From Patiria pectinifera (taxonomy: Eukaryota; Echinodermata; Asteroidea; Valvatida; Asterinidae), in the NCBI GenBank assembly GCA_029964075.1, contig CM057140.1, positions 12,728,643 to 12,792,642 on the forward strand: DNA of 64,000 nt. Reading direction: 5' to 3'. The first letter of the stretch is position 1, and each line of letters starts with the position of its first letter. The notes beneath the pieces were generated by a model. That model made no database searches, had not been told where the DNA came from, and saw only the letters and a program-made list of their open reading frames with translations. Made by a program: the position numbers and the translations under genes. Shown one piece after another: positions 1 to 64,000 of the stretch.

Positions 1-3000
1 CAGTACGAGAACGCCTCCATGGCCTCCATCACAACGTCCGGCTCCACCGGTTCCTTTGAATCGTTCACCGACCAGTCCTCAAAATCTTCTACTCTGTAAG
101 ACAATTTTACCTTCTTGCTTTTAACATGATAAATGACACTATTGCTACATGAGTGCTTTTTGCTTTAACATTTTTTTAAAATCTGATGACTTTTTATAGC
201 CAATAATTTTCTTTCAGTGTGTCCACTAGATGTGGTAAAATGCTAACAAATACCCCAAATATAACAGTTCCTGATTGATCAGGGGTTTTTTTGGCAGAGT
301 GAAATCTTTCTATTTGTTTTAATATTAGTATTTTTAATATTATTTCAAATTCCTCGTAGAATGTGAATGATTAGGAAGGGTTTAGGATTAACTACATGTA
401 CTTTACCTCATGCATATTCATGATGAGCCGAATCTGTACTTCTCCATTTAACATCACGTGCCAGCCATGTTGCTGTTTGACATGTTTATCAAGTTCACGC
501 AAGGATTCACGATGAAATGTTGGTGCATATGCATGAGGTATAGTAAAACAAATTTAAAAGAACATGGTTTATTTCGGGTGAACAGCCATAAGTAGCTCCC
601 CTCGGTATTGGAAGTTGAAAAACTAGTTCCCTCAAATGCCTCACATCAACTATCCGGCTGAAACCATGTTACATTTGTATATTATGTCCCTCTTTCCCTG
701 CCCGACCATGCAGCATCCCGGAAGATGACACAGACCTGGGAGGCTACGCAACCATCAAACCGGTCTTCAAACCCGCCGGCATCCGACCCGAGATCCTGAA
801 AAGGCGAGAAGCCGAGTACACCTTTCCCCACAACTTCCGTGTCTTTGTTGGGACGTGGAACGTGAACGGCCAGACGGCGTCGGAGGATCTGGGTCCCTGG
901 CTCAACGTGGACGAGAAACAGGCAGACATCTATGCCATCGGGTTCCAGGAGCTAGACCTGAGCAAGGAGGCATTCTTGTTCAACGATTCGGTTAGGGAGG
1001 ATGAGTGGAACAAGGCTATAGAGAAGACGTTGAGCCGGGTCGGTGCCTACATCCAGGTATGACTGTAGTTGCCCTTCAGGCAGGGCTGCGTGGAATCTAG
1101 TTGCCAAAATTTCATTTTCAGTTGCCCAATAAAAAACTTTTTATGTTGCCCGAAACTGATGGCCAAATCCTAATAATGTACATGGCTGCTTTAGCTGAAG
1201 TGGCTCAGGGCTTGCAGAATTGGCTGTCCGACGTCCCGGGACAACCAAAATATTTTACACTTTGCTGCTGCGCTATCGCCATTTTGCAAGCGTGCGTGGC
1301 CGGCTGGTAGTGGCCGGCTGGCAGTGGCCGACCGTGGCTGCGTACGTGTGCACAGTACCCGCGCTCTGCGCCGTGCTGGTACATGGTGTATATTATTGGA
1401 AAACTCACGTACGCACATGCGTGCCCACGCTGCCGCGCCTACACACATTATGTACGCGAAACGTTACTGAATGATGTAGCCGGACCGTATGTACAGATTG
1501 AGATTGGCCGCTAATCTGTTTTGGCTGGCGCCCTTTATTGGAACAGCAAGATCATAACCATGGGTACGCGGTTGACTCGATGTGCTCTCTTGTTTGTGTA
1601 CGGAGATAACCTCCAAACTGTTGAACACAACCTCCGAACTGTTCTTCATTTCTGCCTCGATTTCAGGTCAAGCTGATTCGGTTGGTTGGAATGATGCTAC
1701 TGGTCTTCGCCAAGGAGAGGCACGCCCCTTTCATCCAAAACGTCATCGCCGACACCGTGGGCACGGGCATCATGGGTAAAATGGTGAGCAGAATTTTCGA
1801 GAAATCAACAGGGCTTTGATTTGGGTTGCTTTTGTGCCCCAACACGTCTGTCTTGCTAGTAGGGTGGTTCCCAGACCAGGAGCTTAAGTGCTCAAAACGA
1901 TGCAAAAGAAGATCAGGCCAACTTTACTCACACTTTAGCCAGCACTTTTCTCCAAAACTTTCATTGGGCCAAGAAAAGGTCCTCAGTATTTCACCAAGTT
2001 TGAAGATTCAATTCAATTTTGAAAGGAGACTTTTTTTCAATCTCTGGCAGTGGCTTGCACAAGAGAGGGAAGTCAAGTGGTTTCAAAATGAGGCTGAAGA
2101 CTAGACTTGTACATGTCCATCCATGGTCCAACTTTTTGACAAGACTGACTTCTCCGTTCACTGCCATTAGTCTGGTGCCTGACTATTGAGAAATGTGTAG
2201 AATAAGTGACCTAGTACGCGACATTCTAATTTTTTCTGTTGGTACAGTCAGCTGACAGTTGAGTGTTGCAGTACTGAAGAGTTGTTGGACTGGTTGTTTC
2301 AGGTGCCGGTCTATTTTCTTGTATTGCATGCTTTCAGTACCTTAAGTTTTTGGGACTCTCGTATACAGTATTGAGAGTCCCAAATTTTCAGACTAGGTGG
2401 TTCCCAGTTCATCTTAAAGCGGTTGATTTTGGCCATTGATTCATTGCATTTAGGGTAACAAAGGAGGTGTGGCGGTGAGGTTCGATTTCCACAACACGTC
2501 CTTCTGCTTCGTCAACTCTCACCTGGCAGCTCACATGGAGGAATTCGAGCGAAGGAACCAGGTAGGGAGATTTTTTCCTCCAAAGTCCTACTTAAGTTTT
2601 TATTAGTCGAAAAGTTTGATCCTTCTGTCCCCTAACTTTTCGCCTGGGTCTGCCTGAAAGCCTCAGACTCGCACCACGTCCATACAACAAAGTTCACATA
2701 TCTTTGCTTTTTATTCTTGCAGGATTACAGTGACATCTGTAGCAGAATGAAGTTCGAGCTTGCTTCGCATCGGCAGCCGTTATCCATCAGAAAAGGCCAC
2801 GAGTGAGTTTCGATTTGTTTTATTAGCTATCAGAAGAACTGCTATTATAAGTTGTAGTTAAGTCAATCACAAGTCATTTTCATGTCACAAGTCCGTCACT
2901 GGGGGTTGTTGAGACGGAGGGCTATCTCTGAAGATAGCTCCGGAGCTAGCTAGCTCCACCCAAAATAGTTGTCATTTTAGACGCTACTTAAATCTGCCTC

Positions 3001-6000
3001 TGGAGCTATCTATATGACTTGTGATTGGCTTGTGAAGACTTGTGACTGACTTGTGATTCACATCTGATTGACTTTTGATTTGGCTTGAGATGACTTGTGA
3101 TTGGCATGTGATTAGTCTTGAGATTTGGCTTGTGATAATTTGTGATTGGCTTGTGATAGTTTGTGATTGGCTTGTGATTTGGCTTGTGATGGCTTGTGAT
3201 GACTTGTGATTGGCATGTGATTACTTGTGATTGGCATGGGATTTAGCTTGTGATTGGCTTGTGATTTGGCATCTGATGGCTTGTGATTGGCTTGTGATTT
3301 GGCCTCTGATGGCTCGGGATTGGCTTGTAATTTGGCTTTCAATGACTTCATAACACCTCTGCCGGGAGGGTTAGGTTTGAACTTCTGTCAAAAAGATTAT
3401 TCACTGCTTCAATAATATTTAATTCTCTACAAAGATTCAACTTCGGCCTTGGATCATTGCCACAAAAGAAATTCTATGTTTTCATCTGATCATTGTCCAA
3501 CCTTTCTTCCGTTTTCCCAGGGTTATCATATGGATGGGTGATCTGAACTATCGCATCAGTGACCTGTCCGTCGACGTCGTGAAGGTTCATATCGACAGTG
3601 GAGACTTCAAACAGCTCAGAGAGTATGACCAAGTATGTGTACATGTTTTTGTTCACACTAAAGCCACTTTCAAATGATGGCTCTGTTTGCAGCTTTGACA
3701 TCATTCTAGGCTCCAGGATCATTTTCTAAATATTTTACTCGTAAAACAACAGGAAATATTCCAAACTTTGACCTCAAATTATTTTGGTTTTTTTTGTTGT
3801 ATCTGAAAATGTAGCTACATTGCATTAACACGTCACATTATTTTGGGTCCTGAATTTATGAAGCTAAAGTCTAAAGCCACTGCTGCAAACACAGCCAAGG
3901 TTTGGCAAACGCCATAGGTGTGCGGGTGTGTTAAATGCTAATTCATGTTTGCATATTCATGAGCAAAACAGTGATGTCATCACAGGTGAAAGTTTCAGTC
4001 ATACAACTGCTCGAGTGGAAATCATTACCAGAAATGTGATTGCACTTTTAAGGCACTGCTTTAGTTCATGCATAAGCCATACTTCATCCACTGTCTTCTG
4101 CATTTTATCAGCTGTACAGACAACTTAGGATAGAAAAAGTATTCAAAGGATTTAAGGAGGGAGCGATCACGTTCAAACCGACCTACAAGTACGACCCTGG
4201 CACCGACAATTGGGACACGAGGTAAAGATGGAATAGACTGTTGGTTTTAAATGAATTGATATTATCTACTTTAGGAAAAATCCTTGTTGATTGATAATAT
4301 ATCAAACTGATTTTTTTTCTTCTTTTGTACATGTTTTGATATACAGGGGGAGTCAAAAAAAGGAAACCCAAATAGCAGGACCATTGAAGTTCATCATGTA
4401 GCACTTTAAAAATCTAGGATATGAAAGCCCAACTAATAAGCTTTCTTTTAGTACAAGAATCGTTCAAATCGCTCATATACTTTTCAAGTTACGGAACTTT
4501 AAACACTAACACCGTTTTAAAATGCTGTCCACGGATCACCGAAAAGGTAAGTGTTCTTTCAGTGAAACAATTTCGTATTGCTGAAAGAACGCTTGGCTTT
4601 TTTTGCTTAGAGATTTCAGATGTTGTCTAAGCTTCTGTGTCATTGATGATTCTATCTCTGTCCGTCCTGCTCAGTGAGAAGCAGAGAGTTCCCGCCTGGT
4701 GCGATCGCATCCTGTACCTGGGATCCAACATCAAGCAACTCGTCTACCGCAGCCACAGCAAGTGCAAACTCAGCGACCACAAGCCAGTCAGCAGTCTCTT
4801 CGATATTCAGGTATCTCGTCCATAATTATGAAAAGAAAAACGTGTAGAGCAACAGTGTAATCCAAACTGACACTCACATGTGTGTCAAAACTCAGACCAT
4901 TCCCTGAATCTTAGGGAACACTCCATTGGGAATGCAGAATGTTCCAATATTTTTTTATATTTTTTTTAACACAAAGTGTTTCCAAATTTGCTTCAACCCT
5001 AATCCTGCCAGAGGTAACACAGTGCATCAGGTGGAAAAGGCTGATGCACTTGGATGAATTTAGCTACCAACACCAAGACATAAACGGCCACTCCTGAGAC
5101 AGTGAGAGCTAGTCCCATTGAACAATGCCACAGTTGTAGCCTGCTGCAGTTGGTGACCACAGACTCTGAGGCAGTTTGGCCTTGAGACTTTCGACCTGAT
5201 GGATCTTGCTGCACTGGGCAGGCTTGTCACTTGTAGTGTAGGGCCCCTGTTTTGTTTCGATCAAATTAGGATCAAGATTGATGCCACTTCAGTGGTTGTG
5301 TACATGACTGCCTTTGGCAGGGTTTCTAGCCAAAATACCCTGGAGGGTTAGGGTTAAACAAATTGAAGTTGACAGTAAGTACATAAAAAAGACTAATTTA
5401 GCCCTTTACACCATCCAAATCTCCTAGCTTGACTGGGTCAAACCCTGAGATATTGAGAACCCCTTTCCACGCTAGCAAGACTCCAACACGGCTTCTATGC
5501 ATGGGTCCGGTACTCTACACGGGTCGGGGTTTGCCAGGCTCTACCCGGGTAGAAAGTACAAAATCTACGGCTGAACTATAAACAAGTGTGACGGTGTGCC
5601 TGGCCAACTTGTATTTGTCAGGCCCTTGTTCTGCAAGGATTCACAAGTTCTGTTTTTCTTTTATTAGGTGAAGGTTGTTGACGAGAAGAAGTTCAAGCAG
5701 GTGGTTGAGGAAGAGATCCGCAAACTTGACCGGCAAGAGAACGACGCGCTACCTCAGGTGGCCCTCAGCCTCAACCATGTAAGATCGCTTTGTAGTATAC
5801 CGCTTTAAACCCAAATCTCAAAGTGCGCTAGGATTATTAGCCAGCAGACCAGTTTTCTGCAGCAGCTCAAGATCAGCGCAGTCTGGTCATTGTCCTTGCA
5901 AGTACCCATCTGTACTTCTGCGGGGCTGCCAGCTTTGAGTAAGAGCTGAAAGTGAGAATTTGGTAATGGAGCTTGATCAGAACCAATCCAAGCGCAATGT

Positions 6001-9000
6001 GGGATTCTGGGCCCGCTGAAGGGCCCCAGAAAATTTTGGATTCTATAGACGCTCTTTGGTGCGATCGGAGGCAGTTTCTGACCACTCTTACCAATTTTAA
6101 TTTTTTTTGCAAAAGATGATCAATTTAATATCATTTTTTGAGTTTGGAGTCAATGTCTCGATTATTTCATTTTTATTTAGGCCCGTATATTTGTTATATT
6201 TTTTATTAAGCTTAATTTTTGGGGGCATGAGAAATCCTTTGAGAGCATGAGAATAATGCGCGAGTCTCACACTCGATACGTGAGAGTTGGCAGGCCTGAC
6301 TTCTTGGTGGAGAGAGGCAATTGAAGTCAAATGTCTTGCCCAAGAACACAAGCACTATGTTTCCTGGGTGAAGAGAAACAAATTGGGTAAAATGGCTTGC
6401 CCAGGGACACGACATGTTGCCAGCAGCTGTATTCCATCTGAGAGAGTGCGTGTCAAATGTGAAACACATTCTGACTACTTGAAATCAGACTCTTTGTCTA
6501 ATACTGGAGACGTTTTACTCCTTCCCGTAACAGTTGGAGTTTAAGGACGTGCGCTACATGGAACCCCAGACACTGACGTTGGACGTGGCCAACGTCGGTC
6601 AGGTCAACACGGTGGCCAAGTTTGTCAACAAACTGGAGGACAAGCACTTCTGTAAAGATTGGCTGAAGGTGGAACCCGTCGAAGTATTCATGATGCCAGG
6701 TATTGTAACGTACATTTTCGTTACACAATTTGGATCTGTCAATGAATTGGTCTGTTCGCCGTTTACGATGTCGTCTCAAAAACTGGAACTTATTTCTTGT
6801 TTTCTGGCTGGTTGCACATAAGCCAAAGTTCCCTTTCAAATTGTGAAATATGCCAATCGCAAGCACAGACATTTTTGTGACGTACTTTAGCAGAGATTAT
6901 TCACTTCAGATGATCAGGGGCGGATTGCAGTACCACGGTCTTAGTCGGCTGGCTTAACCAGTCTGATTTTAGCCAGGCATCGCTCCTAGACGGTCTTGGT
7001 TAAGACACCAAGCTAATAGCACATTGCGATAAGCCTGTCTTTACTAAGCCTGCTTAGAGTAATGATTCACAAACAAACAATCTGTGGTTGCGCGCTGATG
7101 AGATGTGGTGCTCATCACGCGCCGTAATGCTGGAGAGACTGCCCGATTTTTTGGTTCGTCTGATTTGAATCATGTGAAATCAAATCTGTCAATGTCAAGA
7201 AAATTGTACTTGCAGCGCACCCCAGTGGCATATTTCTCTAAAAGATTCCTTCTTTCTTGGCAAATTTTCTCTCCGTGCAGTATTCTTCTATTTAAATTAT
7301 CAAACACTTATCAACTCAAAATATATTCTGGGAAAAGAATATTTCAACACACCGATGAATTAACCCTTACCGAACTCAACCCATCAAAGTTCAACAGCAG
7401 GTTTTTGTTTAAATTTGTTGGGATAGGTACTGTACCCCTATACGGATGGTCTTTTACACTGGGGTTGGCATACCTCCAGAAACTAAGTCCAACAGTGTGT
7501 GTGTACAATTTCCCATGTGGGTGTTGGAATTTGCCAGAATGGGTATGGTTCCTAGTAAATTAGGCTGGGGAGTTAGGGTTAATAAAGTCCCAACTATAGA
7601 CCATTTTAAGCCAGCCCAACACAGGCTAATTATTTGAAGACTGTCTTAATACTTAGACCGTGTCATTGCAATGGTCTAACTTATAGACTGATTGATAACC
7701 AGAGCTGTAAGACTGTCTAATGCGCATCGACAGCTTTAAGACCGGTTTATTGCAATCCGCCCTGCCCAGAGCTATGATTTGGTCTTGTTTTAACCCCTGT
7801 CTCGGAATAAATGGACCCTTTCTGTTCATTTTTTTCTTTTTCTTTCAGCGGACACGATGGAACTTTCACTCACAGTACAAGTAGACAAGAACACAGCAGC
7901 TGCTCTGAACTCAGGGGAAGATACATTGGAGGACATTCTGGTCTTCCACCTGGACAACGGCAAAGATTATTACATATCCTTTAACTTTTGGTTACTTAGT
8001 AAGAGACTGAAACAACTGGTACAATCAAGGACCTGCTAAGCATTGAAATTTGCTAAGCTCAGAAATGAATAACTTAGAGAAAAAAATTAAAGTTTCCAAC
8101 CAAAATGTCATGTGTATATTTGCGTGTGGGTATCAACCAAATGTCTGTTTGACCTGAGCTAAATTGTGATGCGCTCAAGCTAAATGAGTCGTTTGTCGGG
8201 AACTTTCATTTGGAGATACAGGCCAAAATAGGGCCACTTCATCACATCACTTCATCACATCTCTTGGTGTTCCGACTTCCGTAGTTTTTTTTAACTAAAG
8301 ATGGTACCAGCATGCGGTTTTCACATCAGTAATGCTGAGATTAGGCTCTTTTCAAAACTGTAAAAAAAAAATTAGTGACCAGGGTCAACAAACTACTCAT
8401 TTAGCTTGATCGCGTCACAAGTTTCCAATCAAGCCACGATAATTGTCTGCCAATTTGCCATGCACTTTGGAAACATTTTGAGAAGGAAAAAACCTGACAA
8501 CTCTGCACTCAAAATCTGACGGCTGTCTTTCATCGGGAAAACTACTCTACAACCGGTGATAAAATATTCTGTAGACCAAATGGGTTTGAGAAATTCCTGG
8601 TTAAATTTGAGAAACTTGGGGCCTACTCACCAAACCATGCCAACTTCTTTGTGCATACATCAGTCTCCATATACACCAAGTTCAGCAATGTGAAATTTCT
8701 GTGCAGGGCAGTACACTCAATATTGAATAGACATGACATATAATAACGTCATACTTTGTTTACATGTGTGCTTTCGTGTGGGAGCTTGGTGGCTCCGCAC
8801 TTGTAAACAAAGCATGATGTCATTACAAATGAGGAATATTTACGTTCCCCCGACGCAAATGGTCCTAAATTCAAAGTAGCGAGTTCAGCGTTGTTAAATT
8901 CTGTGAAGGGCAGTGTGTCTCCGGAATATTTATGTCTCCCCGATGCGAAAATTCCATCATGAAAAGTAGTGAGTTTAGTGAAATCAACTCTAGGTTGTAT

Positions 9001-11504
9001 TATTTTCTTAACTTGGCCACACATCACAGTCAGCGGTAACTACACCCCTAGCAGCTTCGGTGCGTCCATCGAGGCATTGGTCCAGATGCATGGCGTGATC
9101 GGCGAGATGTCTCCCGAGGAGATCAAGAAATTGGAGGCGGGGACTGGGGGGGAGGAAGCCAGGGGGGCCGACACCTTCGAGAGGTTCGACATTCCTAAGG
9201 AGATCTGGATGCTGGTGGATCATCTCTTCCGGAACGCGACCAAAACGGTAAGCTTGGGTGCGGTATGAAGGCGCCGTGCAGAAGTACCCCCTCAACGGTG
9301 AGAAAGGGAGAGTTGGGGGAGACCACTGGGAGAGACATTCGAGTGCATTGCCGATGACGCCTGAAGCTCACGCAAAGACGCTATGGCTTTGTGGTCATTC
9401 AGAATATAAGTCGTGCGTACTGTGTGTTTCCTGTACTTTGGGCTCTCAAAAGTGGTAAAAAAGCGCCCTCTATGTTTGCGCACGGATCCCATACCGTTGT
9501 TGCAATTGGAGTGAGTCACAAGACATTGACAAGACAAGACAATATCTTAGTGGAATTGTTGTGCATTTTCTTCCTGAGGGCATGAATTTAGGTTTTATGA
9601 AATATGGACTCATTGGTGGTATTGCGCATGCTCATGCATAGATAATTAGGAGAGGGACCGGTCACGTGAGAGGGTTTAACCAATAAAAGGGGAAAAGAGT
9701 CCAATTTTCATACGAGTCCGATTTTCATATGACACCGGAACGTCATCAGGCCCTCTTAATTTGGTAGATTTGTATATTTCAGGTCAATCCAGTCAGTAAG
9801 CAGTTTGCAGCAGTTGAATTCATTTTCGTTTATTATGTCTTCAGGAGAATCTGTTCAGCGAGGAAGGCTTGCATAAAGACGTCCTGACCATCAGGGACAG
9901 CCTGGATATTGGAATGCCGGAGGAAATGCGTATCCTTTTTTCTTCTGAAAAAAAAAATCTTTTGCTTTTTTGACAGTATTGAAATTGATCGCGAGCCATC
10001 CAGCCCCAGTCACTTATTTGTTTGAGCACTTGGTTCTTAGAGCAATATAATTTTGGTTTGTGGTCATTCAAAATAAAGTTTGAAGATTTTCTTAATGTAT
10101 GAAACCTTTTATAAAAGCTGGTATTAATTCACGAGCCATCTAGCCCCAGTCACTTATTTGTTTGAGCATTTGGTTCTTAGAGCTGTTGTTTTTGTATTGG
10201 TCATTTGAAATAAACTTTTGAAGATTTCCTTAATGTGTGAAACCTTTTAGCTGGTAACGTGCATTCTGTTGCTGAGACCCTTCTCATGTTCCTGGAGTCG
10301 CTGAGGGAACCAGTCATTCCGTACAAGTACTACAACAAGTGCCTAGAATGCGCCAACAACTTCATGCTGTGTAAACAGGTATGTTCAACTCACGGAATAC
10401 AATTTTTTCTTTTCCATTTTTATCACTTTTCCTGATCTTTGTGTTTAAAGTTGTAAAGAAAACTTTCAGTGGATTCAAAACCAGGAACGAAACTAGTAGA
10501 ATGTAAAGTGAAAAAACATGGATTTGGTGTAAATGACAAATTGGCAGCCCCAAAACTTTGAAATACAGGGTGAGTAAAAAAAATGAACCCTAAATGTCGG
10601 GACCATTGTTTTAGTGAAGCTCTCCATGTAGCACTTTCAAAATCTAGGATATGAAAGCCCAATTGATAATCTTTCTTTTAGTACAAGAATCATTCAAATC
10701 ACTCATGTACTTTTTAAGTTATGGAATTTTAAACACAACCGCCGTTTTAAGGTTCTGTCCACGGATCACAAAAAAGTTGAGTGTTCTTTCTGCAAAACGG
10801 AAACAAATCGCATACGGATGTGTGTGAATTGTTTTCATTTTGCTGAAAGAATGCACACTTTTTTAGTGATCCTTGGACAGAACTTTAAAACGGTGGTTGA
10901 GTTTAAAACTCCTAAAAGTCCTATGGAATACACCTCCTAAATTTAATTGTCATTTTTTCAACATTTCCAACAATTGTTGGTTTCAGATTTCTTAAGCTGG
11001 TTTAAAAATGTGTGTCTGTCCTTTTTTCTTTTCATTTCTAGGTTTTAAGTCAAATTCCAAGAAGCCATCGCAACGTCTTCAAGTATCTTGCAGCGTTCAT
11101 CCGGGAACTCCTAATGTTCAGCGATGAGAATAAACTAGACACAAAGACACTGGGTAAGATTTGGAACACCTTTTTTTTTTTCCATTTTTTTTTTTTTTTT
11201 CCATTTCTTTTTCTACTTTCATTCATGTGACCAATTCATGTTTGCAATTTCACAATTCATAAATCACATTAAATGGTGAAGGTCCATTAAATGAAATTTT
11301 TTTAACGTGTGAACGTGAATATAAATCAGAATTGTTTTTGTTTTAAATCTCTCTGCAGCTACTGTATTTGGCGAAATCTTCCTGAGAGCGCCCCCTAGTG
11401 AGCGCGAAGCAAGCCTGGGTAAAGGCAGGGCCCACATGCAGCAGATATCGCGCAAGAAAGCCACGTTTGTCTACCAGTTCATCATCAACGAATACGACGA
11501 GTGA
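1..11504 (+). CDS. OCRL: Inositol polyphosphate 5-phosphatase, OCRL/INPP5B type (5'-partial, 16 exons)
   Basis: Removes the 5-phosphate from PI(4,5)P2 and related phosphoinositides on endosomes and Golgi (family knowledge). Exons: 1-95, 714-1056, 1667-1783, 2454-2561, 2723-2802, 3521-3632, 4112-4221, 4675-4810, 5668-5778, 6534-6699, 7849-7973, 9023-9247, 9845-9929, 10251-10378, 11042-11153, 11359-11504 (stop 11502-11504). They join in one open frame of 732 residues. Vertebrate relatives have about 900-990, so the N-terminal PH part lies before base 1. Visible order: Ser/Thr-rich linker, catalytic 5-phosphatase domain (GTWNVNG at partial residues 78-84, WMGDLNYR at 252-259, PAWCDRI at 328-334, SDHKPV at 355-360), ASH domain (about 368-510), and a RhoGAP-like domain (about 555-732) in which I see no arginine finger, as is usual for this pair. 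The C-terminus (NEYDE) has no CaaX box. INPP5B ends in one and OCRL does not, so OCRL is preferred, although a single pre-duplication gene is possible. The introns between exons 11/12 and 13/14 are U12-type. Confidence 0.93.
3013..3345 (+). repeat. 11-bp minisatellite (ATTGGCTTGTG unit) in a phosphatase intron
   Basis: Degenerate tandem units of 11 bp read GATTGGCTTGT or its variants. This is the reverse complement of the CACAAGTCAAT unit seen at 30418-30935 and 36268-36655. It lies in the intron between exons 5 and 6. Confidence 0.85.
4344..4605 (+). repeat. Interspersed repeat, family R1 (copy 1)
   Basis: Begins TACAGGGGGAGTCAAAAAAA and shares a long run of similarity with 10565-10875 (TCTAGGATATGAAAGCCCAA, TTTCTTTTAGTACAAGAATC, GTCCACGGATCAC). 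It lies in the intron between exons 7 and 8. No coding capacity is seen. Confidence 0.75.
4992..5357 (+). mobile_element. Probable piggyBac-like MITE (degraded 5' end)
   Basis: The right end is GGGTTAGGG followed by TTAA (5354-5357). The left end is a decayed TTCAACCCTAATCC. The terminal pattern matches the TTAA-CCCTAAC family seen elsewhere in the window. The interior (5020-5230) resembles 20160-20340, so the element shares material with another repeat. Confidence 0.55.
6285..6460 (-). repeat. tRNA-derived SINE fragment (CTTGGGCAAG core type)
   Basis: Contains TGTCTTGCCCAAGAACACAA and a second GGCTTGCCCAGGGACACGAC, the antisense core also present at 12085-12440 and 27245-27390. It lies in a phosphatase intron and no tRNA-like head is recognisable here. 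Confidence 0.6.
6914..7767 (+). mobile_element. Non-autonomous DNA transposon with CAGGGGCGGATTGCA termini, carrying a nested MITE
   Basis: The left end CAGGGGCGGATTGCAGTA...GGTCTTA is mirrored at the right end by TAAGACC...TGCAATCCGCCCTG (7740-7767). The CAGGG(G)CGG terminus resembles hAT elements, but I see no clear target duplication. There is no transposase frame. A TTAA-flanked MITE (7360-7582) sits inside it and is therefore younger. The element lies in the intron between exons 10 and 11. Confidence 0.7.
7360..7582 (+). mobile_element. piggyBac-like MITE (TTAA target duplication)
   Basis: Flanked by TTAA on both sides. The ends are CCCTTACCGAACTC and GGGGAGTTAGGG. Closely related to 26463-26678, with which it shares AACTCAACCCATCAAA and ATGGGTATGGTTCCTAGTAA. 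TTAA duplication with CCCT-type termini is the hallmark of piggyBac-type elements. Confidence 0.75.
7974..9022 (+). other. U12-type AT-AC intron in the phosphatase gene
   Basis: Exon 11 ends in ...GKDYY. The next bases are ATATCCTTT, the classic U12 AT-AC donor, and no usable GT donor keeps the family alignment. Near the 3' end lies TTTCTTAAC (9004-9012), a close match to the U12 branch site, about 10 bases before the intron ends in AC (9021-9022). Splicing there gives DYY-ITVSGNY, matching the ...DY.LTISGNY stretch of OCRL/INPP5B. A GT-AG alternative (GTAAGA at 8000) would insert about eight unrelated residues. The intron also holds an inverted repeat (8741-8825) and degenerate repeats (8675-8985). 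Confidence 0.85.
8741..8825. repeat. Inverted repeat inside the AT-AC intron
   Basis: The arms TAATAACGTCATACTTTGTT TACA (8741-8764) and TGTAAACAAAG CATGATGTCATTA (8802-8825) are near-perfect inverted copies around a 37-base loop. The flanking 8675-8985 holds degenerate direct repeats containing GGAATATTTA and AAAGTAG.GAGTT. Confidence 0.7.
9270..9500 (+). repeat. Interspersed repeat, family R2 (copy 1)
   Basis: Shares AAGTACCCCCTCAACGG, GAAAGGGAGAGTTGGGG, CTATGGCTTTG and AGCGCCCTCTATG with 19898-20160 and 44390-45090. It starts a few bases after the exon-12 donor. Function is unknown; it is likely an old transposon derivative. Confidence 0.7.
9930..10250 (+). other. U12-type GT-AG intron in the phosphatase gene
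   Basis: The donor reads GTATCCTTTT, the U12 GT-AG consensus. Near the 3' end is TTCCTTAAT (10226-10234), matching the U12 branch-site consensus, about 16 bases before the acceptor AG at 10249-10250. The joined frame reads ...[15 protein letters not shown], as expected for the RhoGAP-like domain. The last part of the intron is tandemly duplicated (see 9991-10262). Confidence 0.85.
9991..10262 (+). repeat. Tandem duplication of the U12 intron 3' region (about 140-bp period)
   Basis: Two copies start with CGAGCCATC (9992 and 10132) and run through the branch-site and acceptor region. Copy 2 ends in the functional TTCCTTAAT...CCTTTTAG-CTGGTAA. Copy 1 carries the decayed counterpart TTTCTTAAT...CCTTTTATAAAAG-CTGGTAT, so it includes the first bases of the following exon. 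The upstream copy is therefore a relic or decoy 3' splice region. Confidence 0.8.
10565..10920 (+). repeat. Interspersed repeat, family R1 (copy 2, with a foldback part)
   Basis: Same family as 4344-4605, in a later intron of the same gene. This copy continues into an inverted repeat: GTTTTAAGGTTCTGTCCACG at 10743-10762 is mirrored by GGACAGAACTTTAAAACGG near 10873-10891. A DNA-transposon derivative is likely. Confidence 0.7.
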
Positions 11505-14006
11505 TGAGTCGGGTTCTAAACGGCACGTTCCTGGAAAATAACCTTCTGTAGTCTGGCACAAATTAAATCCCAAACTTTACTGCACACTGTCCATGGAAGT
11601 ACTGGACAAATGAAAAGTTTGTCCATAATTTTCTTACGGCGCTCGAATTCACGGGGAAATCCTCGTTAGTGAAGTTGTCCAAAACATGCATGCTGTTCTG
11701 AAGTAAAAACGTACAGTGTAGTGAAATCGCCATAATTTGCCTTATATTTCAAGGGAGAAAACGGAAAGAGTAAATTTATTTGTTTGGCTTTTTTGAGGGA
11801 ATGTTTTCTTGGAAACAGTAACCAGGGTGAAAAAAAATGGAAATTAGCCAATTCAAATATCAATTTCGTGTGACCAAACACAATACTTGAGGAGCTTTCA
11901 CCATTCTGCCAGCTCTTCGGGAAGTTAAGCTGAGTCCGAATTATTCTGCTACGAGCGAAAAATAACGCATGCACCTGTGGAAGCTAGTGGCTGTGGCCAT
12001 TTCCCACGGTAAAAAAGTAAAATCTGTCACGAGCCAGTGTGGCCCATCAGGCCTGCATTTATCTCCGGTTTCAGTGGCCTGAAACAACTGAGAGTATTCT
12101 ACTCCCCCTGGATGGGATGCTAGTCCATCCCAGGTTACTCCCCAGCTAATGCCGGTACCCATTTATACTCCTTGGTGGAGAGAGGCAAGTGGGGGTGAAG
12201 TGGCTTGCCCAAGGACACAACATATGGCAAGCAGGCTGAGAATATTTCTATTCCCCCTGGCTGGGATGCTAGTCCATCACAGGTTACTCCCCAGCTAATG
12301 CCGGTACCCATTTATACTCCTGGGTGGAGAGAGGCAAGTGGGGGTGAAGTGGCTTGCTCAAGGACACAACATATGGCCAGCAGCTGGATTGGAACCCCTG
12401 ATCCTCTGATCATGAGTCACGAACCCTCACCACTAGGCCACACTCCCCCACAGACTCCTCGTGTGATATTGCCGGCCGCAGCCACGTTATTCAGGCACAA
12501 CCCTCCAGTGGTTCTGCGACAGCCTGTTGTGGCCAATTTCGGCAAATTCATTCATTCTGTTTACAGTTCATGTATTAGCAAACCATTTTGCCGCATTGTC
12601 ATCAATTTTCGAAAATGCCTCCGCCTTGGTCAAGTTTGTGTACTGAACTAAATGTACTATAATGCAAGAAATATTTAATGCAGACCAAGTCATTTGATTG
12701 GTTGTAACAATTATTGAAACAAGAACTAGACGTGTGTATTGATATTAATGCGACAGTTTGAAATTGAGCTACCTTGTTTTAATTTCTTCATTTAGTTTAA
12801 AATCATTTGGATTTTATTTTTTTTAGATTTGTTGTTTTGTGATGTTTTAGTGATGTGTCTTATATTTTGCAAAAAAAGGGGCGGGGTAATGATGTTTTAT
12901 AGAATCCATTCAAATATTGCCGGTGTCCACTTCTGTATGTATATTTAAATAGTTTTAAGTTTTACACAAAAAAATCAACAACTTTGGTCATTGTTTACTT
13001 AAGGGATTTCTTTCAACTCTTTATAAATGTTTCACAGTTAAACCCAAGTGTTTTACTTTTCCTGAATTGACCAAATGGCATTGTTTTTATTCAGTATTGA
13101 GTCAAATTGATGCTGTTCTGTTCAATTTATCCAAATATTAAGTATACATTCTAGGATTACATGTATGTCCAAGTTATCAAAAAAAAATATGTAAATATAC
13201 ATATAAATACCTAAATTATAGGGCAGTCCTATAATTTACCCAATCATGGAGATTTCTTTTGTTTTAGAAAATTTAAACTCCAATCAAATTTATTTACGCA
13301 ATTTTTGTTTTATATTGTGTCATTCTAATAGAAACAAATATACAAACCCTCATGGCCATATCTTAGAAAGCTTAATTCAAACACTTTTGGTGTGGCCAGG
13401 TAATATATGCGTCTTGTTTACTACACTAGCTTTGCTTGTTTGAACTGAATCACAAATGTTGCCATGTAATAGTGTGCTTCAAATAAACGTTTGTATATAT
13501 GCTGGAAAGAAAATCTAAATCTCATATTTATAAACAGTACTAGCATAAAATTGATTGTGAACAATTTTAGAGGTGATTTTGAGTGGTATCTAGCAATACT
13601 GAATAAAACTGTGAATTGAAATGATGGAACGTTATGGAAATTGTCTTTTGTTTTTGAATATTTTTATTCAGCAACTGCCCCAACCAGAAAATATTACCAG
13701 CCATTTTTTCCAACTAATTTAAAGCTAAATTAAAAAGAATGACATCATGTTGAAGCATGTGTTCATGCAACAGTCATAGGGTTGCCGTCAATGCACTGAA
13801 ATCTCGTTTGTAGCGGGAAATTAACGAGAACAAAACGAGAGTGATTGTTCCGTCTAGTTCCCCAGTCAAACACGTACTTTTGCAGTGTTTTATGATGCGG
13901 TTCCAGACTAGATCTATTGGATTATTTCTCGATGCAGAGTCGTGCGTGCGAAAATGACCATAAATTTCTTCAAACTTTTCACCATGTTTTTCGATGAAAA
14001 TACCTC
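11505..14006 (+). other. Phosphatase 3' UTR and intergenic stretch before PAXBP1
   Basis: No coding region is recognised. Candidate poly(A) signals AATAAA lie at 13482-13487 and 13602-13607, so the 3' UTR may be about 2 kb. The stretch 11938-12010 is a worn relative of the foldback family seen at 31423-31546. A SINE with an internal tandem duplication lies at 12085-12440. The rest (12450-13900) is AT-rich with nothing identifiable. Confidence 0.6.
12085..12440 (-). repeat. tRNA-derived SINE with internally duplicated tail
   Basis: Read on the minus strand it has a tRNA-like B box (GGTTCCAATCC), then a CTTGGGCAAG-type core, then a tail containing GGACTAGCATCCCA. The core and tail are present twice in tandem (about 160-bp offset: GATGGGATGCTAGTCCATC near 12111 and TGGGATGCTAGTCCATC near 12261). 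The A-box end is near 12440. Confidence 0.7.
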
Positions 14007-17000
14007 ATGATGCTGAAAAAGAAGAGGAACATCCGCCAGCGGGAAGAAAGCAGCGACGGGGAGGGGGAAAAGACCGACCAAATTCCGTTTCTGGAGGAAA
14101 CGTACCACTCACAAGTAAAAAGTGTTCAGAAAACGTTGCAGCTGAAACTCGAGAAAAAGACCAAGAAGAAAGATGTGAAGAGCGGCGGGACCGAGGGTGG
14201 AGGCGCCGGGGGAGCGGGAGCGGGCACGTCGGGAAGTCTGCTTAGCTTTGATCATGAAGATGATGAAGATGGTAGGATGATGCGGGATTGGGAATAACAT
14301 TTAAACAACTGGAAACATTTCTATTTTCAATCTGTGCTAAAAATCTTGGCAAAAAAGGCTAATTTATTTTTCGAATATATTTTGTCATGTTCGTAGGGCC
14401 TACATTTCATTGCTTTTGATGTGTTTTTTTTTTTTAATTGAAAGAATCATTTTAAGCGTCAGACCTCTTATTTCTACGTACTCAAATGCAATTTTGTGTG
14501 TGACAATGCGCGCGCGATGCAATTAGCGCTAACTGCGCAGATTATGGAAGGTCGAGGAAACACAAGTTTTGATTTCGTCGGAATCTGCAAACCAAAGTAG
14601 GAAAAATGGATTCAAACCAGGGATTTTTGAGACACTGAAATGTGTATGTTTAATTAAGGCAGAGTAAAGTGTGATTATTTTGCATGCAAAAAGGAGTGCA
14701 GAAATATGATTGAAATGCTCAAAACTCACATTTTTTCATCTTTGTGTAAATTCATGCTTTTTTCAATAGATATATATGGCAGACGGCAATCATGATTTCA
14801 AAAATACTGATATTTGAATTTAAATTGTAGAGTATGAATATGCAAAAAAAATAAAAAAATTGTAATGACAATTTATTATTCAGAAAAAAGGGTCACTAAA
14901 TGAACAACACCCCTGTGCCAAATTTGTTGACTTTTGTGCGTATGTCAGTCACACTGTCTAATATGAATACAAATGTTACTTAGTTTCATGGGTTGTGATG
15001 TCATGGATATGTTAAATATATCTGAATGTAACATTGAACTATTAAAGCATATTTGTTTTTCTCTCTTTTCTGCTAAACAGGGGGAGAAGTCTTTCAGATC
15101 AAGAAGTCCAACCACAGCAAGAAAGTCGCCAGGAAGCTGAGGGAGCAGGCGAGGAAAGAGAAACAGCGAGAGGAGATGGCTAAGCTAGTCAAAGGGTCTG
15201 CCGATAATAAAGCCAAACAGCCAGCAGAAATCAAGGGTAAAATTAGCTTTGTGCTTGGGCCAATTTAACCCTAAATGCCCTGAATCCTTCAAAATCATCC
15301 TTGCCAGGGGTGTGAAATCTCAGCTTTAAAGCTGATTTCAGCTTTTTTTGTTTTGGATTTCAGCTTTTTTTCAGCTTTTTCCCTCACTTGCTGTGTACAA
15401 AAGTATAGGAGATTTCCAAAGTTCACTTTTTTACACTTTTTTCAGCTATTTTCAGCTATTTTTATAAGTGGTCACTCACACCCCTGCTTGCCAAAGTGCA
15501 AAAATTTGGAGGATTGAGGTTACATGGCAAAAGTGCGTTACTGATTTCGTAGGATGCACTTTGTCAAGGTCTTGGGCCAGACCTTGTGTTGTTTATGGCG
15601 TCAGGATACAACATTCTTCCTTGAAATATTTTTGCTGCAGTTTTTTTGTTTATCGGTGATTTCAATTTCACCCTCCCCCGTCTCTCAATACCAGGCAATG
15701 GTACAGCAGCAGCAGTTAACAAGCCGGCGGGAACTAGATTGTTGCCTAAGGACCGAGCGGAGCTGATTCTGAATGGCATGGATGCGGAGGCGGCGGCCAT
15801 GGAGGAGGAAGACAGGCGAGAGATGGAGGAACGAGTGCCCGTCATTGCGCCAGGTAAGGAGTCTCCCTAATGTCCCTGAAAAGTTTTAAGATGAAAATTT
15901 CCCTGGTAGATAAGACTGTACAAATAATGAAAGGTATGCGGAAACACCATGTGCGAATAATTTCTCAACTAAGAGAATGGTTCTGAAAAGAACCAGAGGT
16001 ATAAACTCGACGTTTCGGTCAGTATGCTCTGACCGTCTTCAGGAGAGTGCCTAAACTCTAAGAAAGTGACAAAAGAAAACTCTAAGACTGTACAAAATAT
16101 ACCAAATATTCGATCAGCCATTGCATATCCAAATAGTTTTTTAATAAAATATTTGAAAATTGTGAGCGGTCTCAAGTAGATGATTAGGAAACATCCACTA
16201 TGTTATTATGATTGTATAAGTTGCATGGTTTTAACCCTTACTGCCCGGAATCCTTCAAAATCCTTTGTGCCAAAGTGGAGGAATTTGGCAGAGGTTACAT
16301 GGCAAAAGTGTATACTGATTTCGTAGGATGCACTTTGTCAAGGTCTTGGGCCGGACCTTGTTGTGTTGTTGCTCAGCCATGCATGAATATAGGCCTGGAT
16401 TTGTGCTTGAAATCCTCCGTACTGCTCCAGGATGTCACTGGCCAAGCCTCAACGTAATGACAGTCACTGCCGCAGGATTTTGCAGGATTCAGGCAGTGGT
16501 CACCCCTCCACGGACCATATTCAAGAAATAATGGAGGAACTTGCAGGATTGAGGTTATATGCTTTTTGTCCATGAGGTCAAATGGAGGATTTTGCAGGAT
16601 TGAGGCTACATCCTAGCAAAAAGCCCTAGGGAGTTAGGGTTAATGATTGTCAAATGCCAATGTGATTTGGCTTGTGATTGAGCTGATATTGACAGGATGA
16701 CAACTTCAAGTCTTTCCTGGACACTTGACTTATTGCCAACCTCAAACAGTAAGTCACCTTTTTAAAAAAAAAAATTGCGTTTCTCCAGGAATGATCCCAG
16801 ATGCAGCCACCATCTTCGCCGCCCGAAAGCGCCGTCAGATCGCGCGGGAGACCGGTGGCCGGGCCGACTACATCCCCCTAGACGACACCAAGCGCTACGG
16901 CAACACGGGAAAAAAGGCCGGGCGCGAGGAGTCGCGCCTGGTGCGCGACGACGACAACGACGCCAGCGACAGCGAAGAGGAAGGCCGGATGAGCTTCACG

Positions 17001-20000
17001 GTGAAACACGGGACGAACAGACAGCGGATGCAGGAAGCCATCAATGAAAGTATGCAGTGGTTTGCTTATTCAAATTATGGACAAATTGTCTCCTTTTTTG
17101 CTCCTGAATTAGCTCAGCTGTTGACAGATGCCTGACAGATGGAAGGGAAACCAGTAGAGGGCGCCATTTAACCGCTTTCAAGATCCAGTGTGTTCATGTG
17201 TACAGTGAACATGCACTAGTTTTGGGGAGTATGACACGGTGTACGCAACACAACACTTTCATCTAAATATGCACAAGTTGTATTGCTACCATGGACGGAT
17301 GAACCAGAGTGTTGACCACTCATCTCCTTTGAAATTTCATGAAAATTTGTGAAAATGATTTGCTAAATTGTAACAGAAGAGAGTTTGAAGTTACGGAGAG
17401 ATTTTATTTACAAGAAACTGAGACTGCAACAGCATATTGGTAAGTTGAACTTCTTTGTCACTTTTGTTTCATTTTCAAATTTAAATTTTTTTTTGTGATC
17501 TTTGCTAAAATATTTAGCTTTTGGAGGATTGTCTTAGAAATAATAATGAGATAAAGGTAAGTGTACACAGGAAACAAAAATCTCTATACCAGGCAGAAGT
17601 ACGCTTCAAGAATCAAACTGTTATGTAAGAGGTTAGATTTGATGTACTCAAGCAAATCACTGCAATTTTAATAATATTCATAGTCCAGTTCTTTTTGATT
17701 AAAGTGGGCCTAAATACTCCCCTTTTTCCTCATTTTTACAGGTTACTACAAAGTCATCTTCTAGCTCGCTCATTCTTAGAAGCAGGATGGGCCGGGAAAA
17801 AAATGTCATCTTGTGAGAGGAGCAATCTCCATTGATCAGCTCAAGGAGCTCACCAGCCAATCCTGTCCCATCAAGCTGTTCAATTGATTCCAATGAAAAT
17901 CTGGAACAATCCCTTGATTGTTGACCCAATTTCCCTGTTACTGTAATGTCTTGTATCCCGTCTCTCCCTTGTAGATGTGGATGACGGCAGCGACCACGAC
18001 AAAGACCACAGCGAGGAACTGCAGCGCTGGGAACAGGAGCAAATCAAGAAAGGAACCAGCGTACCGCAAGTCGGTATTTGATCCGTCATGTCTTGAATTT
18101 CTGCTCTGAATTCTCTTCTTCTTTTTTATTCCCCTGGCTTTTAAGCCAAGAAAGGGGGATCTTGCGATAGTGTATTCCTTCTGTGTTTCTGTGTGTCCAT
18201 GTGTTCCGTTTTGGTTAGGTTACATGTAACTGTTTAGTGCTGTCATTTGAAAAGTCAGACTTCACTCACGACCAAACTTGGTGAGGATAATCTTTGGGTA
18301 GAGGGACTTCAGATGACTTGAGACATTTGAGGTCAAAGGTCATGTAGGGGTCAAATGAGATCATTGTTGATTTTGGTTGAGTTAACTGTTTAGTGCTGTC
18401 ATATGAAAAGTCGGACTTCACTCTCGACCAAACTTGGTGACAAGAATCTTTGGGTAGGGCGACTTCAGATGACTTGAGACATTTGAGGTCAAAGGTCATA
18501 TAGGGTCAAATGAGGTCATTGTTGTTTTTGGTTGGGTTACATGTTTAGTGCTGTCACGTGAAAAGTCAGACTTCACTCTCAACCAAACTTGGTGACAAGA
18601 ATCTTTGGGTAGGGGGACTTAATATGGCTTCATTTGTGGCCAAAGGTCATCGAGGGGTCACATGAGGTCATTGGTGATTTTGGTTAGGTACACTGAAAAG
18701 TGTGCTTACTAACTGACTGTATAAATACTGCCAGCATGCCAGAGGGTATTGCGGAAGTTTAACTTGCAGTATTTTTTATGCTTGCTTTTAAGTAAATTGA
18801 AAGTTTCACATTGAATGGCTCCATAATAATTCAGATTCTTTCATTTCCCATCCTAGGCCCAAGAATCTACCACCTCATCTGCAGCTGCGGCTGCAGCCGT
18901 TGCTGCCTCCTACTACTACCAACAGCAAGAGTTCCCTTACGGCCAGCCCACTAGCCAGTATGCCACGCCCGTGGGAGGGGCCTATGGGATAGGGGCGGAG
19001 CAGCAGCCTGTCATCCACGCCCTGAACACGACGCCCATGTGTGAGATGCCAGTGGTCACCATTGAGCAAGTCAAGAAGAAGCTGAAGGACTGGTAACAAG
19101 TCTCTTTTTCTTTTTTTTTTTACTTGCGTCAAGTATTGATCAGATAGGTACAATACCTGGCCTTTGATTTTAACCAGTTCGCGCCGGATCAAAGGTTTTG
19201 CGGCACTCAGAACAGATGACGGATAAACACGTCGGGAGTGAGGCCGGAAATATCTGTCGGCGACCCGCTCACAGCGAGCGAGGCCGGCAATATGAGTGTG
19301 CTGCCCAAGGGTGATGGCTTCAACCCGCCTGGCTTGAGGTCGAGTGAAAAGTTATCCCGTGCCTCGTTCCGTTCTTGTCAAAATAATCCCAGCGTGAACT
19401 GGTTAAGGGACCACAGTTAGAATCCCTCCCAGTACATTTCGATTTGATTGCAGTTCCCCTCGTTAATCATGAAATATTTCCACAGAATGTTGGTTTTTCT
19501 TTCCAGTTTTCCAAAAGTCTTGTTGGTTTTGTTATAGTGGAAACAGTGAGATTTAATTTTGGCGGTCTGTGACTAATTGCCAATAACAAGTTAATAAATT
19601 AACTTTTATCCAACTTGGTGATTTCCGTTGATTTTGCACCAGGTTTGAATCGGTGAAGGACGTCCACCGAGCCCACGAGCGTGAGTTGGATCAGCAGCAG
19701 GAGCGGCTGGAATCCTCGGCCGACACCTCGGTCAGCTTGAAGGACAGTCAGGGCGGCGTCAGCGGACAGTACCAGTTCTTTCAGGAGATGAAGGGCTACG
19801 TCAAGGACCTAGTAGAGTGCTACGGAGAAAAGGTACAAACATAGTCACCAACTGCCTTACCGTAAACAATGAACTCCTCAAATGTGTAACAGAACTGAGG
19901 GCTCCGTGCACAAGTACCCCCTCAACGGAAAGAAAGGGAGAGTTGGGGAGACCACCTGGAGAGACATTTGGCGCAGCATTGCTGACGACACCTGACGCTC

Positions 20001-23000
20001 TTGCGAAGAAGCTATGGCTTTGTTCACATTCAGAATAAAATAGGTTGTGAAGACTGCGTGCTATACAAGCGCAAACCAGCATGGGCACGCGGTGTGTTTC
20101 GTCCATGAGGCTCGAAAGTGGTAAAATGGCGCCCTCTCTTGTTCACGTATGGAGCCAGATGCAACACAGTGCATCAGGTGTAAATGTCTGTGGGACCTTG
20201 CTGCATTGAGCCATCAACACCAGTACACAAACGGCCAATTCTGAAACAATGAGAGCTAGTTCCATTGAACAATGCCGCAGTTGTACCCTGCTGCAGTCAG
20301 CAACCACAAACTCCAAGGCAGTTTGGTCTTGGGATTTTGGACATGCTTTTTTTTTTAATACACAGGGCAGACTTCAAGCAAGACGCCCTGTATGGTTGGA
20401 GTGATGTTATATTCTTGCATATTCACATTTACTTCTAAAGATCGGTTCATATTCCGCGTAAAAACAAACATGAACGTGAACGCGAATTTGTGATGCCATG
20501 GCAAGTAATCGTGCTTCAAATTTGCAAAAGTTGAACACATTTTAACCCTGGCAAATTTCGCGGCGAACGGTTCCTGACATCAATTTTGCTTGGTGTTCGC
20601 ATTTGCATCAAGTATGAACTGACCTTAAGTGATTGACATCTGTGATATTTCTCTATTTATTTTGAAGTTTTTTAAAGTACACAAATAGAATCCGAATGTA
20701 AAGTGACTGTTTCGTGTATCTCTACTTCACACCCAAGGTGCTTATTATAGACGGCCTTGAGACCGCCATGATGGTCCTCCTCAAGACCCGAGCCAACCAG
20801 CTGGCCAAGCGACGGCAGACGGACATCCGGGATCAGTCTGAGGAGTTCACCGGGATGCTGCAGCGAGCCGCGCTCTCTGCCAACTTCGACAGCGGTGGTG
20901 GTAAGATCAAGACGGAAGACATCAGCAAACAGCGGAGGATGGCCGAAAGGGAAGCAAGAAGGTTAGCAGAACATTTTTTGCTCAACAAAATACTCATCTT
21001 AGCAAAACGGAGCAGAGAACAGGGCCCAATTTCACGGCGCTGCTAAGCAAAAAGTTTGCTTAGCACAAAAAAGCCAGGCTTATAAAAGCAGTTTACCAGC
21101 CAAAACTCCAGCAAACAACAGCTGAATACTTATCACAAGCAATATACATCACATGGAGTTTTGGCTGGTAAACCTGCTTTTATAATCCAGACTTTTTTTG
21201 GAGCTAAGCAGATTTTTGTGCTTAGCAGTGCCGTGAAATTGGCCCCTGGGCCTGGTTTCATGGCTTTGCCTGCCGTTAGCAAAAAAATCTCCGCTTACTC
21301 TAGCAGGAAATTTTGTGCTTATGGTTAGCATATTTCCAAGGTTACAAGGAATTTTGGTTGATGTGCATGCGTACATCCTGTAGGTAAGGATTCTGTGCTT
21401 ACAGGGTTAGCGCAGACTTTTTCTGCTAGCGCTGTTAGCATAGAATGGTGATCGTAAGCGTGGAAAGCTGTGGCTAGCTGAGCCATTAACCGGGCCCTTG
21501 TGACGTGCAGTGTAAATTGCATGACTCTTTCATTGGTGATCTGTTTTTTTTCATGCTAAGCATAATCGGGAGATCTTATTACCGAAATGTGCTTAGCACA
21601 AGAATCATAGTTTGGAAAATCATGGTTCTTCTTTAAGGAGGCTCTAGTTCCTGATTAGAAATATTTGAAGCATTGCATGTTGGAGAATAGTATTAAGTGG
21701 ATTCGTTACCAACAGGGTCTTGCCAGAACCATCTTCTCACCACTCTAAAATCATCCGTTCGCTCTTCTTTTCTTACTGCAAATGTTTCCAATTATTCATA
21801 TAGCGGCATGAAGACTATTCCAAGGTGGTGTTGTATTCATCTTTGTTTCTTACCAGGTCTAGAAGACGACGGGGGAGGGAAGGCCAGAGTGCGGAGGAAA
21901 CAGGAGGATACATTGAAGGCTTGTCTAGCGACGACGAACAGAGGGAGAGTGAGGCTGATAAATTCAACAAGGAAAGAGGTAAGGAACACAAATATTCCAT
22001 CCCAGAAGCATTTAGAAATTACAAGATTTTTCTTTGCCATTCTAAACATACCCGTATACAGAGCATATCATGATAGAGTTTCAACAAATTGAACAGTTAG
22101 GCCGAAAAAAAAATAAGTCGGTCTCTAGTCAGCGCGCGCGTCGATTTTAATCATGCGCTTCGTTTTTTGGGGTTTTTTTTCCAAAATGTTCCGCGGTAGC
22201 TCCAACAGCGCCCTCTATTTCCGCACCTCCTCAATTTGTTTTACCAAAGAGCACCAAGGAATGGGAAATTGCACCAAGGCAAATGATCGAAAGCACCAAG
22301 GCAAATTATGGAGGACACCAATGTACATGAGGACACCAAAAAAAGCCAAATAGTACCCCACCTTGTCTGTACAATCCAAGCTTGAAGAAAAAAAAAAAAA
22401 AGCCGCGTGGCCACGTCAATTCCGGAACTTTGGTCTGACCAGAGACCGAATATTTTTTTTTTTTTGGCCTTAAAGAGCTTTTTTTTTATTTTGAGCATCA
22501 TTTAGGCTAGTTTTAATAGATTGTCCTCACCTCACAGTCGAAGAAAACATTTCTTGATAATGATTATTTATGCTCCACCAAATAGACGACGAATGTGCAA
22601 AATGAAATCAGTGTCTTAATGTTCACACGACGTCAGGCGACAAACTCATATAGGCTTTACAATAAAAATATTGACTGGTGATGATGTGGGAAATAAAGTA
22701 TGAAAAAATCCCCCCCCCCCCCCCCCCCCCCCCCCAATTTTTTTTAAACTCTAAAGGGAGGGGGGGGGGCCCTCCCTTTCGAGTTTAAAAAAAAATTTGA
22801 ATTGAATTATTGTTCCCCGGCCTGTCCCTTGCCCAGATCGCATCATGGTAGAATCCCAGCGCGTCTTTGAGGACGTGGTCGAGGAGTACCACGCCATCTC
22901 TATCATCCTGGGCCGCTTTGAGAAGTGGAAGTTCCAGCACGGCGAGTCTTACCGTGAGGCCTACATCAGCCTGTGCCTGCCCAAGCTGCTCGGCCCGTTG

Positions 23001-26000
23001 GTCAGGCTTCAGCTGCTGGATTGGAACCCACTTCAGGTGAAAGACCAGACCGTTTATTTTTTTATTTTAAATTAGGTTTAACAGAGAAAGTGATCTTTGC
23101 AGGATTTCAACCTTCAAAATCGGGAATTCTGCTCTGGAATTTGATTGCCAAATCTTGCTCTAATACATGTTTTTTTTTTTCTCTTTATTTTTAAGAACTT
23201 TGAACTGATTAATGACAAATTTATTTCAATTATTTTGATTGGAACAATTGTCTTGGATTTTTAAGTTGATTCTACAACCCATCCCCTCTAACATTCTACA
23301 TATATTTTATGCTGAAAATGTTTGTAACAATAGTTTTTCACTTCAAAATAAATTAAAAATGTGTAAATGTGACATCAGGTCGTTTCGCATTACAGAGACA
23401 AATTCTTCTTATAAAGGTTTTAAAAAAAGCTTTAAAAATGAAGTCAAGTAAAACAAATGCAGGGACTTAAATTGTTGGTTTAAATTCTCTAACACTGTGA
23501 TAAGTACAGACACTTCGGGGATCTTAAGACTATTATTCCCACTTTGACAAGGGGAATGTAATGAAGGATCATCTGAAAAATTCCAGCACTGAGGTAGCAA
23601 AAAGAAGCCTGATCATGAAAAGAAGTAAAAGGACTATTGATATAAAGCAAACAAAAAACCCTCCTCATACGTCTTCCGATCTCAACTCTGAGACTCTAAA
23701 ATGTAAAGTTTTGAATTTGATGTAGAAATGTCAGGATTTGTATTTCGTCATCATTTCCTGTTTCTTGTCCAAACAAATGTACGCCCTCGCTAACTACTTG
23801 CCTTCTCTTGTCTTGCGTAGTCCAACTGTCACGATCTTGAGGAGATGCCGTGGTACGAGTCCATGCTCTTCTTCGGCTTCCGCGAGTCCAAGGACCTTGA
23901 GTCTGATGACCTGGACGTCTCCATCATCCCAAGACTGGTTCAAAAGGTAGTGTTACCCAAACTAGCAGGTATGTACGATGGCTTCCTTACGGCCATTTTG
24001 TTTGTCTGTCCGCCGGGGGCTATTGCAGTCTCGCTCTTGTCCTGTTGTTCAATGTATTCCTTTTTTTAAGCTCGGGTAGGAGCTTCCACATGTCACTTGG
24101 TGGTCGGTCGGTTGATCAGTTGGTCTGTCTGCCTGGGAAAATTGACCAAAATAAGCCCCCTACATTTCCCATAAAATATAACTACCAAATTTTAATTTTC
24201 AAAAAAAAGCAAACAAATAAATTAAATGCTTAACAAAAATTGTTTGTAACATTTCGGAAAGATGTTTATGAAAAGTTTGTAAATGGAGGCAAAATATGTG
24301 CAGTAATGTTATAGTCGCGTGGTATTTATCGCAAATCGCTATAAATCTAGGTATAAATCTAAAGTATGATGTTCCATATGTGCCATCGGCGTCGTATTTT
24401 TGGGCGCCACATTTTTAAGCTCTGGCAAGGATCATTTTGATAGATTTCTTGCAAGACGGCCAAAGACATTGTTTTTGATTTTTGGAAGCGAACTGTCGGT
24501 GGATTACATAAAAACGTTTCGTCGTGAGAAACATTGAAATACTGAACATTTTTTTGTGTAACAATTTTATGTTTGGTCTATTACATTGATTATTATTGTA
24601 TCCAAATCCTTATCGTTTTGTTTTTTGGTGATTAATTGTGGTCAGATATTCTTGTACTACATTTGATTTTTCTGTGTTTGAGTAACATCCCACCTACTCA
24701 CAAGTTTTTCCGTAAAATAATTTTATATTTTATGCTTCCTTTCAATTTTTCCCCCTTTTTGGTTTGAAAACTCATTTCCTACATTCAATAACAAGCCTTA
24801 TTTTCTGTAGGATGAAATTGTACCGTGACCAAGACTAAAGTTTGTGTGTTTTAAAAATCTTTCCCCCTTGTTAGATTTGGTCAGCGATGTCTGGGATCCC
24901 GTCTCCACCACCCAGACAAACCGACTGGTTAGTCTGGTCCACAAGCTGGTCGAGGATTACCCGACGGTCAACAGCGACAGCAAGAACACAAGGGTAAAAA
25001 GAGCTGGTTGTAATATTTGGGTAAAAAAAAAAGAATATCCGATACTGAGATAATTTACTGAGGCTAAGTAAAAAAATAATTGTTTGTCCAGGGTTTTTGT
25101 AAAAAGTAAGGACCATTCTTCCATTTTACTAATTTTATTAATGTAAACCTTGCATGAATACAAAACAATGTATTAAAATTAGAGACATTTTCCGTCAGAC
25201 AGAAATTTCAATTTATCATCAAAAGGGTTGGGAAAAGTTAATTGAATGCAAGTCTCAGATTAAGAAATTTGTAAAATTATTTATTAATTATAATTTTTTT
25301 TGGAAAGATTATTTATGTATTATTATTACTTACACAAATGTAATTCTAGGAGTTCTTAAAAGCATTGGTGGACAGAATGCGAAGAACACTGGACGATGAT
25401 GTCTACATGCCGCTGTTTCCAAAAGAGTGAGTGAAGAATTTGGACCTTTGGAGAAATGGCCGAAATATTTCTTCTTTTTTCCCAGAAATTTAGCGTTAAA
25501 AAGATTAATTATATTTGTAACCATTAAAATCATCACCCGCTTTTGAAACTGCTACAAAAAAATTCTTGCCAGCTTTAAAATCGGAAGGGAAAATTGAATT
25601 AATGTTTTGTTTTTGGCCACTTGAATAAATGAAATTGTTTCCTGTCTTCTTTTAGCATGCTAGAGAAGTCTGCAGCAGCCAACAGTTTTCTGCAGAGGCA
25701 GTTTTGGTCATGTGTCAAGGTAAAGTGACAACAGCGCCCTCATTTGACAGAAAATAACATTGACATTTTGGAAATGCTTAAAATGAACATTTTTCAGAAG
25801 ATTTAAATTAAAAGATTGTCCCTTTAAAAAAAAATACTTACGGCCATAGATATGTCCATAAAATTTGGTTCAATAAAGCTTCAGTTAAGATTTTTACATT
25901 TTTGTACAATATTCTGATTTTTGGCTCCGTAGTTACTAGGTAACCTGTTGCTATGGCACGGTCTGATATCGGAGGATCACCTCTTGGAGTTGGCCATTGA

Positions 26001-27883
26001 CGGCCTGTTGAATCGCTACATGCTGCTGTCACTGCAGAACTCGGACGTGAACGAAGACAGCATCCTCAAATGCCAAAGAGTAAGAGATTCATTTTCACTG
26101 GCATTTTGATGCAAATGTTTCAATTTGTTTCACTCCCAAAGTGGCAGAAATATGCTAAATATGCATGTGACTTGTTTTAATCAGTACTTAACTTTGTTTA
26201 TAAAGTACAGGGTGGTTTATTGATTGGGTTTTTTATTAGTTCTTTTTTGGGAGTAAATTCATGAATTGGCTAATAATCTTTGCAGAAAAAAATTCCGAAG
26301 TAAATTATTTCCTAAGCAACAGTAAGAAAAAAGCCAGTTACAAGCGCTATACATCCCATGTCATTCAAGCTGTTTTTGCTTGAAGCAAATATTGTCTCTG
26401 CTTTCTGAGCTGAGCATATTCACAAATATTAGTCTTTTGATGACAACGTTCTTTCCCGCCTGTTAACCCTAACAGAACTCAACCCATCAAACTCCAACAG
26501 CATATTGTGTTGGAATCTGTCAGGATGGGTACAGTCCCCCTAAACTGACAGTCTTTTACATTGGGTTGGCACACCTGAATTAAAGTCAGAAATATGTGTG
26601 TGCAGTTTCTCATATGGTGTTGGAGTTTGCCAGGATGGGTATGGTTCCTAGTAAATCATGCTAGGGAGTTGGGGTTAATAGTGGTTCACTTGTTTTTGAT
26701 AAGCAAATATCTCTCGTCCAATAAAGCAAATATCTCCTGTGCTTTGCAAACTTCCCAGCTCAGCAGATTCACCAAATTGTCCTTGTTTTTTTTGTTTTGA
26801 CGCCTGGTCACTTCTGACCTTTCTTTTCATCAGATCGTGGCCACCTTCCCACCCCAGTGGTTCAAGGAGCTACAAGGCGACGAGACACTCAGGCAGCTGG
26901 AACCGTTCTGTCGATACCTGGAACACGCCGCCGAATCCCTGAAGAGGCAAGGCACTGTAGGCAACGACCTCGACAGGAGAAATGCAAGGTAGGGGTTAGA
27001 CAACCATCTCCGATCCAAAATCCTTTAAAAAAGTCACAGTTAGAGGCCATTTTAGGGTACTATTGTCTTATGTACATTGTACATGCAACTCGTACCCCGT
27101 TAATAATGATAATAATTTATGCATTTAAATTGCGGAAATTCCATATTAAGAATATGATCAAATGAGCATCACAATTATCTCTGTTCATCAGGAATGAGAC
27201 CCTGCAGCAGCTCAAGATCCACGTAATATGGTCTCTACCTTCATATTTATACTCCTGGGTCTGGAGAGGCAATCATAGTAAAGTGCCTTGCCCAAGAACA
27301 CAAGCTCCATGTTCCCTGTCGGGGTTCGAACCCATGTACCACGAGTCGAACACTGTAACCAACGGACCACGACAGCTAACACTGTATAGTGGGCATTGAT
27401 ATGGAAACTTTATATGAGCTCAAATCAAATGTCGCAATTTCAAACTTGTTTTTCCAGCTGCAGAAAACATACATTGTATTGGCATCACATACCTTTCTCT
27501 TGTATACCTCAAATTTCCTGCCGAAAGGTCAGAGCCCATAAGAATCCCTGTGTAACTCGTGACTCCCTGGTCCAGCTCCAAAACGCCCCATCACTGTTTG
27601 GTTTTGTGGCTTCATTAGGGAATAAAATACAATGGAGATGTACCAATGGGTTACACGACAAGCAATGTACAACTAAGCAGGCACTCGTGTACAAAATGTG
27701 GGGTTTTGCTTGCATTTCACGTTTTATTTCCATATTTTCCTCTTCTTTTTTTTCCCTTCTTCTAGGGCGGGGTTAAAGGCAGTTACCAAGCTGCTAGTCA
27801 CCATTCACGCCATGGACCATGCCCTGAACATCTCGCAAGGGATCAGCCTACGAGACATGAAAGAGATTCTTGAGAAAGAATAA
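14007..27883 (+). CDS. PAXBP1: PAXBP1 / GCFC1 homologue (17 exons, complete; apparent 1-bp frame problem in exon 14)
   Basis: GCFC-family nuclear protein. Relatives link PAX3/7 to histone methyltransferase complexes and resemble the spliceosome-disassembly factor Ntr2 (family knowledge). Exons: 14007-14271, 15081-15236, 15695-15853, 16789-17049, 17975-18069, 18857-19092, 19643-19832, 20738-20961, 21857-21978, 22837-23036, 23821-23968, 24875-24993, 25350-25426, 25656-25720, 25933-26079, 26834-26988, 27766-27883. An in-frame TGA 12 bases upstream supports the start. About 911 residues, close to the human length of about 917. Order: basic/acidic N-terminus (MMLKKKRNIRQRE; LLSFDHEDDEDGGEVFQIKK), PGMIPDAATIFAARKRRQ motif, EELQRWEQEQIKKG, an Ala/Tyr/Gln-rich stretch, coiled coil with QYQFFQEMKGYVKDLVEC, MAEREARRSRRRR followed by EGLSSDDE, then the C-terminal GCFC domain (AYISLCLPKLLGPLVRLQLL, RMRRTLDDDVYMPLFP, LQRQFWSCVK). 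The exon 5/6 junction is ambiguous. Exon 14 has one base too many for the family frame (see findings). Confidence 0.93.
15265..15640 (+). mobile_element. Truncated piggyBac-like MITE interrupted by a second element
   Basis: Begins TTAACCCTAAATGCCCTG and continues after an insertion at 15487 with CCAAAGTGCAAAAATTTGGA and GTAGGATGCACTTTGTCAAG, all shared with 16231-16643. The right terminus is missing. The insertion is the 15305-15486 element. Confidence 0.65.
15305..15486 (+). mobile_element. Small DNA element with CAGGGGTGTG termini and 5-bp target duplication
   Basis: The ends CAGGGGTGTGA and TCACACCCCTG are inverted copies, flanked by CTTGC on both sides (15300-15304 and 15487-15491). The interior is low-complexity with repeated CAGCTTTTT. 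It interrupts an older TTAA-type MITE, and the related uninterrupted copy at 16231-16643 supports insertion. Confidence 0.7.
16231..16643 (+). mobile_element. piggyBac-like MITE, 'GGAGGATTTTGCAGGATTGAGG' family (copy A)
   Basis: Flanked by TTAA on both sides. The ends are CCCTTACTGCCC and GGGAGTTAGGG. The interior has repeated CAGGATTGAGG and a block TGCACTTTGTCAAGGTCTTG shared with 15265-15640. The inverse orientation of the same family is at 38316-38722 and 42177-42581. It lies in the PAXBP1 intron before exon 4. Confidence 0.8.
18226..18690 (+). repeat. Three tandem repeats (about 155 bp) with AGGTCAAAGGTCA motifs
   Basis: Copies start at TGTTTAGTGCTGTC (about 18232, 18387 and 18544). Each contains CCAAACTTGGTGA, CTTTGGGTAG and, in two copies, AGGTCAAAGGTCA (18330-18342 and 18486-18498), with extra GGTCA half sites. 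That motif is a perfect DR1 nuclear-receptor half-site pair. In the third copy it is degraded. The block is in the PAXBP1 intron between exons 5 and 6 and is probably a repeat family rather than a dedicated enhancer. Confidence 0.75.
19898..20340 (+). repeat. Interspersed repeat R2 (copy 2) joined to a second repeat
   Basis: 19898-20160 matches 9270-9500 (AAGTACCCCCTCAACGG, GGCGCCCTCTCTTG). 20160-20340 (CACAGTGCATCAGGTG, TTCCATTGAACAATGCCGCA) matches 5020-5230. It lies in the PAXBP1 intron between exons 7 and 8. Confidence 0.7.
21022..21246. mobile_element. Foldback MITE, GGGCCCAATTTCACGG family (copy 1)
   Basis: The left end GGGCCCAATTTCACGGCGCT is mirrored by AGTGCCGTGAAATTGGCCCC at the right. 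Inner arms (TGCTAAGCA.., CCAGCCAAAACTCCA / TGGAGTTTTGGCTGG) also pair, so most of the element folds on itself. Non-autonomous. It lies in the PAXBP1 intron between exons 8 and 9, directly followed by copy 2. Confidence 0.8.
21248..21497. mobile_element. Foldback MITE, GGGCC..TTTCATGGCTTTG subfamily (copy 2)
   Basis: Starts GGGCCTGGTTTCATGGCT and ends AGCCATTAACCGGGCCC. The interior with GTTAGCAAAAAAATCTCCGC, GCATGCGTACATCC and TGTGCTTACAGGGTTAGC closely matches 60761-61003. It is only a base or two from copy 1, so the two insertions are adjacent. Confidence 0.7.
22100..22469. mobile_element. PIF/Harbinger-like MITE (TTA target duplication), copy 1
   Basis: Flanked by TTA (22097-22099 and 22470-22472). 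The ends are GGCCGAAAAAAAAATAAGTC and CGAATATTTTTTTTTTTTGGCC with GGTCTCTAGTCAG / CTGACCAGAGACC inside the arms. A GCGCGCGCGTCG stretch and an AAAAAAGCCGCG stretch are shared with 40481-40851. A three-base TTA duplication with GGCC ends is typical of PIF/Harbinger. It lies in the intron before PAXBP1 exon 10. Confidence 0.8.
22710..22800 (+). repeat. Poly-C tract followed by an inverted repeat
   Basis: A run of about 30 C is followed by arms ATTTTTTTTAAACTCTAAAG and CTTTCGAGTTTAAAAAAAAA around a G/C core, ending about 40 bases before the acceptor of PAXBP1 exon 10 (22837). The C run could form an i-motif (G-quadruplex on the other strand). An assembly artefact is also possible. Confidence 0.75.
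26463..26678 (+). mobile_element. piggyBac-like MITE (TTAA target duplication)
   Basis: Flanked by TTAA, with ends CCCTAACAGAACTCAACC and CTAGGGAGTTGGGG. Same subfamily as 7360-7582. It lies in the PAXBP1 intron between exons 15 and 16. Confidence 0.8.
27245..27390 (-). repeat. tRNA-derived SINE fragment
   Basis: On the minus strand it has a B box (GGTTCGAACCC) and a CTTGGGCAAG core. Related to 12085-12440. It lies in the last PAXBP1 intron. Confidence 0.65.
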
Positions 27884-27884
27884 A
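27879..27884 (+). other. AATAAA overlapping the PAXBP1 stop codon
   Basis: The stop TAA (27881-27883) is embedded in AATAAA. Further candidates downstream are ATTAAA at 28502 and AATAAA at 29072. Which is used cannot be told from sequence. Confidence 0.4.
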
Positions 27885-29783
27885 GGCTCTCCGAAAAAAT
27901 ATTTAAAAAACATTGATCAAGTCTAGCCCCAAGATGGAGTGGGTTATAAACTTGCACGTTAGAAATCATGAGCATTTTTGAGACTCACAGAATCCATTCT
28001 CCCTTTTGTTTACAATTGTTTGTAATTTGTTTTTCCCAGCGGTACGGTCAGTTCTGCAAAATTTATCATATTTATTGCGCCGAGTTACTGTCGTGTCACC
28101 TATTTAATTGTCCATGCATAAATATAACTGACCTATCGCCGTTTGTTGAGTTGGCCACGCCCCTTAAACAACCCTATGGAATTTTTGTACGCTAAGTTTT
28201 GTTTGTCTCAGATGTTGCACGTCCCGCGTCCATTTGTATATCATGTAATTGAACCATATTTCACAAGCTGCGATACGTCTATTTAGTTCACTGGGAGAGT
28301 GTTTGTAGCAATCATAATGCATTGTTAGTTTTCTTTTCAGCGACAGTGATTTTGTGTAATTTTAGTTATACATTGTTGAGTACTTGTAAAAATGAACACC
28401 ATTCGGTTGTGACATTTTAGGAACACTTTTATTTGTGCGTTTTATTTCAACTGTTTAAAACGTATAACAACTGGTACAAGGTATCTGAAAGCATTTGGAA
28501 TATTAAAACAACTGTAAATATTACACATTACATTTCTGTTCCTTGGTTTGGTTTTTCGGTTTAGTCCTTTTTGTGTTTCCGTTTTCTCATTTTCTGAAAG
28601 TGCTACAAATGACATGTATTGACAGAATAACTGAACTTGAAATGGCCACTCAAAGTGGAAAGGGATTGTTAAAGGAATTGTTTCTGGTTTTCTTATGCAT
28701 TCGCAATCGTACAGAATTCACCATCTTGGTCTTATCCCTTAATTGCAGGTATGTACAAAGTAAAGATGAACGATGGTCACATCAGGGTCGCCAGACTAAT
28801 ATGGCAATATGATTTTGACAAGCCGTGTCCGAATCGGCTGTTTTATGGCTACGACTTCAGTTTTGGCATTGATATGCTACAGTACATATCCATAGCCATG
28901 TTGGACATGGCCACAGAATGGAGACTCTACAATTCATTCAGATGTGTGATAGCTATATCACTGTCTAAACAACTCAATAGGAATGCCTTCATCATTTTTC
29001 CCAGTAATAATGCTTACCACTTAGCTTTTGCTTGTAGGAATAACTCAATATAATGAAGGGTAATATCATACAATAAAAACCAAATTGATATTTAATCTAT
29101 ACAGGATAATAAGTTCAAGTTGCTTAAAAATGTTAATTGGAAACATAAACAGATAAATCATTTGACTTGCCTCGTGTATTTAAAGTGACCAAAATTAACA
29201 ATTTTTTCAAATACATGGAAACACACACACTGTGACTTGTGAATGTAATCCCTAACCTTAAAATTGCATAATTAATTCACAAAAGTGCTCTCGAATAACT
29301 TTTGAGATTCGACTGTACGACATGTTTACAGGAGATATGTGTTGTCGCTTGGAAAGAACTTGGGGGCAGTTGTGCATCGGTTCTTTCATCCAAAATGTGT
29401 CGGTACCCCGTCAACCATCAGAAATCTTCTCCAGATTTTCTGTAGCAATCAGACCAAATATTTTCAGAGACAGCACATTTTTTTTTTTTTTAATAAAGAT
29501 CTGGTAGTGATTAGATTACTGGTGCAAAAATGTTGTTGCCAAATTAATTCTACAGAGATTTAGGTTTAAATTGTGTAAATTTCAAACTTGTTTGGAGTGC
29601 TTCAACAAATGTAAGAGGTGTAAGAGGAAACACGGACTGTTTTCAAAAATTTAAGAAAACATTTCCTTACAAAAAAAAGCTTTTCAGAGTAGCCACTCTT
29701 TCAGTGCAGTCTTACATTTATTTCACCACTCCACGGTACAAGAGGACATGACATTGGCAATCCAAAAATGTGACTGAAGAGGT
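27885..29783. other. Intergenic stretch between convergent PAXBP1 and HDAC8
   Basis: AT-rich with no recognised gene, SINE or foldback. It must contain the PAXBP1 3' UTR and possibly part of the HDAC8 3' end. Open frames such as 28751-29053 have no family resemblance or splice context. Confidence 0.5.
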
Positions 29784-29789
29784 TTTATT
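29784..29789 (-). other. Candidate HDAC8 poly(A) signal touching the stop codon
   Basis: On the minus strand AATAAA begins with the last base of the TGA stop. If used, the 3' UTR would be only about 20-30 bases. Confidence 0.4.
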
Positions 29790-32700
29790 CAATTCCAGAA
29801 GATTTTATGCATACATGTACACATATGTATAGTCTTACCTGTTATAGAGGCGATGGTCTTTTCAATGTACTCGTCCGTGTTGAGGTTTGGTCGATGAGTC
29901 GGCGAGACGTCAAGCTGATAGTCTGGTCCGTACTCGAGAAAGTGCTGCAAAACAAATGAGACCCAAACCAGACCATTGTCCTTTGTAACGTCATGCCTCA
30001 TACAAACTATGTTTAAGAATTTGTCGCCGATTTCAACTTTCGTATCTCTTTTCATACTTGTATTTGCTCACCTCATGTTCCGGTATCTCGGCCGGTAGCC
30101 TGCACCCGAGCACTGTTGCAGTCAGGTTAGCCCAGCACCGGGCCGTGTTGGCTAACCGGTACCCGCCGCCCCCCAGCAACAATGTTGGCAACTGCCAGGC
30201 TGACACCACATGGTGCAGGCAGCGGGCCAGGCCGGCCGGGGTCATGTTGAAGGATTGCATGGGGTCGTCAGCTAGCGTGTCGGCACCGCACTGGACCACT
30301 ATAGCGCTGGGGTTGTAACACTGCTTGAGTTGGTCGACAACTCTGGCAGAGTAAAAAGACAAAGAGAAAGTCATAATCTACCTATTGGATCCAGTGTTGT
30401 TGGCCAGGTTCTTGTAATGAGCCACAAGTCCATCACAAGTACATCACAAGTAAATCACAGTGTACTTATGATGGATCACAAGTACATCACAGACTGGTCA
30501 CATGTACATCACAGGTCCAGTCACATGTACATCACAAGTCCAGTCACAAGTAAATCACAGTGTACTTATGATGGATCACAAGTACATCACAGATTGGTCA
30601 CATGTACATCACAGGTCCAGTCACATGTACATCACAAGTCCAGTCACAAGTACATCACAAGTAAATCACAGTGTACTTATGATGGATCACAAGTACATCA
30701 CAGACTGGTCACATGTACATCACAAGTCCAGTCACAAGTAAATCACAATGTACTTAATGATGGATCATAAGTGCATCACAGACTGGATCACAAGTAAATC
30801 ACAGACTGGTCACATGTACATCACAGACTGATCACATGTACATCACAAGTCCAGTCACAAGTAAATCACAATGTACTTAATGATGGATCATAAGTGCATC
30901 ACAGACTGGATCACAAGTAAATCACAAGTCAGGTCGTAAGTAATAGGCAAAGAACAATAACAAAGGAATGCTTTTGTCACATTTCATTGGAATAGCTTGT
31001 GACTTGTGATTGACTTGTGATGGTCTTGTGAGGTCTTGTGATGGTCTTGTGAAGATTTGTGATGGTATTGTGATGGTCCTGCTTGGACTTGTGATTTTCT
31101 TGACTACATCACTGGTGGTTAATATTCGGCCCCATTCTCTTCTAGACTACCTGCAGAAGACACTGAAGTACTGGTTGTCCTGGATCCCATCCTTGAGGGG
31201 GACATTCACCGAGTAGTATTTGCCTTTACCGATGCCCACGTCATCCACCGACCCAGTGCCTGGTGAACAAATATAAACCAAAAAGGCATAAACTCTAACA
31301 ATAATTTTACTTTTCACTTCTTTTCGCCCACGTGTGGACATGTGCATAGTTCCAATGTGAGAAAGTCTGCCATTCGCAAACATTTCCATCAGGAGTTTTG
31401 TCCATCCCAAACTAGCACCGCATCCAAATCACTTGGCTATGACCAGGAATAAGACGCGCAGCTATGGAAGCCGCTGGCTGGCTAGCGGCTACAGCCACTT
31501 CCCATAGACTCATGTGTTATCGCCGGGCATAGCCGAGTGATTTGGACCCGGCCATAGTGTGTCTCAACCCAAATTTTGAACCTTTATATTTAGTAGTTGA
31601 CAATGCAGCTCACCTGGGAAGAAGCCCGGACAGTACTTGTGGAAGGAGCATGTCAGGACTTTGGGTGTGTAGCAAAAGGCGTCCTCAACACCTACAAGAC
31701 AAGGGTTCAAGGTTGAACATCCCCTATTTACACAGAATCACATCTGAAGTACACTCATACCCAGGACCAATGGGCCGTGGTACATGCTAAAATTTCAAGC
31801 ATTTTCATTGGACTATCCGTTACAGCTCTATGCTCTGAACCCAAAAGTTTGAGAGTTGCTTTACCATCTCCGTGGTGTAGATCCAGGTCCAAATACAGAA
31901 CACGGTCAAACTTCTCCCTGAGTTTTAGAATCCCCAGAACGACATCGTTGACGTAGCAGAAACCAGACGCCTCATCTCTGAAACAATCAAAAACAAAAAC
32001 GGTCAAATTGTATTGAACAACCTATTCATTTTTATGGTTTTTCTGTTGATGTCAGCAACAAGCAAGTGGAAATCTGCATTTTGGAAACATTGGCAATAAA
32101 TCTAAAACTCCTAGACCCTCCAAAATCTACCAAGAGGTTCGGAAGGATGCGGCAGTATTGAGGAAGGTAGAGCCAATACCGATGCCTTTATGATGGACTT
32201 ATGAAGGCTCCTAGCAAAATGATTATACGGAGTTTGGAGTTAGTTTTGTGAGTTATTTGTCGTACGAAGGCAGCCTGTGTTAAACTCAGCATTCAAACTG
32301 TTGCGTTCTATTCGTTGTCGGAGAAATGAAATGAGTACTTTTGTAAACTCTCTATTCTCATTTGAGGAATCCAGTAATTCTGAGGATCTTGTTACCTCTT
32401 GGCGTGATGCCAGCCTCCGCACCAATTAATGGCAACTCTACTCTCTCCATTAACCAAGGCCTGGGCAGCTCGCAGGGTGGCGCCCGCTGCCAAGCAGACG
32501 AAATCAAAGACGTGGGGGATGGTTGGGCAATCATAACCTAAATAAAAAGAAGAAATTGACAAAATAAACTACATGGAAGAATGACTTGGTAAAGTACTCA
32601 ATATTAAAAAAACAAAGAAAAGTGTACAACGGCAGGATTTGAACTTCTGATCTCCAGAAAAAAAAGAATGGTTTTCTAAAAAAAAATTTACTTTCAAGGG

Positions 32701-34081
32701 ACGAGTATGATGATAGCTTAGGAATTGAACATTTTTTCTCTCACCCAGACCAAACTGCTGTTTTAGTTCCTCATTCTTCTCGCTGTCGTCCTCTTGATTC
32801 AGGCGCTCCAAGCAGTCCACAAAGTCTTGGGAGTGGAAGACGGTTAGGTCTTCCTTGGTGGTGCGATGCGGAGGTAGAACCGTCATGTTCTGGAGGAGGC
32901 CATAAGCCTCTAGAAGGCTGTGCACCATTCCCGCCTGTTAGATGGATAAAGGGTAACATGAGATTTGAAGAAATGTTTGAAATTTCATTTATGAAGTACT
33001 TTAGAAATGGTTTCTTTTTTAGAGATTAGAGATAACTTCTGTATTTATGTTGGCCACCATCTCATAGCGAGCTTGGTTAAGATACCTGACCTTGTGACTA
33101 TTGTGGGTTCAATCCACCTACATGTATGGCAAATCCAAGATGGTAAGTTTTGCAGACAAAAACTTCAAGTAAAAAAGTATGATAATCATTTCCACTATGA
33201 CTCACTCTCTTAGGGACTTTTAGCAGCGTGTCGCACAGTCTAATCAGCTGCTCGCTGTGAACATACACCACTCCAGATGAAGATGACACCTGATTGATCT
33301 TATCTCCCGTCGCACTATCGCAACGAGTGGCACCAAAACTGCGCCGTTTCAATCTCGGCAGAGCCTGGCGATTGAACGGTTTCAGCGGGAGAGGCACGCC
33401 ACGCTTCCTCGGTCTGGAGCTTCCGGCTACCAACCCGGGGCAAACTGAGCGTCCTGGAGAAAGCCTCGGCCGCACATACTCGCTGAGCTGCTCCAGACGT
33501 TTGGAGACGTTCTCCGAGGTAGTTGAAGATGCCGATGAGCTGCCTTCAAAGTCGTATGTGGCACCAGAGTCGTCTGTCCTTTTCAGGAGCGGGAGGGGCT
33601 TGCCGATCATCGGCGAACGGTCCGGGGATGTCAGGAATCCCGGAGGTATGTTCTCCGAGAGCTCCTCAAGACGTTGGAGAAGCTTCTCCGAGGAGCTGGA
33701 GGTGGTTGAGGAGCTGCAGTCGAAGTCATACAGGGTGCTGAAGGTCTCTGTCCGTTTCATGGAGTAGTACATGTGTAGGGACTTTTCAACACTTAGACTT
33801 GCCCGGGCCGGAGACAGAGGGGCATCTCGTGGAGGAGGGACGTTTTCGGCGAGGAGCTCCAAGCGCTGCAGTAACCGATCCGACGATGATGGCGATGAGG
33901 TTGACGGTCCGCAGTCAGCATCCGCCAAGTTCTTTGCGGGATCGGTTGACGTGATCGGAGCCGGGGATTTCACGTTGGCGAGCTGATCCTCCTGGGGTTG
34001 GTGCGGGTGACTGGAGGCAGGGGATGCCGGGGAGGAATTTGGTGACTTCTCCCCTGTCACCAAATGGGTTGTAGTTGCCAT
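29789..34081 (-). CDS. HDAC8: Histone deacetylase 8 homologue with long repeat-bearing N-terminus (8 exons)
   Basis: Class I zinc-dependent lysine deacetylase; in vertebrates it acts on SMC3 and other substrates. Exons in transcript order: 34081-33206, 32934-32745, 32537-32396, 31977-31865, 31691-31614, 31259-31151, 30342-30072, 29944-29789. They join in one 644-residue frame; human HDAC8 has 377. An in-frame TGA seven codons upstream of the ATG supports the start. Catalytic features: GGWHHAK (His399/His400), DLDLHHGDG (Zn ligands Asp435 and His437), GADT (Asp524), and GGGGY with catalytic Tyr564. The deacetylase domain begins near residue 281 ([16 protein letters not shown]). Residues 1-280, all in exon 1, are Ser/Pro-rich, with three repeats centred on [14 protein letters not shown] (70-83), [14 protein letters not shown] (134-147) and [14 protein letters not shown] (192-205), then basic patches (RPRKRG, RLKRRS). 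The Ser39 region reads KRAGMVHSL, so that serine is absent. The last exon may read through to TGA, or splice at GTAAGA (29838) to an unseen short exon. Confidence 0.93.
30418..30935 (+). repeat. 11-bp minisatellite with higher-order structure in an HDAC8 intron
   Basis: Units of the CACAAGTACAT / CACAAGTCCAG type repeat within larger units of roughly 100-130 bp that include AGTGTACTTATGATGGAT and AGACTGGTCACATGTACAT. It lies in the intron between HDAC8 exons 6 and 7. The opposite orientation of the motif follows at 30995-31105. Confidence 0.85.
30995..31105 (+). repeat. Inverted continuation of the 11-bp minisatellite
   Basis: CTTGTGATGGT / CTTGTGAGGT units, the reverse complement of the motif at 30418-30935, about 60 bases away in the same intron. 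Confidence 0.75.
31423..31546. mobile_element. Foldback element, TCCAAATCACTTGGCTATG family
   Basis: The arms TCCAAATCACTTGGCTATG and CATAGCCGAGTGATTTGGA are inverted copies, as are inner CAGCTATGGAAG.. and CTTCCCATAG. Same family as 45440-45665. It lies in the intron between HDAC8 exons 5 and 6. Confidence 0.75.
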
Positions 34082-35199
34082 GATGGTTGACGATGATTCT
34101 CAAAACATTGCTATTGGATGAAGCACATGATCTTATAAAAAGACAAAAATCAGGAAAAAATCAAATAAAGATTGTCTTTGTTACTTTGGATAAATACAAA
34201 AAAAACAATCAAGGATATTTGATATTTGAGAAAATAGATATAGGGCATACCGGTACACCCCCTCCCCCAAGCCCGAGCCCACATCTTATTTACAATTTAC
34301 AAAACAATGTCAAACCATGGAGGTAGAATTTGAACGCCTTTCAAACTCGAAAAGTGTTTAAAACTTTAACTTCACAAATAAAAGTGGTACATACAGTAAA
34401 TAATAACAGTTGACAGTTACAAGTTATGGAGCCTCAAAGGCATTTGAGCTGATTGGCCCAACTTCGACAACGAAAATCAAGTTAAGCAAAAAATCACATT
34501 TATTCGGTAAGATATTAAAGCATGCGAGAACAATAAATGATGGATCAATTTAGCCGAGTTGAACTGTCAAACTTGCAAATTTTGCAAACAACGATTACTC
34601 TATTCATAGTCAATGTATAAACGTATACAAAAAAATACAACTTCTGAATAAAAAGCAACAATTAGGCTCAATGCAATACATGTTTTTATTCACAGAATTT
34701 TCCCCTCACCCGAAAGTTCAACCAGTGCATTGACATTGTCAAAAAAATGTTTTTGTCTTGCTGTAAATTCAGAATTGCCCCCTCTCTTGATGTATAATAA
34801 TTATTACACCCAAAACTCATTCCCATAGTTTGTTTATTTCGTTTTTGCCACTTGCTTATTCATCCAGTTTGGCGGGTCGCTCACCCTAGCTCGAGGTTGA
34901 ATAAACTAAGTAAATAATACTGCATGGTGGCGCACGTTTTGCACGCTGCGTGCAAAACTGCGAATTGCGGGAAAACGTGCATAAACGCATGCTCGTGTTT
35001 TTTGTCATAAACGGTGAGTATTTTGCAGGGAAAATTTGGTGTAAATTGTGAGTGATTCATTTATTAAATATCATAAAAATGGCTTTACCATGTTTTTATT
35101 GTATAAAGAGTTGTGAATTAATTTCGGTAGGGCTCCTTTTCGTAAGATTCAAGGCATGATTTTGTAATTTTGAATTACAAAACAAAAGTCATGCGCGTG

Positions 35200-35302
35200 C
35201 ATGACATTAGCTTGAGTAACTCCAGCTGACATGCTCCATATTTATTCACATGTAACAATATGGAGCATGTCAGCTGGAGTTACTCAAACTAGCATGACAT
35301 GG
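35200..35302. repeat. Long near-perfect hairpin upstream of CTP synthase
   Basis: The left arm 35200-35240 (core CTTGAGTAACTCCAGCTGAC) pairs with the right arm about 35259-35302 (core GTCAGCTGGAGTTACTCAAA) almost without mismatch over about 31 bp and with small bulges beyond, around a loop of about 18 bases. Confidence 0.85.
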
Positions 35303-35321
35303 TCAAACAAAACAAAGAAAA

Positions 35322-35517
35322 AATGTTGCAACCTGACGCCACATTTCTCTTCATATATCATCTCAATGAAGGTCAGTCATGGCAGAAATGATGATAAGAC
35401 ATGAATCTGGGACTGAGAAACATTTCCAATTTTCAATGATTTTACTCGGAAAATGTTCTCGACTCTCCATAGACTAAATTGTACCTAACCGCTGAAGTGG
35501 CGTCAGGTTGCAACATT
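35322..35517. mobile_element. Short element with ATGTTGCAACCTGACGCCAC inverted ends
   Basis: The left end (near 35322) and the right end GTGGCGTCAGGTTGCAACAT (near 35498-35517) are perfect inverted copies of about 20 bp. The interior does not code. Likely a MITE. Confidence 0.7.
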
Positions 35518-35761
35518 CTTTCCCATCATTTTGTTCTGAGATTCTGAGGTGCATCATTTGCATTAACCATGGAGGGGGTGTTCTTATTCCTCCATGCATT
35601 CACCAAGTTTATGCCAGATTAAGGTGTTGAGAATAAAGCAAACAAACAAAAACGATAGTCCTGTAACTATCTTAGCCTGCTTTACAAAAAATCAGTTAGT
35701 TTTTTTTTTTATTAAAGAATGATCTCTTAATTCTTCAGAGTTTCCCTAGTCGTCCATCATC

Positions 35762-44281
<8,520 letters not shown>

Positions 44282-44389
44282 GGCCCAAGGTCAGTTTCAG
44301 AGAGGATGTTCCCCTTCAAATACCACCCTCCCCCAAGTTAACCCCCTCATTACAACTTCCAAATTTGGCCTTCTAGTATAGACTCCAAG

Positions 44390-45090
44390 CACAAAAATGC
44401 CCTCAGTGGTAAGAAAGTGACTACTTGGGGCAGACCACTGGGAGAGACATTCAAATGCTACGCCTGATGCTCACGCGAAGACACTATAGCTTTTTGCACT
44501 TTCAGAATAAATGCATCTTTCTAATGAAATTTGTCGTGCGTTTTTCACACTTTAAACAAATCCAGCAGCAGCCATTTTCTACGGTGCCGCAAGTCTCACA
44601 CAAGTCGCGCTCAGATAGTACACACGCACACCAGGCTCCTTCAACCAATAGGATTACCAAAATGCGCGTGCGCCTCGTCTTTAAGAATGCATGCAGCATG
44701 CACATTAGCGTGACACCTGTGCAGTAAAAGCTTCTAATTTTGGGCGGTGGATTCCACTGTACACACATGAACTAGTACACGCAAGCAGTGAGTCCTGGGG
44801 CCAATTTCACGGCGCTGCTAAGCACAAAAATTTGCTTAGCACAAAAAAGTCTGACTTATAAAAGCAGATTATCAGCCAAAACCCCATGTGATTTTCATGC
44901 TAAGCAAACAACAGCTGAATACTGATCACGAGCAATATACATCAGGTGGAGTTTTGGCTGGTAACCTGCTTTTGTAAGCCAGACTTTTTTTGTGCTAAGC
45001 ACATTTTTGTGCTTAGCAGCGCCGTGAAATTGGCTCTCAGGCTCTCGAAAACGGTAAAAAAAACACTGTCTTGTTTGAACACGGAGCCTG
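44390..45090 (+). repeat. Interspersed repeat R2 (copy 3), split by a MITE
   Basis: The left part 44390-44560 (GACCACTGGGAGAGACATTC, CACGCGAAGACACTATAGCT) and the right part 45038-45090 (GGCTCTCGAAAACGGTAAAA, AACACGGAGCC) match the two halves of 9270-9500 and 19898-20160. The foldback MITE at 44797-45037 lies between them. Confidence 0.7.
44797..45037. mobile_element. Foldback MITE, GGGCCCAATTTCACGG family (copy 4), nested
   Basis: Ends GGGGCCAATTTCACGGCGCT and AGCGCCGTGAAATTGGCTC, with the same inner arms as 21022-21246. Inserted in an older R2 repeat. Confidence 0.8.
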
Positions 45091-45142
45091 TGTCGTATCC
45101 GACAACCAACTGAGATGCTATTACCAGGGTGGCATCACACTT

Positions 45143-45292
45143 CAGGCATGCAACTTTTCTTCGGATCCACTGATTTCCTCGTTTTTTTGCTTCTCATGAA
45201 TGCCATTACAATTTGAAAAACACTGTACAAAGTCTTGAGTAGTTTGGGATTTCCTTGTTTTTTTCTAAATTGGCAGTTGCATGCCTGACGCT
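45143..45292. mobile_element. Short element with CAGGCATGCAACT inverted ends
   Basis: CAGGCATGCAACTTTTC at the left and GGCAGTTGCATGCCTG at the right. A related partial copy is at 53296-53385 (CAGGCCTGCAACTTTTCCTC, AAAACACTGTACAAAGTCT). Confidence 0.7.
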
Positions 45293-45439
45293 TGGGCGCA
45301 TGTGGCATGCTTGTGCTCAGTGCTTCTTTGACCAGTAGCTTTTTTCTTTTTTTTAATTACACGGTGTTACAGATTAGGAATGCCTATGACACGGGCATCT
45401 GAGCGTGGTGCCACTCCTGGAATGGTAATCAAGGAAATA

Positions 45440-45665
45440 GGCCGTGTTGGAATTACTTGGCTGTGGCTGGATATTACACGCACGCCTATGGAAGCAGCCA
45501 CTTCCCATAGACCTGTAGCCAGGTAATTAGGACTAGACTATGGCCGTGTCCAAATTATTGGCTACGGCTTGATATTACACAAGAGTCTATGGCAAGTGGC
45601 TGCAGCGGCTACCATAGACTCGTGTGTAATATCAAGCCGTATAGCCAAGTAATTTGGACACGGCC
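45440..45665. mobile_element. Two adjacent foldback elements, GGCCGTGTCCAAATTA family
   Basis: Copy one spans about 45440-45541. Copy two (45542-45665) has arms of about 52 bp, from GGCCGTGTCCAAATTATTGG to CCAAGTAATTTGGACACGGC, nearly perfectly inverted. Related to 31423-31546. Confidence 0.8.
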
Positions 45666-45833
45666 CAATACTAGAATAATACTAGACTGTCCAGGATCCC
45701 ATAAAATCCACCATCTTGTTGGAGGATTTTCGGGATTGTAGGTGAAGCCCAGACGTTCTCTCTTTACCCTGGGCTTAGTGTCCCTTGAAGTTCAACTGCA
45801 ATGAACATGCCAATGTATTCTATTAATGCCCAG

Positions 45834-48095
45834 CAGTGTTGTAGGTCTCGAGACCGGTCTCGGTCTCGAGACCCCTTTTTGCCGGTCTCGGTCTTGATCT
45901 CGGTCTCGGGAGCTGTGGTCTCGGTCTTGGTCTCGGTCTCGGTCCCCTTTGGTCTCGATATTTTGGCTAGTCTCGAGTCGAGACCAGCAAAAAAAGTGAG
46001 GGGGCGGATTTCGCCCCCGGCCCTTTTAGGGTTAAGTAAAGAATCAGTTTAGGGCAAATGTGACTGCAGTGTGATGCTAATGGACATGTCTCTCTTCACT
46101 TTCTAGTGAGTGAGGCATAGTCCAATAACCATTGCTCCTCTTCTTATTTCTCGTTTTTATTGTGGGATGATCTGTTGAAACAAGCACTTAATAGCCATCC
46201 TCATTGATTCCAAATACAACTGAGATTAAAATCTTACGAATCAAGATTAAAACATTATTTTTACCGTCAGATTTTTTGTTTTGAATATGGGAAACAATTC
46301 AACTCTTTTTCCCCAGAAATATTGGTGATTTTTTTTTTCTATACTCCTTTTCAATTTTTACTTTATTTGTGGAAGCGGGAAAACGTTTGTTTTTTTCATT
46401 ATATTTATTAATGGATATTCATCAATTCGTAGACCGTTAAATTGCTGGTGGACAGCTGAATTTTGTGATCTCTTTAAAATAGGCATGACTTGGGAATAGA
46501 GAATGCAAATTACGTGAAATTTTCATTCCTACTCAATAACATGTTCTTTATCTCAACTATATTATTTTTCTGTATTATTTACAAAATGGAGGGTGCCATT
46601 TCTTTTTCTTTATCATACTGTCACTTTATTTTTGACTTGCCATGTATTCATCTTTTCATCTGTGATAAACACAAATTGAGCTACTGCCATAGTCACACAA
46701 AAATAGAGTCTAATTACCTGCCTTGTCTCCTTTCTAAATGTCAATTGCGTTTGCATGAGTCGAGAAGACTTTTGTTCCATTAATCGCTATATGCTGTTTA
46801 CGGCCATCACAATAAACTATTAATATATTGGAAATATGTCGTACTTGTTAATCACTAAAATATTCAAGTAAATTGCCCAGCAAAGCAGCCGATGCGGGCA
46901 ATACGATGGCATGGTACAAACACAGAGAGGCGTGGGCACTGAGCCATGAATCCTAAAAGTACATCTCACCCACCACATTCAGTGTGTGACTGCGCCCTTC
47001 TATTGTGTCGGCCATGTTCTCAAATAGGCTAATGATGATGATGATGGCGGGCAGATTAACAGAAGATAGATCAGGCAAATAGGGTTCATCAATCTTCTAT
47101 AAGTATATGTAACGTTATTGACATAAACAAAAATAAAGTGGCATTACATTTCAACCTTAGCCAGGCCTTCTTCAGAGGTAAATGACAGAGGAGCAAGAAA
47201 CAAACATGTAGGGGACACACAAACATGCAGGGTTGGAAGGAGAATCACAAAGAGGGATGGGGGGGGGGGGGCAGACCAATCCATATCTGGCTACCATCTC
47301 AAGTTTTTGGTCTAAATGTACAAATTGTTATTCCATTACTGAAATTTTAAAAAATAAATCAATTTTTTTTTGCTCCAAATTTTTTTCGAATCAGGTTTAC
47401 AAGGAGGTCCAATGTAAAATTAAAGTTGCATTTAAATATCCGTTAGTGGTCATTGCTGAAACCAAGGGTTGGCTGTGGAGTTTAGGGTCCGATATCGAGT
47501 TCCTATAACAGATGAAACATCCACTTTTTACTTTTGTCAAGTCCCAACATGTTCAAGTTTGGCAAAAACTAGTACAAATTGTCGTACTCCTAAGTTAGAG
47601 TTTCTTCATCAGATTTACACTTTATGGTAGATAAAAAAATATTTAAAAAAAAAAAAAAATTAAAAAGTGGTACAAATATATGGAGTTCATCAAATAAGGT
47701 TTTCCCCTTCTTTAAATTAGGTTGTTTCCAATTTTTTAATTGATTGTGACAATAACAAATTCTGTTGCCATGTTGTAATTTATGGCATGAATCAAACACG
47801 AAGAGCACTCGCATGACACAATTAAGCAGGTACAAGTGATTCCTAACTTTCAATCACTTCCTTCACATCCCCATGAACATCAACATCTCAAGGACAGACT
47901 GTTCAGCTGTATTTAGTGTCTTGTTGTTTATTTAGATTATTGTTATTTATTATCCGCGGTCTCGGTCTCGGTCTCGGACCATTTCGGTCTCGGTCTCGGT
48001 CCGCCTTGAAGGGGCTGGTCTCGGTCTCGGTCTCGCAACTTCAGGTCTCGGTCTTGGTCTCGGTCTCGGACTCTCCGGTCTTGACTACAACACTG
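45834..48095. mobile_element. hAT-like non-autonomous transposon, 2.26 kb, with 8-bp target duplication
   Basis: The left end CAGTGTTGTAGGTCTCGAGA and the right end reverse complement CAGTGTTGTAGTCAAGACCG match over about 22 bp. The target duplication ATGCCCAG is exact (45826-45833 and 48096-48103). Subterminal arrays of GGTCTC(G) units lie at 45840-45985 and 47955-48085. The interior is AT-rich with no transposase frame. An 8-bp duplication and CAGTG termini fit the hAT superfamily. Confidence 0.88.
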
Positions 48096-48480
48096 ATGCC
48101 CAGTGAAGTATCTTAGAGGATACAGAAAGATTCTTTGCTACAAGTGCCGAGGCAATCCAGAAAAAAATGTTAAATTAATCGGTACAGAATCTTGAAACAC
48201 GCAGAATTAGAAAGCCAGTACCAACCAATTTCGTACTTTGTTATAGACTAAAGGGAATAGAAACGAACTGTAAAAAGATGAACATAATCTGTACATATTA
48301 CATTTTGTATTAATCTTTGAAATGCATTTTGCTTATGTGCACACACCCTTATGTGTGTTGCTTGCTTGTATGCGACAGTTCCCTTTAGACAGTTACTATG
48401 TTATTTTGGACTGGAGCTTTTTCTTGTCCATTTTTTTTTTATGAGGAATCTTATTGTTATTAATATTATCATTATCATTG

Positions 48481-48725
48481 TATTTTTGGTAATTAAACCA
48501 AGGTTTCCTCAAAAGCTCCCAAGGTGCTGTAGCTCGAAGGCCTGTAGAAATCGGTAGAGAGGAGACAATGAGAAGAAATTACAGTTTTAGATGTGGGAGG
48601 AAAACTCCTGAAGGACATTCTGGGGGAAATCCCACGGAATCAGGCAGGGACTGAAAACCCAATCCACATGTTGGCCCAGGCGGGATTCGAACCTGGGCCA
48701 AGCTGACTCCCCAGTTTCAAGTTGG
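48481..48725 (-). repeat. tRNA-derived SINE, family S1 (copy A)
   Basis: Minus-strand B box GGTTCGAATCCCGCCTGGGCC, then a body matching 63105-63360 (GGATT.GAGTTTTCAGTCCCT, TTTTCCTCCCAC, TCTAAAACTGTA) and the tail TTTTGAGGAAACCTTGGTTT. Confidence 0.75.
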
Positions 48726-49676
48726 TTCGTGATCATTATTTGGATCTGCATTCCCCTGTGGTAGGTTATAGAGAAGTTTTGATGTGCTGTTTATTATGAC
48801 AGATTATGGAACGTTAAATAAACTGAAAAATGACAAATTTGCGTTCCGGTGTGCAGACATGTGATTTATTCTGCTTCATACATATGCATGATTTGGCAAA
48901 TGACTCCTGGACAAGAGCACCCTAGCATTTACAAAGGGCACTTTCAACAGTAACATTATAACATCATTTGAGTTAAACACTGAAATAATTTCGACATTTA
49001 CTAAAAACCAAATGGTATACTTTAGTTGCACAGCTAAAATAGCATTTATTTCTTGAGCTAACTTTTCGTCTTTTCTTTGCTGAAAGCAAGCAATTGTTTT
49101 GTATAAAATGTAAAACCTTTCGTTTTCGTCGTTTGTATACATGTAAAATAAAGACAAGTATTTTTCTGCAGTAGTTACCAAAAGTTACTAGCATAATGGT
49201 ACTATTAACAGAAATAGGGGCTGTTACATCAAGTTAAATTTTGTTCCGTAATTCTTTTGCACACAATTTTTTTTTTTTCAGTATTCTTCCATTTTGTTCT
49301 CACAAGTTAAACTAAGTGCATAAATTACTCCGTGACATTCGCATAAATATAACCATCAAAAATACTTTTGTTAGTCATGAAAAATATGATTGGTGTATTT
49401 AAAGTGGAAAGTTGGTCACCGTTTGTTACATACAATCGTACATTAATTTGTAAAATATAATTTTTCTTCTGTAAAAGATGGCAGGTGTGACATTATGTAA
49501 CGTTTTTCTAACTTGTAATTTATATTTACTGCTCCATTTATGCTTAAAAGATCCGAAGAAATAAAATCTTGGTGTTTATCACCTGGCACAAGAAAAAAAG
49601 TGTATTAAGCATGTTTCCATCCAGCATTGTTTTTTGTTGAGTTTTCTTTAAAGATGTCTTCCTCTTTGATTTTTCT

Positions 49677-49925
49677 TTTCGAGGGGCCAAGCGGTTAGAG
49701 CGTTGGGCTACGGAGTGGAAGGTTGGCGGTTCGAATCCCATTCGGGCCAAAAACTGGATAACTCTCCGACGACCCAACAGTAAAATGGGTACCTGATTCG
49801 TTCAGGGAACTAAGACGGCGAGAGGTGAGGACTGGGCACCGCCACTCATATGCCGCGCCCAAGACACAGTGACCTCTAACATCCCACTGCCCCTACGGCC
49901 AGTAATGGCTATGGGACCTTTACCT
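49677..49925 (+). repeat. tRNA-derived SINE, family S3
   Basis: tRNA-like head with A box GGCCAAGCGGTTAGAGC and B box GGTTCGAATCC, then a body ending in GGCTATGGGACCTTTACCTT, a typical short-repeat SINE tail. Not a functional tRNA: it continues into a SINE body and the stem pairing is poor. Confidence 0.75.
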
Positions 49926-51894
49926 TTATGTAAAATGAATTAACATATTCATGATCCAGTCCTGACGTCATTAGGCAGACGCACCAGCAAAACAGCCTAT
50001 GTTGGAATGAACGTTTTAAATATGCATGTTTATCCCCGAGGTGAATTCTCGTTATTTTCGTAACTCGGTTTCTGTGTGCAAAATTTGATTTAAAAACTGT
50101 TGTAAAACACTTGGGTCTTCTTATTTTTGAACCTGACACATTGAAGATCACACATTTCCATATTAATTCAGGCATGAGAATCTTCCTGTTTATACAGGAA
50201 TTCCTGGGAGTGTTTTTGTTGCCCAAATTTCCGCGTTTTTATTTTTTTTGGGCCTGTTTGGGGGCTTTTTGATCTGATTTCACATATTTTTTCCTGTTTT
50301 TGCACAAGTTTCCTGGGTTTTGATTTCATTGAAATTCATTTTGATGCCCGTTAATTATATCTTTGTTGCTGTAACTCCCTGAAAATCCATAAATTACATG
50401 CAATCTTCAATTAATGTGAAAGTATCACTACCATACGACTTCACTTTATACATGTATTAAACTTGTCATTACAAAAACGCATCAGTGAATACAAATCAAA
50501 GACACTTTTTAGACAAATGTATACTCATTTCACTGGGCCTGCAAAGTGGGAAAATATACTCAACACTTAGAAATAATTTGTAAAAATTGAAATCTTTGTT
50601 GCTTGTTGGTCATGCTAGTTTAGTTAATTAACACTCTTTAAGCTTATAGAAGGTTGTATGAAATCAAGCTTTTGACGTATGAGGTTGATTTTTGGTGCAC
50701 AAAGTCTCGTTAACGTGACTTGCAAGATATATTATATGAAAAGGGCATGTAGCTCGCATATAACATACATGTACCGAATGTTTGTTTGGCGTCTAGACTG
50801 ATCAGCCGCCAGTGTGTAATACAAAAAATGCGTAAAAGCTCGCCGATTAAAAGGCTCTTCTTCCGACAGTGAAATTCTACGTGCTTTTGTGATTAGCCAA
50901 TATTGATTGAATCGTGGCCGCTTGTAAGAAACCTCAAACACGATCTTTCCATTATATTTACAAGTCGAAAAATAGACATGTTTGGCATTGGAAATATTTT
51001 ATCAAAACATATTAAAACATTTTGCTTATCGTATTATCAAAAGATATGCGAAACCGATGCTGGAGTGGCAGTACGTTTTTATTTCTCTTCATGTTTTAAA
51101 CTCTGGATTTACGAAAAAATTCGAATACGTCAAAATGTTGTATTGATTCTTTCAAAAGTCGGCATAAAACGGACCCTGCTGCCCTTTTACAAAATATCCC
51201 GTGGAAATATAGGCTAAACCCCATGTTACAAAATATATTCTGAAAAAAAAATTCAAGGCTAGAGACATCATCCAAAATATGCAATACTTTAAGAACGAAG
51301 ATAAATTTTAATCGTATTTACGTTCTCATTCCATCACAAAATAAAGAAATTCAAAATAAAGAAATTCACTGAACGAGATCTTAATTTCTTAATTTTTTAA
51401 TAACATATATATATATTTTTTTTAATCAAGATATCATAGCACACATAGGCCTACGCAATACTCGCACAACTAACCCATTTGATGGAACATGTTCCGTAAT
51501 TGCACTTCGCCCTAAAAATTATCGTTTTGTTGACTCACATTTCTCATACATTGTATTTGCACAATGCCTCCGGGGATTTTCCTGAATCGTTACTTAACGA
51601 GACAGCACAAACGCTACTGAATACATTGCCGGGGTTCAAAAGAACAAGACGAACGAGCCTTTTTGACCTCTTTAATGTCACGAATAAAAATTACATGTAA
51701 AAGGAATTCAATAAAAGGAAATAAAGCCACATAGGTAGTACGGTCCATAAAAGACGATTCACCATCTAGGCTAAATCTGGCAATTACCGAGTAATTGTGG
51801 GACCTTGAGAACATCTTCCTTCTATAAAACCTCACCAGAAGCACTTACGAGGGACATAGTTGCGACCATGGCAATTTAAAATGTGTCATTTGTT

Positions 51895-52690
51895 TTTTTA
51901 CTTATGAAATATAAAGTCGAGTTTGAAAGTAATTTGGCCGTTGCTTGTCACTTGCTCTTTCGTTAATGTCTTCACATTCTACGTTTCAACACTTATGAAT
52001 AGGAGACGAACATGTTTATGCACCGTCTTATAGGCCCGCGGTTTCGATGATATTCGAAACGTGACCCCTTTTCTGCTGAAATTTAAAATCGAGTTTGGAA
52101 ATAATTAGGACCTTGTTTGTCATTGTTCATCCGTTAATGCCCCAACGGACGTACGTTTCAGGCACTGAAAAAGGACAATCAATTTTGTTGGTCTCATGCC
52201 CTCATCTTGTGCCCTTGGTGTTTTTGAAATGTGTATTTGTTTTCTTTCTTTTGAAATTTATAATCGAGTTTGGAAGTAATTTGGACGTTGCCTGCCATTG
52301 TCCATAGCCTACGTTTCAACAGTGAAAAGTAGAAACGTTTGTTGGCCTCGTACCTTAATCTTGTGCCCTTGGTGTTTTTGAAATGTGTATTAGTTTTCTT
52401 TCTTTTGTAATTTATAATCGAGTTTGGAAGTAATTTGGACCTTGTTTTTATATTTGCCCGTCCGCTGATGACCTTACACGCCAACGTTTCAACACTGTAA
52501 AGGGGAGGAGATTCCAATTATTTGCCTCCTCTTTATATGCCCTTGGTTTTTTTGAAATGTTTTTTTTTGTTCCTTCCGAAATCGGATAATCGAGTTTGGA
52601 AGTAAATCAGACGCTTCTTGACTTCTTTCCCATTCACTTATATCCTTCCACGACTACGTTTTATAACGGCTAAATGGATATTTTCTGGCC
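51895..52690 (+). repeat. Satellite-like tandem array (five diverged units, 154-174 bp)
   Basis: Units are marked by ATAATCGAGTTTGGAAGTAA at about 51914, 52087, 52261, 52415 and 52587, with CTACGTTTCAACACT-type and CTTGTGCCCTTGGTGTTTTT blocks between them. Confidence 0.8.
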
Positions 52691-55545
52691 TTATCTGATT
52701 TATTATCTTTAATTGATCAATTTTGCATCTTACGGTCGACGACAACAGTTGATACTGGCCGGTGTTTAACTTTGATCGGATATGTTTTCTAGTTCATGTA
52801 CGTGGTTCCTTATGGGGCAGTAAATACAATTCAATAGAACAATAGACCCCACAAGGAATTCTTTAGAAATCTATCGTCCCCACGGTGAAGGGAAACGCTA
52901 TGGCGTTTGAGATTTTCAATAGGAACAAGGAGAACACTAGAGATTCGCGTTTGTTGTTACAAACGCAGAGTGGTCGGGTAGACAACCATTTTATGAAACA
53001 CTGTCCAGTTAAGTTATGAATATTTTTATGTAAGAACAAAGTATCAGGAAATTAAATCTTTTCCAGGACAATCAATTAAATTTCAGTAAACATGTACACA
53101 TACAAGTTATTTCTGGCTTGATAAGGTCATTAGTCAAAAACGGGAAGTGAATACTGATTTAGTTCGGAGTGGATGTTCATTGTGAAGTTAAATAACGTAT
53201 GAAAATTTGGAAACTATAAGTGTATGTATTCATAACACCGAACTTCCGGTTTGATGACGTCACAGTGTTTGGAAGCAAAAGGTGAACATTGTAATCAGGC
53301 CTGCAACTTTTCCTCGGATCAGCTGATTTCCTCTTTTTTTACTTCCCATGTGTGCCATTGAAAATAGTAAAACACTGTACAAAGTCTGGGGAAAATTTGA
53401 ATTTTGAAAGAAAGATCTGGATTTGCGGAAAGTTTTGCTGAAGTGTTGGGAGGAACTTGTTTCAGAAGTTATGCTATAAAACTCTTATGACACTTGGGTT
53501 GATTGCAAGGAATGTTTTTAAATAGGTCACTCTCTGAAATTGAACTTCTGGCCCCATATGTTCCGGCGTTTTATGGAATTCCTCATAATAGCTTCTATTT
53601 TCAGAGGCCTCTGGAAACCATTAAAACAATTTCAGTACTGATCCCTAGATTTTGCAATATGATGTACAAGGTCAATATAAGGCAATTATTATTCATTGCC
53701 GCTATAAAAAGAGCAGCACCAGCCCAGGAATGAGGCGATCGGGGGGCTAAATTTGCAAAACAATCATGAATGGGTATACTGCAGTAATTGGGAGATTTGT
53801 TGTGTTCTTTGAGACACCGGAATTTAATGTTCCAGGCTAATTTGTGCGGGGATCTGTTATTGCTCCAAGTTAATTGAAATTTACCGGTGGCATCATTTGG
53901 CATTGTCACGCATGTGGTAATGGGGCGTCATACATGTAGTGGTAACAATGTCCAATTACATGTATTAGCCTACTTTTATGTGACATCTGTGAAGGCTCTC
54001 AGGCATGACTTCACACTGTTGTGTGCCTTTACTTTGTAGAGAGCATTGTAATAACTTAATTGGCAGGCAGTGGGCAGTGAAATGTTTTAAACAAAGACGA
54101 AGGAGCTTCCTTAGTTTTCAGGGTTTTTTTTCTCCAATATAATAGTTCATGTTAAGAGCCCGTAGACATAAATTCAAAGAGTGGTCGGGTTGTGCCCGAC
54201 CACTCAAAAAAGAAGGGAAACAATTAAGGTCTCCCCCACAATGTCCCGTTTTTACGACTGTGTGTACGGATGGTGCGGAGATAGATCCACCAATTTATCT
54301 GAACTGAATCTTAAAATACTGAAATCAGTAAGTCCCTTTTAGCAAAGTTTAATAAGATTTATGTTCAAGTCCTATGGTAGCAAACTGATTTGAAGTTATT
54401 GAATTGTGGAATTAGACTAAAATTTAAGCCTGCTGGCATGCATGCATAATAGTCAATGAATCTAATTGTTATATTTGATAAGATTTGCTCCGTGCAACGG
54501 CTGCATGTGATAATGTGCAGATTTTTCTAAACTCAACCGTACAGTCTTCTTTTTTTTGGCAAGGCTCAATTTGATTATTGTTCAAGTCATGTGATATCAC
54601 TTTGATCTGAAGTCACTTTAATGGGGAGGATGGCTCTTTTTTGGCGTGATGTTAATTATCGTCGGTTGATCAATTTGCTTCTTACAATTGAAGACGAAAG
54701 TAGTCGCCAGCGGCTGAAGATCATGGCCAGTGAACTCTATTGTTGACCAGCCGGTGCTTGCTTTCTGCATCGACTGCGTGCGATAATGTGCCGAGGTATC
54801 TAAACTGAATTATGCACTTGAAGTTTATAGGGAGTAGGCCTAAAGACTTTTTAAAGAAAGGTTAGATTCGATTCTTGTTGAAGTCCTATGATACCAAATT
54901 GATTTGAAATTATTTAACTGAATGAAAAGTCTTAGGGCTATGTCCGAATCAGGTACACACTGTGGCTATGGCTTCTATTTTGCCATTGATGCGCTATTGC
55001 GAATAGCCGTAGTCGAGGCAACAGTGCCTGTTTCAGACATCACTTGAACCAGAGTTTGTATTTCAATGATTGTACGGGACCATGTGATGTTATCGAAATA
55101 CTAGTTCCCTTTGTAAGATGATTATGTACATCGCATACCACAACTTACCAATCTCACCATCTTACTTGTGCTGTGTGAAACGTATATTAAAGTGTGTATG
55201 TTACTGGCTTAATTAGATGAAAACAAAAATACCATTTCAACTCTTTTTGCCATCACTATATACATAATAAAACATGTATAGTAAAAAAAAAGTGTGTGTT
55301 ACCAAAGCAAGTGAATAGTTAATGTGCATTTTATTTTTGTTGTGAGGTATATACACTTACCTTTAAACTAATGTATTATTAAACCAACTTCACCTCAATA
55401 CATGTCGTTAACATTAGACATAAATATCCGAATGTACTACAAAAACCAATTTCCTGTCACATAATTATCCTTTCTTGTTACCACCAAAATGTATGTGAAG
55501 GGAAGCCAGTTATTATCAAACCTATAAGTGAGCCTATAAAGGTGA

Positions 55546-58500
55546 CTACTTGTTACTCGCTGTTGGATCAACGGTGAACTCTTGGATGCGTCCGGTACAC
55601 AAGCTGGTGCTTTCCGTATTCTTCCTAACCATTGGGGGATTCGTTACGGCGTTCGCGTCCGCATAGTATTCTCTGACGTCAGCCGTACCAGCGAAACTCA
55701 GGTTACTGGCTCCCTCGGACGTGCGGGTACCAACGACGTTACTGCAGCACGCCCCTTTGTAACCAATCGCCTGGCGCAGCGCTTTGCGGTGCTGCTTGCT
55801 TTGAAACCCGTAAATGAACGGGTTCATGCACGAATTGCAGAAAGCGATCAGTACGCTGGCGTGGTAATACCAGCCTGAGAAGTCCAGGTTCCAGCCGCAC
55901 ATGTAGGCGAAGAACATGAACTGGTTTGGCGCCCAGCAAACGGCAAAAGTCACAACGACTGTAAGCAGCATCTTGACGACTTTCTTGCGCGCGCGAAGGA
56001 GATCCCGAGACAGCTGGTTCTCTCTGCCGTCCGACGTTGATTGGCGCATAGTCATAGCGCTCTTATGCAAATTACTCATGATCCGCCAATAGGAGAAGCC
56101 CATCAGGCTCAGCGGGAAGATGTAGATGACGCAGAAGTTGGCCACGCCCACAAACTTCTGCCAGGCCGTGCTCTGCCACTGGATGATGCATCGGCCGCTG
56201 TCGCTGTAAAATATGTAGAAGAAATAACTGTTCAGGAGCACGGCTATTGCCCATATGCAAATGATCATGCCGATCGCTTTCTTGGGGGTGAAGAGTGCCT
56301 CGTAGCGAAAGGGATGCACGATGCTGGAGTACCTCTCTAAGGTGACGCAGGTCAGGGTGAGCACTGAGGCCACGAAGCTGGTCCAGAGGGGGTACTTGGA
56401 CAGCAGAAGTCGGCACATTACATCTCCCGCCGCACCCTCTGGTACCGGAATTTCAAAACCTATATAATTCAGAGAGAAAAAAAACAGCCCTTGATCACAA
56501 ATTGAGGATGTCAAGCACACAATTCGAATGTTCAATTCCTGCTTCATCATCGTAACAAAAATTCCCCAGAACTAAGCCAAATCAGCAATTTAGATATCTG
56601 TGTGTTTTACATGACATGCATGCAATCCATCTTTGGTATAGCTATGTAAGTATTCATGTAGAATTATTGTTTTAAAATGCGAGCAATTTCATCTGAGGAA
56701 AAACCCACAACAGAGATTGTTCAACCAAACCAGACCAACCGCTCTACTTCAAACCTTTACTTTTGCGGGTTTTATGACGTTTCTCAAACTACGATATCTA
56801 GCTTCACCACCATTTCTTGCAGAGATTTGGTTCTCTTGTTAAGCGTTTCCTCGCTGAACTGAAGGTGTCTATTATGGCGCAATAACGTTTATTAATCTTT
56901 TCTGTTTTTGCTATTTGGATTGTGAACCTGTGTACTGTACTTCCTCGCCCAAGGCAGTAAACAATACATGTATTCATCGTCCTCCTCTCGCTTCTCAGTC
57001 TGCCTTGCATCATTTCAAGACCGAGGAAATGTTGGTCTTTATAAGCGATCGGGAATTACAATTTCATTCGCACTCCTTTGCCTCCAAGCAACGCCTTTGG
57101 CAAGTCATTTCTTACCAAAAGATACCTTTGGTGTAGTTCAGCAATTATTACCGCCAACAAATGATTGCAATTTCCTTAATTGAGTCGATTGTATCTTGTC
57201 TTTGGAATCGTAAATTAATGAATTTCATTATATAGTATAGATTTAGAAAGCATGCAGTTTTGCAGTGTGGTTTCATTTAATTTGGAAATTGATTGAGGTT
57301 GTGAAATTCCATGTTGGGTCTTTCTCGTGTGAATTACTTTATTACAGGGTGTATTTAAAACAAACGAATTAACCTCTTTTTATCAGATGCGAGTGTATAT
57401 CCATCACACTGTACATTTTATAATTACTGTTTATTTAATCTTAATTTGCCCTGCACAACTCTTCAGTAAGCCCAAAGATAAGACGTGGCCCATCATCGTG
57501 ATCTACGGAACTAACCAAGTCAAAACCAGCATCATCTTTCCATGGAAACCAAGATGATGCAGATAACGCACCCAAGTAATTGCAACTACTTATGGTCTTC
57601 TTATAAAAGGCCTGTATGAGTAGAGAGAAGTTCATCCACCGACTCAATCAAGCCATACCTCAAAGTCTACCCTGAACTGCGGTTTCCATAGTTTCTGTTA
57701 CCTGGTACGGAAAGAATTCGCTGCCGTAGCCATCATTATCATCTTCTTATATATAAGAACAAATAACGGCCGCTATGGTCTATGACCTGTCGTCTGCGCG
57801 GTCTTTTTACGCAAGCCAAAGAAATCTTGAGATGCTTTTTGTCTGTTGACATCAGAGTAAGTTGATACACGCATAAGGTACATCAAATCTAACTGAAATT
57901 GATCTTGACACTAATGGGGTATATACGTACATGTATGTACTTAATAAGGTTCAAATTAAAGGGATACAGTCCCTCTTTCGATATTTCTTCTTAGTTCTCT
58001 CTTCGCTGTAAGTTAATACTGATTGTGACACATGAAAACTTTCTGTTCTATTACAGTAATTATCGAAGTGATGCCTGCCGGGCGAGCGGGCCATACACTT
58101 GGTTTATTGCGTTAAAAGGTGCCATTAGTAAATATGATGACGTATATTTGTGTCCTTCCGGAGTAGCTCCCCCCCCCCCTTTTTTTTTTTTGAGCTCTCG
58201 GGAATTCACCGAGTATACAGCGCTTTGGGCCCTGAAAAAACCGAAAAAGGGCAAAACTTGATTTTGAACAACACATTCTGTATTTTTCTCGAGGCTATTC
58301 AAACAATCCGTCTGGTACTTGCTACATTTCATTATTGCTTTAGGACCAAAAATCCTCACTAAAAATCAACAACTCTGTTTTTTCCCCCTGACCCATCAAA
58401 TTCGTTGACCACATACCCCCTGTCCATACAAGAGTTGAAACCTCGTCTAACTTGCGAAATCTAGTTTAAAGAATGCCGCCGGCGAGCTATTACGTTAGAT

Positions 58501-59779
58501 CTGGCATTGAGTGCCTGATCTCATTCGCAAATAATGTCCAAACCTTTTACAAATTGCATTAAATTTGAATTAAAATTGCAGTTGTTGGCAGCTCCTCCAA
58601 AGTAATTATGACTTGGGACCGAATGCAAGTAGCCTAGCATTGATCGCTGTCACAAGTCCCCTCTTGTGAATTCATAACGAGCCGATCGCCTTTGCAGCAA
58701 ATTCGGTTACCTTTGGAGCTTTCGGCGTTGACGCAAAATTATAACTCGATATCAACCTGTTTTTCTTTCCCTTTCTGCGCGCCGTGGTTGGTAATTGACG
58801 TTCTGTTGCGTCTGATTCTCATCTCTTGTTGCTCCGCAAACTGAAACAGAGACGCTAAGTGTTCCCCGAAGCTCTTTGATTACTGCTAGCGGAAAGATTT
58901 AAGGAGTTGGGGAGAGTGGCTACAGAGGTGTAATGTACGGTGCGTTGTACTTAGCACACCATGATTACAATAATGTAATACCGTCATTGGAAATATAAGA
59001 GCCACGGCGTACGGGTATTGTTAATTGGGGGAATGTAATTTCACCAGTTTTCCTACATTTTCCTTCAAAACTGTAATTTGCATGATAAATCACAATGATT
59101 TCCCCACTGAAACTGACTGTCTGTGGGTCATTTTCCCAGGTACAACTTGAACGAAAATTGGGGCACCTTTTAGAGTCAGAATTACTAAATTGTATTCTTT
59201 TCTGAATTCGCCATACCCCATTTTGATAGCCTTGGTATGAGACACATTACTCGTTTGATATTTTTTTATGAGACCAACATTTCGATTTAAAATGAATCCT
59301 GACCATGTAGGCCTAGTTTAATTATCACAGTAGTTATAACTGTTGATTTGTTAGCATATAAAGCTCTTATACTTCTTTAAAATCCAAGTGTCTGGTGTCA
59401 CGTCTTAACTTCAGTTTGAAGGGATGCAATTTGGTATGAAACAGGCCTGCAAACATGCACTGTCATTCGTTATTGTCCAAAATCAAAGAGTTGAAATATA
59501 AAACAGGAACAACAACAAAACGGACTCACCGAGATGAAGCGGGATAAGAAACACCGAGGTGATGAGATCGCAGACGGCCAAGCTCACGATGAACATGTTG
59601 GTCAAGGAGCGTAGCGAGGGTACCCTGGCCACCGTGAATATGACCAAGGCGTTGCCGGTGATGCCAAGCACGGCTATGACACCGTAGACGGCCCTCAGCC
59701 ATACCTGGTCCTCGAAGGATCCCTCGGCCGACCAGCCCCGGTCTCCCGCCTCGTCGTCCGCGTAACTTACGGTCGTCAT
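55546..59779 (-). CDS. Rhodopsin-type (class A) G-protein-coupled receptor, probably peptidergic (2 exons)
   Basis: Exons 59779-59530 and 56459-55546 join in phase to a 387-residue protein with seven membrane segments. Seen: GN (Asn43, TM1), LAVCDL (Asp71, TM2), Cys99 and Cys174 for the usual disulphide, ERY at 125-127 in place of DRY, Trp153 in TM4, Pro199 in TM5, CWAP at 258-261 (TM6), NPFIY at 296-300 (TM7), and Cys321/Cys322 as a likely palmitoylation site. The third loop is short and basic (RARKKVVK) and the C-tail is Ser/Thr-rich. The N-terminus (about 26 residues) has no N-glycosylation site or signal peptide. The intron sits just after TM2. The overall look recalls neuropeptide receptors (galanin/allatostatin-like), but I cannot name the ligand. 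Confidence 0.88.
56460..59529 (-). other. GPCR intron (3.07 kb)
   Basis: Donor GTGAGT after CTC-G and acceptor TATATAG before GTTTTGAA. Contents are mostly AT-rich with no recognised gene. The only compositional oddity is a C9/T11 run near 58170-58190. Confidence 0.7.
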
Positions 59780-60760
59780 CGCGTCGTGCTTATGTAATTC
59801 AGTTTTTTTCCTTCAGAAATTGGTAGTGCTGTATTTCCGCTCCAACATTCAGTTCCAATGAAGAGTTCTTTCCAGGAATGAAATCTGCCCTGTCCAACTC
59901 AGTATTTACTCTTCAAGACTCAAGCGTCGTATTTGTCTATGATCGGTATTATATTTTGAGAGAGTGATGTATCGGTACTTTTGCAAATTGACTGGATCGC
60001 AAACGAAATGTCAGTCTCCGCCGGTGATTTCTTCAGGGAGATGGATTGCCGCAAAACAAACAGACAGATTGCGAATTTCTTTCGGATAACTCCTCATATA
60101 CGTACCTGGGGAGACAGTGAAGAAATTGAAATTAATCTGAGGAGCGTGTTCCTGCCTTGAGAAACTGTCCCCAAGCTTAATACACAGCTGCTGACTCTTA
60201 AGTTTTCCATTAAGTCTCAAGCGAGGGATTGTTACTCCACTGCCGATGTTTTTCATTCATTTGTTTTTAATATTTGCCTTCGTTGTCTTGCCCTCAGATG
60301 GACAGTGGATCTCAGTAGAGCGAGATGCTATCTCATCAATCGGTTCACTTTGGGAAAGTAAAGGAAAATACCAGACCCTTTACTTCTCCGGATTGTTAGT
60401 GAGGTTGTTGCTTTACCGGCAACGACCACTTGAAATGTCGACACTGTAGCACGTGAAGAAGTGACAACTCAAAAAAACGTGGAAAGTGCGCGTAATGGAT
60501 GTCACGCGGGCAACCTTCGCCGTAACTGACGTAGAAAGATGGACAGAAAACTAAACTCCGCCCACTCCTTGGCTTACGTTTTATTATTGGTCGGTGACTG
60601 CGTGCTGGGCTTATTGCGTGATTGAATCTAGTTCGTTAGTGACTTCGTCAAAACACGCGCACGCACCCATTGGCCAAACTTTCAAGTTGCGTTAACTTCC
60701 GGTTCTATTTGTGCCATGATAAAACACGCATGGTTAAGTGGAGATGACTTCAACGAATCG

Positions 60761-61003
60761 GGGCCCAATTTCTTGGCTCTGCTTACAGTTAGCGAAAAAT
60801 CTCTGCTTACCACAGCAGAAAATTCTGTGCTTACGGTAGGTGTATTTCACCCATTAGCGAGGAATTGTGGCTTATGCGCATGCATACATCCCATTACTAA
60901 GGATTGTGTGCTTACAGGGTCAGCACAGAATTTTGCTGGTAAGCGCAGAATGGTGACCGTAAGCGCGGAATTCTATGGTTAGCAGAGCCGTGAAATTGGG
61001 CCC
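60761..61003. mobile_element. Foldback MITE, GGGCCCAATTTC family (copy 5)
   Basis: Starts GGGCCCAATTTCTTGGCTCT and ends AGAGCCGTGAAATTGGGCCC. The interior matches 21248-21497. Confidence 0.8.
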
Positions 61004-61063
61004 AGTATGCTTTACATTACATGATGAAAGCTGAGTCGCGCGCGTATGTGACAGAATGAAATA

Positions 61064-61236
61064 TTATACAAATATTGAGTGGCTCAGCGTGGAATGGGAG
61101 GAATATTATCGCAAGGCAATATCTCGATTTTTCCATTTCACGAGGCGAAGCCGAGTGAACTGGAAAAGTTCAGATTTTACCCAGCGATTATATTCCTCCC
61201 ATTTCACAATTTAAAGCCACTCAATATTTGTTTTAT
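61064..61236. mobile_element. Foldback element with ATATTGAGTGGCT ends
   Basis: The left TATACAAATATTGAGTGGCT and GGGAGGAATAT are mirrored by ATATTCCTCCC and AGCCACTCAATATTTG. Non-coding. Confidence 0.75.
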
Positions 61237-62184
61237 ATAACTGACATAATAGAATGCTCCATGGATCACCGAGGGAGGCTAGTTTTACTTCACCACGAGA
61301 TAAAGCATGTGTTCATGAATATATAACGGCAATGTTTATGACGAACGTAATTTCACGAGCTCGCCCGATACTTTTCGTTAGATGGAATTTGCGTCGGGGT
61401 GATGTAAATCAATATTAGGTTTTTGCCCTTCACCGACGTACAAACACCTGCTCTGTGTTTGCTTCTTTACTTCAATTTGCTTGTAGGCCTATATTGTGTT
61501 TTCTGTTGTTTGCTAATTTTGCGTTTTACACGCGCATGCACAAGTTCATTTCCTCGCAAGCGATGTCTTTCGCAGGATGCCTGCCCGACCGACCAATATG
61601 GCCGTACCTTTAAAAGTAGATATTTTCCCTCCTCACGTTGGAGTGCCCGGTCATTCAGAACACCATACCATGTAATTCAATTGAGGCAATCGATGAATTC
61701 TAAGATACATGTATGTGTGAAGTTGTTACTGGTGAAATAGGTTACCACAATCGTGAGCAGTGTGTGCCTTAAAAGCAGCACTCAGCTAATTTTTCATGGG
61801 AAAAGGTGCAGGGCTTTATATTCCATTGTTCCGCTTTGGTTGACCTTGTGTGCGTAAGCCATGCCCTTCGCTTTGAAAACCCACATCACACTGCCGGAAT
61901 TAAATTGAGATTTTTTGGAAAAGCAAGGGAGCTGCCCAAGCTTTCTACTCGATTATTTATCCTTCCTGTTGAAAGAAAACATGTCTTGCTGCCTGTGGTA
62001 AAGAAAAAAATAAGGTGCAGTAAACAATATTGGCGTTCAAAGATAGAAACAGAATTTTGTGTGATTTAATTTAAGACTGTTAATGTTTATCGTTTTATTT
62101 CTAAAGGTTTTTCAACCCCGAAAATTTTTAGCGCCTTCATATCTTGGACAAATTTTTTTTCCGGAAATATTGACGATTCTCCCT

Positions 62185-62655
62185 GAATGTTCGATTTTTC
62201 ATAATATTGTCAAAGTCGAAGGCATTCTTTTTCGCGAAATTTGCGGGGTTTCAATTATGATTTTTATTTGAAGGTGGAGTGCAAATTGGGTCCTTTCCAA
62301 AAAAAAAAAAAATCAATTGTACTTGCACCTCCACAAAATACTCGCGATTCCCTATCAGTTGCTTGGCTAGCGCTGTTTCTTAGAAATCACAGGGAAATAG
62401 CGTGTCCGGAAATCATTTTAGTGGGTGGAGGTAACACTCGTGTATGAAAGTGACGTCATATGTCCTCACCGTCCAGCACAAATAAATACGCCAACTCCAA
62501 ATAACAAGTTCCATTACTGCACATGCGCACATAACTATCTTGGCGGTGGTACACGCGGTATTAAAAAAAAACCTCCGTCGTTTAGGGTACCAGCGAGTAT
62601 CTTGTTCTGAAGTAAGAATTCCGAGCTCGATGTAATGCACCATGTATAAAAATGC
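62185..62655 (+). promoter_or_regulatory. Promoter-like module, copy 1 (CRE, TATA-like, donor-like)
   Basis: Homologous to 63375-63850. Contains TGACGTCA (62451-62458), CACATGCGCAC, GGCGGTGGTACACGCGGTA then TTAAAAAA (62561), and TTCTGAAGTAAGAATTCCG with a GTAAGA donor-like site at 62612. What it transcribes, if anything, is unknown. Confidence 0.45.
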
Positions 62656-63104
62656 TTGTGATTGCTTGAAATTATCTAGATTGCCGATTTGGTTGCCACT
62701 ACCACAATAGAGTTTAGTGTAAATTTACCTGTATTGCAGACCCCATTAAACCAAAGTGCTTTGATGTTTTATTTAGGCCTATATGTTGCTTCAACTGCAT
62801 GATATTGATTTCGGCCCCGTTTGCCCCTCACTGGGTTAGTTGATTAATTGGTTTCATTATCTTTATTCATGCGTGCATAGGAGGGCAATTGCATGCCTAA
62901 GGGGAGGGGGAAAAATAGTAACCATATCGTAAAGCACAGACCATGCTTTCCTATTTCATTTTTATCATCTTACAAATTCATTGTCAGCGAATGCAATTGA
63001 CATTAATTTTGCGGCAGCATATACCTTCTGACCTACCAATTTGTTTGTGTTGAATATTTTCCTTTTGATTGGCCGAACGGCGTTGCGGGCAGAAAATATT
63101 CAGT

Positions 63105-63360
63105 CAGGTTAATGGTGCAGCGGTACTTTCCTCGCCTTCCACCGCTGTGACCCGGGTTCGAATCCCGCCTGGGCCAATATGTGGATTGAGTTTTCAGTCC
63201 CTACCGGATTCCGTGGGTTTTCCCCAAAATATTATTCTGGGCTTTTCCTCCCACCTCTAAAACTGTATCTTCTCATTGTCTACTCTCTACAGGTTTCGTC
63301 AGGCTTTCGGGCTACAGTGCCTAGGGCACTTTTGAGGAATCCTTGGTTTCATTATCAGAA
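63105..63360 (+). repeat. tRNA-derived SINE, family S1 (copy B)
   Basis: B box GGTTCGAATCC at 63155-63165, then a body and tail (TTTTGAGGAATCCTTGGTTT) matching 48481-48725 in opposite orientation. It lies between the two promoter-like copies. Confidence 0.75.
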
Positions 63361-63374
63361 ATGAATAAAATAAT

Positions 63375-63850
63375 ATTCGACTTTTTCTAAACATTGTCGA
63401 ATTCGAGGCGTTCTTTTGGTGACATCTGCGTGTGTTTTAATGATTTGTTGAAGGCTGGGTGGGTGCCAATTAGATCCTCTCCAAATTGTAAGGTAAAATT
63501 GCAATTCTACTAACACCCCCAAACTTACCCATAAATACACGATTCCCCATCAGTTGCTTGGCAAGCGTTGTTTCTCAGAAAGCACAGTCGGAAATTGCGT
63601 GTCCGGAAATTATTTTAATGGACGGAAGTGACACTCGTGTGTGGAAGTGACGTCATATTTGTCCTCACTGTCTAGCACAAATGAATGAGCCAAATCTGAA
63701 GAACAAGTTACTAACTACTGCACATGCGCACAAAACTTTCTTGGCGGTGGTACACGCGGTATAAAAAACAATCCGTCGTTTGCATGCAAAAATAAAAGAG
63801 GGTACTAGCGAATATGTCTTGTTCTGAAGTAAGAATTCCGCGATCGATGT
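63375..63850 (+). promoter_or_regulatory. Promoter-like module, copy 2 (CRE, TATA, donor-like)
   Basis: Contains TGACGTCA (63648-63655), CACATGCGCAC, GGCGGTGGTACACGCGG followed by TATAAAAA (63760-63767), and TTCTGAAGTAAGAATTCCG with GTAAGA at 63829. The order and spacing follow copy 1. The TATA is better than in copy 1. Confidence 0.5.
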
Positions 63851-64000
63851 AATTCACCATGTTTAAAAGTTTAAAAGTCTTATGTAGCGCACGTATCTAC
63901 CAACAATACGGGCGATTCACAATAGTGCGCCTCCAAGAGTTTGCAACGTGTTGGCCAATCACAATGCGCAAAATCTGTCGACCCAATGCGCGTTTGGAAA

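Follow-up and report, generated by a model that had tools for sequence, protein, structure and literature searches.

Human HDAC8, at 377 residues, consists of a single domain without a long regulatory tail, and HDAC8 enzymes typically have no long C-terminal tail. HDAC8 deacetylates cohesin's SMC3, and to our knowledge what directs the human enzyme to its substrates is poorly defined. The class IIa HDACs (HDAC4/5/7/9) carry an N-terminal regulatory tail with helical, phosphorylatable docking motifs, and their N-terminal helix mediates oligomerization. In PMC6174833, PKA phosphorylation at Ser39 is described as lowering human HDAC8 activity, and the C102/C153 redox pair as common to class I HDACs. 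As encoded by the gene analyzed here, this old enzyme has an unusual tail, at least in this animal.

The gene lies in a window of 64,000 nt, the whole stretch of DNA that was analyzed and to which all coordinates refer. Assembled from splice sites and reading frame, the gene model occupies the minus strand at 29411-34081 and comprises nine coding exons, all joined in frame, with a 637-residue product. Coding exon 1 (33206..34081, residues 1-292) is open from end to end over its 292 codons, terminates in the donor AGA/GTGAGT and is spliced in frame to exon 2 (32745..32934), in agreement with the claim that the frame continues into the deacetylase domain; the junction reads KVPKR/AGMVHS, as against KIPKR/ASMVHS in the human protein (slashes mark exon boundaries). 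Exons 2, 5 (31614..31691), 6 (31151..31259) and 8 (29839..29944) were placed by splice sites and frame, and exons 3 (32396..32537, active-site HH), 4 (31865..31977, metal ligands D and H) and 7 (30072..30342, metal ligand D and catalytic Y) by the gene model and mapping to human positions. The 29 bases of exon 9 with the stop (29411..29439) were deduced from the acceptor and the frame and make up the least certain exon; read-through from exon 8 likewise soon hits a stop.

The sequence identifies the gene as an HDAC8 that retains the catalytic residues. A PDB search with the protein gave 73 distinct chains at E ≤ 1e-40, and among the best 60 of the 73, which were inspected, the best HDAC8 chain scored 486.7 bits, compared with 376.2 for HDAC2, 367.5 for HDAC1 and 326.1 for HDAC3, upholding the identity given in the original prediction. 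Alignment with human HDAC8 yielded 194 identical residues among 357 aligned, and 22 of the 25 mapped positions were identical, the exceptions being I19 (Val), Y20 (His) and Ser39 (Gly294). Kept, in human numbering, are the active-site His pair H142 and H143, the metal ligands D178, H180 and D267, and the catalytic Tyr Y306; the redox pair is retained as C359 and C410. Gly294 (codon 32929-32931) occupies the place of the human PKA site. The model C-terminus, residue 637, adjoins the end of human HDAC8 with no long C-terminal tail, the last exon being a deduced one. A genome-wide family search gave at least 23 matching stretches, 20 of the 23 as loci L002-L021. Among L001-L021 (E ≤ 1e-6), identities of 94-100% were confined to the window's own place (L001, L008, L009 and L011), and the other deacetylases showed 34-73% identity to the present protein; no second HDAC8 was seen among these loci, which represent L001 and 20 of the 23 stretches.

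Five of eight submitted neighboring stretches matched Pfam at E ≤ 0.001. The divergent neighbor is a CTP synthase gene (35762-44278, plus strand), with its first exon over the cut-off and its glutaminase end (43865-44278) just under. Pfam further identified a rhodopsin-family GPCR (55549-56571, minus strand), a phosphatase-type exon (Exo_endo_phos2; 619-1059, plus strand) and an NTR2-family exon (16701-17132, plus strand). The interval that separates the divergent starts of HDAC8 and CTP synthase contains two inverted repeats, one at 35208-35291 with 35-base arms that are 97% complementary and separated by 14 bases, the other a 26-base inverted pair (35317-35342/35497-35522); they are perhaps remnants of small mobile elements. 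HDAC8 intron 6 and the part of the CTP synthase gene 3' of its first coding exon both contain arrays built on a related 11-base unit (CACAAGTACAT / TCACAAGTCAA, in reverse orientation CTTGTGATGGT); the arrays, at 30423-30930, 31003-31095 and 36268-36634, flank the divergent start region.

What sets the protein apart is its N-terminus. V17 of human HDAC8 aligns to V272, and 255 tail residues precede the alignment with the human enzyme; an N-terminal region absent from the vertebrate enzyme had been proposed at 280 residues, and the extension exists at the shorter length. With its final 21 codons (residues 272-292, 33206..33268), exon 1 already enters the enzyme domain. Direct reading of the sequence places an in-frame TGA at 34100..34102, the seventh codon 5' of the ATG, exactly where a stop had been described, and the start codon is flanked by A at -3 and G at +4. 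The stop-to-stop frame of exon 1 spans 333 codons; among the window's 846 frames of 40 codons or more, it ranks second in length. Residues 1-265 and the remaining HDAC8 gene have third-codon-position GC contents of 0.64 and 0.66, respectively. The codon-usage score of the tail is 0.024, whereas random synonymous codons give -0.031 ± 0.028; given this small margin, and an antisense frame that reaches 0.012, codon usage by itself is weak evidence for the tail. A 157-residue plus-strand ORF opposite the repeats (33294-33767) was set aside, as nothing supports its status as a gene.

Replacement of the tail by an alternative first exon or a downstream start, which would place it outside the main protein, is in our estimate very unlikely. 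Met 104, 108 and 158 exist as possible starts, but no Met occurs from 158 to the end of the exon, and since residues 1, 104, 108 and 158 are the only Met in exon 1, any ATG start within it would retain at least repeat 3 and the basic stretch described below. The same exon also encodes the domain start, which is present in human HDAC8 too, and the good ATG context and the long open frame (~9e-5 by base composition, for this frame alone and uncorrected for the choice of frame) likewise argue against replacement.

The tail contains three diverged copies of one unit, far beyond chance. As defined by alignment and codons on the minus strand, repeat 1 covers residues 52-116 (33734..33928), repeat 2 residues 117-173 (33563..33733) and repeat 3 residues 174-250 (33332..33562). 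At 65 and 57 residues, the first two are close to the ~60 residues originally given per repeat, and the third, at 77, is longer. Each unit runs from a Ser/Thr run through an amphipathic helix (RLExLxE, then proline) to an SP-x-R stretch, and 16 columns are invariant across the three repeats (D, three S, R-L-E-x-L-x-E, P, S-P-x-R, L and K-R). A basic stretch together with YDFD (residues 118-121, 33719..33730) or YDFE (residues 176-179, 33545..33556) precedes repeats 2 and 3, respectively (the place of YDFD and YDFE had been noticed from the sequence), and repeat 1 has ADAD where the YDF would stand.

The best self-alignment of the tail scored 192, compared with a mean of 41.6 and a maximum of 85 for full shuffles (n = 600) and 42.7 and 86 for shuffles within 20-residue blocks (n = 600). 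None of the 1200 shuffles of both kinds reached 192, which bears out the claim of three repeats. When matches of S, T and P were scored at or below zero and these residues were held fixed, the self-alignment still scored 89 versus 19.4 ± 2.4 (0 of 150 shuffles), and chance similarity of low-complexity sequence was rejected. Scores of the helical blocks were matched by none of 1000 shuffles for repeats 1/2 and 2/3, and by one for repeats 1/3. Slippage of Ser codons was rejected, as TCN and AGY codons (34 and 11 in residues 1-265) occur side by side in the Ser runs of repeats 2 and 3; repeat 1 has a run of TCN codons alone, and the argument is weakest there. A candidate fourth repeat was rejected as weak (shuffle fraction 0.19 against linker 1, 0.029 against linker 2). 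An origin of the repeats as duplicates of the first HDAC8 helix was also dismissed, with shuffle fractions of 0.115, 0.086 and 0.656 against the protein's own helix and of 0.864, 0.678 and 0.513 against that of human HDAC8.

Constraint was assessed between the repeats inside this one gene, standing in for a comparison between species. Over the three repeat pairs, nucleotide differences numbered 100, 75 and 137 at codon positions 1, 2 and 3 (third-position excess p = 6e-5, a value that serves only as a guide for non-independent pairs), and identical residues were encoded by different codons in 17 of 33, 19 of 33 and 17 of 23 cases. The third-position excess and the codon changes at identical residues indicate old duplications in which the protein rather than the DNA was kept. 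For repeats 2 and 3, the only pair covered by dN/dS (dS is not computable for pairs with repeat 1), dN was 0.32 and dS 1.28 over 30 codons; the 19-codon helix block gave 0.42 and 0.65, a sign of mild constraint only. The copies thus bear protein-level constraint, and the repeats look old and constrained as protein to a mild to moderate degree.

The mild dN/dS in the helix block would suit a tail that is real but serves as a loosely constrained disordered spacer, with repeats that are leftovers of duplication and have no specific partner. Low predicted order outside the helices and the composition of residues 1-271 (S+T 25.1%, P 10.7%) point in the same direction. The helix columns, however, have been kept despite heavy divergence and show a third-position excess, and a hydrophobic spacing of 4-3-4, with a proline at the end, recurs in the helices of all three copies. 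We regard a mere spacer as unlikely.

Structure prediction of the three repeats, proposed as a check in the original prediction, supports a short helix and nothing else. The AlphaFold2 single-sequence model of exon 1 was poor (mean pLDDT 46.9, pTM 0.16) and, at low confidence, placed helices at residues 66-79 of repeat 1 (33845..33886), 130-143 of repeat 2 (33653..33694) and 190-202 of repeat 3 (33476..33514), all on the minus strand, with further helices at 276-287, the first helix of the domain, and at 94-113. A model from the three-repeat alignment had an overall pLDDT of 63.9 and a pTM of 0.27 and contained, as its only element, one helix in repeat 2 (residues 128-142, block pLDDT 84 and 80). 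A small strand pair (167-169/175-177, KRT...YDF) appeared only in the low-confidence single-sequence model, was absent from the three-repeat model and was discarded. The hydrophobic moments of repeats 1, 2 and 3 are 0.62, 0.65 and 0.54, equaled or exceeded by shuffles at fractions of 0.055, 0.012 and 0.028; the stretches had been called amphipathic, a description that fits repeats 2 and 3 (1.2 and 2.8% of shuffles) and is borderline for repeat 1 (5.5%). Foldseek found no PDB match to the repeat model, a result that is little informative for a lone helix.

With such moments, and a 4-3-4 spacing that suits a short coiled coil, the predicted helices might pair with each other or between molecules and so produce an oligomeric HDAC8, in the manner of the class IIa N-terminal helix. 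They are only about four turns long, however, end in proline and are embedded in sequence predicted at low confidence, and we consider pairing quite unlikely.

The same stretches could instead be docking motifs for PP2A-B56 (L-x-x-[IVL]-x-E), in which case the tail would tether up to three phosphatases. The sequences LELLAE, LEELSE and LEQLSE coincide with the invariant columns, and L..[IVL].E occurs four times in residues 1-268 compared with 0.22 times per shuffle, a count that none of 5000 shuffles reached; the fourth match, LQRLEE, is an overlapping one in repeat 2. As the sites are mutual copies, this number is inflated, and at least one such motif was found in 19.8% of shuffles. The three equivalent sites, each bearing an acid at position 2, fit the pattern [LMFI]xx[ILV]xEx given in PMC5586252. 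Against this, position 4 is Leu where Ile is preferred, there are no matches to [LFM]..I.E, and of positions 2, 7, 8 and 9, each copy has an acid at position 2 alone; positions 7, 8 and 9 are N/Y, V/I and P/R, with no phosphorylatable Ser/Thr. According to the same paper (PMC5586252), detection failed for LxxIxE motifs with only one charge among these four positions. A subset of B56 ligands has a basic patch within ~15 residues before the motif, as stated in PMC7108865, whereas at most two basic residues are found in the 15 residues before the present motifs. The three repeats thus follow the loose pattern of LxxIxE ligands, but depart from their charge and Ile preferences and are probably helical here. 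The Leu at the Ile position, the single acid and the few basic residues make the motif a lead only, and we hold it quite improbable that phosphatase docking is what the repeats are for.

Little supports the targeting role that had been suggested for the tail. A basic stretch, RPRKR...LKRRSF, occupies residues 223-249 (33335..33415), and its KRRS at residues 245-248 is PKA-like. Although basic stretches are present, the tail contained no match to classical nuclear localization patterns (K[KR]x[KR] or bipartite), and of six CRM1 export patterns tried, only class 4 gave matches, two in number, both doubtful and crossed by prolines.

Relatives of the tail were sought in several collections. Pfam returned nothing over the cut-off for the tail; the one sub-threshold match, to PLAC9 (PF15205; residues 133-151, E 0.0033), scored 18.3 bits against a cut-off of 27 and was taken as chance, and with single repeats it scored 13.4 bits for repeat 2 and was missing for the other two. 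NCBIfam gave no families for the tail, and two PDB searches found no relative of it (best E 0.44 and 0.13). When exon 1 was compared with its own genome (613,548,705 bases in 1020 contigs), the HDAC8 gene itself was the only match at E 0.001. Viral contigs yielded 7 pattern matches with exon 1 and 41 with the repeat alignment, and prokaryotic genome contigs gave 145, none of which was a relative, as expected for an animal gene. Gene content and the presence of introns in an HDAC8 point to an animal as the source. The accessible portions of the literature on echinoderm HDAC8 and on HDAC8 N-terminal extensions revealed no such tail, nor is one described in the available parts of PMC12153100, PMC9476566 and PMC8670706.

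The interpretation we favor, tentatively and with a little less than an even chance of being right, is that of an HDAC8 with a flexible Ser/Pro-rich tail that carries three old tandem docking units for one partner. In each unit, a Ser/Thr run open to phosphorylation would stand immediately ahead of an amphipathic helix roughly four turns long. Most likely, the three helices would all dock into a pocket of one and the same partner, their contributions adding up; phosphorylation of the Ser runs may tune this binding, and the tail could thereby bring the deacetylase to a substrate or a complex. A multivalent binding module had been suggested from the outset, and multivalent binding is the best reading because the kept columns center on the predicted helix, the sole element supported by the three-repeat prediction.

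A more elaborate version of this interpretation, which strikes us as far-fetched, makes the tail a scaffold with two functions. Its three helical/LxxLxE sites would gather PP2A-B56 or another partner beside the deacetylase, for example on cohesin, and phosphorylation control would have moved from Ser39 to the tail, that is to the Ser runs and to KRRS at 245-248.

If a natural HDAC8 has a docking tail in three copies, as the favored interpretation holds, the repeated helix could be used as bait for the partner. A parallel to such an arrangement is found in the class IIa enzymes HDAC4/5/7/9, in which the deacetylase domain likewise follows a long regulatory N-terminus whose docking motifs are helical and phosphorylatable. 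The present protein is not a class IIa HDAC: its domain matches HDAC8, and the likeness would be one in the way the tails work. With vertebrate HDAC8 (PDB 1t64 and others; 377 residues) it shares the catalytic domain, the PKR/A junction, the metal ligands, the catalytic Tyr and the C102/C153 pair, and it differs in its 255 additional N-terminal residues; a short N-terminus is not required for membership in the catalytic family. The human enzyme has the Ser39 PKA site where the present HDAC8 has Gly294, a difference that is regulatory and again not required for family membership. Together, the Gly at the Ser39 position and a phosphorylatable tail would make this protein a test case for rewired control of HDAC8.
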